Shown here piece after piece: positions 1-64,000 of a stretch of DNA of 64,000 bases. The notes below the pieces were generated by a model, which had not been told where the DNA came from, did not search any database, and saw only the letters and a program-made list of their open reading frames with translations. This DNA comes from an uncultured Rikenellaceae bacterium (GTDB lineage Bacteria; Bacteroidota; Bacteroidia; Bacteroidales; Rikenellaceae). Position 1 is the stretch's first letter, and the number at the start of each line of letters is the position of its first letter. A program made the translations under genes and the position numbers. The DNA is taken from assembly GCA_947038405.1 (NCBI GenBank), contig CAMQVY010000012.1, forward strand, positions 1 through 64,000, given 5' to 3'.

Positions 1-2
1 TT

Positions 3-317
3 GCATATAGTGAAAAAGCAGAGTCTGACAACGCTATAGCTGATTACACTAAAGCCATAGAAATAGATCCTAAATATGCTTCGGCATATTTTAATAGAGG
101 GATTGCATATGTGGGAAACGCAGAGTATGACAAAGCTATAGAGAATTTCAACAAAGCGATTAAACTTAATCCAACAGAAGCTATATATTATCTCGCAAAA
201 TTAAAATTTTATGAAATACTTACAGAGCAAGAGGAGGACGTAGATAAAATAAATGAATATAGAAAGTTAGCAAATGAAAATAAAGCTATATATGACGAAT
301 TAAGCAAGGTAAAATAG
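3..317 (+). CDS. TPR-repeat protein, C-terminal part
   Basis: The reading frame is open from the left edge of the window, so only the C-terminal part of the protein is present (about 104 residues). It contains consecutive tetratricopeptide units with the usual spacing of small and aromatic residues, for example the stretches ending in AIEIDPKYASAYFNRGIAY and AIKLNPTEAIYYLA. A GTG at 111 is only an internal codon. TPR proteins are protein-protein interaction scaffolds, and the substrate or partner cannot be told from this fragment. The last 35 residues are charged and outside the repeats. The next gene follows 56 nt downstream on the same strand. The family call is secure; the function is unknown. 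Confidence 0.85.
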   Translation, partial: AYSEKAESDNAIADYTKAIEIDPKYASAYFNRGIAYVGNAEYDKAIENFNKAIKLNPTEAIYYLAKLKFYEILTEQEEDVDKINEYRKLANENKAIYDELSKVK

Positions 318-373
318 TACCTCTTTATTTAATAAATAGTAAGATTAGTATAAAACAAATCTAAATAAGTATT

Positions 374-1396
374 ATGGGATTTTTTGATTTTTTCAAGAAG
401 AAAAAGAAGTCTACTGTATCACAACACAGTACCACTATTTACCCCGATAAGGAAAAAGATAGTGTAGTTCATGAGATAAAAAAAGAGATATCTATATCGG
501 AAAAAAAAGTCTGTTTACCGCAACCAGAGATATATTTCTCGAAACCAGCTGTAGTACAGATAGTCATTCCTGATCTAAAGATAGATGATTTTGTAGCAAT
601 TGATTTTGAAACAGCAACAGGTAGTAGAAATTCAGCATGTGCATTGGCTATGATAGTTGTGAAAAATTGCAAGGTAGTTTATGAATATACATATCTAATC
701 CAACCACCTAGTAATAAGTATAGTTATCATAATACAAGAGTTCATGGCATGAATCATTTAGATCCTATCAATAAACCAACTATAGAGGAGTATTATCAAG
801 AAATCTTCAATATCTTGGACGGAGCAAATATTGTTGCTCATAATGCTTCTTTTGATATATCAGTTTTGAATTCAACTCTTTCTTTATACAATCTAAAGCA
901 CCCAACTCCAAAAGCGATCTACTGTACATATCGCATGTCTGGAGAATCATTAGACTCTTGTTGTAGTACACATAACATTGAACTTGTGCATCATGACCCT
1001 ACATCAGATGCAATTGCTTGTGCTAAGCTATTTGGGATATTGCAATGTCTGAACTATGAAGTTCAAAAGCATGAGGAGTGTGTTTCTATAAAAGAGGAAA
1101 GACGTATACCTATATTTGATTTGTCAACAATTAAAAACAATGATATAAATATAGATTTCTCAGGTAAAAGTGTAGTTATAACGGGTGTCTTTGAAAAGTA
1201 TGAGCGTTCAGAAATAGCAGATGCTGTGAGAAATTTGGGGGCTGTAGTACGTAGTTCAATATCTGGTAAAACAGATGTAGTTATATGTGGCAAAGATTAT
1301 GGTCAAGCAAAAATAGCAAAGGTTATGCAGTTAAAAGAAGATGGAACTCGAGATATTCTAATAGTTGACGAAGATTATTTAAATGGTGTCTTATAG
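374..1396 (+). CDS. DEDDh 3'-5' exonuclease fused to a C-terminal BRCT domain
   Basis: The 340-residue protein starts with a lysine-rich tract (FFKKKKKS) and a poorly conserved linker of about 70 residues. A DnaQ-type exonuclease domain follows at about residues 75-230: ExoI motif DFETA, ExoII motif AHNASFD, and an ExoIII-like HHDPTSDA segment carrying the catalytic His and Asp. A BRCT domain occupies about residues 258-340, beginning FSGKSVVITG and containing the KTDVVICG turn. This exonuclease-BRCT layout is known for epsilon-like proteins of uncertain role in repair or in processing of mobile DNA. A second, more canonical epsilon-like gene lies next to dnaN at 25706, so this copy is probably not the main proofreader. 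Its 3' end overlaps a small reverse-strand ORF by 22 nt. Confidence 0.88.
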   Translation: MGFFDFFKKKKKSTVSQHSTTIYPDKEKDSVVHEIKKEISISEKKVCLPQPEIYFSKPAVVQIVIPDLKIDDFVAIDFETATGSRNSACALAMIVVKNCKVVYEYTYLIQPPSNKYSYHNTRVHGMNHLDPINKPTIEEYYQEIFNILDGANIVAHNASFDISVLNSTLSLYNLKHPTPKAIYCTYRMSGESLDSCCSTHNIELVHHDPTSDAIACAKLFGILQCLNYEVQKHEECVSIKEERRIPIFDLSTIKNNDINIDFSGKSVVITGVFEKYERSEIADAVRNLGAVVRSSISGKTDVVICGKDYGQAKIAKVMQLKEDGTRDILIVDEDYLNGVL

Positions 1397-1530
1397 GGAT
1401 TAATAACCTCAATAGGTATCATTCCAGTAATATCTTCGATTTCAGATATTACTTGTTGTACCTCTATTTCAGAGGTAACTTCGATTTCGTAAATTAATTT
1501 TACTTTCATTGCTTTAGGGTTTAATGTCAT
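1375..1530 (-). CDS. small protein of unknown function
   Basis: This would be a 51-residue protein if translation starts at the ATG at 1530; a second in-frame ATG at 1509 gives 44 residues. The core reads KVKLIYEIEV followed by an alternating acidic/hydrophobic segment (EIEVQQVISEIEDITG), which looks like a compact beta-alpha fold. The frame also stays open upstream to 1593, but that part runs through the palindromic element at 1541-1615 and is unlikely to be translated. It is convergent with the exonuclease-BRCT gene and overlaps its end. I do not recognise the family. It could be spurious, but its composition is more protein-like than most shadow frames here. Confidence 0.4.
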   Translation of the reverse strand: MTLNPKAMKVKLIYEIEVTSEIEVQQVISEIEDITGMIPIEVINPYKTPFK

Positions 1531-1540
1531 ACGTGGTAAA

Positions 1541-1615
1541 TAAAAAAGGCGTGCAATACAATGCACACCATCAGGGCTACCACACCCTTTCACCTCTGCA
1601 AAGTATACGCACGCC
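1541..1615 (-). ncRNA. putative structured RNA closed by a GGCGTGC/GCACGCC stem
   Basis: Read on the reverse strand, GGCGTGC (1615-1609) pairs with GCACGCC (1554-1548), and six U residues follow immediately (1547-1542). Inside are a GGG/CCC hairpin around GGTGTGGTAGCC and a GTGCA/TGCAC hairpin (1551-1566) that competes with the closing stem. A GC-rich, mutually exclusive stem set with a U-run in a very AT-rich region suggests a structured RNA or attenuator in front of the small gene at 1375-1530. I cannot match it to a named RNA class. Confidence 0.4.
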
Positions 1616-1648
1616 TAAGCGTTAGACATTAATTGCCTAATGAGATGA

Positions 1649-1694
1649 ATAGCCAGTATAAATCATTGTGGTAGTTTGATGGTAATATGGCTAT
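1649..1694. repeat. 7-bp inverted repeat upstream of the recombinase
   Basis: ATAGCCA (1649-1655) and TGGCTAT (1688-1694) are perfect inverted copies 32 nt apart, ending 57 nt before the recombinase start. The position would suit a recombinase or regulator binding site, but a 7-bp match can occur by chance. Confidence 0.25.
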
Positions 1695-1750
1695 ATGTGC
1701 TACAAAACTAATAAATAATCACTTACGATACAAAAAATATAGAGTATTTT

Positions 1751-3097
1751 ATGGTAACGTTCATTTTAACAAACCTTAACAGAGAGAGATCTTCGATTGC
1801 GTTACTTGTATCTTTTCGTGGAAAGAGATACAAGCGGACAACTGGAGAGTCTACTAAGGTTGCATTATGGAACAATAATAAAAAAAGAGTTAAGGTTACA
1901 GCTGCAAATCTTTTGGGTAGTGATATAAACGAGGTTATTGATAGATGGGAGGCATCAGCACTGAAAGCAATAGCACATTTCAAAACTAGTTATGATCCAC
2001 CAACAAGTGAAGAGTTTTTCAAAGTTCTTGACTCAATATACTTTACAAACACATTCGATTCTAAACCTGAAGAATTTAAAATCAAACCACTAGATTTCTT
2101 TGAAATATTTGAGAAATACCTTGATGTTCAAAAATTCTCGGAGGTGCGAAAAAAAGGGTTCGGAGTGCTCATACGTACTCTAAAAAGATATGAACTTTAT
2201 AAAAGAAAAAAACTCAATATAAACACCATTAATTCTGATGATATTAGAGGGTTTGAATCTTTTTTGAAAAATGAACATACATTTTTTACAAATAAAGAGG
2301 ATGGAACTCCCATCTGTAAACCCGAATACGTACATATATACCAATCTACTCCAACTAAAACAACTCCAAGAGCAAGAGGTCGTAATACAATAGCAACAGA
2401 GTTAAATAGATTTAAAGCTTTTATATTGTGGAGTATAAAGATTGGAGAGTACACAAATAATAACCCATTTGCGAAATTTAAGATACAACAAGAGATATAT
2501 GGAACTCCTTATTACATTACAATTGAAGAGAGGAATCAAATATATAACTTTGACCTATCAAATAATAAGAACCTCGAGATACAACGAGATATATTTGTTT
2601 TTCAATGCCTACTCGGTTGTAGAGTTTCTGACCTTTATAAATTAACAGCTGATAATATAATTAATAATATAGTAGAATACATCCAAAGCAAAACGAAAGA
2701 GGGTGATTCGAGAACAATTAGAGTTCCTCTGAATAAGAATGGAATAGATATAGTCGCAAAGTACGCAAAAACTCCAGACAAAAGATCCACATTATTTCCT
2801 TTCATTTCATCACAAAAGTACAATGTAGCAATTAAGAACATATTTACAATAGTAGGAATAACTAGGAATGTAACGATATTATCTCCTATTACTGGGGAGT
2901 CAATTCAAAAAGCAATAAATGAGGTCGCAAGTTCTCATCTCGCACGTAGAACATTTATCGGTAACTTATACAAAAAAGTAAAAGACCCTAACTTAGTAGG
3001 GGCACTAAGTGGTCATAAAGATGGAAGTAAATCATTTGCTAGATATCGAGAAATTGACGACGATATAAAAAGAGATCTGATTGACTTACTTGAGTAA
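1751..3097 (+). CDS. tyrosine recombinase / phage-type integrase
   Basis: The 448-residue protein has the three-part layout of Bacteroidetes integrases: an N-terminal arm-binding domain (about 1-100, SFRGKRYKRTTG), a SAM-like core-binding domain (about 112-245) and a catalytic domain. The catalytic residues are visible: R291 in GCRVSDL, K314 or K316 in SKTKEG, H396 and R399 in SHLARRTF, H422 in LSGHKDGS, and nucleophile Y432 in FARYREID. All are in order, so the enzyme should be active. It cuts and rejoins DNA for integration or excision. No relaxase, transposase, tra genes or phage genes accompany it, and I found no tRNA or obvious att repeat nearby. It may mark one end of a small or decayed element containing the exonuclease-BRCT gene. 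Confidence 0.93.
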   Translation: MVTFILTNLNRERSSIALLVSFRGKRYKRTTGESTKVALWNNNKKRVKVTAANLLGSDINEVIDRWEASALKAIAHFKTSYDPPTSEEFFKVLDSIYFTNTFDSKPEEFKIKPLDFFEIFEKYLDVQKFSEVRKKGFGVLIRTLKRYELYKRKKLNINTINSDDIRGFESFLKNEHTFFTNKEDGTPICKPEYVHIYQSTPTKTTPRARGRNTIATELNRFKAFILWSIKIGEYTNNNPFAKFKIQQEIYGTPYYITIEERNQIYNFDLSNNKNLEIQRDIFVFQCLLGCRVSDLYKLTADNIINNIVEYIQSKTKEGDSRTIRVPLNKNGIDIVAKYAKTPDKRSTLFPFISSQKYNVAIKNIFTIVGITRNVTILSPITGESIQKAINEVASSHLARRTFIGNLYKKVKDPNLVGALSGHKDGSKSFARYREIDDDIKRDLIDLLE

Positions 3098-3246
3098 TGC
3101 AGTCCCATTTGCAGTACTGTTTTATATATACCAAATATTAAGTTATGTATATAAATTAAACAATAATTGCCGACACACAAGTATAGCCTTGTTTTATGCA
3201 CATAAAGAGTAGTTTCGTGAAGACAAATACTTCTCATCCTGGGTAC

Positions 3247-3289
3247 AAAAAAAGAGGTAATTAGCATTTTGCTAGTTACCTCTTTTTTT
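3247..3289. terminator. bidirectional intrinsic terminator
   Basis: A 19-bp stem (3247-3265 with 3271-3289, one G-T pair) has a TTTT loop, an A-run on its left and a T-run on its right. It can stop transcription from the recombinase on the forward strand and from the EamA transporter on the reverse strand. Confidence 0.85.
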
Positions 3290-3341
3290 ATATCATTTAT
3301 TCATTATTTACTCAAAGAGGCAACAACGAATAGAGGAGATA

Positions 3342-4244
3342 TTATCCCTTTCTATATTTACGCTTCACTCCTTCAACCAATGGTTTGCCTAAAATAACTA
3401 GTGTTACTGCAACTAGTATTATAATTACCCCAAAAATAACTCGTGGAGTTATAGCCTCACCAAAAACCATTACCCCAATAATCAATGCAGTTAGCGGTTC
3501 AAGTGATCCCAGTATCGAAGTGAAGGTAGACCCTATTTGTTTAATCGCAATAGCAATGAAAACCATAGATATAACCGTAGGAAACAGCGCCAAGCCTAGT
3601 GAGTTAAACCAAACAACACCATTATCTAATGGTTGTAAATCAGTCAACATATTTAACCTAACTGATACTACAAATATTGCAAAAAAAGTTGCCCAAAATG
3701 TTAACTTTATAGAGTTCATTCCACTAATGCTAGATTTATTTACAAAAATTATATAAGCAGAGTAGGATAATGAAGACAATACAACAAATAAAATACCAGT
3801 AAGACTAAGTGGCTCATCTCCACCATTATATAATAAACCAATCCCTGCTAATGCCAATCCAATACATCCATAAGTCAATAGCGAAAGCCTCTCTTTAAAT
3901 AAAACACCCATAACTACGGCAACTATGACGGGATATATAAAGAGTATAGTGCATGCAATTCCAGCATCCATATAGTTGAAGCTATCAAAGAGGAAGATTG
4001 AACTTAAAGCAAATAACATTCCCAAAACAACTAGAGGAAAGATCTCTTTACGCTTAATTGAGAATGACTCACCTTTGAAAAATAGGATTACTCCAAGCAT
4101 TACCAACGAAAATACATAACGATAAAATAGAACAGAGTCTACTGTTAGCCCCTCATCATAGAGAGGTAGGGCAAAAAAAGGATTCAATCCATAGGCTACT
4201 GATGCAATAACTGCCGCAATAATACCTTTTGTCTTATTACTCAT
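3342..4244 (-). CDS. EamA/DMT-family inner-membrane transporter
   Basis: The 300-residue protein is almost wholly hydrophobic, with about ten predicted transmembrane helices in two halves, as expected for drug/metabolite transporters of the EamA fold. The N-terminal half starts with a helix at about residues 7-27 containing AYGLNPFFALPLY. The second half begins near residue 148 and contains SYSAYIIFV, and the end is a basic cytoplasmic tail (VKRKYRKG). Members export amino acids, nucleosides or other metabolites, and sequence alone does not give the substrate. It is transcribed alone, away from the pilus operon, and ends at the hairpin 3247-3289. Confidence 0.88.
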   Translation of the reverse strand: MSNKTKGIIAAVIASVAYGLNPFFALPLYDEGLTVDSVLFYRYVFSLVMLGVILFFKGESFSIKRKEIFPLVVLGMLFALSSIFLFDSFNYMDAGIACTILFIYPVIVAVVMGVLFKERLSLLTYGCIGLALAGIGLLYNGGDEPLSLTGILFVVLSSLSYSAYIIFVNKSSISGMNSIKLTFWATFFAIFVVSVRLNMLTDLQPLDNGVVWFNSLGLALFPTVISMVFIAIAIKQIGSTFTSILGSLEPLTALIIGVMVFGEAITPRVIFGVIIILVAVTLVILGKPLVEGVKRKYRKG

Positions 4245-4368
4245 TAATTTATAATATTAAAAAATTAAATGGCAAAATTACCATTATATTTGATAATACC
4301 AACTAGTTTATTCATTAGACTCTTTCTATAAGAGATATATAAAAAATTAGAGCATAGTGACACAAAAC

Positions 4369-6060
4369 CTAATTCTGAGATATGATAGTCTTTACTCGAC
4401 CTTTACCACCTTTTCGCGACAAATATAACGGAGTAGATACTCGCTTTAGTCCACTTGTATTAAGCTCTAAGCTCAAAGGAATACCTCCTGTATCACTCGA
4501 CACGGAACTATTTCCAGCTGCATTAGTAAATGAAATCCAACTCGATAGTGTTATATCATCAAATACACCATAAATATAATCATCTATGGAAAAGTCATTT
4601 AATATTATAGTCGTAGAACTTTGTGAAGCTAGTTTTTCAACATTAACTCTATGCGCAATATTACCCAAACGGAAAGTTATATCTCCTGACGTGAAACTTG
4701 ATGTCAAATTAATCTCTACATCATTAAGACTATTTGGACTATAAGTTGCCGCTGGATTTGTTAAACTTATTCCACTACCTGTGACGATAACCGTAGGCGT
4801 TGGAAGCACTACCCCATCTGTAATTGCTCCAGGTGATAGTGCATAATTAAATGTTGTAGCGACTAAATTAGTTAAAGCCGCATCGTCATAAACAATAAAA
4901 TCACTGTTGGAGAAACCAAGATAGTATGAGCCATTACCTGTAACAATGTCTAATGAACTATCGTCATCAACTACAACGTCATACATGATATCCGAAGTAG
5001 GTGCCGACATCTCTGCCTCAACAAATGTCTCATAACCAGCACGATTAACCTTCGTGATCATTACATGGTATAGCGTATTATGCAAAATATCATACGTCAA
5101 TGAATTAGATATATCATTATGCTTAATACGAATCTTATGGTATCCCATATGTGTATTACCCTGAATGTCAGTATAATTTCCTCGTATGATAATATCAGTT
5201 GGGTTAGCCCCTCCATCTCCATTATTAGAGAATAGATAGATCGGTGAAACATGGTTTATGAGATCATCAGGAATCTTATCTGCCGCATCTGTCTCATTAT
5301 ACTTAATAGCTCCACTATTTATATTAGATATAACAAGTGGTGACAATGAGTCATAAAATCCAACCTCTGCACCCTTCAGTAAAGTAGCTCCCAAAATAGT
5401 ATAAGTAGTAGTAGGTACAGACGAAGCATTTACGGTTATTCGTGAATAACTATTAGTTAACAATAGTGTCAAGTTTGTTGACTGCTCAATATTTGTCCCA
5501 GAAATTACAGCCGATGACATAGGTAAAGGCCCTGCCAAATTTTGAACATTAGCAATTTTGATATCTCCAGCAGTAGAGTTACCTCCAACATACAAAGCTG
5601 TCAAATCATCTGACAATGCGGTAAATTGACCATAAGTCGCTGTTCCATTTGCTAAATCAACCTTTAATGCTGTTAACTTTGCATCAAAGTTGTCCGAATA
5701 GTTTACGATAGCTTGTAGATGGTAATCTCCAACATACTCATCCAATAAAACATGTGCATGATCACCTCCTATTATAGCTCGATCTCCATCAACTAACTGC
5801 AATAACTTATCTGTAGAGCCAATAGTAGCACTAGGTGCCTCAAAAACAGCAACACATATCCTTGCAATACGCTTCTCTAAATCAGGTAGCAACTCAACTC
5901 CTGAACGAGTTGTTACCTCTGAGGGAGTAGGTAGAGTGAACGATAGTGGTACGCGAACCATACCTTCGGTAGTATCACTCACAGTTGAATGATCTATATC
6001 AATCCTTTGACAACCGACAAGCATCAAAAAAATTATCTGCAATTGAAATATCTTTTTCAT
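4369..6060 (-). CDS. fimbrial subunit lipoprotein, FimA/Mfa1-like N-terminus
   Basis: The 563-residue precursor has a lipoprotein signal (MKKIFQLQIIFLMLVGC, acylated Cys at residue 17). The following 350 residues resemble the beta-rich N-terminal domain of Bacteroidales type V pilins, with an arginine-containing segment TTRSGVE that fits the usual processing region and a repeated TL/LTN pattern. The last 180 residues form a different beta-rich region with a BACON/Ig-like look, ending in SRKGGKGRVKTIIS. It is the last gene of the five-gene pilus operon, 41 nt after the tip adhesin gene. By position it is an accessory or tip-complex subunit rather than the shaft. The family is well supported; the exact role is inferred. 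Confidence 0.78.
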   Translation of the reverse strand: MKKIFQLQIIFLMLVGCQRIDIDHSTVSDTTEGMVRVPLSFTLPTPSEVTTRSGVELLPDLEKRIARICVAVFEAPSATIGSTDKLLQLVDGDRAIIGGDHAHVLLDEYVGDYHLQAIVNYSDNFDAKLTALKVDLANGTATYGQFTALSDDLTALYVGGNSTAGDIKIANVQNLAGPLPMSSAVISGTNIEQSTNLTLLLTNSYSRITVNASSVPTTTYTILGATLLKGAEVGFYDSLSPLVISNINSGAIKYNETDAADKIPDDLINHVSPIYLFSNNGDGGANPTDIIIRGNYTDIQGNTHMGYHKIRIKHNDISNSLTYDILHNTLYHVMITKVNRAGYETFVEAEMSAPTSDIMYDVVVDDDSSLDIVTGNGSYYLGFSNSDFIVYDDAALTNLVATTFNYALSPGAITDGVVLPTPTVIVTGSGISLTNPAATYSPNSLNDVEINLTSSFTSGDITFRLGNIAHRVNVEKLASQSSTTIILNDFSIDDYIYGVFDDITLSSWISFTNAAGNSSVSSDTGGIPLSLELNTSGLKRVSTPLYLSRKGGKGRVKTIISQN

Positions 6061-6101
6061 ATGATTACATTTTTTTATTCGAGTAACAAACTAAATAATT
6101 T

Positions 6102-8726
6102 TTATTCATTAACAACTGGACGTACGACAAAACCATATGAACGAGCAGCGGCAAATTGACCTGCTGTATATACTCCCGAGGTTGTATTCATGTGAGGGTA
6201 AAAACACCATCCGTTAGGTGTATTGTATGTACTACTAGTCCAATAACCTCCCCCTGAACCTGTCCTTGTTAATGTTCCATCTGTATAGAGCCTAAAACCT
6301 GATGCAGGGAAAAATATAGACGCATATGTTATAGGATTAAAAAAGACACCTCCCATGTAAGCAACATCTTGACTCCCCTGAGCAACTGTCGAGTTTGGAT
6401 GGGCAGATGATCCTTCAGATACCCCAATTGTCCTGCGATCAAAGAATCCATCCGCATAATAACCCCATGTCAAATTTTCATTGTTAGTTGAACCTGAACC
6501 CGAAGTAGGATTCTGCCACAAAGATTGACGCATCTCAGATACCGAAATAGGACCACTTGTATTAGAACCACTTATTGTTCCATCATTAGGTCGTCGGAAG
6601 TCGTAAGTAACTCCGTTTAGTGTTGTAAGCGGTGATACTTTCTGTGCCGCCTCTAACGTATTCCAATACAACGAAAAACTATATGCACCACCATTACCCC
6701 AAGATCCAAGAGCACTAGTTGGTGGATTCGTTGGGTGATATGATCGTCGACCATAAGTACCTACGTTCGGAGTATTTACCATATGTTGCCAATAGGAGCC
6801 TGCTTGCGTTGGATAGTCAACAAAAACAGCATCCTCATTTGCATCCAACCTCGGATGTTGTGCATTGTTTGTTGCAGTAGTACCTCCTTGAGCTATTCCA
6901 CTCTTAATGTCTGGAGCAATCAAATTGTAAACTGAAAACTTCCTTGCATAATCCCTATTATTAACAATAGCAGTACCATTCTTATCAGTATCCCCTTTTC
7001 GCATCAAATAATCAGGATTCTCTCCTTGTCTAAGATAAATAAACTGTTTGTTTGCTCCACTCTCAACTAGAACTAAAGCATAACGTGCAGGGTATTCAAA
7101 CGTAGGTATATATATGCTCTTCAATCCAATACGAAACTTAATATCCAAAGTCCCACTAACACTACTCGTTGTTGCCAATAAATTAAATGGTGGCATATTA
7201 TCGACAGGAAACATCGTTGGATAGTTCATATCTAAAACAATATCTCCTGGACTCCATCTATCATCTGCCCATAAGACTTTCGCTGTCCAAGTAGGATTAT
7301 TATGTTTCATGTCAATAAGTCGCTCCTCGGTCTCGTTTGCTTTCCAAAATGCTCCAACATAGGTGTCTCCCGTAAAAGGATTTGGTGTAACCGTTGATGG
7401 ATCAACTCCCAAAGATGTTAAACTCACTGTGCGACTCAAATTACCTGCTGTAATAGTAATATTATCGACACCTACAGAGCTTGGAGTATACTCCAAATAA
7501 CCCGAACCAGCAGTATGAGTGATTGTTCCATTACTATTACCCGACCATGTAATAGCCTCCGTAGCATCTGTACTATAATATATCTTCACAACATCACTCG
7601 CAACATAATCATTACTTGCAACATCTAAATAAGTTCCACAAATATCTCCATCAACAATAGCCTCATTCCAATTTACCATACTTACCTTAACACTTGAAGG
7701 TAAAATACCATCTCCATTATAGGTAAACCTATAGTGATATGACTTGCCAATTACCCAACCCAAAGGCACAATATCTACTAAATTAAACTGCTTTATATAC
7801 TCATTCGTAGTCCTTACGGTATCCACACCAACAACTTCACTCTTGGTTACATCCATCACAACGGTCATCACTGCCTCTGGACCAAATGTCTGTGGAATTG
7901 GCATCATTGGCTCATCTAACGTCGTTAAATTAGACATATTTGTCGTTAGAACGTTGTTTATTAAACCGCCATTTGCAATGGTAGACGAAATATCATGCTC
8001 CTTTGGACCACTCGCACTATAATCCCACTCGCCAACAAAACTACCCCCTGGCGTTTCATTAAAAGTTAGTGTCGCTGTTCTCCATAAATTAGAGAACTCA
8101 AAACACTTTACAACAACTTTGTCTGCTATAGTTCCAACGGCTTCATAATTACTCTTCATTCCCGAAAATGTAATTTTTGATAAAGCATGAGCAAAAGTTA
8201 ATGTAACCGGTCGATTAGAAACATAGTACTTAACTGCATTCAGGTGCGAACTATACAACAAATCTTTATGGGCTAAGGGACTAGCAGGTACCATGTAATG
8301 AAATGTTGGAGGACCTACTGTTGTCGAACTAGAAAAGTATGAATTAGCCCCTGAACTCTCAATATCATAGGGAGCAAAGGCAAAAAATGAGTGGTAAGAT
8401 GCTCCATCCCACTGAGTATTTGAAATAGCATCGCCTGTGGCTGGTTGAGTTACCCAAGGAGCACTCGATGACAAACGCTCTACATCTGCCTTATACATAT
8501 AGTTGGGCAATGTTGTCCCATCAAAAACACCAGGCGTCGTATAACAAAACATCGCCATAGATGAGATATTTTCACTCGTTATTACACTGCCGCGCGTTAA
8601 TACACTATCTATCGAAAACGTAATCCCATTCGCAGCTGGAATCGGTGACGAATCAACAATCTCTTTCTCACAAGAAAAAAACGAAAATACAACTATAAAG
8701 AGTGCTATTATCCTACTCATATCCAT
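6102..8726 (-). CDS. large fimbrillin-family tip adhesin with C-terminal FISUMP-like domain
   Basis: The 874-residue protein has a lipoprotein signal (IALFIVVFSFFSC, Cys at 19). Its N-terminal third is fimbrillin-like: a TRG segment near residue 46, FFAFAPYD and LTFAHALSKI are typical of this family. A middle BACON-like region follows at about 330-430. The C-terminal 260 residues contain YNLIAPDI, GSYWQHM, YDFRRPNDG, SGFRLY and GYWTSS, and end GFVVRPVVNE, matching the pattern of FISUMP-type domains often found on Bacteroidetes surface proteins. Such a two-part layout is known for pilus tip adhesins. It lies 69 nt after the major fimbrillin gene, separated by a strong hairpin. The ligand is unknown. 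Confidence 0.8.
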   Translation of the reverse strand: MDMSRIIALFIVVFSFFSCEKEIVDSSPIPAANGITFSIDSVLTRGSVITSENISSMAMFCYTTPGVFDGTTLPNYMYKADVERLSSSAPWVTQPATGDAISNTQWDGASYHSFFAFAPYDIESSGANSYFSSSTTVGPPTFHYMVPASPLAHKDLLYSSHLNAVKYYVSNRPVTLTFAHALSKITFSGMKSNYEAVGTIADKVVVKCFEFSNLWRTATLTFNETPGGSFVGEWDYSASGPKEHDISSTIANGGLINNVLTTNMSNLTTLDEPMMPIPQTFGPEAVMTVVMDVTKSEVVGVDTVRTTNEYIKQFNLVDIVPLGWVIGKSYHYRFTYNGDGILPSSVKVSMVNWNEAIVDGDICGTYLDVASNDYVASDVVKIYYSTDATEAITWSGNSNGTITHTAGSGYLEYTPSSVGVDNITITAGNLSRTVSLTSLGVDPSTVTPNPFTGDTYVGAFWKANETEERLIDMKHNNPTWTAKVLWADDRWSPGDIVLDMNYPTMFPVDNMPPFNLLATTSSVSGTLDIKFRIGLKSIYIPTFEYPARYALVLVESGANKQFIYLRQGENPDYLMRKGDTDKNGTAIVNNRDYARKFSVYNLIAPDIKSGIAQGGTTATNNAQHPRLDANEDAVFVDYPTQAGSYWQHMVNTPNVGTYGRRSYHPTNPPTSALGSWGNGGAYSFSLYWNTLEAAQKVSPLTTLNGVTYDFRRPNDGTISGSNTSGPISVSEMRQSLWQNPTSGSGSTNNENLTWGYYADGFFDRRTIGVSEGSSAHPNSTVAQGSQDVAYMGGVFFNPITYASIFFPASGFRLYTDGTLTRTGSGGGYWTSSTYNTPNGWCFYPHMNTTSGVYTAGQFAAARSYGFVVRPVVNE

Positions 8727-8754
8727 CTTCTTATTTATTTAATAAAATTGTGAA

Positions 8755-8778
8755 CTATGGGGGGATCAACCCCCATAG
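8755..8778 (-). promoter_or_regulatory. intercistronic hairpin after the major fimbrillin gene
   Basis: CTATGGGGG (8755-8763) pairs perfectly with CCCCCATAG (8770-8778) around a 6-nt loop. It sits between the stop of the shaft pilin gene and the adhesin start, and no U-run follows on the reverse strand. It therefore looks more like an mRNA-stabilising or partial-termination element than a full terminator, and would favour more shaft than tip protein. Confidence 0.6.
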
Positions 8779-8795
8779 CCCTATATAAAAGGTGA

Positions 8796-10091
8796 TTATA
8801 AATCTGTATCTGGCTCGCCAACCCACTCATCAACACTAACGTCAAAGTGAATATCACCTCCAGCTACTGGATCTGTAATAACTGGTGTTCCATCAACTAA
8901 AATTTTTGTATTCTTTCCTTCTTCGTCATAGTAATACTTAGATAGGTATAGACCCCCTGTTGCATCTGTTGTACCTAACTTCATATTGTAAGTATATCCT
9001 TTACCTCTATTCCATGTAACTGGATTTGTTCCCATTGGGAAACCTACTTTCACATATAAAGGTCCTGCATAAGAACCTGAAGTATTGTTATATACTGCAT
9101 TTTCTGGCGATCCTGCTGCCCACTCTGTATCTTCAATACAATTTGCTCTCATTTTGTAACCTACTGCATTCTCATCTGCTGGTACAGCAGTCTCAAGACG
9201 ATAGATCATTCCAATGTAAGCTCCTGTTACGCCTGTTGCATTTCCATCTGCATCTTCTGTTGCTGTACCGTCCCAAACTGGTGTAGTAGCTTGTGGTACC
9301 AACATTAAGTGACTTGAATGACCTGCATTGTAAATTGGTGACTTTAAATTTTGTGTAGTAACCAAATTACTAAAATCATTTATAGCTCCTGCCTCGTCGA
9401 AGTAATCATAATTTGCAGAAGCAAGTGTTGTACCTAGATCCCATGCTTTAGTAGTATAATCATATGTACCTGCATCTACAAGTGCATTCACATCTACCTT
9501 ATTTACATAAGCAGTAACATCAATTCCTGTGATTATACCAAAGTTAATCTTTGATGTTATATGATCAAATGCAATTGTTAACTTACCTGTAGGGGGCTTA
9601 GTCGTTGTAGTATTCGTTGCTCCCAAGAAGTCAACCTGAGTTACTGATGTTCCCTGAATCGTAATATCAGCAGTTACTGATGTATTAGCGGCCTCTGGTG
9701 CTGTCGCAACTGCGGTGACTGCAAAACCTGTAGCAGTTTTTGGGTGATGTGCATAAAACTTCATAGGATAGTGCTCATCTGCAGTCGGCCATGTTGGCGT
9801 TACTGGTGGAGTTACCCAATCCCATACACCTGAAGTGTGCTTGTACTCGATACCATTAATGTCTTGATGCCATCCTGTCGCACTATTATTTGCAGCATAA
9901 ACATGAAAACCTCCTGTTGCTGGATGCTGCAATGCTGCAAGGTCATTTATTGCAGCCCTTGAAGTCGATGTGATAAAATTAATTTTACTAACATCATCTA
10001 CTGTGCCTGGATCAGAATCCCCAACCTCTGTTTTTGAACAACTTGCAAGAATCAGTCCGCACGTAGCGAACCATAGAATTGATTTTGTCAT
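8796..10091 (-). CDS. major fimbrillin (type V pilus shaft subunit)
   Basis: The 431-residue lipoprotein precursor has the signal MTKSILWFATCGLILASC (Cys at 18). After it come DVSKINFITSTSRAAIND, with an Arg in the position cleaved by gingipain-like proteases in known type V pilins, then FYAHHPK and a helix-free, Thr/Ala/Gly-rich beta region with HITSKINFGI, the hallmark strand of the fimbrillin N-terminal domain. The C-terminal strand region ends DVSVDEWVGEPDTDL, consistent with a donor-strand segment. It is third in the operon, 65 nt after the anchor gene. Size, position and low-complexity composition make it the best candidate for the polymerising shaft subunit. Confidence 0.82.
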   Translation of the reverse strand: MTKSILWFATCGLILASCSKTEVGDSDPGTVDDVSKINFITSTSRAAINDLAALQHPATGGFHVYAANNSATGWHQDINGIEYKHTSGVWDWVTPPVTPTWPTADEHYPMKFYAHHPKTATGFAVTAVATAPEAANTSVTADITIQGTSVTQVDFLGATNTTTTKPPTGKLTIAFDHITSKINFGIITGIDVTAYVNKVDVNALVDAGTYDYTTKAWDLGTTLASANYDYFDEAGAINDFSNLVTTQNLKSPIYNAGHSSHLMLVPQATTPVWDGTATEDADGNATGVTGAYIGMIYRLETAVPADENAVGYKMRANCIEDTEWAAGSPENAVYNNTSGSYAGPLYVKVGFPMGTNPVTWNRGKGYTYNMKLGTTDATGGLYLSKYYYDEEGKNTKILVDGTPVITDPVAGGDIHFDVSVDEWVGEPDTDL

Positions 10092-10156
10092 AATTTAAAA
10101 TTTAAAAAAGTTAATGTTAATACTATTATGTTTGTTTGTTTGCAAAACGTTATAGG

Positions 10157-11176
10157 CTAAAGATCAATATGCTCCTCATCATCCCAATCTCCAACTGCAA
10201 TATGCTCGTCTCCATCTCTATGTGGTAACTCTATTGAAGCTGCAATATTTATCAGAAAACCATCCTGAATCTCTACATCTTCGGTTAAATCGTACTCAAA
10301 TGGATATGGTGGTGTATAAGTAGAACCATCTATCAGTACAACATCTAACATCATCGAATAATCTGGGGTAGAGCCTACTGGTAACTTACCAAAAGTTTGA
10401 AAGCTTGTCTCCGCAATACCATCAGAAACAGAATCCGCATCAAACATAAACTCTCTAAGTTTGAAGAATTTTGTTGAAGGAATTGCCGCTGTCTCTGCCG
10501 AAGAGAGGTACACTTTTTGACTGAAACCTCTCATAGCTCCTTGAATTGTATGAGCGGACTTGAGTTTCTTTACTGTTACCAAAACCCTAGCATCATATGT
10601 CAACCTTCGCATCTTTACATGTATTACAATATCCTCTTGAGTAGTCCCGATTGAATCTAATCGACTGCGGTTTACCATGCTTGGTGTTACACTGAAATCG
10701 TCAATACTCCATGATGCCAACTTATGAGCATCTTGCACAAATAACTCTCCAGATGTTGGTGCGTAATAACGGTACAAAGACGGATCCACTGGAGCAACTG
10801 TTGCTGCTATTTTGTTGAAATCATTAATGTCTGTAAATAGTAGACGATCACTCCAATAAACATCCGTTACAGACTCATTCATCGCCATTATAGAGTACTC
10901 CCCAACTGGCACCTCAATGTAACCACTATATACACTCGACTCTAAATAGTGCTCAAATGGGGCTGAACCATCTTTCGGGAAGAAACGTAGGGAAACTCTA
11001 TGAACCTCACTATAATCTTCTGATTTAACAGATGGATTGATTCCTGAATCATCCCAATTTACGTCTACAAATATACGGGCAGAAACATAGCATCCACTAC
11101 CAAAGTCCTGTCGCTTGCATGAGCCAATAATAAGCAACATAAATAGTATTAATATATATATTTGTCTCTTTTTCAT
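10157..11176 (-). CDS. FimB/Mfa2-like pilus anchor lipoprotein (DUF5119-like)
   Basis: I place the start at the ATG at 11176 (339 residues), because MKKRQIYILILFMLLIIGSC is then a perfect lipoprotein signal with Cys at residue 20. The ATG overlaps the TGA of the gene before it (ATGA), which implies translational coupling. A 13-residue upstream extension to 11215 is in frame but would hide the signal. The mature protein has EVPVGEYSIMAMNE and YYAPTSGELFV, typical of the anchor family that tethers type V pili and limits their length. It lies between the outer-membrane gene and the shaft pilin. Anchor function is inferred from family and order. Confidence 0.8.
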   Translation of the reverse strand: MKKRQIYILILFMLLIIGSCKRQDFGSGCYVSARIFVDVNWDDSGINPSVKSEDYSEVHRVSLRFFPKDGSAPFEHYLESSVYSGYIEVPVGEYSIMAMNESVTDVYWSDRLLFTDINDFNKIAATVAPVDPSLYRYYAPTSGELFVQDAHKLASWSIDDFSVTPSMVNRSRLDSIGTTQEDIVIHVKMRRLTYDARVLVTVKKLKSAHTIQGAMRGFSQKVYLSSAETAAIPSTKFFKLREFMFDADSVSDGIAETSFQTFGKLPVGSTPDYSMMLDVVLIDGSTYTPPYPFEYDLTEDVEIQDGFLINIAASIELPHRDGDEHIAVGDWDDEEHIDL

Positions 11177-12492
11177 AGGACCCCTCCCCTCTTTAATTTG
11201 CGATTTATCATCCAAACTAACGAAACTTTTGCTCTTGTTGGACCTAAGTATGAATACCTACCATCCTCCTTGCGAATAGCGTGCCACATATCTTCTATAT
11301 TAAAACATGATTCATAATAAGCATAATTTGTCTCAATGTAACCTATCCCCAAAGAGTACTCCATTCTGAGTGAACCTGCCTTGTTAATTGTATGTGCATA
11401 ACCTCCACTCAATCCGCCCATAATAAAAAACTCTCCTTGATAACCCTTAGCCTTATACTCAAAATCGTATAAACCTCCGCCAACATATACGCCTGCAAAC
11501 CAGCCTGTCATTTGTGGTCGGTCAAGTCGATCGCCAAACCAATAACGCCCCTCTAAATTACCATTTAACATCTGAATTCGATTTCGCTTACTATCTGAAC
11601 GTCCATTGTCAAAAGTCCACCACGGAAAGATCCACTCACCAGCAACTGACCAGCGATTCCCAATCGGAACTTCTAACTCTAAATTAATCAATGTCAAAGC
11701 ATCAAATAATAGATTGGTTTTTAGTGCAAAGAGTGGCTTTCGTTTAACTTCAGAATCTAAAACAGTCGACAATGGTAAAATAGCCTCTTGTTCGACTACA
11801 ACATCAACCTCATCTACAATCTCTGGTTCAATTTCAATAATCTCCTCAACCTCTAGTACACTATCAACCTCTGGAGTCTTTACCTTTATATCAATATTAA
11901 AATCATTGTTCCTTAAATAAGGCAGATAATTACTCCTGATGTATCTCCAAGACTCTCCCCCTCCTAACTTCTTCAACTTCCAACCAGTAACACCATGACT
12001 ATAATTTGAATTTAATATCTTCAATACAGCATCTCGCATTGGCAAATTACTATCTTCTTCTATTAAGCCTCCCAATTCAGACCAACTAGTAACATAAGCA
12101 TCCAACTCAATAACTGAACTAGCTGGAAAATTATAGCGCTTAATCAACATACTCTTAAATGATAGCGCACGTCCCTCGGCTAACTTCAAATTGTAATTGT
12201 AATTACCCTCAGGAGAGGCAGTCGCACTTACAAATAATGTGTCAATACTCAATCGTAAAGATTCCGAATTAAGACTCTTATCCAACTCCTCTAAAGAGGA
12301 CATATTGGACATGTAAGTAGGGTCGAAATCGGGATTATCAAAACTAAAGTAGAATACAATATTATTAATCTCAGATACAGATATATCCAAAGAGTCTTCT
12401 CCTATAAAACTTACTTTATCAACAACAAGAGGGTATGCCGAAACATACATTGTTGTTAAGTAATATGCTATTATAAATATAATTCGTCTCAT
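11173..12492 (-). CDS. outer-membrane protein with DUF3868-like N-terminus and DUF3575 barrel
   Basis: The 439-residue protein begins with a signal peptide (MRRIIFIIAYYLTTMYVSA). The N-terminal half has an OmpA-like region with SATASPEGNYNYNLKLAEGRA, where SPEG and the LAEGRA helix are diagnostic. An acidic Glu/Val linker follows at about residues 205-245, then a DUF3575 beta-barrel beginning LFALKTNLLFDAL and containing EVPIGNRWSVAGE. Proteins with this architecture head many fimbrial operons in Bacteroides and Parabacteroides and are thought to sit in the outer membrane. It is the first gene of the operon. No perfect TAnnTTTG box was found in the 230 nt upstream. Confidence 0.82.
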   Translation of the reverse strand: MRRIIFIIAYYLTTMYVSAYPLVVDKVSFIGEDSLDISVSEINNIVFYFSFDNPDFDPTYMSNMSSLEELDKSLNSESLRLSIDTLFVSATASPEGNYNYNLKLAEGRALSFKSMLIKRYNFPASSVIELDAYVTSWSELGGLIEEDSNLPMRDAVLKILNSNYSHGVTGWKLKKLGGGESWRYIRSNYLPYLRNNDFNIDIKVKTPEVDSVLEVEEIIEIEPEIVDEVDVVVEQEAILPLSTVLDSEVKRKPLFALKTNLLFDALTLINLELEVPIGNRWSVAGEWIFPWWTFDNGRSDSKRNRIQMLNGNLEGRYWFGDRLDRPQMTGWFAGVYVGGGLYDFEYKAKGYQGEFFIMGGLSGGYAHTINKAGSLRMEYSLGIGYIETNYAYYESCFNIEDMWHAIRKEDGRYSYLGPTRAKVSLVWMINRKLKRGGVL

Positions 12493-12719
12493 AATTACAA
12501 ATGTGATTTATTAGTTATATACGTTAATAACAAGCAAAAAAAATAGTGTTCTAAACTCTAAATAATAAACTAAGCCGAACAATTATGTACATATACAAAT
12601 TGCGTGCAAATTCGTTTATATTTTATATGTATTTGTCATCAAACAAGTCAACCCCGACACAAACAACCTGATAATAAGACATATAACACATGAAAATACT
12701 TATATATAGAGCACAAAAA
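12493..12719. other. intergenic region with probable pilus operon promoter
   Basis: This AT-rich stretch lies upstream of the pilus operon and contains no convincing ORF or RNA gene. It must contain the reverse-strand promoter of the operon, but no perfect TAnnTTTG match is visible. The nearest matches, GAATTTG and CAATTTG, lie at about 12600-12622. Confidence 0.3.
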
Positions 12720-12750
12720 AAGTGATGTTAGATTCTACCTAACATCACTT
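12720..12750 (-). terminator. intrinsic terminator of the first macroglobulin-like gene
   Basis: AAGTGATGTTAG (12720-12731) and CTAACATCACTT (12739-12750) form a perfect 12-bp stem. On the reverse strand it is followed by a run of seven T, 32 nt after the stop codon of the gene at 12783. Confidence 0.85.
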
Positions 12751-12782
12751 AATAGTAATTAAATATACTTATTTCTTTAAAA

Positions 12783-15700
12783 TCATCGACTCAATTCGCC
12801 AATCTCTCCTCCTTTAGTTACCGTCTGGGCATCAATATGATACTTCGTACAATTACTATTGTTGTAAAATTTAACGCTCGCTTGACCATTAACATCCGTT
12901 TCAACATTCGGATTCCAATACAACGTACGACGATGATCTCCTTGGGCAGGTAGAGGTGTCTTACTATAATCTGGAGTGTAGAACTCCATATCCATACGAG
13001 TTAAACCTTGGAAAATTATAGCTCGCCTAACTTTGTCATATTGGCTATACTTATTCACCCTAATTACTTCTTTTGTAAAACCAATCTCTGCCATCTCATA
13101 TCCTCCAATATATGTTGGGGGGATAGGTATCTCTCGTACAATTGTTGATTTATTCAGAACGACATCTCTTTTTGCTTTTTGCTTTATTATGCGACAGAAA
13201 TGCTCTACGACATAGTTCGGTCTATCTTTTGAAGATGTTTTTGTGGGACTCCTATCATTGTTGTGTATCTCATATTGCTGATATTCAGAATGATCCTTAA
13301 ATTTACTATAAATTTCATCAATAACCTTAGAATCAGTGTGTATTACAGTTGAATCAAGATAACAAGTGTATTTTGAGGGGTCCAAATTGTAGTCTACAAT
13401 ATCTACTGTTTCATGTTTTAATGGAGTAGTGTAGTAACTCCTATCTGTAGTGACATTTGTGGTATCTACTGTTGTATTAGAGATAAAAGCAATACTTCCT
13501 AATGGTAGTTTATAATAATTCAAATACTCCGTTGGGTAGGCAATATGCCTATTCCTTGACCAATATGGCCCACATCTATAATAATCAAACTCTTTATTTG
13601 CTATAATAATATTACCAGCTACTATTGTTTTATATGGAATAGAGCCAATCCTAGTCTGAATTTCAGCCTCAATAATACCATTATTGACAACATAACTATC
13701 TATATCATAACTATCTTGATATCTCTCTAGTGAAGTCAAACCACGACTATGTACTCTATCTAAAATTGGACGATTAAATGCAGGATAAATATCACTGTAA
13801 AAACCTTGATTATAATATTTAGTCTTTATTGCTGGATGAAAACAATTGTCATTTTTACTATATATATCTATTTTGTCAATAGCAAATTGACTTATATACT
13901 CACCATTTATCATAGAGTTAGAGATACTATTATCTTGAGGATAAGTGATCTCAAAACAATCATACATCTTCTCGTGCGGAGACATCTCACTTTCAACTAA
14001 AAAGAAACTATGTAAGTGTGACGACAATAATTTTTTACCAAGACTCAAATCTGGATCAAGAGATGTCATTAACACTTTTGTCTCTCCATAAAAATCTTCA
14101 AAACTTATAGAAAATTGACCTGAACGATTCACTGAAGACCTATGTGTAGGTAACTTATCTCTATTCCAAAATAGACTTGTACTCTTTTCATGATTCTTAT
14201 AGTATAAGAGAGAGTCATTATATACATTGATTATTGAGACCCCATTCGTCCCCAAAAGATCTGTAAACTTATTGGTTGGTTTATAATATATATAATCTGC
14301 TCTCTTCTCTCTACTTCCTGATCCCGTTTCTCTATCAACTTTATATATTGAAAGACCATCAGCAATTTTTGAATCCCAAGTCTGACCATAGGCCCTGCCA
14401 TACATCGCCAAACTCTTCTCCAATAAATATTTATTACCCATTCGCTCATAACCGCTTAGATAGTTCCAATTATATCGGCTCCAACCATAAACCTGGAGTA
14501 ATAGATCTAAATTAGTCGCTCTTGAAGCATCAGTTGATTCAAAATAATAATCTACATTCGGAATAAATCCTTTAACCTCTGACGATAATAGTAAATTTGT
14601 ATAGATATTATCACTATTAAACGTAGGTTTATGAGTAGTGCTATCATAAATAGATAGTGAAAAGTTAGTTTCAACTCCATCGCCTTCACTATTTTTTATA
14701 TCAAATAAAATCTCTTGTTGCTCATAAGGTTTAATGTTAGTACTATCTCCTTGAATTGTTGCACCTATACTCACATAAGATTCACGATTATTGTTGCGAA
14801 TAAATATCATACGCGATGCTAATTCCATACCCTGCTCATCGTATAGAACAACTTGATTAACTCCCTCACGTAGAGTCGACTTATCAACCTCAAGATCACA
14901 TATATGATCTTTTCTTGTTAACTTAATGACATCACTAAAACCGGTACATCCTCGACTTAAAATAGCAATCCCCAAATCATAGCCATAGGCTTTTGATCCA
15001 ACGTGTACTTTTAATTTAAGGGAGTCACTTAAATTATCTACACTAAGTGTATAACCCTTATTTACTGCTTTTGGTAGTTTAAATTTACTCTTTTTATAAT
15101 CTCCTTTAATAGTGACATAATATCCACTATTCTCTCGCATAGGTGTCATCTTGAAAACGCCCATTCCCAAATGGGTTGATGATACTGAGTCGACAATTTT
15201 ATTTTGATTACTCCATAAATAGCACTTAGTATTAACAATATTACCATGGGTATCTTTAATCTGAAACGCAACCAATGACTCCATATCCTTAACTAAACTA
15301 CCTCCTTCGGGGTAGAAATTAATCTTATAATTAGGTGCAGTAGTCGCAACTAATTTCGCCTCCTCTTGCTCTTTATCACTCTTCAATGCTCCAACCGTAC
15401 GATAACGAGGAAGTGTACGAAGACTTGAAGTGGACTCTTCACCTTTTTTGATCTTCTCAAAAAGCGGAAAAACCCTTGAAAAATAGTTCTGTTCATCATA
15501 GTTAAGCATCGCCTTTGTATAGGCTCTGATCTCAAAATAACCCGAGTACAGTGCACTATCTAGTGCAAAATAACCATCACACTGACCATCAATTAACCTC
15601 TGTTTTTGTGTGCGCAGAACTGCTCCCTCTGGACTCAATAGCTCAATATGTAATATTTCACTCGCTTTGGTTAATCTATTACTATCGGAATCAACAACAT

Positions 15701-15899
15701 AGGCTTTATACCATAACGTTTCATCCAAGAAATATGAACGATTATCCATATGAAGATAGACCTTTTCATGCGGAGGATATGACCTGGTGAATTTTGTTGC
15801 CCTTGTAGAGTAATCCAAGAGATTCTGACATTCAGCATCTTTTAAACAAACTCCTTGGAGTAGAAAAATTAAAATGAAAGTTACGAGGTATTTATACAT
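12783..15899 (-). CDS. large secreted protein with macroglobulin-like (MG2) N-terminus, copy 1
   Basis: The 1038-residue protein has a signal peptide (MYKYLVTFILIFLLQG). It then has the Bacteroidetes MG2-like signature PPHEKVYLHMDNRSYFLDET (about 42-61), followed by further beta domains with SGYFEIRAYTKAML, FYPEGGSLV and ASRMIFIRNN. The C-terminus (RRTLYWNPNV, then ASVKFYNNS) is the typical last strand region of this family, whose members are large periplasmic or surface proteins distantly related to alpha-2-macroglobulins and often carry a TonB plug-like segment. A plug-like stretch (IVAGNIIIANKEF) lies near residue 760. No thioester motif is visible. It is a tandem paralogue of the next gene, and its function is unknown. 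Confidence 0.72.
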   Translation of the reverse strand: MYKYLVTFILIFLLQGVCLKDAECQNLLDYSTRATKFTRSYPPHEKVYLHMDNRSYFLDETLWYKAYVVDSDSNRLTKASEILHIELLSPEGAVLRTQKQRLIDGQCDGYFALDSALYSGYFEIRAYTKAMLNYDEQNYFSRVFPLFEKIKKGEESTSSLRTLPRYRTVGALKSDKEQEEAKLVATTAPNYKINFYPEGGSLVKDMESLVAFQIKDTHGNIVNTKCYLWSNQNKIVDSVSSTHLGMGVFKMTPMRENSGYYVTIKGDYKKSKFKLPKAVNKGYTLSVDNLSDSLKLKVHVGSKAYGYDLGIAILSRGCTGFSDVIKLTRKDHICDLEVDKSTLREGVNQVVLYDEQGMELASRMIFIRNNNRESYVSIGATIQGDSTNIKPYEQQEILFDIKNSEGDGVETNFSLSIYDSTTHKPTFNSDNIYTNLLLSSEVKGFIPNVDYYFESTDASRATNLDLLLQVYGWSRYNWNYLSGYERMGNKYLLEKSLAMYGRAYGQTWDSKIADGLSIYKVDRETGSGSREKRADYIYYKPTNKFTDLLGTNGVSIINVYNDSLLYYKNHEKSTSLFWNRDKLPTHRSSVNRSGQFSISFEDFYGETKVLMTSLDPDLSLGKKLLSSHLHSFFLVESEMSPHEKMYDCFEITYPQDNSISNSMINGEYISQFAIDKIDIYSKNDNCFHPAIKTKYYNQGFYSDIYPAFNRPILDRVHSRGLTSLERYQDSYDIDSYVVNNGIIEAEIQTRIGSIPYKTIVAGNIIIANKEFDYYRCGPYWSRNRHIAYPTEYLNYYKLPLGSIAFISNTTVDTTNVTTDRSYYTTPLKHETVDIVDYNLDPSKYTCYLDSTVIHTDSKVIDEIYSKFKDHSEYQQYEIHNNDRSPTKTSSKDRPNYVVEHFCRIIKQKAKRDVVLNKSTIVREIPIPPTYIGGYEMAEIGFTKEVIRVNKYSQYDKVRRAIIFQGLTRMDMEFYTPDYSKTPLPAQGDHRRTLYWNPNVETDVNGQASVKFYNNSNCTKYHIDAQTVTKGGEIGELSR

Positions 15900-16010
15900 A
15901 ATATTGGGGGTATTAATTAGTAATTACTTCAAATATTATCAACTAAAGAATTATATATTTAACTAAAATACGAACATCATTTTACAATATAGTAATTTTA
16001 TTTGAAATAA

Positions 16011-18968
16011 TCACTTATTTAAAATACCCATTTCACCTTTTCTTGTTACTGTTTGTGCATCAATATTGTATTTTGTGCAGCTGCCATTGTTGTAAAACTC
16101 AACACTAGCACATCCTGTACTATCAGTTTGTACGTTTGGATTCCAATATAATGTGCGGCGATAATCCCCCTGCGTTGGAAGTGGTGTCTTGCTATAATCC
16201 GGAGAGTAGAACTCTTTATCCATGCGTGTTAGACCTTGGAATATGATTGCTCGCTTTGTCAGATCTTTATCACTGTAATGATTCTTTCTAATCAATTGTT
16301 TTACTTTGGCTATGTCCAGAACATCATGTCCCAATACTGCTAAATCCCTACCGACTAACTCCAGAACATCATCTCTTTTTGCTTCTTGTTTTATGATGCG
16401 ACAAAAGTGTTCAACGATATAAGTTGGTCGCTCTTTAGAGGATGTTTTAGACGGAGTGTCATCAGTGTTTTTTATATCATATTGTTGATATTTTGAGTGT
16501 GTCTTAAATTTATTGTGAAAATTCTCTATAGTATTATAATCAGTATGTATTATTGTGGAGTCAATGAAACATGTATATTTTGATGGATCTAAATCGTAAT
16601 CATTGATGTCTAAAGTTTCATGCTTTAGGGGGATTGTATAATAACTGCAATCTCCAGCAATATCGGTAGTATCTACTGTTGTATTAGATATAAATGCAAA
16701 ACTACCAAGTGGTAATTTATGATATTTCAAATATTCTGTAGGATATTCAATATGTCTACTTCTTGCCCAAAAAGCATCTCTCAAGTCACTATCATTATTG
16801 TTATTACGAGATCTAGTTTTAGGTACAGTCCGTCCTCTATACTTATCTATATCAAAACTTTTAGCAAATTCGCGAAGAGAACTTAAACCTCTATTATTGA
16901 CACGATCAAGAATTGGACGTTTAAATGCGGGGTAAATTTCACTGTAAAAACCTTGGTTATAATACTTTGTCTTTATTGCTGGATGAAAAACTCTTACATT
17001 TCTTTCATTTATATCAATTTCATCTATGTTATATTGGCTGATATACTCGCCATTAATGATGGCATATGACAATGCTTGTTTTTTTGGTATATTTATTTCA
17101 AAAAAATCATACGACTTCTCTTCGGGTGAACTTTCACTCTCTATTAAGAAAAATGGATATAAATGGTCAGACATCGCTTTTATTCCATTTATTTTTGAAT
17201 CACGAGACGATAGTAAAAATTTAGTCTCTCCATAGAAATCTCCAGTATTCATATGAAATTGACCCTCTCTTACAGGACATGGATGGCTAGGGAACTGATC
17301 TTTATGCCAAAAAAGACTCGTCCCTTTCTCTCTATCTTCATGATACAAAAGAGATTCATCATGTATATGAGTTAATAATATGCCACGTGTACCCCTAAGT
17401 CTCATTATTTTATCTGATGGGGAATAACCTTCTGCATCAGAATACCATCTTTGCCCATATACCATTCCATAGATTATTAAATTTTTTTCCATGAAATAAG
17501 GGGTGTCCATATCTTGATAACCACTTAAATACTCCCATTTATAACGACTCCAACCATACACTTGAAGAAGAAGATCCAAATTTGTATTTCGTTCTATATT
17601 ATTTGCTTCAAAATAATAATCAACATTCGGAATAAATCCTTTTACTTCAGATGAAAGCAGTAGGTTTGTGTATATATTATCTCTATTAAACGTTGGGTCA
17701 ATAGAGGAGCTGTCGCGAATAGATAGCGAAAAAGTTGTCTCAACTGCATCGCCATTACTATCTTTTACATTAAATAGAATATTTTGTCTTTGGTAGGGGA
17801 TTAGAGTATTACTATCTGATTTAATCGTTGCATCTATTGTTAAAATATTATCCATATTATTATTACGGATAAATATCATACGAGATGCAAGTTCTCGACC
17901 CTGTCCGTCGTAAAGAACAACCTGATTAACGCCATCTCGTAGAGTAGTTTTATTAACCTTAAACTCAGATACAAGATTGTTTTTTGTTGGCATAATACTA
18001 TCACAGAACTGCGTACACCCTCTACTCAAAATTGCAATACCCAAATTTTCAAGAATTTCAGTAGAGGTTACTTTTATTTTTAAATTTAGTGAATCACTCA
18101 AATTGTCTACATTGAGAATATAACCTCTCTTTAATACATCAGGTAACACAAATCTATTATTCTTCGCGTCATCTTTAATTGTGAGATATAGTTCATTTTT
18201 CTTTCGATTTGGAGTAATTTTCAGTGTTCCAATACCTAAATGTGTTGAATATGTAGAATCAATACATTTATTTTTTCTATTCCATAGATAACACTTTTTA
18301 TTAACTACTTTACCATCGCTGTCTTTTACCTGAAACGCAACTTTAGATTTTATGTCCATAACTAAATTACCACCCTCTGGATAGAAATTAACACTATAGT
18401 TTGGAGTTCTGTCAGCATTTCGTATATCCTTATCTTTCTCTTTTTCTGTTTTTAACTCACCAACAGTTCTATAACGAGGAAGTGTACGGCGAATAGAGTC
18501 AAATTCTCCAATGTTCTTAGGTTTTTCAAATATAGGGAATACCCTTGAGAAGTAGTTTTGTTCGTCGTAGTTAAGCATCGCTTTTGTGTAGGCACGTATC
18601 TCAAAATATCCTGAATATAGTGCACTATCTAATGCGAAATAGCCATCACATTGACCCTCTATTAGCCTCTGTTTTTGTGTGCAAATCACTGCACCCTCGG
18701 GACTTAGAAGCTCAATATGGAGTATTTCACTCGCTTTAGTGAGTTTATTGCTATCAGAATCTACGACATATGCCTTATACCACAGCGTTTCATCTAAGAA
18801 ATATGAACGATTATCCATATGAAGATAAACTTTTTCATGTGGAGGATAAGATCTTGTGAAGTTCGTTGCTATTATCGAGTAATGCAACAAATTTTGACAT
18901 TTCGCTTCATTTAAAGATACTCCTTGAATGAGGAAAATTAATATAAAGGTTACGAGGTATCTATACAT
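16011..18968 (-). CDS. large secreted protein with macroglobulin-like (MG2) N-terminus, copy 2
   Basis: I start this paralogue at the ATG at 18968 (985 residues), so that MYRYLVTFILIFLIQG aligns with the signal peptide of copy 1; an upstream extension to 19031 is not signal-like. Domain order follows copy 1: the MG2 region PPHEKVYLHMDNRSYFLDET, SGYFEIRAYTKAML, FYPEGGNLV, LASRMIFIRNN and the C-terminal RRTLYWNPNV. The two differ most near residues 700-740, where this copy has a basic, Asn-rich RSRNNNND patch, and just before the AIIFQGLTRMD block. The genes are 111 nt apart and may be co-transcribed from here. This copy lies directly opposite a divergent fimbrillin gene. Confidence 0.72.
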   Translation of the reverse strand: MYRYLVTFILIFLIQGVSLNEAKCQNLLHYSIIATNFTRSYPPHEKVYLHMDNRSYFLDETLWYKAYVVDSDSNKLTKASEILHIELLSPEGAVICTQKQRLIEGQCDGYFALDSALYSGYFEIRAYTKAMLNYDEQNYFSRVFPIFEKPKNIGEFDSIRRTLPRYRTVGELKTEKEKDKDIRNADRTPNYSVNFYPEGGNLVMDIKSKVAFQVKDSDGKVVNKKCYLWNRKNKCIDSTYSTHLGIGTLKITPNRKKNELYLTIKDDAKNNRFVLPDVLKRGYILNVDNLSDSLNLKIKVTSTEILENLGIAILSRGCTQFCDSIMPTKNNLVSEFKVNKTTLRDGVNQVVLYDGQGRELASRMIFIRNNNMDNILTIDATIKSDSNTLIPYQRQNILFNVKDSNGDAVETTFSLSIRDSSSIDPTFNRDNIYTNLLLSSEVKGFIPNVDYYFEANNIERNTNLDLLLQVYGWSRYKWEYLSGYQDMDTPYFMEKNLIIYGMVYGQRWYSDAEGYSPSDKIMRLRGTRGILLTHIHDESLLYHEDREKGTSLFWHKDQFPSHPCPVREGQFHMNTGDFYGETKFLLSSRDSKINGIKAMSDHLYPFFLIESESSPEEKSYDFFEINIPKKQALSYAIINGEYISQYNIDEIDINERNVRVFHPAIKTKYYNQGFYSEIYPAFKRPILDRVNNRGLSSLREFAKSFDIDKYRGRTVPKTRSRNNNNDSDLRDAFWARSRHIEYPTEYLKYHKLPLGSFAFISNTTVDTTDIAGDCSYYTIPLKHETLDINDYDLDPSKYTCFIDSTIIHTDYNTIENFHNKFKTHSKYQQYDIKNTDDTPSKTSSKERPTYIVEHFCRIIKQEAKRDDVLELVGRDLAVLGHDVLDIAKVKQLIRKNHYSDKDLTKRAIIFQGLTRMDKEFYSPDYSKTPLPTQGDYRRTLYWNPNVQTDSTGCASVEFYNNGSCTKYNIDAQTVTRKGEMGILNK

Positions 18969-19126
18969 AATATTGTAGTTATTAGTTCGTAGTCTACAAT
19001 ATAACGATTTTATTTTAAAATATATAATCATCCTTAAATAACTAGAGGGGCATGGTTGTTGATTTACATGTTCTAAAATGTAAAATACACTGATAAATTA
19101 ATATATACGACTAAACGTAAATGATT

Positions 19127-20023
19127 ATGAAATACAAAAAAATTTCAGTTGCCATATTATTTGCAACTATATTGATCGGATGTAATAAGGATAATGAAGT
19201 AGTAGAGACAATAGATCCTTTGATAAACGTACCTATATTAATAACAACTAACGCAGAATACAACGACCCATTAAGAGAATTTGGCATCACTCTAACAAAT
19301 GAAAATAACTCCGAATATACATACCTTAACAATAAAATTACTCTTGATTCATCTGGTGTCGCATGGAAACCTGAAACGCAAATGCAATGGGAAAGCAGCA
19401 ATGCAAATGTAGATATAGTGGCATATTACCCATATCAGTATAATCTTGATACAACCACAAACATAATAATTGATCAAAGTGTTAGATTTGACCAAAGTAC
19501 ATTAGAAGGTATTAAAGCTTCAGATTTTTTGTATTATTCAAAGAAGAATGTAGTCCCAAATAAATCGGGAATAGCACTCCCATTTACACACGCCCTATCA
19601 AAAGTTAATATCAAAATTAATTTAGACTCAGAATTAAATAATGATATAGAAATAGACCAAAATCCGATTTCAAATGTTAACTTCTTTTGCGCTAAAGCAC
19701 TGTTTAATTGGAATCTAAATACAAATACAATAATACCTCAAGGAATAATAACTCCTGTAACTCCATTTGAAGCTCCTTATTTTGCAGGTAATGGAACGAC
19801 TGATGCAGTAGCTAGTTATAAAGCAATATTGGTGTCTCAATTAATTCCTGCATCATCCTTTATCGTTGAATTTAATATAAATGGTACTCAATACTCATGG
19901 GCATCAACAAAAGATATATCACTTCTACAAAATAGAGCTTACATCCTTAATTTAATAATAACAGCTGATAAAAAAGTCACAGCTACTGAAGATATTAGTG
20001 AAGTTAATTGGAGTATGAATTAA
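19127..20023 (+). CDS. orphan fimbrillin-family lipoprotein
   Basis: From the ATG at 19127 the protein has 298 residues; an ATG at 19121 adds only two. The signal MKYKKISVAILFATILIGC has a clear lipobox. The mature part shows the fimbrillin pattern: VDIVAYYPY, ASDFLYYSKKNV, PFTHALSKVNIKINL and a final strand EDISEVNWSMN. It is short for a shaft pilin and stands alone, divergent from the MG2-like genes and about 6.6 kb from the pilus operon start. It may be an alternative minor subunit or part of a surface system with the MG2-like proteins. The terminator at 20063-20100 follows. Confidence 0.78.
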   Translation: MKYKKISVAILFATILIGCNKDNEVVETIDPLINVPILITTNAEYNDPLREFGITLTNENNSEYTYLNNKITLDSSGVAWKPETQMQWESSNANVDIVAYYPYQYNLDTTTNIIIDQSVRFDQSTLEGIKASDFLYYSKKNVVPNKSGIALPFTHALSKVNIKINLDSELNNDIEIDQNPISNVNFFCAKALFNWNLNTNTIIPQGIITPVTPFEAPYFAGNGTTDAVASYKAILVSQLIPASSFIVEFNINGTQYSWASTKDISLLQNRAYILNLIITADKKVTATEDISEVNWSMN

Positions 20024-20062
20024 ACATAAATGCAAAATAAGTTTATGTAAATAATGCAAAAA

Positions 20063-20100
20063 AATACCCAACCTACATTTCTCAATGAAGGTTGGGTATT
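20063..20100. terminator. bidirectional terminator between fimbrillin and ssrA
   Basis: A perfect 12-bp stem (AATACCCAACCT with AGGTTGGGTATT) is flanked by A and T runs. It serves the fimbrillin gene on the forward strand and the tmRNA on the reverse strand. Confidence 0.88.
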
Positions 20101-20124
20101 TTGCCTTTAATGTAATAAATCCTG

Positions 20125-20528
20125 TGGAGATGGAGGGAGTCGAACCCTCGTCCAAACAAGGAGCACAAAAGCTTTCTACACGCTTAGCCAATCAATTAAT
20201 CCTTCTATTCATATCTGGCTGACGGCGACCTAATACAAATCCCAGTTCGTTTATTTCGCAACATAGTCCGAACAGGCTATGAAACTATCTCTTCATTTTT
20301 GATATCCTAAACTCTTAACTCACAAAGAGCGGGTGAATTAAGAAGGATACTCGTCTTCAGACCACCTAGGGTCCAAGGATTAAGCTAGATTTTACTTGGT
20401 AAAATTAAGCAGCAAGTGCATAGCTATTATCGCCATTTGAAATTTGAGCATTCTGATTTACGAGACCCCACACAAGACTCGGCGTGCTTACAATCAAACT
20501 CTGCCTGCTGTCAAAACCGGTCACCCCC
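20125..20528 (-). ncRNA. ssrA: transfer-messenger RNA (tmRNA)
   Basis: On the reverse strand the RNA begins GGGGGTGACCGGTTTTGACA and ends with a tRNA-like T arm (GAGGGTTCGACTCCCTC) and acceptor strand CATCTCCA. The 5' GGGGGTG pairs with CATCTCC over seven positions, two of them G-U. The terminal CCA is not encoded (the genome has CAGG), so it must be added after transcription. The tag-coding part is at 20434-20405 and reads GDNSYALAA before a TAA stop, close to the GENNYALAA-type tags of Bacteroidetes. The molecule rescues stalled ribosomes together with SmpB. Length is about 404 nt, normal for the family. Confidence 0.96.
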
Positions 20529-20567
20529 ATTTTGTTTAAACAAACGAATAAACTTGTAACAATAGTA

Positions 20568-20575
20568 CAAATGTA
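20568..20575 (-). promoter_or_regulatory. ssrA -7 box (TACATTTG)
   Basis: The reverse-strand TACATTTG matches the Bacteroidetes -7 consensus TAnnTTTG, 40 nt before the mature 5' end of tmRNA. That leaves room for a short precursor leader. No good -33 TTTG is visible. Confidence 0.5.
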
Positions 20576-20611
20576 ATGCTTTTTTTCTATTTAAAAGAAT
20601 CTATAACGAAA

Positions 20612-20643
20612 AAGTGCCAAGATAAGTTATTATCTTGGCACTT
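20612..20643 (-). terminator. intrinsic terminator of the glmM-dipeptidase operon
   Basis: A perfect 14-bp stem (AAGTGCCAAGATAA with TTATCTTGGCACTT, GTTA loop) lies 20 nt after the dipeptidase stop and is followed by T-rich sequence on the reverse strand. Confidence 0.85.
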
Positions 20644-20662
20644 AATGTAAAACTTAACTTAT

Positions 20663-22021
20663 TTACGACTTTGAATAATGATCGAAAAAGTAAACAATAG
20701 TCTCAATACCTTTGTAGAAGTTTGCAATTCCATAACTCTCATTAGGAGAGTGAATGTTATCTTCATCCAAACCAAAGCCCATAAGAATAGATTTTAAACC
20801 TAAAATCTCCTCAAATCCACTGATTATTGGAATACTTCCTCCTGAAAAATAAGGTAGTGGCTCTTTACCAAAACTTTGTGTCAACGCAGCTGACGCAGCT
20901 TTATAAGCTGGCAAATCTGTCGGTGAAACATATGGCTGACCTCCATGAAGGAATTGTACTTTAACCTTTACACTCTTAGGTGCAATAGACATAAAGTGCT
21001 CCTCAAACAACTTACTTATTTTCATATAGTCTTGATTCGGAACTAAACGCATAGATATTTTTGCACTAGCCGAAGATGGAATAACAGTTTTTGTACCCTC
21101 TTCAATATAACCACCCCAGATACCATTAACATCTAAAGATGGGCGAACTCCCGTACGCTCCATTGTTGAGTAACCTGCCTCACCTTCTACTGCATCAATA
21201 TCAAGTCCTTTTTTATAATCCTCAACATTAAAAGGTGCCAAATTAAAGGCTGCCTTCTCTGCATCGGTCAAATCCCTAACATCATCGTAAAAATGTGGTA
21301 TTGTAATTTTACCATTATCATCAACTAAAGAGCTTACCAATCTTGTCAAAACATTTGCTGGATTAGCTACCGCTCCACCAAACAAACCTGAGTGTAGATC
21401 TTTATTAGGTCCAGTTACCTCAACCTCCATATAACATAACCCTCGCAATCCACAAGTCACAGATGGGGTATCCCATGCTAATAGACTCGTGTCTGAAACT
21501 AAGATTACATCTGCACTTAAAAGCTCTTTATTATCAGCACACCACTTGTAAAGACTCTTTGATCCAATCTCCTCTTCGCCCTCCAACATAAATTTAACAT
21601 TACATGGAAGTGTACCGTTTTGAACCATATATTCAAATGCCTTAACTTGCATGAAAACCTGACCTTTATCGTCATTAGCCCCCCTTGCATAGATACGATC
21701 ACCCTTTATTATTGGATCAAATGGATCATTATCCCAGAGTTCAATCGGATCAACAGGCATCACATCGTAATGACCATAAATTAATACCGTTTTTAAACTT
21801 GGATCAATAATCTTTTCTGCATAAACTACTGGATTACCCTCTGTTGGCATAACTTCAGCTTTGTCTGCACCAGCACTTAACAGAGAGCTTTGCAACCACT
21901 CTGCACACTTAACCATATCGCCTTTATGACTTGATACGGCGCTAATAGATTGAATTCGGAGAACCTCAAATAGCTCCTCTAAGAACCTATCTTTATTACT
22001 CTCGATATACTGCTTAATCAT
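20663..22021 (-). CDS. M20-family zinc dipeptidase
   Basis: The 452-residue cytosolic enzyme has the complete M20 metal-site set: H84 and D86 in YGHYDVMP, D117 in GANDDKGQ, the catalytic/ligand Glu pair in EGEEEIGS (about 147-154), and a late IHSPNES region carrying the last His. The insertion domain for dimerisation is present (about 205-330). Family members of this length hydrolyse dipeptides with one or two metal ions, and the sequence is closest in style to CNDP-like dipeptidases. It starts 14 nt after the glmM stop, so the two are co-transcribed. No signal peptide is present. Exact peptide specificity cannot be told. Confidence 0.9.
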   Translation of the reverse strand: MIKQYIESNKDRFLEELFEVLRIQSISAVSSHKGDMVKCAEWLQSSLLSAGADKAEVMPTEGNPVVYAEKIIDPSLKTVLIYGHYDVMPVDPIELWDNDPFDPIIKGDRIYARGANDDKGQVFMQVKAFEYMVQNGTLPCNVKFMLEGEEEIGSKSLYKWCADNKELLSADVILVSDTSLLAWDTPSVTCGLRGLCYMEVEVTGPNKDLHSGLFGGAVANPANVLTRLVSSLVDDNGKITIPHFYDDVRDLTDAEKAAFNLAPFNVEDYKKGLDIDAVEGEAGYSTMERTGVRPSLDVNGIWGGYIEEGTKTVIPSSASAKISMRLVPNQDYMKISKLFEEHFMSIAPKSVKVKVQFLHGGQPYVSPTDLPAYKAASAALTQSFGKEPLPYFSGGSIPIISGFEEILGLKSILMGFGLDEDNIHSPNESYGIANFYKGIETIVYFFDHYSKS

Positions 22022-22035
22022 AATGATATAATATT

Positions 22036-23427
22036 TTATAAGTTACATATAGCTTTTATTTCATTGACAATCTTAGATGCCAAAGCCTCTGCACTCTCTT
22101 CGTCTTTACTCTCACTGTAAATACGAATAATTGGCTCTGTATTAGATTTACGAAGGTGTACCCACTCTGTAGCAAAGTCAATCTTTACTCCATCAATATC
22201 GTTAACCTCTTCGTTTGAATACTTCTCTTTCATCTTTACTAGAACCTCATCAACATTAATCTCTGGGGTTAATGCGATTTTGTTCTTTGATATAAAGTAT
22301 GATGGGTATGTAGCTCTTAATTGAGAACAACTCATTCCACTCTTAGACAATTGTGTCAAGAATAACGCAACTCCAACCAAAGCATCACGACCGTAATGTA
22401 ACTCTGGGTAGATGATTCCGCCATTACCTTCTCCTCCGATAATTGCTCCAGTCTCTCTCATCTTTGCGACAACGTTAACTTCACCAACTGCTGATGCGCA
22501 ATAAGATCCACCTTGTGCTACTGTTACATCTCTCAATGCTCTTGATGAACTCAAGTTTGAAACTGTATTACCTTTTGTGTTAGACAGTACGTAGTCTGCA
22601 ACTGCAACTAACGTGTACTCCTCACCAAACATAGTTCCATCCTCATTAACTAACGCTAATCTATCAACGTCTGGATCTACAACGATACCTAAATCTGCTC
22701 CATGCTTAACTACTGCTTCCGAAATCTCAACTAAGTGAGCTGGAATAGGCTCTGGATTATGTGCGAAAATTCCTGTTGGCTCACAGTTAATCTCAATAAC
22801 CTCAACACCCATCTTACGCAACAATCTAGGAATAACAATACCTCCTACAGAGTTAACAGCATCAACAACAACTTTAAACTTCTTTGCCTTAACAACCTCA
22901 ACATCAACTAACGATAGAGCCAATACAGCGTCAATATGCTCATCGTCATATGAAGTTCTCTCTAAAACTACTCCGATTTCGTCAATCTCTGGATATGAGT
23001 AGTTAGTCTCCTCTGCCATTGCCAAAACACTCTTACCTTCTGCATCATTCAAAAACTCACCTTGACCATTCAATAGTTTTAGTGCGTTCCACTGCTTTGG
23101 GTTGTGACTTGCTGTGATGATAATACCACCATCAGCTCCCTTTGCTACAACTGCCATCTCAACTCCTGGAGTTGTACATAGAGCTACATTTATAACATTA
23201 ATTCCGCAACCTAAAAGTGTTCCCTCAATGATATCGTCTACCATTACTCCAGATAAACGAGCATCCCTTCCTAGTACAACAACTGGGTTCGCTTTGTTTG
23301 GAACAGCCATTCTCAACCATCTTGAGTAAGCTGTTGTAAATTTAACAATATCCAACGGTGTTAGATTATCTGACTGAGTACCTCCAATAGTTCCTCTAAT
23401 CCCAGATATAGATTTTATAAGTGTCAT
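22036..23427 (-). CDS. glmM: phosphoglucosamine mutase (phosphohexomutase family)
   Basis: The 463-residue protein shows all four phosphohexomutase signatures: the phosphoserine loop TASHNP (S107), the metal loop DPDVDR, the sugar-binding loop GGEGNGG and the phosphate-binding RKSNTEPIIRIY near the C-terminus. The N-terminal KSISGIRGTIGG is typical of GlmM. The enzyme converts glucosamine-6-phosphate to glucosamine-1-phosphate for UDP-GlcNAc and so for peptidoglycan and lipid A. A phosphomannomutase role cannot be excluded, but Bacteroidetes GlmM proteins look exactly like this. It leads a two-gene operon with the dipeptidase and is divergent from the nucleoside phosphorylase gene. Confidence 0.88.
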   Translation of the reverse strand: MTLIKSISGIRGTIGGTQSDNLTPLDIVKFTTAYSRWLRMAVPNKANPVVVLGRDARLSGVMVDDIIEGTLLGCGINVINVALCTTPGVEMAVVAKGADGGIIITASHNPKQWNALKLLNGQGEFLNDAEGKSVLAMAEETNYSYPEIDEIGVVLERTSYDDEHIDAVLALSLVDVEVVKAKKFKVVVDAVNSVGGIVIPRLLRKMGVEVIEINCEPTGIFAHNPEPIPAHLVEISEAVVKHGADLGIVVDPDVDRLALVNEDGTMFGEEYTLVAVADYVLSNTKGNTVSNLSSSRALRDVTVAQGGSYCASAVGEVNVVAKMRETGAIIGGEGNGGIIYPELHYGRDALVGVALFLTQLSKSGMSCSQLRATYPSYFISKNKIALTPEINVDEVLVKMKEKYSNEEVNDIDGVKIDFATEWVHLRKSNTEPIIRIYSESKDEESAEALASKIVNEIKAICNL

Positions 23428-23490
23428 AATTTAAATAATAATGTATATAGATTGAATTGTCGCACAAAATAGTTACTTTTATAGCAATAT

Positions 23491-23498
23491 CAAAATTA
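23491..23498 (-). promoter_or_regulatory. candidate glmM -7 box (TAATTTTG)
   Basis: The reverse-strand TAATTTTG fits TAnnTTTG and lies 64 nt upstream of the glmM start, in the divergent region shared with the phosphorylase gene. No clear -33 element accompanies it. Confidence 0.35.
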
Positions 23499-23513
23499 AA
23501 TACGAAATTGATT

Positions 23514-24398
23514 ATGAGAAAAATTGAATCTTCGGAATTAATCATCAATAACGATGGTTCTATCTTCCATTTACACCTAAAACCAGAGAATATTGCAGAT
23601 ATCATCATTCTCGTTGGAGATCCAAACAGAGTCGCTCTCGTAGCTTCATATTTTGACTCAATAGAGTGTCAAGTCGCAAATAGAGAGTTCATGACAATTA
23701 CTGGAGTATATAAAAACAAAAGAATGAGCGTCATATCTACTGGAATAGGTACTGATAATATTGATATAGTTGTCACAGAATTAGATGCGCTTGTAAATGT
23801 GGACTTCCAGACTCGATATGAGAAAAAAATCAAAAAATCACTTACAATACTTAGACTCGGAACATCTGGAGGTGTGCAATCGGACATCGAACTCGGAATC
23901 CCTATATTCTCACGAACATCTATCGGATTTGATGGACTGCTAAACTTCTATAAGAATAGAAACAGTATCTGTGAACTAGATATGGAAGCTGAATTTATAT
24001 CATTTATTGATTGGAATCCTCTACTTGCAAAACCATACTTCATAAATGCAGACGAATCTCTTTTTGAACTATTCAAAGACTCAACTAAAGAGGGCATAAC
24101 AATTTCAGCTCCAGGATTCTACGCTCCTCAAGGTCGATGGGTGAGACTCGAACCTGCCGACGCGCAAATAAATTCTAAAATAGAAAAATTCAATTACAAA
24201 GGAAGGAAGATTACCAACTACGAAATGGAAAGCTCCGCTCTTGCTGGATTAGCTAAATTAATGGGACACAAGGCTGCTACAATATGTGTAGTCATAGCGC
24301 AAAGGGTTGCTAAAAAAGTAAACACGCAATATAATAATGATGTAGAAAATATGATACAAATGGCACTTGACAAACTATCTAAGCAACAACTAGATTGA
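23514..24398 (+). CDS. nucleoside phosphorylase (uridine/purine phosphorylase family)
   Basis: I use the ATG at 23514 (294 residues), because MRKIESSELIINNDGS is the usual start; the frame is open to a TTG at 23457. The phosphate-binding ILVGDPNRV, the STGIGTDN loop, the RLGTSGG active-site segment and the ribose-binding NYEMESSAL (with the diagnostic Met-Glu-Ser) identify the PNP/UDP phosphorylase superfamily. These enzymes cleave nucleosides with phosphate to base and ribose-1-phosphate. The spacing resembles uridine phosphorylase-like proteins, but base specificity cannot be fixed by eye. It is monocistronic as far as can be seen. Confidence 0.88.
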   Translation: MRKIESSELIINNDGSIFHLHLKPENIADIIILVGDPNRVALVASYFDSIECQVANREFMTITGVYKNKRMSVISTGIGTDNIDIVVTELDALVNVDFQTRYEKKIKKSLTILRLGTSGGVQSDIELGIPIFSRTSIGFDGLLNFYKNRNSICELDMEAEFISFIDWNPLLAKPYFINADESLFELFKDSTKEGITISAPGFYAPQGRWVRLEPADAQINSKIEKFNYKGRKITNYEMESSALAGLAKLMGHKAATICVVIAQRVAKKVNTQYNNDVENMIQMALDKLSKQQLD

Positions 24399-24483
24399 GT
24401 CAAATGAGGTGTAAATCTTCATTCTTAAACCCTAAACAGAGTTAATTTTAGAGCTTTTAGAGCCAAAATATAAAATTTTTACG

Positions 24484-24491
24484 TATATTTG
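24484..24491 (+). promoter_or_regulatory. candidate dnaN operon -7 box (TATATTTG)
   Basis: TATATTTG matches the Bacteroidetes TAnnTTTG box, 83 nt before the dnaN ATG. No good -33 TTTG lies at the usual 19-21 nt spacing. A small CCCCT/AGGGG inverted repeat lies just downstream in the leader. Confidence 0.4.
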
Positions 24492-24574
24492 GCGATTAAT
24501 ACCCCTGGAATTTAAGGGGAAATTATACTACGCAAATTATATCAATAAACATCCGAATTAATAAAATAAAGAAT

Positions 24575-25702
24575 ATGAAATTTATAGTATCAAGTTCAGC
24601 TTTATTATCATTACTGCAAACATCTGGTAAGGCGATTAACAGCAAAAATACACTCCCAATTTTAGATTATTTTCTTTGGAGTTTAAAAGATGGTAAGTTA
24701 ACTGTAACTGCATCAGACCTAGAAACAACTCTTATTGGAACTATTGAAGTGGAATCTGTAGAGAGAGAGGGTCTTATTGCTGCTCCTGCAAAACTTATGC
24801 TTGATTCTCTAAAAGAGTTCTCTGAACAACCCCTTGAAATTGATGTTAATGAATCAACTTGGGAGATTAAAGTGAGCTGGAAAAGTGGACACATAACTCT
24901 TCCTGGTACATCAGGTATGAGCTACCCTACTATCCCTGAACTTTCAGTGGAGAGTAATAATATCTCAATCAAAACAAATGATATTCTCTCGGGAATTAAT
25001 AAAACAATATTTGCAACGGCGGATGACGATTTACGTCCACTAATGAATGGTATATATATTCGTATAGAGGAGGATCAAACTACGTTTGTGGCAACTGATG
25101 CGCATAAATTAGTAAAAGTAACTATTACTGGACAAGATAATGGTATCGAATCAGCATTTATTTTACCGAAAAAACCAGCTCAATTACTGAAAGGTATACT
25201 TATTAAAGAGGCTGACTCTATTTCGGTTAGCTTCGATACAAAAAATGTTATTTTTACACTGAGCAATCACACGCTTATCTGTAGATTAATCGAAGGAAAT
25301 TACCCTAATTATAACGCTGTAATTCCTCTTGCAAACCCTAACAAAGTAATCATCAGTAGAATCGAACTGCTAAACGGTATTAAAAGAGTAGCTGTTTGCT
25401 CGAATCAAGCAACTAATTTAATTAGATTTGATATTGCAAACAATAATATTTCTCTAACTGCGCAAGATTTAGACTTCTCGGTAGCTGCAAACGAAACTCT
25501 ACCTTGTAGTTACGATGGAAACCCTATGACAATAGGACTAAAATCAACTTTCTTAATTGAAATACTATCTAATATTGACTCGCCTAGCATACTTATTGAA
25601 CTGGCTGACCCTACTCGCGCTGGAGTATTCAAACCAATATATGACGACAAACAAAATAGCGAGGCACTTATGTTGCTTATGCCAATGATGATTAATGCTT
25701 AG
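24575..25702 (+). CDS. dnaN: DNA polymerase III beta subunit (sliding clamp)
   Basis: The 375-residue protein has the normal clamp length and three repeated clamp domains. The N-terminus MKFIVSSSALLSLL and PILDYFLW, the middle DLRPLMNGIYI and ATDAHKLVK, and the late EGNYPNYNAVIP followed by the terminal MLLMPMMIN are signature positions. The ring-shaped dimer tethers the replicative polymerase to DNA. It heads a three-gene operon with an epsilon-like exonuclease 3 nt downstream and a LysM protein 3 nt further on. Pairing clamp and exonuclease in one transcript fits a joint role at the replication fork. Confidence 0.97.
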   Translation: MKFIVSSSALLSLLQTSGKAINSKNTLPILDYFLWSLKDGKLTVTASDLETTLIGTIEVESVEREGLIAAPAKLMLDSLKEFSEQPLEIDVNESTWEIKVSWKSGHITLPGTSGMSYPTIPELSVESNNISIKTNDILSGINKTIFATADDDLRPLMNGIYIRIEEDQTTFVATDAHKLVKVTITGQDNGIESAFILPKKPAQLLKGILIKEADSISVSFDTKNVIFTLSNHTLICRLIEGNYPNYNAVIPLANPNKVIISRIELLNGIKRVAVCSNQATNLIRFDIANNNISLTAQDLDFSVAANETLPCSYDGNPMTIGLKSTFLIEILSNIDSPSILIELADPTRAGVFKPIYDDKQNSEALMLLMPMMINA

Positions 25703-25705
25703 TCT

Positions 25706-26482
25706 ATGAAACTACAACTTAAAAATCCTATTATATTTCTTGACTTAGAGACTACTGGTATAGATGCTTCAAAGGATAGAATCGTTGAAATTTGCCTTAT
25801 TAAAATATCTCCAAATGGAGACCAAGAGACAAAGACTAGACGTATAAACCCTGAAATGAAAATCCCTAAAGAGTCTTCAGATATTCACGGTATTACTGAT
25901 GAGGATGTTGCTGATTGCCCTAGATTTAGAGATATTGCAAAATCACTTGCAGTTTATATCGAAGGGTGTGACTTCGGAGGATTCAACTCTAATAAGTTCG
26001 ACATACCTCTTCTAGTTGAAGAGTTCCTTAGAGCAGGAGTAGATATTGACATCAAAAAAAGAAAATTTATTGACGTTCAAAATATTTTCCATAAACTAGA
26101 ACAAAGAACTCTAGTGGCGGGATATAAATTTTACTGTGGTAAAGATTTAACTAACGCACACTCTGCTGAGGCTGACACATTGGCTACGTTTGAAATACTC
26201 GAAGCGCAAATCGAAAAATATCCTGATGAACTCCAAAATGATGTCGACTTCTTAGCTGAATTCTCTTCAAGAGGAAAATCAGTTGACTTCGCAGGTAGAA
26301 TCGTATATGATGAAAATGGTGTCGAAGTATTTGGATTCGGAAAGCATAAAGATAAATCTGTTGCTGAAGTATTTCGTAATGAACCAGGATACTACGCTTG
26401 GATGATGAGCGGAGACTTCCCTAAATATACACAAAAAGTTATTACTGAAATTAGACTGCGTGATGCAGCTGGCAAGAAATAG
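25706..26482 (+). CDS. DnaQ-like DEDDh 3'-5' exonuclease (epsilon-type)
   Basis: The 258-residue protein begins with the ExoI motif FLDLETTG. It has ExoII as GGFNSNKFDIPLL and ExoIII around NAHSAEADTLATFE, with the catalytic His-Asp pair (H in AHSAEAD). A C-terminal segment of about 60 residues (FGFGKHKDKSVAEVF, YYAWMMSGDF) matches the exodeoxyribonuclease X-like C-terminal motif that often follows such domains in Bacteroidetes. It lies 3 nt after dnaN, which supports a proofreading or repair role with the clamp. The second exonuclease in this window (374) differs in carrying a BRCT domain. Confidence 0.9.
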   Translation: MKLQLKNPIIFLDLETTGIDASKDRIVEICLIKISPNGDQETKTRRINPEMKIPKESSDIHGITDEDVADCPRFRDIAKSLAVYIEGCDFGGFNSNKFDIPLLVEEFLRAGVDIDIKKRKFIDVQNIFHKLEQRTLVAGYKFYCGKDLTNAHSAEADTLATFEILEAQIEKYPDELQNDVDFLAEFSSRGKSVDFAGRIVYDENGVEVFGFGKHKDKSVAEVFRNEPGYYAWMMSGDFPKYTQKVITEIRLRDAAGKK

Positions 26483-26485
26483 TAT

Positions 26486-28318
26486 ATGAAAAAAATTATT
26501 TCAATAATATTTTTTATTTCGCTCTCGATTTGTAATGTAGTCGTGGCGCAGGATAATACAAAATCTTCTAGTATTGTAAATATTGGAGGTGAGAGTTTCT
26601 ATGTACACACAGTAAATCGTGGGGAAACATTGTACTCAATTGCGACCCTATACAATACAACTGAAGAGGAGATAGTTCATTTTAATCCCACTAGTGCAGG
26701 GGTACTTAGTATTGATATGGTAATTAAAGTACCATTCAAATCACCTAAATACTCTAAAAGAGAGATTAAGCGTAGAGATAAAAAGTTTATTAAACATACT
26801 GTACTTAAAGGTGAAACTGCGTACTCTATCGCTAAACAGTATGGAGTACCCGTAAATACGCTTATTGAAGATAATCCTAATGTCGAAATTGTTGCAATAC
26901 CTCTTAATATCGAGTTAAATATTCGTAAAAATGAGATTGGCGAGAGTAATCATACTGAAATTAAAGAGAATCTAAAAGACTATACAGATAATCTGAATAG
27001 CGTTAGCGATGAGTATGTATATCATGTTGTGAAAAAAGAGGATACTTTCTTTAAACTTAGTAAACAATACAATATATCTATTCCAACGATTAAAAGTACA
27101 AACAATATCTTAGACAATAATCTAAGATTAGGAGCAATTGTTAAAGTCGGGAAAATAGATCGTATTAAAAAGCTAGAAGATGCTAAAAAAAACTCTAACC
27201 AAATTATTGATACTATAAAAATTGAATCTCTATTCCCCGCTAATAATGGAGGAATAAAGGAGGATATTATTGCAAATGTAGCGAATGAAAATACTATCAA
27301 TATTGCAATGCTTATCCCAATACTTAAAAACAGACAAGATGTGAACTTCTTAGAGTTTTACCAAGGGGCTCTAATCGCTATTAAAAGTATGAAAGAGATG
27401 GGAGTTAATGTTAATCTTAATCTATATAATAGTGATAGATCCGCAGATAAAGTGCAACAGATTATTAGTAATGGAAATTTAGATAGTGCAGACATTATTA
27501 TTGGCCCTATTTACGAAACAGCGGCAAATCCAATAATAAAATTTGCAGAGCAACTAAAAATTCCCGTAGTATCTCCTCTAGCTAAGTTTGATAATATATC
27601 TAGCCATATACTATTCCAACTTGCTCCTGATGAAAACTCTAAATACGATAAACTTTCATTGTCTCTACTTGGAGATAAAAATGTTATTATTATTAAAGCG
27701 GAACAGAATGATACAACATTCCTAAAGGAGATACAACATATATTACCGCAAAAATACACAACATTACAGTATAACAAAAGTAACCTTACATCTGATATTA
27801 ACTCTGCGTTAAGCCCTGATAAAGAGAATATATTTATTATATCGGCCTCTAGTCCATATCGAATTGATGAGATATTAGCAAGAATTAGCTCTGTACAAAA
27901 TAATAAAGCTGCAAGATCTATATCGTTCGGAGAGATATCTGTTATCGGAACATCTAAATGGGCAAAATATAATAATATTGATAGAAATCTATTCTTCAAA
28001 CTAAATACTAAATTTATCTCATCATACTATACTCACAAGAATAATGACCTTGTTAGTGACTTTGATAAGAGCTATATTGCGGCTTTTAGATCTATTCCTG
28101 GACAATACGCATATAGAGCATATGACGCAGTCAAATTGTTTGGAAATTCAGTGATAAGTAGACAGAATGAAATACTTATTAATGCTGTAAACTCACCGCA
28201 AATTGAACTGCTTCAGATGAATTATAGGTTTGAAAAAATAGATGGAAGTGAATCTATTTCAAATACAAATTGGGGACTTGTAAAGTACAATAGCGATTAT
28301 ACGATTGATATTGAATAG
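26486..28318 (+). CDS. periplasmic LysM protein with ligand-binding (PBP1-like) domain
   Basis: The 610-residue protein has a signal peptide (MKKIISIIFFISLSICNVVVA) and three LysM modules at about residues 37-83, 101-150 and 178-224; the first two carry RGETLYSIA and KGETAYSIA. The C-terminal 340 residues resemble type I periplasmic binding proteins: NIAMLIPIL, FYQGALIAI, DIIIGPIYETAANPI and PVVSPLAKF. LysM binds peptidoglycan, so the protein probably sits in the periplasm and senses or binds a cell-wall or small ligand. It is last in the dnaN operon and is followed by a strong terminator. This LysM/PBP fusion is a common Bacteroidetes type whose ligand is not known. Confidence 0.85.
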   Translation: MKKIISIIFFISLSICNVVVAQDNTKSSSIVNIGGESFYVHTVNRGETLYSIATLYNTTEEEIVHFNPTSAGVLSIDMVIKVPFKSPKYSKREIKRRDKKFIKHTVLKGETAYSIAKQYGVPVNTLIEDNPNVEIVAIPLNIELNIRKNEIGESNHTEIKENLKDYTDNLNSVSDEYVYHVVKKEDTFFKLSKQYNISIPTIKSTNNILDNNLRLGAIVKVGKIDRIKKLEDAKKNSNQIIDTIKIESLFPANNGGIKEDIIANVANENTINIAMLIPILKNRQDVNFLEFYQGALIAIKSMKEMGVNVNLNLYNSDRSADKVQQIISNGNLDSADIIIGPIYETAANPIIKFAEQLKIPVVSPLAKFDNISSHILFQLAPDENSKYDKLSLSLLGDKNVIIIKAEQNDTTFLKEIQHILPQKYTTLQYNKSNLTSDINSALSPDKENIFIISASSPYRIDEILARISSVQNNKAARSISFGEISVIGTSKWAKYNNIDRNLFFKLNTKFISSYYTHKNNDLVSDFDKSYIAAFRSIPGQYAYRAYDAVKLFGNSVISRQNEILINAVNSPQIELLQMNYRFEKIDGSESISNTNWGLVKYNSDYTIDIE

Positions 28319-28336
28319 AACATATAAACAATAAAT

Positions 28337-28379
28337 AAAAATCCCAACCAAAACAATCTCGTTTTGGCTGGGATTTTTT
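28337..28379 (+). terminator. intrinsic terminator of the dnaN operon
   Basis: AAAATCCCAACCAAAAC pairs with GTTTTGGCTGGGATTTT with one mismatch, followed by a T-run, 18 nt after the stop of the LysM gene. Confidence 0.88.
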
Positions 28380-28450
28380 TATCTAAATATAACTTATTAA
28401 TAAATAGCTATCTATAAATGAGATAGTATCGAGTCACAATTATAAATATT

Positions 28451-28987
28451 ATGAAATTAATTAAGATCAAACCAAGTGATACACCAATATGGTGTAGCGT
28501 ATGGGAGCTATATACCTCTAGTTTCCCTGAGTATGAGAGAAGAGGTCAATTGAGTCATAACAATGCCATAGAATCAGAATATTTTAACACTGAAATAGCT
28601 GTAGATAATGATAATAACCTTCTTGCTCTACTATTTTATTGGAAAGTAGATGGTGTCATATACATTGAACACCTATCTGTAAACCCACTACATAGAGGGA
28701 ATAGTATTGGTACTAGATTAATGACAATGTTAATTAATCAAAATAAAGAGTATAAAATTATTTTAGAAATTGAGCCTCCGATAACTGAACAGACTAAAAG
28801 GAGATTATCATTTTATAAAAAATTAGGATTTATGCATAATCCTTATGAATATACACACCCATCTTACTCTAAGATCCCATTTATATACCGATTAGACATA
28901 CTAAGCTACCCTAATCAATTGACCCAAGTTGAGTATGATCAATTCTGTAACTTTATCTCAAATGTGATACTTTCATATATAGAGTAA
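28451..28987 (+). CDS. GNAT-family N-acetyltransferase
   Basis: The 178-residue protein has the GNAT core: an N-terminal acceptor region with SFPEYERRGQ, the central strand YIEHLSVNPLHRG and the acetyl-CoA loop HRGNSIGTRLM, a variant of the RxxGxG/A motif. The C-terminal strand FYKKLGFMHN follows. It transfers an acetyl group from acetyl-CoA to an unidentified amine. A CTATCT/AGATAG inverted repeat lies about 35 nt upstream of the start. It stands alone between two terminators, so the context gives no substrate. Confidence 0.85.
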   Translation: MKLIKIKPSDTPIWCSVWELYTSSFPEYERRGQLSHNNAIESEYFNTEIAVDNDNNLLALLFYWKVDGVIYIEHLSVNPLHRGNSIGTRLMTMLINQNKEYKIILEIEPPITEQTKRRLSFYKKLGFMHNPYEYTHPSYSKIPFIYRLDILSYPNQLTQVEYDQFCNFISNVILSYIE

Positions 28988-29002
28988 CTTTTATTTTAAT
29001 AC

Positions 29003-29040
29003 AAAAAAGCTCCCTTACTTTAAAAGTAAGGGAGCTTTTT
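29003..29040. terminator. bidirectional terminator between GNAT and pyk
   Basis: A near-perfect 17-18-bp stem (AAAAGCTCCCTTACTT with AAGTAAGGGAGCTTTT) around a TAA loop, with A and T runs at the ends, serves both convergent genes. Confidence 0.9.
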
Positions 29041-29065
29041 ATTATATATAAAAATCAATTAATGC

Positions 29066-30514
29066 TTATGCATTCATAGATTTACTCTCAAGATTCAATA
29101 CTGTTCCAATCTCTAGGAATGATGCTCCTCTAGATGCACCAAAACTTCCTCCAACAACAATAATCATATCATCTTTTGCCAACCACTGCTTCTTCTCTAA
29201 GTAAAATAGAATACTTGATAAGAAATCATTATGTCGCTCAGATGGCTCTTGGTAGATTGCATGGATACCAAATGAAATAGATAATTGACGCATTACTGCT
29301 GCTCTATAACATACTGCGTAAACAGGCTTCTGTCCTCTAAATGCTGACAAATAACGAGCTGTACGTCCAGATAAAGAGTCGATAACGATAGCTTCAATTG
29401 GAAGGTTTACAGATGCTCTTACTGTTGATCGAGCTAATTGTGCTGTAATCTCATTATTGATCCTTACCATATTCATATCTGAATTAGGCTCGTTCTTCAA
29501 AGCATCACGCTCAATCTCCATTGCAACTTTTGTCATTATAGTTACAGCTTCAACTGGATAGTCTCCATTTGCAGTCTCTCCACTCAACATGATCGCATCC
29601 GCTTTTTGATAAATTGCATTCGCAACATCACTAATTTCGGCACGTGTTGGACGTGGATTATTAATCATAGAGTGTAACATTTGAGTAGCAATGATAACTG
29701 GACTCTTACTCTCGATACACTTATTTACAATAAGTCTCTGTGTTACTGGGATTTGCTCCGCTGGAATCTCAACACCCAAATCTCCACGAGCAACCATTAC
29801 ACCATAAGTCTCAAGCAAAATCTCATCAATATTGTCAACACCCTCTTGATTCTCAATCTTAGAAATGATCTTAATCGGACTGTTATACGTATTGATAATC
29901 TCTTTAACCTCTAAAACATCAGCTCTTGTTCTAACAAATGAATGTGCAATGAAATCAAGATCTTTCTCAATAGCCCACTCGATAAACTCACGGTCCTTTG
30001 CTGTTACTGATGGCAATTCAATGCTTACCCCTGGGATATTAACACTCTTTCGAGACTTAATTACACCACCATTCTGGATCTCACAAATTAACTTACTATC
30101 AGCCTTGTCAATAACCTTCAATTCCATCTCACCATCGTCAATCAATAGACATGCTCCAACTGGTACTGAATTATATATAGTTGGGTCATTTAAGTACACA
30201 GCATCTGCAGTAGATGCTTGGTCACTTGATGTACCCATTACATTGACTAAATCTCCAGCAGCAACTACAATACCTGAAGAACACTCCTCTGATAATCCTG
30301 TAATCCTAATCTCTGGACCCTTAGTGTCAATCATAATCGCAATTTGGTCAGATACCTTTCTAACGTTATCTACAACTACACTTGCACTATCTCTTGTTAC
30401 GTGCGCTGTATTAATACGCACCGCATTCATTCCAGCATCGTATAACGACTGGATAAAATCAACATCACAACGCCTATCTGAGATTGTGGCTACAATTTTT
30501 GTTTTCTTATTCAT
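29066..30514 (-). CDS. pyk: pyruvate kinase
   Basis: The 482-residue enzyme shows TKIVATIS at the start, MIDTKGPEIR for ADP/PEP binding, the metal site region IISKIENQEG, MVARGDLGVE, ATQMLHSM and the signature MLSGETANGDYPVEAV. It makes ATP and pyruvate from phosphoenolpyruvate at the end of glycolysis. The usual N-S-H-G loop reads NTAH here. The C-terminal domain (about 340-480) is normal. It follows aroQ by 18 nt on the same strand, so both are probably one transcript. Both enzymes handle central carbon flux, but the pairing need not be functional. Confidence 0.97.
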   Translation of the reverse strand: MNKKTKIVATISDRRCDVDFIQSLYDAGMNAVRINTAHVTRDSASVVVDNVRKVSDQIAIMIDTKGPEIRITGLSEECSSGIVVAAGDLVNVMGTSSDQASTADAVYLNDPTIYNSVPVGACLLIDDGEMELKVIDKADSKLICEIQNGGVIKSRKSVNIPGVSIELPSVTAKDREFIEWAIEKDLDFIAHSFVRTRADVLEVKEIINTYNSPIKIISKIENQEGVDNIDEILLETYGVMVARGDLGVEIPAEQIPVTQRLIVNKCIESKSPVIIATQMLHSMINNPRPTRAEISDVANAIYQKADAIMLSGETANGDYPVEAVTIMTKVAMEIERDALKNEPNSDMNMVRINNEITAQLARSTVRASVNLPIEAIVIDSLSGRTARYLSAFRGQKPVYAVCYRAAVMRQLSISFGIHAIYQEPSERHNDFLSSILFYLEKKQWLAKDDMIIVVGGSFGASRGASFLEIGTVLNLESKSMNA

Positions 30515-30532
30515 ATAATATTAAAATATTTT

Positions 30533-30949
30533 TTATTTATAAAAACTATGTATCGCTAATTTGTATGAAGCCAATCCAAATCCCATTATTGACCCCTTAC
30601 ACTTAGATGCAATGTATGAAACATGCCTAAATTCCTCTCTTGCTAAAATAGATGAGATGTGAACCTCAACAACGGGAACTCCAACTCCTCCAATTGCATC
30701 TCCTAATGCTACTGAAGTGTGGGTATATCCACCTGCGTTAATTAAAACACCAGTGTAGTTACCGTCAGCTCCATGTATCGCATTTATTAGTTCACCCTCT
30801 ATATTAGATTGGTAATAGTCTATTTCAATTTCGGAAAAGAACTCTCGTAAATGAAGTAAATACTCCTCAAAAGTCATATTGCCATATATTCCTGGCTCTC
30901 TTTTGCCAACCAAATTTAAATTTGGACCATTGATAATTAGAATTTTCAT
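30533..30949 (-). CDS. aroQ: type II 3-dehydroquinate dehydratase
   Basis: I start at the ATG at 30949 (138 residues), giving the standard MKILIINGPNLNLVGKREP; an upstream extension to 30982 adds 11 unlikely residues. The catalytic loop with RxPxxYG appears as REPGIYG, the QSNxEGELI helix as QSNIEGELI, the INAGGYTHTSVAL segment carries the catalytic His, and EVHISSILAREEFR is the last signature. It converts 3-dehydroquinate to 3-dehydroshikimate in the shikimate pathway, with the family's normal length. It leads the aroQ-pyk pair and is divergent from thiL, whose start is 82 nt away. Confidence 0.95.
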   Translation of the reverse strand: MKILIINGPNLNLVGKREPGIYGNMTFEEYLLHLREFFSEIEIDYYQSNIEGELINAIHGADGNYTGVLINAGGYTHTSVALGDAIGGVGVPVVEVHISSILAREEFRHVSYIASKCKGSIMGFGLASYKLAIHSFYK

Positions 30950-31002
30950 ACTCAAGATATAATTTCGACCGTAAAAGTACATTACTTTATCGAATTTTAA
31001 CC

Positions 31003-31010
31003 TATTTTTG
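31003..31010 (+). promoter_or_regulatory. candidate thiL -7 box (TATTTTTG)
   Basis: TATTTTTG fits TAnnTTTG and lies 20 nt before the thiL ATG, which would give a leader of only about 14 nt. No clear -33 element is seen. Confidence 0.4.
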
Positions 31011-31030
31011 TATTAAATAATTACTAAATA

Positions 31031-31990
31031 ATGAAATATAAGCAAAAAATTGCTCATGGCGAGTTCGATTTTATAGATATAATCAAAAATATGTTTGTAG
31101 ATACAAACATTAACAACATTATAGGGATTGGAGATGATTGCGCAATTATCCCTTCGGATGACGAGATTATTGCAATATCTACAGATATGCTTATCGAAGA
31201 TGTCCACTTCATTAGAGAAGCAACTTCACCATACGATTTAGGCGCAAAATCACTCCTCGTAAACCTTAGCGATGTTGCAGCTATGGGTATAAAACCTTAC
31301 TTCTCGCTACTATCAATTTCAATACCTAAAGAGTGTAGAGAGATATGGATGATTGAATTTATGAAGGGATACCACAGTGTATCTAAAGAGTTTGGGGTAA
31401 TGCTAATAGGTGGAGATACAACTGGATCAATTGACAAAATTGCAATTAATGTCGTCGCAATTGGAAAAGGCGATATGAAAAATGTAAAGAAAAGAGAGGA
31501 CGCAAAGGTCAATGATAGAATCTTTGTATCTGGAGTATTAGGTCAAAGTGCAGATGGATTGAAAGATATACTAAACAAAAAATATAACACACCAAATGCT
31601 TTAATTCACAAAAAACCAACGATAGCCGTAAAAGAGGGAGTATGGTTGGGTAAAAGAGAAGAAGTACATGCTATGATGGATATATCTGATGGAATAGCTT
31701 CAGACATAAAACATATACTGAAAAGTTCTAACGTTTCCGCAAAGATAAACATAGACAAAATACCAACAGAAACGACAATTGAAGATGCTGTATGTGGTGG
31801 CGAAGATTATAAATTACTATTCACTATTGACCATCAACACGCTCAAAAGATTAAATCTAAATTTAAAGAGGTGTTCAATTGTGAGATATACGAAATTGGG
31901 GAGATTATTGAATCTCAAAACAATAATATAATATGGCTTGACAATAATGTCGAGATAAACCCTAAATGGAGCGGATTCAGACACTTTTAA
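31031..31990 (+). CDS. thiL: thiamine-monophosphate kinase
   Basis: The 319-residue protein has the PurM-like ATP-binding fold of ThiL: the metal-binding GIGDDCAII and TDMLIEDVHF, the VNLSDVAAMG helix, GGDTTGS, MDISDGIASD and GGEDYKLLF are all in place. It phosphorylates thiamine monophosphate to thiamine diphosphate, the active cofactor. No thiamine biosynthesis genes lie next to it, so it may be expressed alone. It is convergent with the M3 peptidase gene and shares a terminator with it. Confidence 0.96.
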   Translation: MKYKQKIAHGEFDFIDIIKNMFVDTNINNIIGIGDDCAIIPSDDEIIAISTDMLIEDVHFIREATSPYDLGAKSLLVNLSDVAAMGIKPYFSLLSISIPKECREIWMIEFMKGYHSVSKEFGVMLIGGDTTGSIDKIAINVVAIGKGDMKNVKKREDAKVNDRIFVSGVLGQSADGLKDILNKKYNTPNALIHKKPTIAVKEGVWLGKREEVHAMMDISDGIASDIKHILKSSNVSAKINIDKIPTETTIEDAVCGGEDYKLLFTIDHQHAQKIKSKFKEVFNCEIYEIGEIIESQNNNIIWLDNNVEINPKWSGFRHF

Positions 31991-31995
31991 ATAAA

Positions 31996-32024
31996 AGACT
32001 CCTGTACTTTTCGTACAGGAGTCT
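31996..32024. terminator. bidirectional terminator between thiL and the M3 peptidase
   Basis: AGACTCCTGTAC and GTACAGGAGTCT form a perfect 12-bp stem with a TTTTC loop between two convergent genes. A short A-run precedes it on the left. Confidence 0.85.
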
Positions 32025-32033
32025 CTATTTAAT

Positions 32034-34130
32034 CTACTCAAAGCCTTTGGATTTTATCAGAGCATCTTGAGATGGCTCTGCTCCTCGGAACTGTTTATAT
32101 AGAGTCATCCCATCTAAAGTTCCTCCGCTAGATAATAAGACTCTAAACTTATCAGCTAACTCCTTATTGAAAATATCTCCACTCTCGACAAATGCACTAT
32201 AAGCATCTTTATCTAATACCTCTGCCCAAATATAACTATAATACCCTGAAGAGTAACCACCATTGAAAATGTGGCTAAAGTAAGGATAACGATAACGTGG
32301 GGCAATCTCAGGAATCATACCCCTCTTTGTATTCAAAACTTCTTTCTCAAATTTATTTAAATCCAATGAAGTGTAGTCTGAGATCGTATGTATCTCAAGA
32401 TCCGTAATCGATGCAGCTAAATACTCTAGCGTCGTAAAACCTTGGTTAAATTTACTGCTCTTTAAAATCTTCTCAATTAAATAATCAGGCATAACTTGAC
32501 CTGTCCTATAATGTATCGCATATTTCCTCAACATCTCTGGCTCAAATGCCCAATTCTCTAACAACTGTGACGGCAACTCAACAAAGTCTCGCTCTACTCC
32601 TCGTAAACCAGAGTACTCTACTTGTGAAAACAATGAGTGTAACGCATGCCCAAATTCATGGAAAAATGTTGTTACTTCATCTAAACTCAAAAGAGCTGGG
32701 TAGTTTCCAATAGGTGGCGTGAAATTGCATACAATTGAAACAATAGGAGAAATACGCTCCCCATCTCTAAATGATTGCCCTCTAAATGAAGTGCACCATG
32801 CCCCTCCTCGTTTACTAGACCTGGGATGAAAATCCATATACAAAATACCTAAATGAGTATTGTCAACATCCAAAACCTCATAAGCCTGACAATCTTTATT
32901 GTAAACAGGAACAGATATGGGACGGAAAGTTATACCAAAAAGACGATTTGACAACTGGAATATTCCCGCACGAACTCCTGGTAAAGAGAAGTAAGGGCGA
33001 AGAACTTCCTCATCTAAATCGTATTTAGACCTACGTAACTTCTCGGCATAGTACCACCAATCCCATGATTGAAAATCATCATGTCCTGTCTTACCCCTCA
33101 TAATCTCTTTCATCTCATTCAACTCCTCTTTTGAAGTTTTCAAAGCTGGCTCCCATAAAGTATTCAACAAAGAGTAAACATTCTCTGGACTCTTTGCCAT
33201 TACATTGTCTAAAACAAATTCAGAGTGAGAGTCATAACCTAACAACTGAGCTCGCTCAGTACGTAGTCGAACAATATTATTTACAATCTTCTTATTATCA
33301 AACTCATTATCTGAATTACACCTATCTAAATACCCTTTATATAAAAACTCCCTCAACTCTCGCTTATCTGCATAGGTAATGAAAGAGATTAAACTTGGTA
33401 GATCTAAGGTGAATAAATATCTAAACCTTGAACCTGCGGCTACTGCTGCCTCTGCAGCAGCATCTCTAATACTCTCTGGCAAACCAGATAAATCAACAGT
33501 GTTATTTATTCCTAATACAAAACTCTTATTTGCAGCCAATAAATTATTCCCAAATGCAACCGTCTCAACCGATAAATCTTCGTTTATCTGCTTCAATTTA
33601 TCCTTGTCGGAATCGCTCAAATTTGCACCATTTCGAGCAAATCTATCATATGTTTTAGTTAACAACCTCAACTGAGATGGACTCAACCCTAAAGTTGCCC
33701 TCTTGTCATAAACACTCTTGATTCTGTTGAAAAGAGTCTCATTTAAAAGTATTTTATCTCCCTGCTGAGATAAAATAGGCATGAGTTCGCCCTCAACTCG
33801 CAACATATTACTATCTGCCTCTGTCAATGCCAAAGGGAAAAATAGTCGCGAAACTCGGGTCAACAATGAGCCACTATTATCCAAAGCAACAATCGTATTC
33901 TCAAACGTTGGAGTAGCATCATTATTGATAATCGAATCAATATCTGAATCTTGTGCATCCATTGCAACCTCAAAGGCGGGCATATAGTGCTCGACTTTAA
34001 TCTTATCAAAAGGAGGCACTGAAAATGGAGTGTCCCATTCACTTAAAATGGGATTTACTGTATCAACCATAATATCCGAATTACAGGCACTTAACGAAAG
34101 CATAAGTGCGAAAATTAATATTTTTTTCAT
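32034..34130 (-). CDS. M3-family zinc metallopeptidase lipoprotein (Dcp/OpdA-like)
   Basis: The 698-residue protein has a lipoprotein signal (MKKILIFALMLSLSAC, Cys at 16), so it is exported to the envelope. The thermolysin-like zinc site is H491-E-F-G-H495, with the third ligand E518 in DFVELPSQ, as in dipeptidyl carboxypeptidases and oligopeptidase A. The length is typical of this group, and the helical N-terminal half closes over the active site. It should trim short peptides. It follows the deformylase gene by 36 nt on the same strand, suggesting co-transcription. Substrate preference (dipeptidyl carboxypeptidase versus oligopeptidase) is not decided. Confidence 0.92.
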   Translation of the reverse strand: MKKILIFALMLSLSACNSDIMVDTVNPILSEWDTPFSVPPFDKIKVEHYMPAFEVAMDAQDSDIDSIINNDATPTFENTIVALDNSGSLLTRVSRLFFPLALTEADSNMLRVEGELMPILSQQGDKILLNETLFNRIKSVYDKRATLGLSPSQLRLLTKTYDRFARNGANLSDSDKDKLKQINEDLSVETVAFGNNLLAANKSFVLGINNTVDLSGLPESIRDAAAEAAVAAGSRFRYLFTLDLPSLISFITYADKRELREFLYKGYLDRCNSDNEFDNKKIVNNIVRLRTERAQLLGYDSHSEFVLDNVMAKSPENVYSLLNTLWEPALKTSKEELNEMKEIMRGKTGHDDFQSWDWWYYAEKLRRSKYDLDEEVLRPYFSLPGVRAGIFQLSNRLFGITFRPISVPVYNKDCQAYEVLDVDNTHLGILYMDFHPRSSKRGGAWCTSFRGQSFRDGERISPIVSIVCNFTPPIGNYPALLSLDEVTTFFHEFGHALHSLFSQVEYSGLRGVERDFVELPSQLLENWAFEPEMLRKYAIHYRTGQVMPDYLIEKILKSSKFNQGFTTLEYLAASITDLEIHTISDYTSLDLNKFEKEVLNTKRGMIPEIAPRYRYPYFSHIFNGGYSSGYYSYIWAEVLDKDAYSAFVESGDIFNKELADKFRVLLSSGGTLDGMTLYKQFRGAEPSQDALIKSKGFE

Positions 34131-34166
34131 AAATTTATTTAACTTTTATTTTATCTAACCACCAAA

Positions 34167-34733
34167 CTAAGGTAAATCATCCAAATCTTGTATCGTCTTA
34201 TATTCCGAACTAAAATCACCTTTAAGCATAGATGATAAATCTGATTCAAGCGAAACTTTTAACTCCGAAGAGACTCTATCGGTATAGACAATACCCTCCA
34301 AATGATCATACTCATGTTGAATAACTCTTGCAAAAAAACCCGTAAATGTATCATCATGTTCAACAAAGTTTTCGTCACAATACCTAATCTTTATAGTAGT
34401 AGGTCGCACAACATCTGAACTTAACCCTGGAAGACTCAAACACCCCTCAGGCGATGTGCAAACACTATCTGAGTATGAGTATATTTGAGGATTGATGAAG
34501 ACTTTCTCTAACATCTTAGGAGGCTCGCCATCTGCTACCTCTAACGGTAATCCAATTGTAAATACGCGGATACTCTCTCCAATCTGAGGAGCTGCCAGTC
34601 CAACTCCTTCAGACGAATACATCGTATAAAACATTGATGAAAGAAGATCGCCAAGATTAGGATAGCCATCTGTTATATCAACAGCAACTTCTCGCAAAAC
34701 CTTAGAACCATAGACATAAATAGGGTATATCAT
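34167..34733 (-). CDS. def: peptide deformylase
   Basis: From the ATG at 34733 the protein has 188 residues and begins MIYPIYVYGSKVLREV, the usual Bacteroidetes start. The three catalytic motifs are intact: GVGLAAPQ (about 43-50), EGCLSLPG with metal ligand C98, and QHEYDH with H140, E141 and H144. It removes the formyl group from nascent proteins. The frame also stays open upstream to an ATG at 34865, which would add 44 residues beginning with a signal-peptide-like MKKWSILLVVLLLTLTRVC. I prefer the shorter form, but the only consensus promoter lies upstream of the longer start. An M3 peptidase gene follows 36 nt after the stop. Confidence 0.93.
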   Translation of the reverse strand: MIYPIYVYGSKVLREVAVDITDGYPNLGDLLSSMFYTMYSSEGVGLAAPQIGESIRVFTIGLPLEVADGEPPKMLEKVFINPQIYSYSDSVCTSPEGCLSLPGLSSDVVRPTTIKIRYCDENFVEHDDTFTGFFARVIQHEYDHLEGIVYTDRVSSELKVSLESDLSSMLKGDFSSEYKTIQDLDDLP

Positions 34734-34886
34734 TTTATTTTTATTATATGTTGAATTATTTTTATTCTCTAATTTTATGCATAAACTTGAATCTATTGTT
34801 GAACTTAAACAAACTCTAGTAAGAGTTAGAAGTAATACAACTAGTAAAATTGACCATTTTTTCATAAATAATTGAGTATTTTTATG

Positions 34887-34894
34887 TAAATTTG
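34887..34894 (+). promoter_or_regulatory. candidate rsmE -7 box (TAAATTTG)
   Basis: TAAATTTG is a perfect TAnnTTTG match 81 nt before the rsmE start, reading toward rsmE and the hydrogenase-like operon. The nearest TTG upstream is too close (12 nt), so support is partial. Confidence 0.4.
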
Positions 34895-34949
34895 TACCGT
34901 GAAATTAGTATAACGATTTAACTGATACTTATAGTTTATAAAAACGCTA

Positions 34950-34981
34950 CAAAGGTAGCAAATTCTTAAGATAAAATGCAA
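34950..34981 (-). promoter_or_regulatory. candidate def promoter (TTG, 21-nt spacer, TACCTTTG)
   Basis: On the reverse strand TTG (34981-34979), a 21-nt spacer and TACCTTTG (34957-34950) match the Bacteroidetes -33/-7 pattern and spacing. It overlaps the first codons of rsmE and reads toward the deformylase, about 84 nt before the long ATG at 34865 and 216 nt before the short one at 34733. Confidence 0.5.
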
Positions 34982-35707
34982 CTATTCTACACACCCGACA
35001 TTACAACTCCAACATACACTCTTCCTGAAGAGGAGAGTAAACACTGTATAAGAGTCCTGCGTAAATCGACTGGAGATACTCTCAATCTTACCGATGGGAA
35101 AGGCAATATGTACACAGCAAAAATTATTGATAATAACGTTAAAAGATGCGTTGTAGAGATAATTAAAACTGTCGAAAATTTCAATAAATTACCATATGAG
35201 TTAACGATGGCTGTCGCTCCAACTAAAAATATTGAACGATTTGAATGGTTTTTAGAGAAAGCAACAGAGATAGGTACTCATATGTTTATTCCTATTGATT
35301 GTAGGCACAGCGAACGAAGAGTGATTAAAATTGATCGCGAAATGAAAGTAATTACTAGCGCAGTTAAACAATCTCTTAAAGCATTCCACCCAACTCTATC
35401 TGATATGACAACATTCAAAGAGCTTTTAAAAGGTGAATTTGATGGAGTTAAACTTATTGCTCATTGCGGAGAGGCTATAAATGAAAGATACAATATATCT
35501 GATGTCGTAAAACAATCAGATAAAGTGCTGATCTTAATTGGACCTGAAGGAGATTTCTCCCCTGAAGAGGTTGCTTTTGCTGTCGAAAACGGATTCAAAG
35601 AGATTACACTCGGAAATAGCAGATTGAGAACTGAAACTGCTGCTCTTGTTGCTGTTACGCAAGTAGCATTTATTAATCAAATAACTAATAGCATAAATGT
35701 TAATTAA
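34976..35707 (+). CDS. rsmE: 16S rRNA m3U1498 methyltransferase
   Basis: The 243-residue protein has the RsmE layout: an N-terminal PUA-like region (EEESKHCIRVLR, LTDGKGNMYTAKI) and a C-terminal SPOUT methyltransferase knot. The knot motifs ATEIGTHMFIPI, RHSERR, ILIGPEGDFSPEEV and LGNSRLRTETAAL are the SAM-binding signature. It methylates U1498 in the 16S rRNA. Its last 11 nt overlap the start of the hyfB-like gene, so translation of the membrane complex may be coupled to it. This is an unusual partner for a hydrogenase-type operon. Confidence 0.95.
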   Translation: MQLFYTPDITTPTYTLPEEESKHCIRVLRKSTGDTLNLTDGKGNMYTAKIIDNNVKRCVVEIIKTVENFNKLPYELTMAVAPTKNIERFEWFLEKATEIGTHMFIPIDCRHSERRVIKIDREMKVITSAVKQSLKAFHPTLSDMTTFKELLKGEFDGVKLIAHCGEAINERYNISDVVKQSDKVLILIGPEGDFSPEEVAFAVENGFKEITLGNSRLRTETAALVAVTQVAFINQITNSINVN

Positions 35708-37682
35708 TCTTGTAATTATACTAATATCATTAGCTATTCTGATATTTACAGTCAATTCTAAATACAAAATATGGATAACAATGGCAATTATTGCTGTTGG
35801 ATCGATTATTAGTTGCTATGAAGCGGTTAAAGTTATAGCTACCAACAACACATATAATCTAGGGAAAACAAATAACTTTATTCTCGGAGAAGGATACATG
35901 AGCATTGACCTATTATCTGCTATTTTTATGATAATTGTCTCTTGTGTCGCGATAAGTGTCGCGATATATGCCTGCGGATACTTTAAAACTCACCTTGAAT
36001 CTAAATCAAAAATACAACTATCGCTACACTGCTTCTCTCTTGTCGCTCTTTATTTTGCAATGATTGGTGCTCTCGCTAGCCAAGATATATATAGATTCTT
36101 GATATGTTGGGAACTTATGACAATATCATCATTCCTACTCATTATTTTTGATGCGCAAAATAGCGAAATACGAAAGAATGCTCTAAACTATCTCGTATTA
36201 ATGCACATCGGGTTTATTGCTCTGGTCGTTGCATTCTCTACTATTATGACGGAGGTACAACCTGCAACATTTGATTCGCTCAAAAGCTATTTTGATAATA
36301 ATAACCCAATTCCAATATTCTCTATATTTCTTCTCGGATTCGGTATTAAAGCAGGTATATTCCCACTACATATTTGGCTCCCTAAAACATATAGTGCAGC
36401 TCCTTCTCATGTCTCTGCATTTATGTCTGGAGCGATGAAAACAGTTGGAATATATGGTGTGCTTAGAGTTCTATCATACATAAATACCGAACTTATGACA
36501 ATAGGTATTGCGCTATTTATTATTGGAATTATTACGGGCGTTTGGGGTGTACTATTATCCACAATGCAACGAGATACGAAACGATTCCTTGCATACTCTA
36601 GTATGGAAAATGTCGGAATTATATTCTTAGCAATTGGAGTCTCTCTTATAGGTAAAGCTAGCGGAAACAACTTTATGGCAATATGCGCTATGACAGGGGC
36701 AATAATGCAACTTATTAGCCACTCTGCATTCAAAACACTCCTATTCTTTAGCGTCGGAAATATATGTACTCAAGCAAAATCTACAAATATGGAGAAATTA
36801 GGTGGATTAGCGAAGAAAATGCCAATGACAGCTATGCTGACAATGATATGTTTAGTCGTGGCTTGCGGATTACCTCCTCTTTGTGGATTCATCTCTGAAT
36901 TTATGATATACTACGGACTATTTGATACAATAGCAATGCAGGGCAATAACGTTATTATTGCTATCTGTGGATTAGTCGCAATGGCATTCATTGGTGGAGT
37001 GGTGATTCTTGCTTACACTAAATTTTATAGCATAATTTTCCTCGGAAACTCAAGGGTTCATTCACATGATAAAATTGTTGATGTAGGAACTGCTCGGACT
37101 ATTGCATTTACGATACCACTAATATTTATAGTCGCAATAGGATTTATGCCAGCAACTTTTTTCCAAATTATTACACCAATATCAGAAACTATTATTGGAC
37201 AGGTTGCTCATGTAACAGATATGAATAGTGTGGTTATTTCCCTAAATAATGTGAGGTTGGTCTCAATAGTTATGGTGATGATTATAATAGCACTTTATAT
37301 ACTTAAAACTCAAATGCTCAAAAAAAGAGTTGTAACTGAATCTCCAACTTGGGGTTGCGGTTTTACTGCGCCAACTGAAAGAATGCAATATAGCGGAGAA
37401 TCGTTCTCGGAAGGACTACAAGCAATAAGCCCTTCGATATCGAAAGACAAAATTGAAGAGGACAAAATTGAACGTGATGAGATATTCCCTAATGAACACA
37501 GTGTCAAAATTGAACACAAAGATAGAATAGATACTCTATTCACTCAGTGGTGGGTGGCACTTATTCATAAAATAAACAAAAAAGTTATGACAATTAAAAC
37601 AAATAGAGTTAACTACTACATATTGTATGCACTACTCTTTTTCGTTGTTATTTTCTTATTGACAATATTTAATCTAATGTAA
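35697..37682 (+). CDS. HyfB-like proton-translocating membrane subunit
   Basis: The 661-residue protein has about 15 transmembrane segments of the Nuo L/M/N (Mrp antiporter) fold. The conserved channel residues are visible: E139 in CWELMTIS, K218 in GIKAGIFPLH, the broken-helix segment AAPSHVSAFMSG (H238) and K248 in AMKTVGIYG. A late cytoplasmic loop carries TWGCGFTAPTERMQYS, typical of the hydrogenase-4 and Ehr type B subunits. A charged stretch of about 45 residues precedes the final helix. It should form a proton or sodium pathway in the inner membrane. The start overlaps rsmE and the next gene follows after 1 nt. Confidence 0.9.
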   Translation: MLINLVIILISLAILIFTVNSKYKIWITMAIIAVGSIISCYEAVKVIATNNTYNLGKTNNFILGEGYMSIDLLSAIFMIIVSCVAISVAIYACGYFKTHLESKSKIQLSLHCFSLVALYFAMIGALASQDIYRFLICWELMTISSFLLIIFDAQNSEIRKNALNYLVLMHIGFIALVVAFSTIMTEVQPATFDSLKSYFDNNNPIPIFSIFLLGFGIKAGIFPLHIWLPKTYSAAPSHVSAFMSGAMKTVGIYGVLRVLSYINTELMTIGIALFIIGIITGVWGVLLSTMQRDTKRFLAYSSMENVGIIFLAIGVSLIGKASGNNFMAICAMTGAIMQLISHSAFKTLLFFSVGNICTQAKSTNMEKLGGLAKKMPMTAMLTMICLVVACGLPPLCGFISEFMIYYGLFDTIAMQGNNVIIAICGLVAMAFIGGVVILAYTKFYSIIFLGNSRVHSHDKIVDVGTARTIAFTIPLIFIVAIGFMPATFFQIITPISETIIGQVAHVTDMNSVVISLNNVRLVSIVMVMIIIALYILKTQMLKKRVVTESPTWGCGFTAPTERMQYSGESFSEGLQAISPSISKDKIEEDKIERDEIFPNEHSVKIEHKDRIDTLFTQWWVALIHKINKKVMTIKTNRVNYYILYALLFFVVIFLLTIFNLM

Positions 37683-37683
37683 T

Positions 37684-38595
37684 ATGGAGCAGATATCAAC
37701 TACAATTATTATTATTATTTTAGCTCTTCTTATTCCTAATACTATTAGTTTAACTAAAGCAAAACTGGCTGGAAGAAGAGGTGTTAGAATATACCAGTAT
37801 TTTATGGATACAATAAAACTCCTTAGAAAAGGAGCGGTGTACTCCCCTACTACAACTGCAATATTCAAAATAGCACCTTCAGTCTATTTAGGAGCCTCTA
37901 TTGTAGCAATGCTAATGATTCCTGTTGGAGTACTACACCCTATGTTCGCATTTAATGGCGACGTAATTATGTTCTGTTACTTAATGGCTCTAGGTCGAGC
38001 GGCAATCATCCTTGCGGCGATGGACACTGGTAGTAGCTTTGAAGGGATGGGGGCTAGTAGAGAAGCTCTTTATGGTGCGCTTATTGAACCAGCTCTATTC
38101 CTGACAATTGGAACTATTGCTCTTATTTCTGGAAGTACTAATTTTAGTGACATGTTCTCACTTATTAAGTCAGATAACATTAATATGGTGATAGTAATGC
38201 TGATTATTGGATACATATCTATCAAAATATTTACTGTAGAAATGGGCAGAATCCCAATAGATGACCCTAAAACTCACCTCGAATTAACAATGATACACGA
38301 GGTAATGGTACTTGACTATTGTGGTATAGATTTAGCTTTTATTAATATTGCTAACTGGCTGAAAGGCGCTTCGATTGCAATGATTGCTGCAAATGCAATG
38401 ACAACAGCTTTCGCCCTTAATATTTGGCTAACAATCGCTTTTACAATATTCGTAGCTATCGCAATTGGTGTAGTTGAATCGATATACGCTAGAGCCAAAA
38501 TGGCTCGAAATACAACATATATATTAACTATTACGGCTATCGCAATGTTGATATTCTTCGTCGCTTTTATTTTACTTAAAGATATTAAACTATAA
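37684..38595 (+). CDS. HyfC-like (NuoH-type) membrane anchor subunit
   Basis: The 303-residue protein has about eight transmembrane helices of the NuoH/HycD family. The cytoplasmic loop RRGVRIYQYFMDTIKLLRK and the family signature VEMGRIPIDDPKTHLELTMI, with its conserved acidic residues, form the contact site for the soluble arm, next to the E-channel in complex I. In hydrogenases this subunit ties the catalytic pair to the membrane. It lies 1 nt after the HyfB-like gene and 1 nt before the HyfE-like gene. Retention of the acidic loop suggests that docking and coupling still matter, although the catalytic subunits are stripped of metal ligands. Confidence 0.9.
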   Translation: MEQISTTIIIIILALLIPNTISLTKAKLAGRRGVRIYQYFMDTIKLLRKGAVYSPTTTAIFKIAPSVYLGASIVAMLMIPVGVLHPMFAFNGDVIMFCYLMALGRAAIILAAMDTGSSFEGMGASREALYGALIEPALFLTIGTIALISGSTNFSDMFSLIKSDNINMVIVMLIIGYISIKIFTVEMGRIPIDDPKTHLELTMIHEVMVLDYCGIDLAFINIANWLKGASIAMIAANAMTTAFALNIWLTIAFTIFVAIAIGVVESIYARAKMARNTTYILTITAIAMLIFFVAFILLKDIKL

Positions 38596-38596
38596 T

Positions 38597-39232
38597 ATGG
38601 TATTCGCTCTAATTATACTATACGTAATAACTCTTATCTCAATCTCTATTACTGAGAGATTTAGAGATTATGCTTCAATTATTGCTATGCAAGGTTGGAT
38701 ACTACTATTTATTGTGCTCTTTAAACTACACTCAATTCATATATCTGAACTGTTTTTTGTTCTTGCGGAAACACTTATATTTAAAGCTATTATCGTTCCT
38801 GCAATGCTATTTAAAATTATTAGAAAAACTAAAACAAACCATATTTATGCAATTGGACAGAGCCAATTCCCATCCCTAATTACATCTATTATTGCTCTTA
38901 TTGCTAGTATCGTAACAACGTACTATATTGCTGATACAACAAGTAATATGGTGTTCTTTGGTGTTGCTCTATACGCACTGTTTAGTGGACTACTACTTAT
39001 CATACGACGAAAACGGATATTCTCTCACTTAGTAGGATTCCTTGTAATCGAAAATGGAGTATTTCTATTCTCAATGGCGATAGGTATCGAAATGCCATTC
39101 CTTATTAATATAGCAATACTTCTTGATATCCTTCTTGTCGTGTTAATGCTCGGTATGTTCCTTAGTAAAATTGGAACCTCACTAAAAAGTATTGACGTCG
39201 ATGCTGAAACTCTAACTACATTAAAAAATTAA
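38597..39232 (+). CDS. HyfE-like membrane subunit (NuoK-type C-terminal part)
   Basis: The 211-residue protein is nearly all hydrophobic, with about six helices. The pattern ELFFVLAETLIFKAIIVPAML, with Glu and Lys inside membrane segments, and IENGVFLFSMAIG near the C-terminus are typical of HyfE, which resembles NuoK. These buried acidic residues take part in ion transfer in the complex I family. The gene is packed tightly in the operon (1 nt before, 2 nt after). HyfE is found in hydrogenase-4 and Ehr complexes but not in hydrogenase-3, which helps place the operon type. Confidence 0.85.
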   Translation: MVFALIILYVITLISISITERFRDYASIIAMQGWILLFIVLFKLHSIHISELFFVLAETLIFKAIIVPAMLFKIIRKTKTNHIYAIGQSQFPSLITSIIALIASIVTTYYIADTTSNMVFFGVALYALFSGLLLIIRRKRIFSHLVGFLVIENGVFLFSMAIGIEMPFLINIAILLDILLVVLMLGMFLSKIGTSLKSIDVDAETLTTLKN

Positions 39233-39234
39233 GT

Positions 39235-40644
39235 ATGTTAACAATATATTTCTTAGCTACATTGTCGATTGTTGCGGTACTTTGCCTAGCTAAAGATCGT
39301 AAACATACGATCGCTTTAAGTGCTATCTTCTACGCTTTACAAATGTATTTCGCAGTCGATATAATTCTAAACCATATTGGAGAGACTCAACTTAGTTTCT
39401 TTACTTTCGATAATTTAGGAGTACTATGTTTTTCACTCCTATCGGTGGTCTCGGCTATGACATTCTACCACAGCATTAGATATCTTGACACTGAAACAAA
39501 TGCCCAATTTAGACTGTATAATCAACTTCTTATTCTTTTATCCTGTGCAATTACCGCAACTTACTTTGCAAACAATCTTGCCGTTACTTGGATATTAATT
39601 GAGGCTACTACAATTTTTGCTGCCGTTATTGTATACCATAGAAGAGATAAAAAAAGCCTTGAGGCAACATGGAAATATATATTCGTTTGCTCTACGGGTA
39701 TCGCAATAGCATACTTAGGAATACTACTAATTAGTAGCGCAGCAGTAGATGGAGAGCTCAGTTACGTAGCTCTTGCTTCTGCTATTAATAGCGGAAATAT
39801 GCTATACATGAAAATCGCATTTATTTTTATTCTTGTAGGATACAGCTCGAAAATGGAGATATTCCCTCTATACACTGTAGGGGTAGATGCTAATTTAGTA
39901 GCGCCAACTCCAGCTTCGGCTCTAATATCATCAGGACTCGTAAATGCAGGATTTGTAGCTATTTTTAGAGTTTTTATGATATACAAAGATACTCCAATAT
40001 TCCAATGGATATCTAATGTATTAATTGTAGCTGGCGTAGCATCTATATTTATTGGAGTACTATATCTTAGACAGACGAACAACTATAAAAGAATGTTGTC
40101 ATACTCAACTGTCGAAAATATGGGAATCGTTGCTATTGGATTAGGAATAGGGGGATATGGTCTATATGCTGCTATCCTTCATGTTATTGCTCACACACTA
40201 ATAAAGTCTGGAATGTTCTTCCAAATTGCACAAGTCGGTAAAAAATATGGAACTTACAGAATTAATAGAATTAATGACTACCTTAAATATTGTCATATAG
40301 GTGGAATTGCAATTATTGCTGGGGCAATACTACTTCTTGCATTCCCACCTTCAGGTCTTTTCGTCTCAGAACTAATGATAGTGAGACAGATAGTAATCCT
40401 CGAAAAATGGTGGCTGTTAGTCGTTATTGTTCTTATGCTATGTATTGCAATGTATGGAGTGCTTAACCAAGTAATTAAACTATCATACACTGAGTCGAAA
40501 CGTAAAACAACTAATTATAAAATAGATATAATCGGTGTTTGGCTATCTTTTGGTTTAATTATAGCCGCTTGTATATTAGGCCTTTGGCAACCTGTATGGT
40601 TTGTTGAGTTTATTAATGAAATATTAAATATGTATAGCGTATGA
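39235..40644 (+). CDS. HyfF-like proton-translocating membrane subunit
   Basis: The 469-residue protein is the second Mrp/NuoN-type channel subunit, with about 13 helices. It has the TM5 glutamate in VTWILIEATT, the Lys-containing GYSSKMEIFPLYTVGVDANLVA segment, ASALISSGLVNAGF and, later, HVIAHTLIKSGMFFQIAQVG with its conserved His and Lys. Two such pump-like subunits plus HyfC and HyfE form the full hydrogenase-4/Ehr membrane arm; a HyfD-like subunit is missing. Its end overlaps the HyfG-like start by 4 nt (ATGA), so the membrane and soluble arms are translationally coupled. Confidence 0.88.
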   Translation: MLTIYFLATLSIVAVLCLAKDRKHTIALSAIFYALQMYFAVDIILNHIGETQLSFFTFDNLGVLCFSLLSVVSAMTFYHSIRYLDTETNAQFRLYNQLLILLSCAITATYFANNLAVTWILIEATTIFAAVIVYHRRDKKSLEATWKYIFVCSTGIAIAYLGILLISSAAVDGELSYVALASAINSGNMLYMKIAFIFILVGYSSKMEIFPLYTVGVDANLVAPTPASALISSGLVNAGFVAIFRVFMIYKDTPIFQWISNVLIVAGVASIFIGVLYLRQTNNYKRMLSYSTVENMGIVAIGLGIGGYGLYAAILHVIAHTLIKSGMFFQIAQVGKKYGTYRINRINDYLKYCHIGGIAIIAGAILLLAFPPSGLFVSELMIVRQIVILEKWWLLVVIVLMLCIAMYGVLNQVIKLSYTESKRKTTNYKIDIIGVWLSFGLIIAACILGLWQPVWFVEFINEILNMYSV

Positions 40645-42158
40645 GCTGGATGAGGTTGAAAAATAGTGATAATGAAGTTAACATAGACGAAATACCATCT
40701 ATTGATTATCATGAATTTTATCAAAATGTAGTTGAGATGCTGGCTGTTGAAAACTTCCATATAGCTGACTACTTTGGATACACAACTAATAATGGACTGA
40801 AATTAATAGCAATTATTTTAGATGACCTAAATGCTGAAGTGCTAATTGCATCCCATCTATATCACTACTATTGCGAAGATAGCATTATATCTATTACGGC
40901 TAAATGTGAGGCATTACACCCATTTGAAAGAGATATTACTGAGCGATATGGTATAGTTTTTAAAGATAATCCTTGGAATAAACCTCTCCGATTCTTGCCA
41001 AATAGATTTGATAAAAGTCTAATTATTGAGAATTATCCATTCTACCAAATTTCAGGAGAGACTCTCCATGAGGTTAATGTTGGTCCTATACACGCAGGGA
41101 TAATTGAACCAGGAGCATTTAGGTTTACTTGTAATGGTGAAAAAGTACTGCATCTTGAAGTTGCGCTTGGATATCAACACAGAGGTGTCGAAGAGGCTAT
41201 GTGTAGTACGAATTCATCTCTTAGACAAAATATTATTGCCGAAAGTATCGCTGGGGATAGCGCAGTTTCAAACGCTTTCGCATTTACTACAATTATTGAA
41301 AAACTCACAATAAACAAAAATAATATATCTCCACAGTTGAATATCCAAAGAGTGATTGCTCAAGAGCTTGAACGTGTTGCGATGCACATTGCAGATACAG
41401 GTGCTCTTTGTGGTGATATTGGATACCAACTTGGTCAAGTAGCTTGTGAGGCTCTTCGAACTGTTACTATAAACACAACGCAAGCGTGGTGTGGCAACAG
41501 ATTTGGGAAAAACCTTATTAGACCTTGGGGTAGTAATTTCCCTCTAAACAGAGAGATCGTAAGTGAAATAAAAAATAATATGTCCGATGTACTCAGAAGA
41601 TATGACGAGGTGAGGCAAAATATAAAAAATACACCTTCTGTTATTGCTAGATTCGAGGCGTGCGGAACTGTAGATAGAAATATTGCACTACACATTGGTG
41701 CTGTAGGTGTGTGTGCTAAAGCATCTGGAGTTATGAGAGATATTAGAAAAACACACCCATACGCAGAGTACAAAAACATAGACCATAAACCAATAGTTAA
41801 AACTTACGGAGATGTAATGTCACGCTTAACTATACGTTGTAGAGAGGTGATACAATCTATTGAATACGTACTAGATCTTATAGCCAAAGTAAAATTTGAT
41901 GATACGATTACGCCTCCTATATATAACACAAAACTGAAACCTAATACATTAGCTTTCTCGTTCGTTGAAGGGTGGAGAGGTGAGATCGCTCATACTGCAA
42001 TAACAGATGAAAACGGAAGTATCTGTTGCTACAAAGTAAAAGATCCATCTATACACAACTGGTTAGCTCTATCTCTTGCCGTTAGAGATGAGGGAATTTC
42101 AGACTTCCCAATATGTAACAAAAGCTTTAGTCTGTCGTACTGCGGACACGATTTATAG
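40641..42158 (+). CDS. HyfG-like large subunit lacking the NiFe cysteines
   Basis: The 505-residue protein is a NuoC-NuoD fusion: residues 20-125 are NuoC-like (HPFERDITERYGI), and 140-505 match the [NiFe] large subunit/NuoD fold (VGPIHAGIIEPGAF, GYQHRGVEEAM, RVIAQELERVAMHI). At the N-terminal CxxC position, where hydrogenases read ERICGIC, it reads ESIAGDS (residues 201-207). At the C-terminal CxxC it reads FSLSYCGHD (496-504), so both paired sites are broken. The chain ends right there, with no peptide for a maturation protease to remove. It cannot hold a NiFe centre by known chemistry. This fits the Ehr group of hydrogenase-related complexes. Confidence 0.88.
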   Translation: MSWMRLKNSDNEVNIDEIPSIDYHEFYQNVVEMLAVENFHIADYFGYTTNNGLKLIAIILDDLNAEVLIASHLYHYYCEDSIISITAKCEALHPFERDITERYGIVFKDNPWNKPLRFLPNRFDKSLIIENYPFYQISGETLHEVNVGPIHAGIIEPGAFRFTCNGEKVLHLEVALGYQHRGVEEAMCSTNSSLRQNIIAESIAGDSAVSNAFAFTTIIEKLTINKNNISPQLNIQRVIAQELERVAMHIADTGALCGDIGYQLGQVACEALRTVTINTTQAWCGNRFGKNLIRPWGSNFPLNREIVSEIKNNMSDVLRRYDEVRQNIKNTPSVIARFEACGTVDRNIALHIGAVGVCAKASGVMRDIRKTHPYAEYKNIDHKPIVKTYGDVMSRLTIRCREVIQSIEYVLDLIAKVKFDDTITPPIYNTKLKPNTLAFSFVEGWRGEIAHTAITDENGSICCYKVKDPSIHNWLALSLAVRDEGISDFPICNKSFSLSYCGHDL

Positions 42159-42178
42159 GATAGTAAAAAATTATACTT

Positions 42179-42958
42179 ATGCTTATTTCAAAATTAAAGG
42201 TCATTAAAAGCCACGGGAAACAATTTATCCCAAACCTACATAAAGTTACTCTAACTCAAAGATTTAGAGGTAGACCAATTATTGCTGATTCCGTAGATAC
42301 TGAAACAATAGAAAATCTAGTGAATTTATGCCCTATGGAGGCAATAAGTCGAGAGCCTCTAGCAATTGACTTAGGGAAATGTTTATTTTGTGGTGAGTGC
42401 CAATTCCAATACCCAAATACAATTCAATTCTCTAACGATTATCGTATAGCCGCGTCTAAACGACAGGACTTAATTGTAACAGCTCAGAATAAAGACGTAA
42501 TAGAGTTTGACCACCAATATGTTCAAAAATATATTACTAAATATTTTGGAAGATCACTAAAACTTCGTCAAGTATGTGCAGGTGGTGACAATAGTTGCGA
42601 AATGGAACTAAACGCTTCTATGAATGTGAACTTCGACTTTAGTCGATATGGGATAGAATTCGTTGCATCTCCGAGACACGCAGACGGAATTGTTATTACT
42701 GGTCCTATCACAAATAGTATGGCTGCTCCTCTTCAGATGTGTTACGAGGCCATGGCTGAACCGAAAATTATTATAGTTGTAGGAACTGATGCAATTAGTG
42801 GAGGTGTGTTCGCTAATAGCAAAGCGATTAATAGAGAATTTCTAAACATAAATAGACCAGACTTATGGATTCCTGGTAATCCAGTACATCCAATGTCTTT
42901 TATTGAAGGGGTACTTGCTCTTTTAGGTAAGGCTAAGCGTGATGCAAAGAATGAATAA
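42179..42958 (+). CDS. ferredoxin-HyfI (NuoB-like) fusion with most cluster ligands replaced
   Basis: The 259-residue protein joins a bacterial-type ferredoxin domain (about 25-95) to a NuoB/HyfI small subunit (about 120-250). In the ferredoxin part C51, C68, C71 and C74 remain; the first three cysteines of motif 1 are absent and position 78 is Tyr. In the HyfI part, AGSCNGCE of relatives reads AGGDNSCE (D137, C140), GDCA/GACG reads GTDA (D204) and PGCPP reads PGNPVHP (N234), so three of the four proximal-cluster ligands are gone. GPITNSM and SGGVF keep the fold. It lies 20 nt after the HyfG-like gene and overlaps the first chrA half. Confidence 0.88.
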   Translation: MLISKLKVIKSHGKQFIPNLHKVTLTQRFRGRPIIADSVDTETIENLVNLCPMEAISREPLAIDLGKCLFCGECQFQYPNTIQFSNDYRIAASKRQDLIVTAQNKDVIEFDHQYVQKYITKYFGRSLKLRQVCAGGDNSCEMELNASMNVNFDFSRYGIEFVASPRHADGIVITGPITNSMAAPLQMCYEAMAEPKIIIVVGTDAISGGVFANSKAINREFLNINRPDLWIPGNPVHPMSFIEGVLALLGKAKRDAKNE

Positions 42959-43496
42959 AATCGAAACAGTTAAATTAAAAGCTCTATTCACCTCTTTTAG
43001 TAAAATTGGAATATCTACTTTTGGTGGTGGATACGCAATGATACCAATCATTGAACGAGAAATTGTTGAGAATCGAAAATGGATCGAAAAAGACCAATTC
43101 TTAGAACTCCTTACTCTTGCTCAATCTGCTCCAGGTCCTTTGGCGCTTAATACGGCTGTCTTTGTCGGATATAAAATATGTAAATTCAAAGGAGCACTAG
43201 TCTCTGTTTGCGGCATAGTAATACCTTCATTTACTATAATACTTATTATTGCTCTATTCTTCTCTAAAATTAAAGATAACCAAACCGTGATTGCCGCATT
43301 TAAAGGTATAAGACCCGCTGTTGTAGCTCTTATATTAGCCCCAATATTCGGATTGGTAAAAGGAATGGAGTACTATAAAATAGCTCTCGCAATTGCTGCG
43401 GCATTAGCCGTTTGGTTACTAGGAATATCTCCTATAGCATTCATCGTATTAGGTGCAATAGCTGGTTTACTACACGTAGGTTTTATAAAAAAATAA
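42951..43496 (+). CDS. chromate-transporter family protein, first half-size ChrA
   Basis: From the ATG at 42951 the protein has 181 residues; ATG 42942 and GTG 42939 are in-frame alternatives, and all overlap the upstream gene's end. The ChrA signature is clear: ISTFGGGYAMIPIIEREIV and the second motif QSAPGPLALNTAVFVGYK. About six transmembrane segments fit a half-size (short) ChrA, which usually works as a pair with the next gene. In anaerobic Bacteroidetes these proteins are widespread, and chromate may not be the natural substrate. Overlap with the hydrogenase-like operon suggests co-expression and possibly an ion-coupled link. Confidence 0.88.
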   Translation: MNKIETVKLKALFTSFSKIGISTFGGGYAMIPIIEREIVENRKWIEKDQFLELLTLAQSAPGPLALNTAVFVGYKICKFKGALVSVCGIVIPSFTIILIIALFFSKIKDNQTVIAAFKGIRPAVVALILAPIFGLVKGMEYYKIALAIAAALAVWLLGISPIAFIVLGAIAGLLHVGFIKK

Positions 43497-43503
43497 TGTA
43501 ATA

Positions 43504-44025
43504 ATGATATATTTTCAACTATTTATAACCTATCTTAAAATTGGCTTTTTCGGATTTGGTGGAGGATACACAATGCTTTCTCTTATTCAACATGAAGTCG
43601 TTGAATACAGACATTGGATATCTAATAGTGAATTGACTGATATTATCGCAATATCTCAAATGACACCAGGACCTATCGCAATTAATAGTGCAACATATAT
43701 CGGATATACTGTAACTGGAAATATATGGGGCTCTATTATAGCCACAGTTGCTGTGTGCCTGCCTGCCCTATCTATAATGATACTAATAACTAGATTTTAC
43801 CTAAAACTGCAAAATAACAAGTATGTTACTGGCATTCTTAGTGGTATGAAACCAATGATGATAGGTATGATTCTCTCTGCTGGGATACTATTACTTACAC
43901 CAAATACATTTATTGATTACAAAAGTTGGATTATACTTGCTGCTGCATTTATTCTATCTATACTCAAATTAAACCCTATTATACTCATTATTATAGCTGG
44001 TATAGTAGGTGTGATGATATATTAG
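43504..44025 (+). CDS. chromate-transporter family protein, second half-size ChrA
   Basis: The 173-residue partner carries the same two signatures, GFFGFGGGYTMLSLIQHEVV and QMTPGPIAINSATYIGY, and about six membrane helices. It starts 7 nt after the first half, and the two halves presumably form one antiparallel transporter, as known for short-chain ChrA pairs. It is the last gene of the rsmE-hyf-chr transcript. The intergenic DNA after it holds two strong hairpins, shared with the convergent Sus-type operon. Confidence 0.88.
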   Translation: MIYFQLFITYLKIGFFGFGGGYTMLSLIQHEVVEYRHWISNSELTDIIAISQMTPGPIAINSATYIGYTVTGNIWGSIIATVAVCLPALSIMILITRFYLKLQNNKYVTGILSGMKPMMIGMILSAGILLLTPNTFIDYKSWIILAAAFILSILKLNPIILIIIAGIVGVMIY

Positions 44026-44103
44026 ATAAGAAAATATATCCCCCACGGTAAGATGCTGTTAAATCAAATACAAGCACAGCAATAATTAATTATTAGCAGT
44101 TAG

Positions 44104-44160
44104 TTTACACAACAAAAAAGACGCTAGAGATAATCTCTAGCGTCTTTTTTGTTGTGTAAA
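44104..44160. terminator. 27-bp perfect-stem bidirectional terminator
   Basis: Positions 44104-44130 are an exact inverted copy of 44134-44160 around a 3-nt loop. The stem contains A6 on one side and T6 on the other, then GC-rich GACGCTAGAGA, so it works as a terminator in both directions between the convergent hyf-chr and Sus-type operons. Confidence 0.9.
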
Positions 44161-44189
44161 TTGTAAACCTCAAATTAAGAGGTTTACAA
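44161..44189 (-). terminator. second hairpin after the Sus-type operon
   Basis: TTGTAAACCTC (44161-44171) and GAGGTTTACAA (44179-44189) form a perfect 11-bp stem directly next to the larger hairpin. It lies 20 nt after the last reverse-strand gene and probably backs up termination. Confidence 0.65.
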
Positions 44190-44209
44190 TTTTGGTATTA
44201 TTATTATAA

Positions 44210-46138
44210 CTAGTCTATAGGATTAATTCCAATCTCAGACATACATCCAACGTCAATACCGCCACCACGACCAGTAAGGACTTTAAGCATCATATAGCGA
44301 CCAGATTTACCAGTAGCGATAGGAATATCGTGTCTTTGTACAAATGTACCAACCGTCCAATCATGAGTCAAAATTTTATCCCATTTTGCATCGTCTTTTC
44401 CTAATGGTTCATTTGAAATATAAACTTCAATAAGTGTGGCATCATTATTTCCTCCCGTACGAGCTTGTAATCTCACAACATTAATAGGGTATGTATCAGC
44501 CATATCTATTATAAAAGACCATGGCCCATTTCCTGCTCCGTCTGGTAGGCTGTAATCATTATGCCACTTAGTTACATAATCATCATCTATAAGATTAATT
44601 GCTGGATCCGCAGCTCCACCAACACTAGAACCTTCTAATAATTTCCATTTATCTTTATCAATCTTTCCGATCATTGTAACTTCACAGAAAGAACGGTTTT
44701 TATCAATTGTAGTCTTAGTCATAAGTCCACCTTGAGATCCCTTGATTTTAACTAACTTCAAGTGGAAATTCTTATTAGATGTACTTCCTACTGTAGCTAC
44801 ATCAAGATAAGTAACATTCTCACCAGGCATAACCTTAACTTTACTAGATAGAATTGAAAAATCACTAGGTGATGTTGCATTACCCATACCTTTAACAATT
44901 TCAAATTCAAATGTTAACTCCTCGTCAAGTGTTCCCTCTATAGTTATAGGTATCTTAAGGTCTTCTCCAGCTGAAACGATTAAATCTCCTGATTTAAATC
45001 CTACTGAATTATCATCATTCATAATAACAATCTCGCCAACACCATATACCTCCGAAACATCAACACCTTTAGCATCTGTGATGTTCAAGAATATTTTACG
45101 ATCTGTATTTCCTAAAGCCTCATCAATAATCTCTATCTCAATACTTGATTTTGTCTCTCCTGGAGCTATTTCAATTTTAGTCTCTACTAGCTCAAAATGC
45201 TCACCTTCAATAGCTGTTGACTTTTCAGTATCAACAACAACATTTGCAGTTACTGTTCCCGGTACTGTAGCTGTTAAGTTAAAATTGTAAGCAATCTTAC
45301 CAATGTACTCTGGAGTCTCAACAAGAGAATCTGTTACTCTTAGGCGTCTCTCAACGTTTTTAATAGTTACCTCACAAACATTATCTAACTTAGAGATGTT
45401 AACTAAGGTATCTGTTGAATTTGTGCTCTCTAAAGTAACTGTGAAAGTTCTTGAGTTTTGAGATAGATCATCAAAAATTTTGAAAGGAATGTAATTCCAC
45501 TCATCACCTCTAGCAACCTTGATAGATGTACCATTTAGGAAATTAAAATCAGTTCCTAGTACAGCTGTTCCATTAGTAGATTTAACATTCAATTTGATAG
45601 AATCTTCTAATACACCATCAACTTTAAATGGTAACTCAAAATAAGATTGATCTTCTCCAATAGAGTACTTTTTATTAGCAAAACCAATAACTACCTCACC
45701 TGCATTCTTCTTGCCCTCAATTGTAAATTTAAGTTTGCTTTTAGAAGGATCAACAACCGCTCTTGAACTAACTTTAACTATAGTAAAAGTTACGGTCTTG
45801 TCTAATGATGAGAACTTATTCTCCTTTACATATATAGGGTACTTAGCTCTTACAGCACCCTCTCCGAGTGAAATATACTCGGGGAAAGTAAAACGATCTG
45901 TCTCTTCATAGTCACACTCTAAATAGATATCACAACGTCCTGTTAAAGGCTCTGTAAACTCTAGTTGAAGCAAACCTGTACCAACATCGTCTAAAACAAC
46001 AACATTGTCTACTCCAAAAGATATAGAAGTAGTATCTAAACCAGATTCATTATCTTTACAACCAGTTAGAGCTATACATAGTACAAAAAGCCAACCTAAA
46101 CTCTTTATACCCATTTTTTTATTTAATAATATTTTCAT
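44210..46138 (-). CDS. surface lipoprotein with Calx-beta domains and C-terminal discoidin-like domain
   Basis: The 642-residue precursor has a lipoprotein signal ending ALTGC (Cys near residue 27); ATG 46114 is an alternative start that keeps the signal. Three to four Calx-beta units follow, shown by GTAVLGTDFNFLNG, STAIEGEHFELVE and PSDFSILSS, each with the acidic strand ends that bind calcium in this fold. The last 145 residues resemble a discoidin/F5-8 type C domain: DDDYVTKWHNDYS, WSFIIDMADTYPINVVRLQAR and GRYMMLKVL. The protein probably binds sugar or protein at the cell surface. It is the final gene of the ten-gene operon and a paralogue of the gene before it. Confidence 0.82.
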   Translation of the reverse strand: MKILLNKKMGIKSLGWLFVLCIALTGCKDNESGLDTTSISFGVDNVVVLDDVGTGLLQLEFTEPLTGRCDIYLECDYEETDRFTFPEYISLGEGAVRAKYPIYVKENKFSSLDKTVTFTIVKVSSRAVVDPSKSKLKFTIEGKKNAGEVVIGFANKKYSIGEDQSYFELPFKVDGVLEDSIKLNVKSTNGTAVLGTDFNFLNGTSIKVARGDEWNYIPFKIFDDLSQNSRTFTVTLESTNSTDTLVNISKLDNVCEVTIKNVERRLRVTDSLVETPEYIGKIAYNFNLTATVPGTVTANVVVDTEKSTAIEGEHFELVETKIEIAPGETKSSIEIEIIDEALGNTDRKIFLNITDAKGVDVSEVYGVGEIVIMNDDNSVGFKSGDLIVSAGEDLKIPITIEGTLDEELTFEFEIVKGMGNATSPSDFSILSSKVKVMPGENVTYLDVATVGSTSNKNFHLKLVKIKGSQGGLMTKTTIDKNRSFCEVTMIGKIDKDKWKLLEGSSVGGAADPAINLIDDDYVTKWHNDYSLPDGAGNGPWSFIIDMADTYPINVVRLQARTGGNNDATLIEVYISNEPLGKDDAKWDKILTHDWTVGTFVQRHDIPIATGKSGRYMMLKVLTGRGGGIDVGCMSEIGINPID

Positions 46139-46153
46139 TTTTAATCTACTTTA

Positions 46154-48475
46154 TTATTTAAAATCATAACCATAAAGTTTTAACTCAGAAATAGCTGCAA
46201 CATAACCACCAGCTCCACCTTTTGCCTCTAATATTACAAATTTCAAATACCTTCCTCCAGTATATTTTGTTATATCAGTAATAGATGTACCTGTAGGAGT
46301 TGTCTTATTGTCAATATTAGTTACCTTAACCCATGATGGATCATTAACTTCTGGCGAGTTTCCTACATATAAATCGCCACAATGGAAATTACTAGCATCA
46401 CCACTACGAGCAAGTATCTCAATTTTCTTCGCAATGACATCATTCTTCATATCAAATACAAAAGTATAGGGAGGTGCTGGATATGCACCTTCGCCATTCC
46501 ATTGTGTATGCCAGAAAGTAGCAGTATTAGCATCAAGCATATGTTTAGCCATACCATTACCTTCACCTTCACCAACAGGCTCTTCTGTTGTTACAAAAAT
46601 AGGCTCCCATGCAGAAGCTGGAACCAAATCAACTGGGTCTGTATCATTCTTGTCTATAACATAGAATATTCTTTCTGATAAAACAGGATTAATTACATTC
46701 TCTAATTCAACATTATCTTCATCAAGAACACTTACAATTTTCATCGTAATAGTACCAGTATGAATAGTCTCAGTTGTAAATACAGTGTTAAATGCAAAAG
46801 CAAACTTATCATCTCCTGCCTTCAACGGAATACTTTTACTTCCTAAATACCCTAGACCTTCAGAAGTAGTTACTTCTAATGTAGCTCTAGCTCCTGTTGC
46901 TAAATTAAATCCTTGTACATATACAGAGTCTTTTGTATTATTAAATTTAACTCCTGTTGATACTGTCGAAAATTGTACGTTAGGATCTATATTCACAATA
47001 TTAACAGTACAAATACTATCTGTTGAAACAGTAGTGTGTTCCTGATCTGTAGATACATGTATTTTAAAACTAGTATTAAGAGGACTTGAATTTGGGAAAA
47101 CTCTAATCTCTGCTAGAGTACTTCTTGCTCCTTTATTGATAACTACATCACTTGATGTCAACTCATATTGACCTTCAAGTGTATTATCATCAATTATAGA
47201 TAACTTAACATTAGTATTATGTATAGCAACTCCGCCCTCTAACACTACTGGAATATATAACTTACTTCCTGTTTGATGCGCATTCTCTAATACATTATAT
47301 TCAATCTCCTCAAAATCTAACTTACGCTCGTTATCTAAGACTTTTAACGCAAGAATCCTAGTCTTTTCTGGTGTAGTAACATTAGCTACATTTTTAAAGT
47401 AGATAGTATCTTGCCAAGTACCAAAATCAGTATTGTCATCAAGTACAGCTTTAAACGTTAAGGTTGTATCTCCTCTAACGCTAAAACTAGAGTCTCCTTC
47501 AAATCTTAAACTGCCACCCTTCTTAAATGCCAACGTTCCTGTAATAACTGGCTTATCAAACTTAGGCTTACCCTCAATTTTAACAGTAATGATCTTTGAT
47601 CCTGCATCTTCAGCAACTGAATCTTCAGCAACTGAAAAACCCATAGTCCTCTCAATGTCATCATCTTTTATGGTAAGTTTGCAAGTACCTTTCTCATCAT
47701 GAAATACACCTTCTGATTCAGACATATAGATAGATGCCCATCTATTTGGATTCTTCTTATCATTGTTGAAAATCTCAACAAAAAGAACTCCTTCTGAATC
47801 ACCCTTTTTCATCGATACTTTACCGCCATTCTTGAACTTAAACTCTTCAACACCAGCACTTCCAACACCAATAGCAGAAGCAAACGTTACTGAAGCATCT
47901 CCTTTCAATTTAATCGGATCCTTTCCCTTCATTATTTTAAAAGGAATAGCTACTTCACCTCCATTTTCATAAATTTCAATCTCTGGTTCTGAAAACATAG
48001 CCGTAGCCTCTTTTGGGAAATCATCATTCACAATACGAATAACACACTTTTGACGTGTCGTTCCCACTGAAGCCGCTCCTGTTGCACTTAACAGCTCTAA
48101 TGTGAAAAAACGATCCGCATTCATCAATGTATCATCATAGATCTCAATTGGGAAATCAACTTTTGAAGCTCCAATCTTAATCTTTGTCTCTAATTCATCA
48201 ATGTAAAAGTTTGTATCCCTCTTTGCTCCGTTTACACCAGTTCCATCTTCACATCCTAGAACTAATTTTACAACACCATTTACATAGCGAGGAACTACAA
48301 GAGTTACTAAAGTATCTTTTACATTCTCTTTTAATAAAAATGTATCTTGAGAAAACGATACCATTTTACTTACATCGGTATTTAATGCTCCTTCAGGATT
48401 TTCATCATCACAAGAGATGAAGAAAATCGAAAACACACTAACAAAAACTATAAGTTTTAATATAATATTCATCAT
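46154..48475 (-). CDS. large surface lipoprotein with repeated Calx-beta domains and discoidin-like end
   Basis: The 773-residue precursor has the signal MMNIILKLIVFVSVFSIFFISC (Cys at 22). About five Calx-beta-type repeats span residues 40-600, with markers such as IEIYDDTLMNADRFFTLEL and IFNNDKKNPNRWASIYM, the typical 'DD...D..F.L.L' pattern. The C-terminal 140 residues form a discoidin-like domain with ANTATFWHTQWNGEG, YTFVFDMKNDVIAKKIEILAR and GGRYLKFVIL, which matches the neighbour's end. It is a paralogue of the next gene. A calcium-stiffened stalk holding a terminal binding domain away from the membrane is the likely design. Confidence 0.82.
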   Translation of the reverse strand: MMNIILKLIVFVSVFSIFFISCDDENPEGALNTDVSKMVSFSQDTFLLKENVKDTLVTLVVPRYVNGVVKLVLGCEDGTGVNGAKRDTNFYIDELETKIKIGASKVDFPIEIYDDTLMNADRFFTLELLSATGAASVGTTRQKCVIRIVNDDFPKEATAMFSEPEIEIYENGGEVAIPFKIMKGKDPIKLKGDASVTFASAIGVGSAGVEEFKFKNGGKVSMKKGDSEGVLFVEIFNNDKKNPNRWASIYMSESEGVFHDEKGTCKLTIKDDDIERTMGFSVAEDSVAEDAGSKIITVKIEGKPKFDKPVITGTLAFKKGGSLRFEGDSSFSVRGDTTLTFKAVLDDNTDFGTWQDTIYFKNVANVTTPEKTRILALKVLDNERKLDFEEIEYNVLENAHQTGSKLYIPVVLEGGVAIHNTNVKLSIIDDNTLEGQYELTSSDVVINKGARSTLAEIRVFPNSSPLNTSFKIHVSTDQEHTTVSTDSICTVNIVNIDPNVQFSTVSTGVKFNNTKDSVYVQGFNLATGARATLEVTTSEGLGYLGSKSIPLKAGDDKFAFAFNTVFTTETIHTGTITMKIVSVLDEDNVELENVINPVLSERIFYVIDKNDTDPVDLVPASAWEPIFVTTEEPVGEGEGNGMAKHMLDANTATFWHTQWNGEGAYPAPPYTFVFDMKNDVIAKKIEILARSGDASNFHCGDLYVGNSPEVNDPSWVKVTNIDNKTTPTGTSITDITKYTGGRYLKFVILEAKGGAGGYVAAISELKLYGYDFK

Positions 48476-48484
48476 ATATATTTT

Positions 48485-50086
48485 TTAAAATTCTAATGAA
48501 ACTTCTGTTGACATTAACTCAAACCCTGAAACTGTCAAATCACTACCTGCTGCGCCAATCCTCTGTTCACTCTTTCCACTAGATTTACAAACAATACCTA
48601 AATGATATCTTCTGTTTGGAACCCAGTTTTTTACATCAAATGACATCGAAAAATCTCTAAACCCATAAGATTTACCTCCAACAAATTTTGCTGTTCCGAT
48701 AACTTTTGGATCTTTCTTATAATTTAAACTATCTAAATAAACTTCAGGAGTTAATGATTCATATAAGAAGGCCTCAATATAGCAACTATCAGTCTGGTCT
48801 AATACTGAATCCGGAACGATTGAATCTCCTACATACAATACTTCTCCTGGAATGTATTTATATTGACCACGTAAAGACACTGGCTTACGCTTACTGAAAG
48901 GTACTCCGTGTAGTTCACCTTGCTTTGGAGTCAATAATGAATCCATGTCAAATTCTCCTCTAAATAGCTTACCTGAAACAACTACAATATTAGAATCTTT
49001 AACTGTTCCTAAAATTCCACTTCTCATTCTTGCTCCATTATCACCAATATTAGCACCTAAAACACGATCCGTGTATAAGTTAGTAATATTTAAATACTTT
49101 TTAGATAACTCTTTAATGTAAGCATTATTAGTTGCCCAACCTGCTATAGGCTCTAAATAACCATCTCTTTTCTCCCAATGGAATAGATCGATTTTTATAG
49201 CATTTGATTTTGCATAAGTAATGCGATAGTCTCTGTAGTTAATTGAATCTGCTGCCCAAACCCTAATATCATAAAACATTTTCCAATTAGGGTTCAACTT
49301 TGACAATGTAAAGCTATATAAACTATCGCAAGTTGCAATACTTGGTGCATCTTCTATAGCTAGATTATGCGTTACTCTCCAATTCATAGTTGTATCAGGC
49401 TTAATCCATGCTCCCTGTGCTAACTTTAAGATAGGCTTAACAGAAAAGAATGTACTATCTGTTATAGTTAATGAGTCCGCAACAAAGAATGTAATTGTAC
49501 CAAAGTTAGCGTTATAAATAGATGGCGTTCCTGTTATAAATGGACGCAACTCCTTATTCGCTTCTACAAAAGTAGCTGACTCTACAAATGCTAAGTCACT
49601 TGGAAACTCCTTTACTAAAACTCCATTAGTCATATGTAAATTATGCTCCATAACCTGAGTTCCATTGATAGTTAAATCAAACGTAAGAACATCATCCTTT
49701 ATCTCTCCTAAAATCTCATAAGTAACCAATCCTAAAGGAGTACCGTCTGAAGCATTTTGCTTTCCTTTGATACAGATTACTCCATTAACATCTTTAAATG
49801 ACATCTCTCTGAAATAAATATAACCATAACGCTCATCTAATATAGATAAGTTCTCTATAATTAAATTTACTTGGTCGTAATTAGTTCCAGTAAAGGATAC
49901 TTGTTGTACGATAGTATCCATAGGTAATCCATCAACTGTAACCTCAATAGTTCCACGATAATTACCTAACTTCTCTTCCCAACTTCTTGCAGATGAATTC
50001 CATTCATTCTCAAGATCTAATTCATCACTACAATTCCAAACAAAAAAGGCCGAGAGTAATGTGAATAATAATATTACTTTTTTCAT
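48485..50086 (-). CDS. Sus-locus lipoprotein with lipocalin-like N-terminal region
   Basis: The 533-residue precursor has the signal MKKVILLFTLLSAFFVWNC (Cys at 19). Residues 38-150 look like a calycin/lipocalin-type sheet (LGNYRGTIEVTVDGLP, VTYEILGEIKDDVLTFDLTI). The remainder is beta-rich with YDIRVWAADSINYRDY, and near the C-terminus RRYHLGIVCKSS, which resembles Ig-like or PCMD-type end domains of Sus-locus lipoproteins. I do not recognise a precise family. It lies between the M60-like and Calx-beta genes with gaps of 5-9 nt, so it should act in the same surface complex. Confidence 0.7.
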   Translation of the reverse strand: MKKVILLFTLLSAFFVWNCSDELDLENEWNSSARSWEEKLGNYRGTIEVTVDGLPMDTIVQQVSFTGTNYDQVNLIIENLSILDERYGYIYFREMSFKDVNGVICIKGKQNASDGTPLGLVTYEILGEIKDDVLTFDLTINGTQVMEHNLHMTNGVLVKEFPSDLAFVESATFVEANKELRPFITGTPSIYNANFGTITFFVADSLTITDSTFFSVKPILKLAQGAWIKPDTTMNWRVTHNLAIEDAPSIATCDSLYSFTLSKLNPNWKMFYDIRVWAADSINYRDYRITYAKSNAIKIDLFHWEKRDGYLEPIAGWATNNAYIKELSKKYLNITNLYTDRVLGANIGDNGARMRSGILGTVKDSNIVVVSGKLFRGEFDMDSLLTPKQGELHGVPFSKRKPVSLRGQYKYIPGEVLYVGDSIVPDSVLDQTDSCYIEAFLYESLTPEVYLDSLNYKKDPKVIGTAKFVGGKSYGFRDFSMSFDVKNWVPNRRYHLGIVCKSSGKSEQRIGAAGSDLTVSGFELMSTEVSLEF

Positions 50087-50091
50087 ATCTT

Positions 50092-52131
50092 TTATTTTAT
50101 TAAACCAACTCTAAATTCACCTAAATTACAATCATGCTTTAAAGGAACAGGATTTCCTGAAGCATCGTAACCGACATAAACTCCATCTTTATCAGCATGA
50201 GTATTTAGCAAAATTAATTTTACTGCTGTTGTCTCATATGACTGATTTAAATAAAAAGTTTGTGCGCCATCTGCCTTATCTAAAAAGAACACTTTTTCAT
50301 CTTCTATAAGAACCCAATCATTATCTTTCCAAATTGCAACCTGAGCCTCTTTTGCCTCTACATAATCACGACCCTCTCCACCATGCTGCATTACTACAAA
50401 ATAATTAAATTCTAGTTTATGCTCTGTTGGCACTTTATCATCAAAATTAAACCAGATTGAATGAGGGAAATATTGACTAGGACCTGCAGTGGCCCAATCA
50501 TTATGCCATACTTCACCAGACTTCACTTTTTTAGGATCTTTTGAAAAAGGAATTCCATCTAATAAATTCATTACAGGGCTAGCTGTATGACTCGAACTTG
50601 CAGATCCAACCCACTCCTCAGGAAGATAAACAGTATCTTTTACTATAGTTGGATCTAGTCTTCCAAATGAATGTGCTTTCAATCCTCTGTCAAGTTCTGG
50701 CATATCTAGATTAAACTCTTTCCAAAATTCTGTTGCTGGTGCTGCATACTTTGCCATATAAACTAATGATGAACTTGTTAATTTAAAGTTCCAAGCTCTA
50801 AAAAAGTTCGTCATATTTAAATTAGCGTACTCAGATACTACAATGGCAAACCAATCATTGTTCACTTGTACTGGAGCAGATTTTGCATCAGCAGCCAACA
50901 TTGGAGCAAAATCAGATCCTAATTCATTATTAACATAAGTTAATAACCCCCAACCAAACTCCTGAACCAATTGAAGAACCATTCGTTGTTTATACTTTTC
51001 ATCAAGCTTAGCATAATCGATCTTAGCTATATCTGGCACGCTAGTTAAACTTGTTACATCAAAATTACTTGGCCACTTATTTGCACTATTGTACATATAA
51101 AATGTACTCAAACCAGATACAACAGATTTAAGGGCACCATCTTTAGTCCATGCAGTTAAATAACCTGCACCTAATACATTGTAAATGAAATTACGATCTG
51201 ATTCTAACGTTGCGTTACCAGCCATCTCTTTTAATGCCTTCATTAACGCTTCGTTAGCCATATCTAATCCTGCTGGATAGCCAGGATAAGTTATAGCCTT
51301 TCCAGGTAAATGTAGATCACCATATACTCTCCACATTGGAATACCTCCTAATTTAAATAAACCTTCGGTTTCTCCAACCCATAATTTACCTAAATCTGCA
51401 ACCAAACCATCATACTTTGTCAATAGAGCTTCTGGATCAACAATAGTTCGTAACTCCTCAATTGGTAGAGTCAGCGTAATATTATCTCCAATCAACTCGC
51501 CCCATATCATTGGAGTCAAAGTATTTTGAACCGCAATAGTCCACTCCTCTAAATCAGTTTGACCTTTAATAAAGTCAGGACTCTTAACTGCTCCATTTAC
51601 TGTTAATGTTACATTAGCTACATTAGGTGTACCTTCGTAATAAAAATATAAATGACCTCCAAAATTATTACTCAATGTGTTTGAACCTAAAGCCAATTCA
51701 CCTTTTTTACCAACTTTATTATAACGCTTTAATCCAAGCTCATTCTCAGATAATTCAATATCTGCAACTCCGATTTGATAGTACAACTTACCTATAACTC
51801 CTGCTGGTACAATAACCTCGATCTTCTCTGCTGGGGCAATATATAACCCACTGCTTTGCCAGTACTTAGGAGTAGACAATAAGTTTAATTCTGGTTGTGC
51901 CTCATATCCTTTCACAACAACACTTACAGCATCCAAGCGATCTGTTACCATATCAACTTCGCCTGGGTATGCTCCAACCCAGCCCCACATATCGTTTGGT
52001 AATTTGTTATCACCATCTGCATCTGGATCATAAGGGATCAAACTACCCTCCTTTTCCAACTCAACGTCAGAACAGTTAGATAAACCTCCTAATAATAATA
52101 TAGATCCGATTAATATCAATATTTTATTCAT
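50092..52131 (-). CDS. M60-like (enhancin-type) lipoprotein with a destroyed zinc site
   Basis: The 679-residue precursor has a lipoprotein signal (MNKILILIGSILLLGGLSNC, Cys at 20). Residues 60-520 follow the M60 layout: GLYIAPAEKIEVIVP, SNNFGGHLYFYYEG, PMWRVYGDLHLPG and TYPGYPAGL. Where active members have HELGHNxQ, this one reads NVLGAGYL (N318, V319, A322), so both His and the catalytic Glu are gone. The C-terminal 140 residues are a discoidin-like domain (MNLLDGIPFSK, EVWHNDWA). Active M60 proteins cleave mucin-type glycoproteins; this one can probably only bind. It sits directly after a SusD gene in the operon. Confidence 0.83.
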   Translation of the reverse strand: MNKILILIGSILLLGGLSNCSDVELEKEGSLIPYDPDADGDNKLPNDMWGWVGAYPGEVDMVTDRLDAVSVVVKGYEAQPELNLLSTPKYWQSSGLYIAPAEKIEVIVPAGVIGKLYYQIGVADIELSENELGLKRYNKVGKKGELALGSNTLSNNFGGHLYFYYEGTPNVANVTLTVNGAVKSPDFIKGQTDLEEWTIAVQNTLTPMIWGELIGDNITLTLPIEELRTIVDPEALLTKYDGLVADLGKLWVGETEGLFKLGGIPMWRVYGDLHLPGKAITYPGYPAGLDMANEALMKALKEMAGNATLESDRNFIYNVLGAGYLTAWTKDGALKSVVSGLSTFYMYNSANKWPSNFDVTSLTSVPDIAKIDYAKLDEKYKQRMVLQLVQEFGWGLLTYVNNELGSDFAPMLAADAKSAPVQVNNDWFAIVVSEYANLNMTNFFRAWNFKLTSSSLVYMAKYAAPATEFWKEFNLDMPELDRGLKAHSFGRLDPTIVKDTVYLPEEWVGSASSSHTASPVMNLLDGIPFSKDPKKVKSGEVWHNDWATAGPSQYFPHSIWFNFDDKVPTEHKLEFNYFVVMQHGGEGRDYVEAKEAQVAIWKDNDWVLIEDEKVFFLDKADGAQTFYLNQSYETTAVKLILLNTHADKDGVYVGYDASGNPVPLKHDCNLGEFRVGLIK

Positions 52132-52143
52132 AATCTAAGTATT

Positions 52144-53904
52144 TTAATTTTTTACACCCTCTTCTTTCGGAGTTACTCCGTCAGGATAATGATTCCATTT
52201 AATAAACCAGTTACTTGGCTCGTTTAACCAAACTTTGTAGTGATCTCTAGATCCTACAGGGAATTTGTTCACTACAATTTCGGATACCTTCTCTGGCATA
52301 TTACTGTTAAGTGCCATACGAACCATAGTAAACCATCTTTTACCTTCATAAGCCAATTCACGTCCAGTCTCTTCTACAATAATACTATCCATTACAAATT
52401 GATTACGTGCAAGTGAATCTACTGCGTTTAGATTATTGTACTTCGGAGTATAATAGCGAGTAAAGTTACCAATGTGTCCTAATCTGCCAAGTACACCTTT
52501 TGACGCACTTAGATGGGTTCCAGCATATATTGGAGTATCAAATGGAGCCTTGAATGTTAAATCAGACCCAACCCAAGATGAGGCTAAACCAACACTTACT
52601 AATGAATCTGCTGCTCTATTTCCTTCCGCTCCAATTGCATTTAATGCCTCTGCAACCATCAAGAACATTTCTGATGTCCTATAAACAAAGATCGGTGCAT
52701 CATGCTCATAAGATTTTCTTTTATCGTTGAAACCTTCAATAGTATATTTATTTACAACATATTGGCCATTTTCTAGATCTATACTAGCATCTTCTCTCTG
52801 GTGATCATTAACTGTCATATAACCAAGAATAACATCTTCTTGTCCCTCTTCTAACTTCTCTTCTTCTTCATAAATTACGCGAAACGGAACTCTAAACAGC
52901 TGTCTTACTGCATAGTCTGTTGGTTTGAATCGATAGATATTAGGGGCATAATTTGAGAAGTAATACTGTAGATCATGTGTTTGTCTCTTACTATAATCAA
53001 ACTGAGCTACTGTTAATGCCTCATTTCGAGTACCTTCTGACACAACACCTTCACTAAATAAAGTTTTCCAAATAATAGTCTGTGAAAGGTTAAATAAATT
53101 AGTGTTTGTTCCTGCAGTATATAGTCCTTGACCCTTTATGGTTAAAATACCTTGTCTTGCAGCATCTGTATAATTACCATCCCATAAATACAACTCTGTT
53201 AATAGTGCATCTGGATTTACAACAATTCTAGACCAATTCTGATCAAACTTATTTTCTTCCTCAGATGGATCCATTACGATTAGTTTCCAGTCTAAATAGT
53301 TGAAAGCATTGATATTATCAACTCCACTTTGCAATGAAGTAATCAACTGTCTTACCAAAGGTTTTAATTGTAATAATTCACCTGTTGCCATATCTTGATT
53401 CATATCTGATACTGATAAATCATGGTAAAATGCTTCTCCATATAATTTTCCAATATTTAGATATGCCCAAGCCCTATATGTTATAGTTGATGCAACCATT
53501 CCTCTATATGTTACCTCTTGTAAGGCTCCAGGGTAAGTGTCGTGATATGTACGTATATTACGTAAAAAATCATTACAATTTGCAATCAATAAATACAATG
53601 GCGCAGGTGATGCAGCTAGATTACTTTCATTAGTTTTGTACCTGAAAATATCCCAATACTCATCTGGTGCAGTACTTGTCGGCTGAAGTAAATCGCCTCG
53701 TAATTCACTTAAAATGATGTAATCATCCATAACATCACGGAAGTTTGTTGCCAAACCAACCATACCTGAATAGATCTGATTACGCTCTTTATAATTGTCT
53801 TCATCTGTTAGAAGGTCCTCCTTGTTTATGCTAAAGAAATCTTCGCATGAAGAGAAACCAAAAGAACATAAAAGAAGAAATAAAAATAATTTATTCTTTA
53901 TCAT
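52144..53904 (-). CDS. SusD/RagB-family nutrient-binding lipoprotein (second pair)
   Basis: The 586-residue precursor has the signal MIKNKLFLFLLLCSFGFSSC (Cys at 20) and the SusD pattern: EDNYKERNQIYSGMVGL, ELRGDLLQP, TYRAWAYLNIGKLYGEAFYHD, FVYRTSEMFLMVAEALNAIG, and the late EETGRELAYEGKRWFTMVRM. SusD proteins form a lid on the partner SusC pore and bind the ligand outside the cell. It lies 10 nt after its SusC partner. The ligand is unknown; nothing in the locus encodes an active glycosidase. Confidence 0.92.
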   Translation of the reverse strand: MIKNKLFLFLLLCSFGFSSCEDFFSINKEDLLTDEDNYKERNQIYSGMVGLATNFRDVMDDYIILSELRGDLLQPTSTAPDEYWDIFRYKTNESNLAASPAPLYLLIANCNDFLRNIRTYHDTYPGALQEVTYRGMVASTITYRAWAYLNIGKLYGEAFYHDLSVSDMNQDMATGELLQLKPLVRQLITSLQSGVDNINAFNYLDWKLIVMDPSEEENKFDQNWSRIVVNPDALLTELYLWDGNYTDAARQGILTIKGQGLYTAGTNTNLFNLSQTIIWKTLFSEGVVSEGTRNEALTVAQFDYSKRQTHDLQYYFSNYAPNIYRFKPTDYAVRQLFRVPFRVIYEEEEKLEEGQEDVILGYMTVNDHQREDASIDLENGQYVVNKYTIEGFNDKRKSYEHDAPIFVYRTSEMFLMVAEALNAIGAEGNRAADSLVSVGLASSWVGSDLTFKAPFDTPIYAGTHLSASKGVLGRLGHIGNFTRYYTPKYNNLNAVDSLARNQFVMDSIIVEETGRELAYEGKRWFTMVRMALNSNMPEKVSEIVVNKFPVGSRDHYKVWLNEPSNWFIKWNHYPDGVTPKEEGVKN

Positions 53905-53914
53905 AACTCTAGTT

Positions 53915-56900
53915 TTAAAAATTCAAATTAATTCCAAGTTTTACACTGCGTGGATTTGCAATCTTACCATAATCGATTCCTTGCAAAGCTCTATCATAAG
54001 AGTAGCTAAATTCTGGATCCATACCTTTATAATCACTCCATACAAACAGATTCTCTGCTGTTATATAGCAACTAATGTGTGAAAAACCTAACCAATTCTT
54101 GTTTACGTCATAACTCAAAGTTAGCTCTTTCATCTTAATGTATGAACCATCTTCGATCCAACGATCAGAAAAACGACTATTACCCGTTTTGTCTCCATAA
54201 GAAGCTCTTGGCATATCTGTATTTTGTCCCTCTGTCATCCAACGTCTCTCAACTGCTGTTGATTGATTGTTAAAATTTGTCATTGCTTCTGTTGTACGAC
54301 GAACTCCATTGTAAACATCTTGACCATATGAATAACTGAAATAAGCATATAGACCAAAGTTTTTCCATCTTAAATCTGTGTAGAAACCACCATAAAAATC
54401 TGGTGTCGGATCTCCAATTGCAAGTCTATCTTCATCATTGATGATTTGATCACCATTTACATCATTAAACTTGATGTCTCCAGCTACAAAACGCTCTCCA
54501 TTTTGTGCAATGTAGTCTGCAACACTAGCCTCATAACTAGAATTAAATACCTTCTCTACTTCAGCTCCGTAGAACTGATAAGGTGACTCACCAACTCGTG
54601 TGATTAACTGAGTTCCATCATCATATTTTGTTATGATCTCTGATGCTCCACCTAAATCAACAACTTTTGATTGGTAGTGAGCGATATTTCCTCCTAAACT
54701 CCACTTTACTGCACCTTTCTGAAATACATTAACTTTAAGATTCAATTCAACTCCATTAGTCTTAAGTTCTCCTGCATTATCATAAATAGATGGAACTCCG
54801 AATACTGCTGAAGTGCTCTTTGCGATAATCATATCAGTTGTGTACTCCTGGAAGTAATCTGCACTTATGTCAACAACGTGACCCAATAGTGATAAATCAA
54901 ATCCTGCTCCTAGTGTTCTTACACGCTCTGGTTTCAAATGTGAATTTGCAACCATATCACGATATGTTCCAACAACATCTTTATAAGGATCTGTAACGTA
55001 GTAATAACGTCCATAATGTGAAGAAAATTGACTATTTCCTTGCTCACTAAACTCTCCTCTTAAAGTTAAGTTATTTATGAAGTCATTATCTCTCAATAGA
55101 GTATTATTTACTTTCCATCCTGCATTTACCGAAGGAAAGAAATATAAATTACTTCCATTTGGACCATAAGCTGATGAAGCATCTGCCGTTACACCTACAT
55201 TTGCAAACAATTGATTATTATATAAATAATCTACTGAAGCATATCCATTCATCCATGAAGACTTCTCCATTACTCCGGTAATGTTTCTTGAATGAGCTCC
55301 TAACACATTTGATAGTGTTGTATAAAAGTCAGTTGGAGTATTGATACCTGAAGCGTTATCTGTCTCCTTCTGTGAAGTCATTAATTGATAACCTGCATTG
55401 AAGTTGAAATGGTTAATCGTATTAAATGTCTTCGAGTAAGTTGCTTGTGCTCTTGCGTAGTAGCTCAATAGTGTAGAAACTCCTCCTCTAACTGTATTCT
55501 CAGCCAATGTATCCATCAATGGTGCAATTGCATGTGATGTCTTTCCTGGGATGAATAAGTCCTCTTTGTTATGTGAGTAAGTTAATCCAAAAATACCTTG
55601 AATTACCAAATTATCAATTGGAGTAAAGTCTAATCCAACATTCATAAGGGCATCATAAGAACTTGTAACTCCTTTGATATCACTAACAACTGCTGCTGGA
55701 TTACTCATCATCAACTCTTGATCTACTGGTGTAAATCGAGATAACTCTACAACCTCACCATTTTGAAACACTTGCTGTTTTACACTTAAAACTGGTGCCT
55801 CATATAATGATGTTAAAAAAGGGTTTGTATATGATGCCATACCCTGCTCCTGTAGTTTCATCTCAGAAAAATTAAGAGCTCCTGAAGCATTTAACTTTAA
55901 CTTCTTTGAAAAGTTAATATCTGCATTCATACGTGTGTAGTACTTAGACAAATTTGTTCCCTTGATTACACCATTGTTTTGCTGTGTTCCCAATGTCAAA
56001 ACATATTTTGCTACTCCGTCTCCTCCTTTTACCTTTAATTGGTAATCTGATTGAAAGGCTAAGTCATAAATCTCATCTTGCCAATCTGTATTATTGTTGT
56101 AAATCTTACCTTTAGGATCTGTTGGATCATCCAATAGGAAAGGTAATTTATCAACTAATACATCTAGATCTGGATATTTATTAGCTCCAATATCTCCAAT
56201 ATAAGACTTATATTCATTGCCCTCCAATAAAGGTAGACGTGTATCAATATATGCAATACCGGCAGTTGCTTTAAACTCAATTTTTGTCTCAAGGTCAGAA
56301 GCCTTCTCTGTCTCAATCAACAGAACTCCATTACTACCCAAAGAACCATAAATACCTGCTTCAGCTCCTTTTAATAATGTAACGCTTTGAACCTCTTTAC
56401 TTGCGATGATACTAAAAATACTTTTTGAATATCCCGTAATTGAAGAAGATACTGCATAAGAAGGATCATATGGAATTCCATCAATTACAATTAATGGGGT
56501 ATTATTAGCAATTAAAGATCTTGTTCCTCTTAAATTAACATAAGAACCTTCTCCTGGCATACCACCTTTACCCGATACTTGTAAACCTGCAAACTTACCT
56601 ACAAGTGCATTATCAATATCAGAATAAACATCACTAATATCGTTACCTGCAATTACCTCTGCAGTTCCAACATAGTCATCAAAATTCCTATATCCCAATA
56701 CTGACTCGTATCCTCGTGTTGAAAAGATACGTGATGTTGGTACTAAATATACATTTAACGTTTTACGTTTTAATATTTGTACCTTCTGTGAGTGATAACC
56801 TGCTGATGTTACATTCAATGTTGAACGCATATTAGGTACCTCAATTGTAAATTGTCCAAGTGAATCTGAAATCGCTCCCTTACGAGCACCGATCGAAGAT

Positions 56901-57076
56901 ATCATTATATTAGCAAGAGGCTTTTGTGTCTCATCTGAATACACAACACCTTCTACTTTATAATATTTTACTTGGTTATCTGTATTACTCTTATTTTGTC
57001 CTTGTGTTGTTAATCCTAATACAAGACAAAAAAACATGACTAACTTTATTTTAACTATTCTCATCATATTTATCAT
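53915..57076 (-). CDS. SusC/RagA-family TonB-dependent transporter (second pair)
   Basis: I start at ATG 57076 (1053 residues), one base after the upstream TAA; ATG 57097 would overlap that gene. After the signal peptide comes a carboxypeptidase-regulatory-like domain (YKVEGVVYSDETQKPLANI), then a plug domain with IDNALVGKFAGLQVSG, GEGSYVNLRGTRSL and PLIVIDGIPYDP, and a 22-strand beta barrel ending SVKLGINLNF. It imports ligand across the outer membrane using TonB energy together with the adjacent SusD. It is the second SusC in the same transcript, next to a FAS1 gene. Confidence 0.92.
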   Translation of the reverse strand: MINMMRIVKIKLVMFFCLVLGLTTQGQNKSNTDNQVKYYKVEGVVYSDETQKPLANIMISSIGARKGAISDSLGQFTIEVPNMRSTLNVTSAGYHSQKVQILKRKTLNVYLVPTSRIFSTRGYESVLGYRNFDDYVGTAEVIAGNDISDVYSDIDNALVGKFAGLQVSGKGGMPGEGSYVNLRGTRSLIANNTPLIVIDGIPYDPSYAVSSSITGYSKSIFSIIASKEVQSVTLLKGAEAGIYGSLGSNGVLLIETEKASDLETKIEFKATAGIAYIDTRLPLLEGNEYKSYIGDIGANKYPDLDVLVDKLPFLLDDPTDPKGKIYNNNTDWQDEIYDLAFQSDYQLKVKGGDGVAKYVLTLGTQQNNGVIKGTNLSKYYTRMNADINFSKKLKLNASGALNFSEMKLQEQGMASYTNPFLTSLYEAPVLSVKQQVFQNGEVVELSRFTPVDQELMMSNPAAVVSDIKGVTSSYDALMNVGLDFTPIDNLVIQGIFGLTYSHNKEDLFIPGKTSHAIAPLMDTLAENTVRGGVSTLLSYYARAQATYSKTFNTINHFNFNAGYQLMTSQKETDNASGINTPTDFYTTLSNVLGAHSRNITGVMEKSSWMNGYASVDYLYNNQLFANVGVTADASSAYGPNGSNLYFFPSVNAGWKVNNTLLRDNDFINNLTLRGEFSEQGNSQFSSHYGRYYYVTDPYKDVVGTYRDMVANSHLKPERVRTLGAGFDLSLLGHVVDISADYFQEYTTDMIIAKSTSAVFGVPSIYDNAGELKTNGVELNLKVNVFQKGAVKWSLGGNIAHYQSKVVDLGGASEIITKYDDGTQLITRVGESPYQFYGAEVEKVFNSSYEASVADYIAQNGERFVAGDIKFNDVNGDQIINDEDRLAIGDPTPDFYGGFYTDLRWKNFGLYAYFSYSYGQDVYNGVRRTTEAMTNFNNQSTAVERRWMTEGQNTDMPRASYGDKTGNSRFSDRWIEDGSYIKMKELTLSYDVNKNWLGFSHISCYITAENLFVWSDYKGMDPEFSYSYDRALQGIDYGKIANPRSVKLGINLNF

Positions 57077-57077
57077 T

Positions 57078-58604
57078 TTAATAGTTATCTTTTCCAACTG
57101 CTTGGAACTTCAATCGTTGAATTCTTATCGGAGCTTTCTGCAAAGCCTCAAATCTTATAACAGGTGCCGAATAACCGTGATGTGGCTTAATGTGAAGTGT
57201 ATCGACTAATATAGGATAAGTAGTATACTCAAAATGACCAATGCTACTTGTAGGAAATGACTCTCCTCCATCTTTATACCACTTCTGGCTCTCTCCATTA
57301 ATTTTAAGCTTTGTACTAGATGAACCACCATATCCAAAGAATTGACCATAAACAGCATATTTACCAGGCATTAACTTAATAATTTGTGGCTCTGAATATA
57401 TATTTATACTTATTGGTCTAAACTCTAAATAATCACCGATTTCGCCTCCAACACTTAAAAATTTAGCTTTAGTATTATTTCCATCAAATAATATAAATTG
57501 ACCTGCATTATCCCAAATATTCATCTCTGCATTAACCGATTTATCAATCTCCAATAGGTTAACTAATGATGTCTCTATGTTATACATGAAAATAGAACGT
57601 GGAAGATAAAGGTCTTCATAAAAATAGACATTACCATTACTACACTCCTCATACTGCGATCTTACCAACTGTTTTGATGGTCTAATCTCTGATCCAAATG
57701 CTGAATAATAACTCGGGGAATACGAATAATCCTCTACTTTACCGTTCAATATTGAAGCTTTCATTATCCACTCGAAACATGTTGCTGAGTCTACTTTTGT
57801 AAATGGACGCTTTATCTCTACCATATACTCCTGGATTCCTTCAAATGCCTCATGGATCACAGCATTAGATGGTATACATAGTGTTCTAAGCATCTCCTCA
57901 TCGTCGAGCTCCAAAAATCTTAATAATGAGTTTTCTGTATCAAACACTGAGTCATAAACAGTCTGTCCTAAATCATTTACTCCAATAGGAAAACTCTCCT
58001 CAGCATTAAATTCTTTAGTTACACGTCCATTCATAGAGTCTCTAAATAAACTGTAATCTGGACCACACTCTTGTAAAAACTCATCTAAATTCTGTAATGG
58101 CTTTAAGATTCCACCAATTTCATGAATTACACCATTTGTACATGCAATATCAAATCTGTATATATGCATGTCATCAATATAAGTGCGTTCAGTTCTATAA
58201 TCATAAAACAAAACTAATGATTTTCCTGCAAGAGTATTGATTTTTTCTCTTCCTGCAATTTTAGTCTTGAATAATGGTAAACTATTTAAGTGATTCTTTA
58301 CAAACCTCTTAACATCCTCACTCATAGGAGCATATTCCATAACTTCATCTGGAATATATTCATTTTTAGGAGCCCAAACTGTTAACATTCGATTGCTGTT
58401 CAGTGCCTTATCATAACCTGCACGCTCAATCAATGTTATAAATTTAGAATACTCCTCTGGCCACAAATTTAGAACCTCCCATGCTGTTAATGAAGCTGCA
58501 GCTATACGAGGATCATCTTCATATCCATAATGATCATCCCAAGTCTTCTCACACCCTACACAGAACGTTAGAAGTAATAGTATATATATTAAATTATATT
58601 TCAT
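57078..58604 (-). CDS. fasciclin (FAS1)-domain lipoprotein, copy 2
   Basis: The 508-residue precursor has the signal MKYNLIYILLLLTFCVGC (Cys at 18). One clear FAS1 unit is at about residues 38-175, marked by SKFITLIERAGYDKAL, MLTVWAPKNEYI and CTNGVIHEIGGIL; a weaker second unit follows (about 180-300). The C-terminal 150 residues form a beta sandwich (LPGKYAVYGQFF, APVIRFEALQKAPIRIQRLKF) like the one in the neighbouring copy. FAS1 domains mediate adhesion or ligand binding at surfaces. It lies between the first FAS1 gene and the second SusC with minimal gaps. Confidence 0.85.
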   Translation of the reverse strand: MKYNLIYILLLLTFCVGCEKTWDDHYGYEDDPRIAAASLTAWEVLNLWPEEYSKFITLIERAGYDKALNSNRMLTVWAPKNEYIPDEVMEYAPMSEDVKRFVKNHLNSLPLFKTKIAGREKINTLAGKSLVLFYDYRTERTYIDDMHIYRFDIACTNGVIHEIGGILKPLQNLDEFLQECGPDYSLFRDSMNGRVTKEFNAEESFPIGVNDLGQTVYDSVFDTENSLLRFLELDDEEMLRTLCIPSNAVIHEAFEGIQEYMVEIKRPFTKVDSATCFEWIMKASILNGKVEDYSYSPSYYSAFGSEIRPSKQLVRSQYEECSNGNVYFYEDLYLPRSIFMYNIETSLVNLLEIDKSVNAEMNIWDNAGQFILFDGNNTKAKFLSVGGEIGDYLEFRPISINIYSEPQIIKLMPGKYAVYGQFFGYGGSSSTKLKINGESQKWYKDGGESFPTSSIGHFEYTTYPILVDTLHIKPHHGYSAPVIRFEALQKAPIRIQRLKFQAVGKDNY

Positions 58605-58611
58605 TATAATA

Positions 58612-58649
58612 TTTATTTAATTGGTACAAATTTATTTAATTGGTACAAA
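58612..58649. repeat. 19-bp tandem duplication over a stop codon
   Basis: TTTATTTAATTGGTACAAA occurs twice in direct tandem (58612-58630 and 58631-58649). On the reverse strand one copy encodes the last codons of the first FAS1 gene (FVPIK and stop), and the other repeats them after the stop. It is a recent slippage-type duplication. Confidence 0.9.
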
Positions 58650-60218
58650 TTTAATTTTATCGAATCCTAGAGGCCCTGCTTTTGTTATTTTAAAAGTAAG
58701 CTTATTAGCACCTTTCTCAACAACTTGAACTTCGCCTACAAGTTGTTGACCAAAAGTACTTCCATCACCATGATTTTGAGGAGATCCAACTTTATTATTA
58801 TTAAAATAAGTCTGTACAGTTCCAGGCCTAACTTTAGTGATAGAGTTATCTACACCTGCCCAATATTGCCATCTGTCAACAATTAGGTTGTACCTACCTG
58901 GTATTATAGATGGAATGGTGAACTCAATTGATCCCATCTCACCTAATTCAACGATTAACCAGTCATTAGATCCCATAGGCATATTAACTTTATTTCCATC
59001 GTTAGTATACCTTATGACTCCCTTTCCTGATGGAATAGTAGTAATTTTAATAAACTCTAAAGAGTCAATTTCATTAAACATGAAATCTTGCGTCTTCTTT
59101 GTATTTGGACCTCTATAAAAATCTAAAGCTTCAAACTCCCTATCTGTAGATAATTCATGCGCAAATGGATAATTAACAGGAGCAACAATATTCATCAAGT
59201 TATCAATTTCGTGCAAAAAGCCATTGTTTGCAATAATATCTGAATAATCCAAATCAAACATTACAGCTCCTTCAATATCATCTTGTGCATTGATAAAGTT
59301 ATCAAGACCTCCTTCATCTGTTATCGTAATAAATTGATTCGATGCCAAAGTCTCAACATTTTTACCATTAACACCTTCATCCTTTGTTATTAATGAATTG
59401 TAGTCAAATGATCCTGGAAGAATATGGTAAGCTATAAAAGAGTAAAATGGCTCTCTTGGATCTATTGGATCTCCGGTATAACGCTTTCGTAAATCTGAGA
59501 TGTTATGTATGCCATTCTTCTCAAAAATAGAGTCTGATATAACTAAAATAGTTTTATAGTCCTTTACTTTCTCATAATCAACGTCAACCTCTTTAAGATT
59601 CAAATACTTCTCAAGACCACATAATTTGACCCCTTCATTGAATATTGTGTAACGATCCGAATTTTCGATCAACTCACCTACAGTATAGATTGGTGGTTCA
59701 AGTACGTTCTCAATTTCATGTACAACTCCATTAATCACAGTCTGATTGTAATTAATTATTTGTGAGCCATATAAGTATTTAGGCGCAGTTGGGTCTGTCT
59801 GATCAAATTCAACAAGTAGATAGTTACCTGATTTTGTCTTATCCATAATCTGTCCACCGAGTGCCTCTTGTGGCAAAACACTAAAAGGTACAATATGATA
59901 TGAAACAATACTTGCTGCTTGATCTTCTGTCAACACATCAATGCTACTAAATTTGTTGGCAACAAGATAACGAGCTACTGCAGCATTATTTGCAACAAAA
60001 CAAGTAAAATCATTATCAACATTTAAAGCATTGTATAAATCTGCCTTTTTCAACAATTTTACCCAGCTATCATACTCGTCAATTGATTCCAAGTAAATTC
60101 CCATTGGTTGCTCTGTGTAAGCCGCAAAATCATCACCTGCAAATGGATCTTCACATGACACTAAACCAAAAAGAGATACTGAAAATACCAATATAAATAT
60201 GTTTATTATTTTTTTCAT
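58632..60218 (-). CDS. fasciclin (FAS1)-domain lipoprotein, copy 1
   Basis: The 528-residue precursor has the signal MKKIINIFILVFSVSLFGLVSC (Cys at 22). Two FAS1 units are visible: the first at about 43-175 (DFTCFVANNAAV, YHIVPFSVLP, INGVVHEIENVL) and the second at about 180-345 (YHILPGSFDY, NNGFLHEIDNL). A C-terminal beta sandwich (about 370-528: IPSIIPGRYNLIVDRW, NKLTFKITKAGPLGFDKIKFVPI) resembles carbohydrate-binding folds. It follows the first SusD by 12 nt. Pairs of FAS1 lipoproteins between two SusCD sets suggest one surface machine. The 3' end carries the tandem duplication at 58612-58649. Confidence 0.87.
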   Translation of the reverse strand: MKKIINIFILVFSVSLFGLVSCEDPFAGDDFAAYTEQPMGIYLESIDEYDSWVKLLKKADLYNALNVDNDFTCFVANNAAVARYLVANKFSSIDVLTEDQAASIVSYHIVPFSVLPQEALGGQIMDKTKSGNYLLVEFDQTDPTAPKYLYGSQIINYNQTVINGVVHEIENVLEPPIYTVGELIENSDRYTIFNEGVKLCGLEKYLNLKEVDVDYEKVKDYKTILVISDSIFEKNGIHNISDLRKRYTGDPIDPREPFYSFIAYHILPGSFDYNSLITKDEGVNGKNVETLASNQFITITDEGGLDNFINAQDDIEGAVMFDLDYSDIIANNGFLHEIDNLMNIVAPVNYPFAHELSTDREFEALDFYRGPNTKKTQDFMFNEIDSLEFIKITTIPSGKGVIRYTNDGNKVNMPMGSNDWLIVELGEMGSIEFTIPSIIPGRYNLIVDRWQYWAGVDNSITKVRPGTVQTYFNNNKVGSPQNHGDGSTFGQQLVGEVQVVEKGANKLTFKITKAGPLGFDKIKFVPIK

Positions 60219-60230
60219 GCTTAATAGTTT

Positions 60231-61751
60231 TTAGATATTGTCTGTATACTTCTTATAAAATGGATTTTGAATTAAAACACCATTAGCTGCTCTAATCTCC
60301 TTTTCATGTAGTGGTAAATAGTGACTATCAACATCATTTAAATCGTTATTCTTTATTTGACGTTTGTTAGTTGGAACGTGTGGTAATAGACAATCTTTTA
60401 AGTATGAAACACCAACTCCATCAACACGTGATACTCTCAAGATATCAAACCAAGATTTTCCTTCACCATAAAACTCCTTTAAACGCTCATCTACAATTAA
60501 GCGGATAGCATCTGCTTGGTTACTTGGACGTGCAATTGGTTTTCTATATCCAGCACGCTTTCTAATAGTTTCATCCAGTAATGTAAAAGCTTGATCTATA
60601 TTAGCTTCTGATTTCATAATCAACGCTTCTGCTTTAATGAAAAAAATCTCAGCATAACGATAAAAAATGAAATTTGGAGAGCTCTCATCAGATGGTCTTC
60701 TGAATCCACCATTTTCCATTACATTGGTCTTTGTTCCTATGTATTTCCACATCTTTTTATCGACATTAGAATAACCCCAGTCATAACCTCTAACATCTAG
60801 ATCTGTTAGATCAATAGCTAAAAACAGATCATTTAGATGTTCACTAATAATTAAGATTCCATCACCACTTTGAGCCAACTCCATTAGTTTATTACGTTGA
60901 TCCAGATCCTTATGGTCGTACTGTAATTCAAAAATACTCTCTTTTGAGTTTCCTGGATAATAAACTTCCATCCAGTCCTCCATCTCACCTAATTCAAATG
61001 ATCCAGATTCTAGTTTGGTACAATACTCAATAGCTGTATCGTAGTCTCCAACCCATAAAGAAATATCTGCGATTAAAGCATAAAATGCCCAACTTGTTGC
61101 TCTACCTTTTGTTTGCCATGCAACTTCATAACCTGGCTTACATTTTGTAGAATATTTCTTTAAGTCTACAAGTACATCTTTCAAAATTGAATCTCCACTT
61201 GTCTTTGCAACTCTATAGTCAAGTTCATCCGTATCGTAAGGCTCCTTTACATAAGGAACATCTCTAAATGCACGAACTAAATAGAAGTAATACAATGAAC
61301 GAAGGAAAACAGCCTCTGCAAGGTACGAGTTCATTAAAGGTTCTGTAAATGTAACGTCATAATCCATCGCTCCTGGACCCAACTTTATTACGTGATTTGC
61401 ATATGAAATACCTTTATACAATTCAGCATAATCACTATAGCGATTTGTTGGTAGAATTTCTAATTCACGAATATTAGAGCGATCAATCTCTTCTGCACTC
61501 TGATTTTTAAAGCCAGGACCAAACTTCAATCCATCTCCTCTAAGTTCACCCCACATTAGCATATTATCTTGAGACTTTCTCAACTGAATGTAAGAAGCCA
61601 TCAAAACTCCTTCAACTTCCTCTTTAGTTTGCCAAAATGTTTTATTAGTTTGAACTCCGACTGGTTCAACGTCTAGCCAGTCATTACAACTACCTAAAAG
61701 CATTGAGAGTAATACTAAAGGTATTATCTTTATTTTTAACATTAATTTCAT
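60231..61751 (-). CDS. SusD/RagB-family nutrient-binding lipoprotein (first pair)
   Basis: The 506-residue precursor has the signal MKLMLKIKIIPLVLLSMLLGSC (Cys at 22). The SusD features are complete: WLDVEPVGVQTNKTFW, WGELRGDGLKFG, AEAVFLRSLYYFYLVRAFRDVPYV, YRYAEIFFIKAEALIM, and the C-terminal VDERLKEFYGEGKSWFDILR and HEKEIRAANGVLIQNP. It should bind the ligand at the surface and pass it to the SusC partner encoded 24 nt upstream. It is more canonical than the second SusD of this locus. Confidence 0.93.
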   Translation of the reverse strand: MKLMLKIKIIPLVLLSMLLGSCNDWLDVEPVGVQTNKTFWQTKEEVEGVLMASYIQLRKSQDNMLMWGELRGDGLKFGPGFKNQSAEEIDRSNIRELEILPTNRYSDYAELYKGISYANHVIKLGPGAMDYDVTFTEPLMNSYLAEAVFLRSLYYFYLVRAFRDVPYVKEPYDTDELDYRVAKTSGDSILKDVLVDLKKYSTKCKPGYEVAWQTKGRATSWAFYALIADISLWVGDYDTAIEYCTKLESGSFELGEMEDWMEVYYPGNSKESIFELQYDHKDLDQRNKLMELAQSGDGILIISEHLNDLFLAIDLTDLDVRGYDWGYSNVDKKMWKYIGTKTNVMENGGFRRPSDESSPNFIFYRYAEIFFIKAEALIMKSEANIDQAFTLLDETIRKRAGYRKPIARPSNQADAIRLIVDERLKEFYGEGKSWFDILRVSRVDGVGVSYLKDCLLPHVPTNKRQIKNNDLNDVDSHYLPLHEKEIRAANGVLIQNPFYKKYTDNI

Positions 61752-61775
61752 ATTAACAATATTTAAAATTCAAAA

Positions 61776-64000
61776 TTAGAAACTTATTGTCACAGAACCC
61801 GCAAATGTTCTAGGATTAGGAGTCAAACTATTATCCATTGCTAAATTATTAAATCCATTAGGTAGTGAAACCTCTGGATCCTGTCCAGTATAATTAGTCA
61901 TAGTAAATGGATTGTAACAAGTTAAAACAAGTCTAATGTCTTTCATAGCTAGTTTCTTTACAAAAGTAGACGGTAATCTATATGCTAATGTAAGATCTTT
62001 TACCTTAACAAATGAAGCCTTTTCTACAAATCTATTTGATCCTAATGAATTAAAGTTTGTTCCCCATAATGCACGTGGCATATCTGTTGGGTCTCCTTCA
62101 TATCTCCATCTACTCAATACTGCAGTTGATTGGTTTGATTGTCCACTCATACTCTCTGTATTGTAACGAGCCTGATTGATTACACTCTGTCCGATACGGA
62201 AGTGAAGTGCTGATGTGAATGTTAAACTCTTCCAAGATACTGATATCGATGCTCCTCCATTTAAAATAGGCATAGAATTTCCTAAGTAAATGATGTCATA
62301 TTGGTCGATAATACCATCATAGTTTAAGTCTCTATACTTTGCATCTCCTGGACGTTGCATATGACCATTTATCGTTGTGATGACATTGTCTCCATTAATA
62401 TCTTTAATTACATTACCATTGATATCTGTGGCAACAGTCTCATCATGATTCTGATATACTCCGACATAATCAAAGCCATAAAAAGCTCCCAATGGTCTAC
62501 CCTCTACAATTTTATTTGCATATTTTCCATTGTTTACTTCTGCTTTTTGATACTCTAAATTAGTTGGTAGATCCAATACAATATTTTTATTTCTAGAAAC
62601 ATTCACATTGAAGCCTAAGTTCCAATCCTTTCCTCTTGAACCCAAAAGATTATTTCCTGTTATATATGCTTCCCATCCTTTATTCTGAATAGATCCATCA
62701 TTAATCCATGCGATAGAACTAAAACCAGAAGAACTTGGAATACTCATATCCTTTTGTAGTAGATCCTTTGTCGTTTTAATGTAATATGTTGCAGAAAAAG
62801 TTAATTTATTATCTAAAACACCTAATTCTATCGATGCATTCGTTTGATAAATTTTTTCAAAATCTACATTATTCAACTGAATAGATTGTGGTATCAACGC
62901 TCCCATATCATAATACTGTTCATTTAAAGCTGAATAAATTCCACCATATGTATTATTTCCTGAAGCTCCTTTTGGTGTATATCCCCAACTTCCACGTACA
63001 ATTAATCGATCTAACCACTCTACGTCCTTCAAGAAGTTCTCATTCTGCATATTGTAGTTTAATCCAAATACAGGATTTATTCCCCAACGAGAATTTCTTC
63101 CAGAATTTGAAGAACCTCCTGTACGAGCTGTTACCTCTAAGTTATACTTTTCGTCGTAGAAGTTTAAGTTAACAGATCCAACAACTCCAATACTACGAGA
63201 CTCTCCAAGACTACCACCCATATCACGGATAACTCCCCCAACTGTAGGGTCACTTAATTCTAATCCGTTATTTCCACTAGTTGTAACCCATTGTGAAGCA
63301 TTCGATGCTTGACTTACCTCTCCTTTTACAGATACAGTGAAAGAGTGTCTTGATACTTTTCTATAATAACTTGCATTCAATGATGTGTATAAATCCATTG
63401 AATAACCTTTGTGTTCTTCACTTTTATTATAGTTCTTATGATCCCAAGATGCTCCTGTTGCTGCTGATGGTAAATATCCTTTTTTAAGTGTATTCTTCAG
63501 TGTTAAAGCAGCTGTTCCATTAATATTTAATCCCAATATTGGACGATATGTAAAGTTAAAGTTCATTGATGAATTTCTCTCTGCATATCTTGACGATGAT
63601 AACTCTGCCATTGCAATCGGGTGGTTCCTTGGATAGTAATTAGTTTTATCATTACCAGGACCCTGTATTGTTGAAACTGGTTGAACAAAATACTCTTCTG
63701 TCATATTTCCATATTCATCTAAAATATATGGAGTCATATTAGGCATCTTATTTTGTGCTAAACTTCTAGCATTCTGAACTGATCCATTTCTGTCTCCATC
63801 TGAGTAACTAAATGATGACGAAATATTAAATTTATCAGAAAAACGATAACCTAAATTCATATAAGCATTAATACGAGAATAATCTTCTCCTACTGTTGTT
63901 CCAACTTCATTCAAGTAATTCGCAGAAAAGTGATAAGTAACCTTCTCGCCTCCTCCATTCATACTGAAGTTAGTCTCTGAACTTAAGGGTGTACGTCTGA
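61776..64000 (-). CDS. SusC/RagA-family TonB-dependent transporter, partial (first pair)
   Basis: Only the C-terminal part (about 741 residues of roughly 1000) is in the window. The frame continues past the internal Met at 63962 to the right edge with no stop, so the N-terminus lies outside. The sequence is a beta barrel: YHFSANYLNEVG, FNISSSFSYSDG, NFNFTYRPILGLNINGTA, VRGSWGYTP, DLNYDGIIDQYDIIYLG and the final RTFAGSVTISF. Its SusD partner follows at 24 nt. This is the first visible gene of the ten-gene reverse operon; its promoter is not in view. Confidence 0.93.
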   Translation of the reverse strand, partial: RRTPLSSETNFSMNGGGEKVTYHFSANYLNEVGTTVGEDYSRINAYMNLGYRFSDKFNISSSFSYSDGDRNGSVQNARSLAQNKMPNMTPYILDEYGNMTEEYFVQPVSTIQGPGNDKTNYYPRNHPIAMAELSSSRYAERNSSMNFNFTYRPILGLNINGTAALTLKNTLKKGYLPSAATGASWDHKNYNKSEEHKGYSMDLYTSLNASYYRKVSRHSFTVSVKGEVSQASNASQWVTTSGNNGLELSDPTVGGVIRDMGGSLGESRSIGVVGSVNLNFYDEKYNLEVTARTGGSSNSGRNSRWGINPVFGLNYNMQNENFLKDVEWLDRLIVRGSWGYTPKGASGNNTYGGIYSALNEQYYDMGALIPQSIQLNNVDFEKIYQTNASIELGVLDNKLTFSATYYIKTTKDLLQKDMSIPSSSGFSSIAWINDGSIQNKGWEAYITGNNLLGSRGKDWNLGFNVNVSRNKNIVLDLPTNLEYQKAEVNNGKYANKIVEGRPLGAFYGFDYVGVYQNHDETVATDINGNVIKDINGDNVITTINGHMQRPGDAKYRDLNYDGIIDQYDIIYLGNSMPILNGGASISVSWKSLTFTSALHFRIGQSVINQARYNTESMSGQSNQSTAVLSRWRYEGDPTDMPRALWGTNFNSLGSNRFVEKASFVKVKDLTLAYRLPSTFVKKLAMKDIRLVLTCYNPFTMTNYTGQDPEVSLPNGFNNLAMDNSLTPNPRTFAGSVTISF

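Follow-up and report, generated by a model that had tools for sequence, protein, structure and literature searches.

Ehr complexes, the described systems closest to the operon analysed here, combine hydrogenase-4-like and antiporter-like proteins with a large subunit lacking Ni/Fe ligands. They have been reported in Melainabacteria, Lentisphaerae and Spirochaetes, and are suspected of coupling redox reactions to ion translocation (PMC6349859). The word cysteine is absent from the main text of that paper, and no Ehr complex lacking N2 was described in the literature searched, which left out most subscription papers. Among related systems, NuoI-type subunits hold a distal (N6a) and a medial (N6b) cluster, N2 is the terminal cluster, and ferredoxin enters NDH-1 at N6a (PMC7021789). 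E. coli formate hydrogenlyase (FHL) has a [NiFe] site, the proximal cluster G1 and two HycF clusters, with adjacent clusters <14 Å apart (PMC9474812). P. furiosus MBS, built on the complex I plan, has no [NiFe] site; its distal and medial clusters feed a three-Cys proximal cluster, which is itself the catalyst and reduces polysulfide (PMC7684303). P. furiosus MBH is a working hydrogenase with a full relay, and DAB2 (DabA2-DabB2), in which DabA2 is carbonic-anhydrase-like, has a NuoL-like proton path without redox chemistry (PMC13144422).

The window, that is, the whole 64,000-nucleotide stretch of DNA analysed here from an uncultured Rikenellaceae bacterium, encodes a group 4 hydrogenase/complex I-like operon, hyfB-hyfC-hyfE-hyfF-hyfG-hyfHI (35697-42958), with antiporter-like, NuoH-, NuoD- and NuoB-like subunits:

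35697..37682, forward strand: HyfB, antiporter-like (HycC match, 2.2e-39)
37684..38595, forward strand: HyfC, NuoH/HycD-like, connecting the arms (HycD match, 9.5e-25)
38597..39232, forward strand: HyfE membrane subunit (NCBIfam hydrogenase 4 membrane subunit, 3.8e-13)
39235..40644, forward strand: HyfF, antiporter-like (Pfam Proton_antipo_M)
40641..42158, forward strand: HyfG-like large subunit without either [NiFe] CxxC motif, ending NKSFSLSYCGHDL (HycE match, 2.3e-29)
42179..42958, forward strand: HyfH-HyfI fusion, ferredoxin-type domain at about residues 1-105 and NuoB/MbhJ-like small subunit at about 119-255

The final gene is an intact open reading frame of 259 residues with a match to Pfam Oxidored_q6 (3e-20). 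Residues 1-105 match HycF (5.8e-6) and NuoI (1.5e-5), and residues 119-255 match MbhJ (4.9e-25), HycG (1.6e-19) and also NuoB; because the ferredoxin-type and small-subunit matches lie in separate halves, the gene is a fusion of HyfH (ferredoxin) and HyfI (NuoB/MbhJ). An AF2 model of the fusion built with 80 relatives (pLDDT 90.9, pTM 0.88) matched MbhJ, HycG and NuoB in the PDB, and a model of residues 1-105 (pLDDT 87.6) gave HycF and NuoI as top PDB matches; convergence of the Cys sulfurs was not established. The window’s own genome has many ferredoxin-type matches, no further NuoB-like match and no match to the hydrogenase family PF00374. The same gene order is common to most loci long enough to display it. 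The window operon has only one hyfB, versus two in tandem in many Bacteroidota operons (L038, L042, L043, L044, L050, L060, L063, L064, L070, L073, L076 and L077). Elsewhere in the window, two tandem genes of ~1,000 amino acids (12783-15899 and 16011-19031) look like mutual paralogues.

The ferredoxin-type domain of the fusion lacks the two complete CxxCxxCxxxCP sets of a 2[4Fe-4S] HycF/NuoI-type protein and has one set only:

42296..42319, forward strand: residues 40-47, where motif 1 Cys1-3 would lie (lost distal, N6a-type cluster), Cys-free; the large-subunit tree shows 21 changes across the three Cys positions
42329..42331, forward strand: C51, motif 1 Cys4, kept medial (N6b-type) ligand, invariant in 160/160 sequences carrying the domain
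42380..42400, forward strand: C68, C71 and C74, motif 2 Cys1-3, kept, same cluster as C51, invariant in 160/160
42410..42412, forward strand: Y78, site of motif 2 Cys4 (lost distal cluster), mostly F in relatives

Alignment with HycF and NuoI identifies the four Cys (codons starting at 42329, 42380, 42389 and 42398) as motif 1 Cys4 and motif 2 Cys1-3, with residues 51-52 forming the CP of motif 1; by established NuoI/Nqo9 numbering, we take them to be the N6b (medial) set. Residues 40-47 read DTETIENL, without Cys. A sequence-only reading had claimed that C51 with C68, C71 and C74 forms one full ligand set and that the other set is wholly gone, with motif 2 Cys4 replaced by Y78; the first claim held in the HycF/NuoI alignment and the second in the window sequence. 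The domain thus carries a single complete four-Cys set, conserved in 160/160, and cluster binding itself has not been shown.

The same reading held that random decay would not remove precisely one set. Under independent loss, the chance that four lost ligands out of eight make up exactly one set is 2/70 (3%) in one sequence, so a single sequence is merely suggestive and conservation decides. A plain protein query against 295 genomes of the same order recovered >60 long orthologues at ~45-58% identity, and the four kept Cys were invariant in the 30/30 orthologues first examined and in 38/38 others with full coverage; two genomes of the same family lacked the fusion gene. Across 84,980 species, a scan returned at least 572 confirmed relatives. 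Of these, 80 were retained, mostly from Bacteroidota, the others from Gastranaerophilales, Spirochaetia, Ignavibacteriales, Lentisphaeria, Victivallales, Aminicenantes and one Extensimonas. Motif 2 Cys are part of one of the two patterns behind this species scan, so the plain-query set serves as control, with 68/68 full-coverage sequences intact. On a tree of the large subunit, a separate gene (78 rows), changes between Cys and other residues numbered 0 at each kept position and 8, 8, 5 and 7 at the lost distal positions (28 in total). The trees were quick (LG+G4) and have some long branches, and sequence counts are not fully independent (some genomes occur in two collections, as suggested for L009 and L076 by their equally long contigs). 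Invariance in 160/160 sequences, together with 0 versus 28 changes on the tree, shows strong selection on the kept four-Cys set. A chance origin of the one-set pattern, improbable in one sequence, is ruled out by conservation. The check for free variation of the four Cys among orthologues found none in the 160 domain-carrying sequences, and the claim that selection preserves a one-cluster protein is supported.

The claim that the distal set was ‘deleted exactly’ failed as worded. Among the 160 sequences with the domain, distal-set Cys number 0 in 115, one to three in 23 and all four in 22. The existence of these 23 intermediates and the repeated changes on the tree show that distal-cluster loss was stepwise, piecemeal and recurrent, not one exact deletion.

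Losses extend to the fused small subunit, where the N2/proximal ligand set is also missing:

42587..42598, forward strand: D137 and C140, site of N2/proximal ligands 1-2 (CxxC in MbhJ/HycG), by alignment
42788..42790, forward strand: D204, site of N2 ligand 3 (GxC in relatives), by alignment
42878..42880, forward strand: N234, site of N2 ligand 4 (PGCP in relatives), by alignment

With D137/C140/D204/N234 at these positions, three of four ligands of the proximal [4Fe-4S] set are gone from the window small subunit. Positions 137 and 204 are D or E in all N2-less relatives examined, and positions 140 and 234 vary. An N2 cluster held by Asp is not excluded but is unlikely, given this variability (Alistipes has Ala at 234). 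Relatives differ in the combination of losses. Both ferredoxin clusters and N2 are present in 21 of the 160 sequences (for example, L087 and L090), N2 is present with the distal set lost in L086, L088, L094, L099 and L156, N2 is lost with both ferredoxin ligand sets present in L072, and both N2 and the distal set are lost in the window and most Bacteroidales. Since the medial set is kept whether the distal set, N2 or both are lost, its retention is independent of either relay neighbour. The sequence-only reading had missed the loss of N2 ligands in the fused NuoB domain and the loss of the [NiFe] motifs; given these losses, the window protein cannot be regarded simply as a functional ferredoxin wire with one cluster.

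Neither [NiFe] CxxC motif was found at either site in window HyfG or in 67 aligned large subunits, and a working [NiFe] hydrogenase is rejected on the absence of these motifs. Across the 67 aligned sequences, HyfG D206 and D504 are invariant and the C-terminal NKSxxLSYxGxDL is nearly or fully so. We note that an invariant C164 (41130-41132) and the near-invariant C-terminal motif at residues 493-505 (42117-42155) stand in place of the [NiFe] ligands. In the membrane arm, assessed over 54-68 sequences per subunit, conserved residues include E139, K218, H225, K295, H342, K346 and E401 of HyfB, E123, K206, K285, H316, H320, K324 and E379 of HyfF, and E120, E127, E135, E186, D193, D194, E200, E206, D211 and E265 of HyfC. 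We take the conserved charged residues of these subunits to be proton-path/E-channel positions.

In one relative, L151, the small subunit lacks cluster ligands altogether. Its Ehr-type operon (L151:536-7752) is ordered hyfI-hyfB-hyfC-hyfE-hyfF-hyfG, with hyfI first, and encodes a small subunit without a ferredoxin domain and with D/C/D/D at the N2 positions, a large subunit without [NiFe] motifs ending NKSFNLSYCGNDL, and all membrane subunits. Both the ferredoxin domain and the N2 ligands are present in L153 and L154, the nearer relatives of L151, so the L151 state is probably derived, although a separate ferredoxin subunit elsewhere in the L151 genome is not excluded. The L151 gene order recalls Rv0082-Rv0087 of M. 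tuberculosis.

The operon is flanked by two recurring features:

34976..35707, forward strand: rsmE-like gene overlapping the hyfB start (blastp of neighbours), conserved upstream in the Alistipes/Rikenellaceae-type group
42951..44025, forward strand: two chromate-transporter-family (ChrA-type) genes (Pfam Chromate_transp)

We take the upstream gene to be rsmE-like from a reading of its sequence, with no domain search behind the name. The ATG of the ChrA-type pair at 42951 overlaps the HyfHI stop (ending at 42958) by 8 bases, the pair is likely to be co-transcribed with the operon, and it occupies the same position in several Alistipes/Rikenellaceae-type loci. In other lineages, SulP genes adjoin the operon (L102:1049-3481, L107:765-3241, L052:10784-12484 and L053:10872-12542) and an HTH-PTS_EIIA_2 gene precedes it (L087, L088, L102 and L107). 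In L154, a more distant locus, STAS and PTS_EIIA_2 lie upstream. The ChrA and SulP neighbours could hint at anion or inorganic-carbon transport, with no background rate behind the association.

Compared with the described systems, the window complex is a variant of Ehr. It shares the hydrogenase-4-like and antiporter-like subunits and the large subunit without Ni/Fe ligands, and Melainabacteria, Lentisphaerae and Spirochaetes lineages are also among its relatives. However, the window’s branch additionally lacks N2 ligands and one of two ferredoxin clusters, and N2 and distal loss with strict medial retention was not found described in the literature searched. E. coli formate hydrogenlyase/hydrogenase 4 (HycB-G, HyfA-I) provides the closest solved homologues in HycC, HycD, HycE and HycF, yet the window keeps one HycF-type set where FHL has two. 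Among solved structures, MbhJ of MBH matches the window small subunit best, with HycG second, whereas the full relay of MBH is not matched. MBS resembles the window complex in its complex I plan and in having no [NiFe] site, and differs in its proximal cluster, whose ligands are gone from the window; MBS-like catalysis there is rejected because three Cys are required (PMC7684303) and three of four ligands are absent. DAB2 is related through the antiporter-like subunit only.

Our main reading, on which the evidence is evenly balanced, is that this Ehr-type complex no longer needs linear electron flow, moves ions and uses its last cluster in a structural or regulatory role. Homology, operon, ligand losses and conservation are shown; ion movement and the role of the cluster are inferred, without biochemistry. 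In this view, the fused electron-transfer subunit has shed the distal (N6a) and proximal (N2) clusters together with the [NiFe] site and kept the middle (N6b) cluster alone, so that the relay would be interrupted before and after the medial cluster as well as at the active site. The usual path from ferredoxin through distal, medial and proximal clusters to the active site could not run, and the electron routes of FHL, NDH-1 and MBS are unavailable because the distal, proximal and active sites are lost. Non-redox ion movement is proposed because charged residues are still conserved in the membrane arm while the relay is broken; the complex would most likely transport ions (H+ or Na+) with no redox turnover involved, working either as a secondary transporter or as a coupled, ion-driven machine. 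The remaining cluster would most likely be a structural element or a redox-, iron- or oxygen-sensitive switch, keeping the ferredoxin domain docked on the large subunit, and the acidic pair D137/D204 at the old N2 site may be a protonatable or metal-binding site, a role that is inferred. Against this reading, strict retention of the cluster would fit an electron carrier to an unidentified acceptor equally well, and no power source or coupling has been identified for a non-redox complex.

The main rival, which remains possible, is a short redox path in which the medial cluster still receives electrons from ferredoxin and hands them on to an unidentified acceptor, driving ion pumping. The acceptor would be a quinone, a disulfide or another cofactor bound where the N2 or large-subunit site has changed. 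In its favour, the [4Fe-4S] ligand set is kept without exception and the genome has many ferredoxin-type matches, C164, D206 and the C-terminal LSYxGxDL of the large subunit could frame a new site, and both NDH-1 and MBS accept electrons from ferredoxin (PMC7021789, PMC7684303). Against it, the normal ferredoxin entry at N6a (PMC7021789) is lost here, as is the proximal cluster that feeds or is the active site (PMC7684303), and given FHL spacing of <14 Å (PMC9474812), two missing steps leave a gap.

An unlikely alternative is anion or inorganic-carbon uptake, in which a partner transporter (ChrA for the window lineage, SulP for others) would work with ion gradients that the complex I-like module either consumes or generates, much as DAB2 couples a NuoL-like subunit to CO2 hydration. 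It is supported by the overlap of the ChrA pair with the last operon gene and its recurrence in several Alistipes/Rikenellaceae-type loci, by SulP beside the operon in L052, L053, L102 and L107 and HTH-PTS_EIIA_2 in L087, L088, L102 and L107, and by DAB2 as a non-redox precedent (PMC13144422). However, neither partner occurs in most loci, the association is limited to a few lineages without a background rate, and the operon showed no carbonic-anhydrase-like gene. A decaying relic or pseudogene with a functionless remaining cluster would fit the absence of the [NiFe] motifs and of all but one of the three clusters, as well as the two same-family genomes without the fusion gene, but is rejected, and all but excluded, by intact open reading frames, gene order and residues conserved across several phyla in at least 572 relatives, and four Cys invariant in 160/160.

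A bolder form of the non-redox reading, which we consider less probable than its negation though not by a wide margin, is that a widespread machine built on the complex I plan gave up electron transfer and that its ions are driven or gated by non-redox means. The lone cluster would then be a structural or sensing element, the acidic pair would replace N2, and cluster-free relatives like L151 would mark where this path ends. The coupling of electron transfer to proton movement in complex I is under debate. A natural family with stepwise relay states (full, distal lost, proximal lost, both lost and all lost) and an intact membrane arm would let both halves of the complex I plan be studied apart, and would test the complex I fold as an ion transporter without redox chemistry. 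For the gut Bacteroidales that carry these operons, such as Alistipes, the names hydrogenase, formate hydrogenlyase and NADH dehydrogenase are likely to be wrong.
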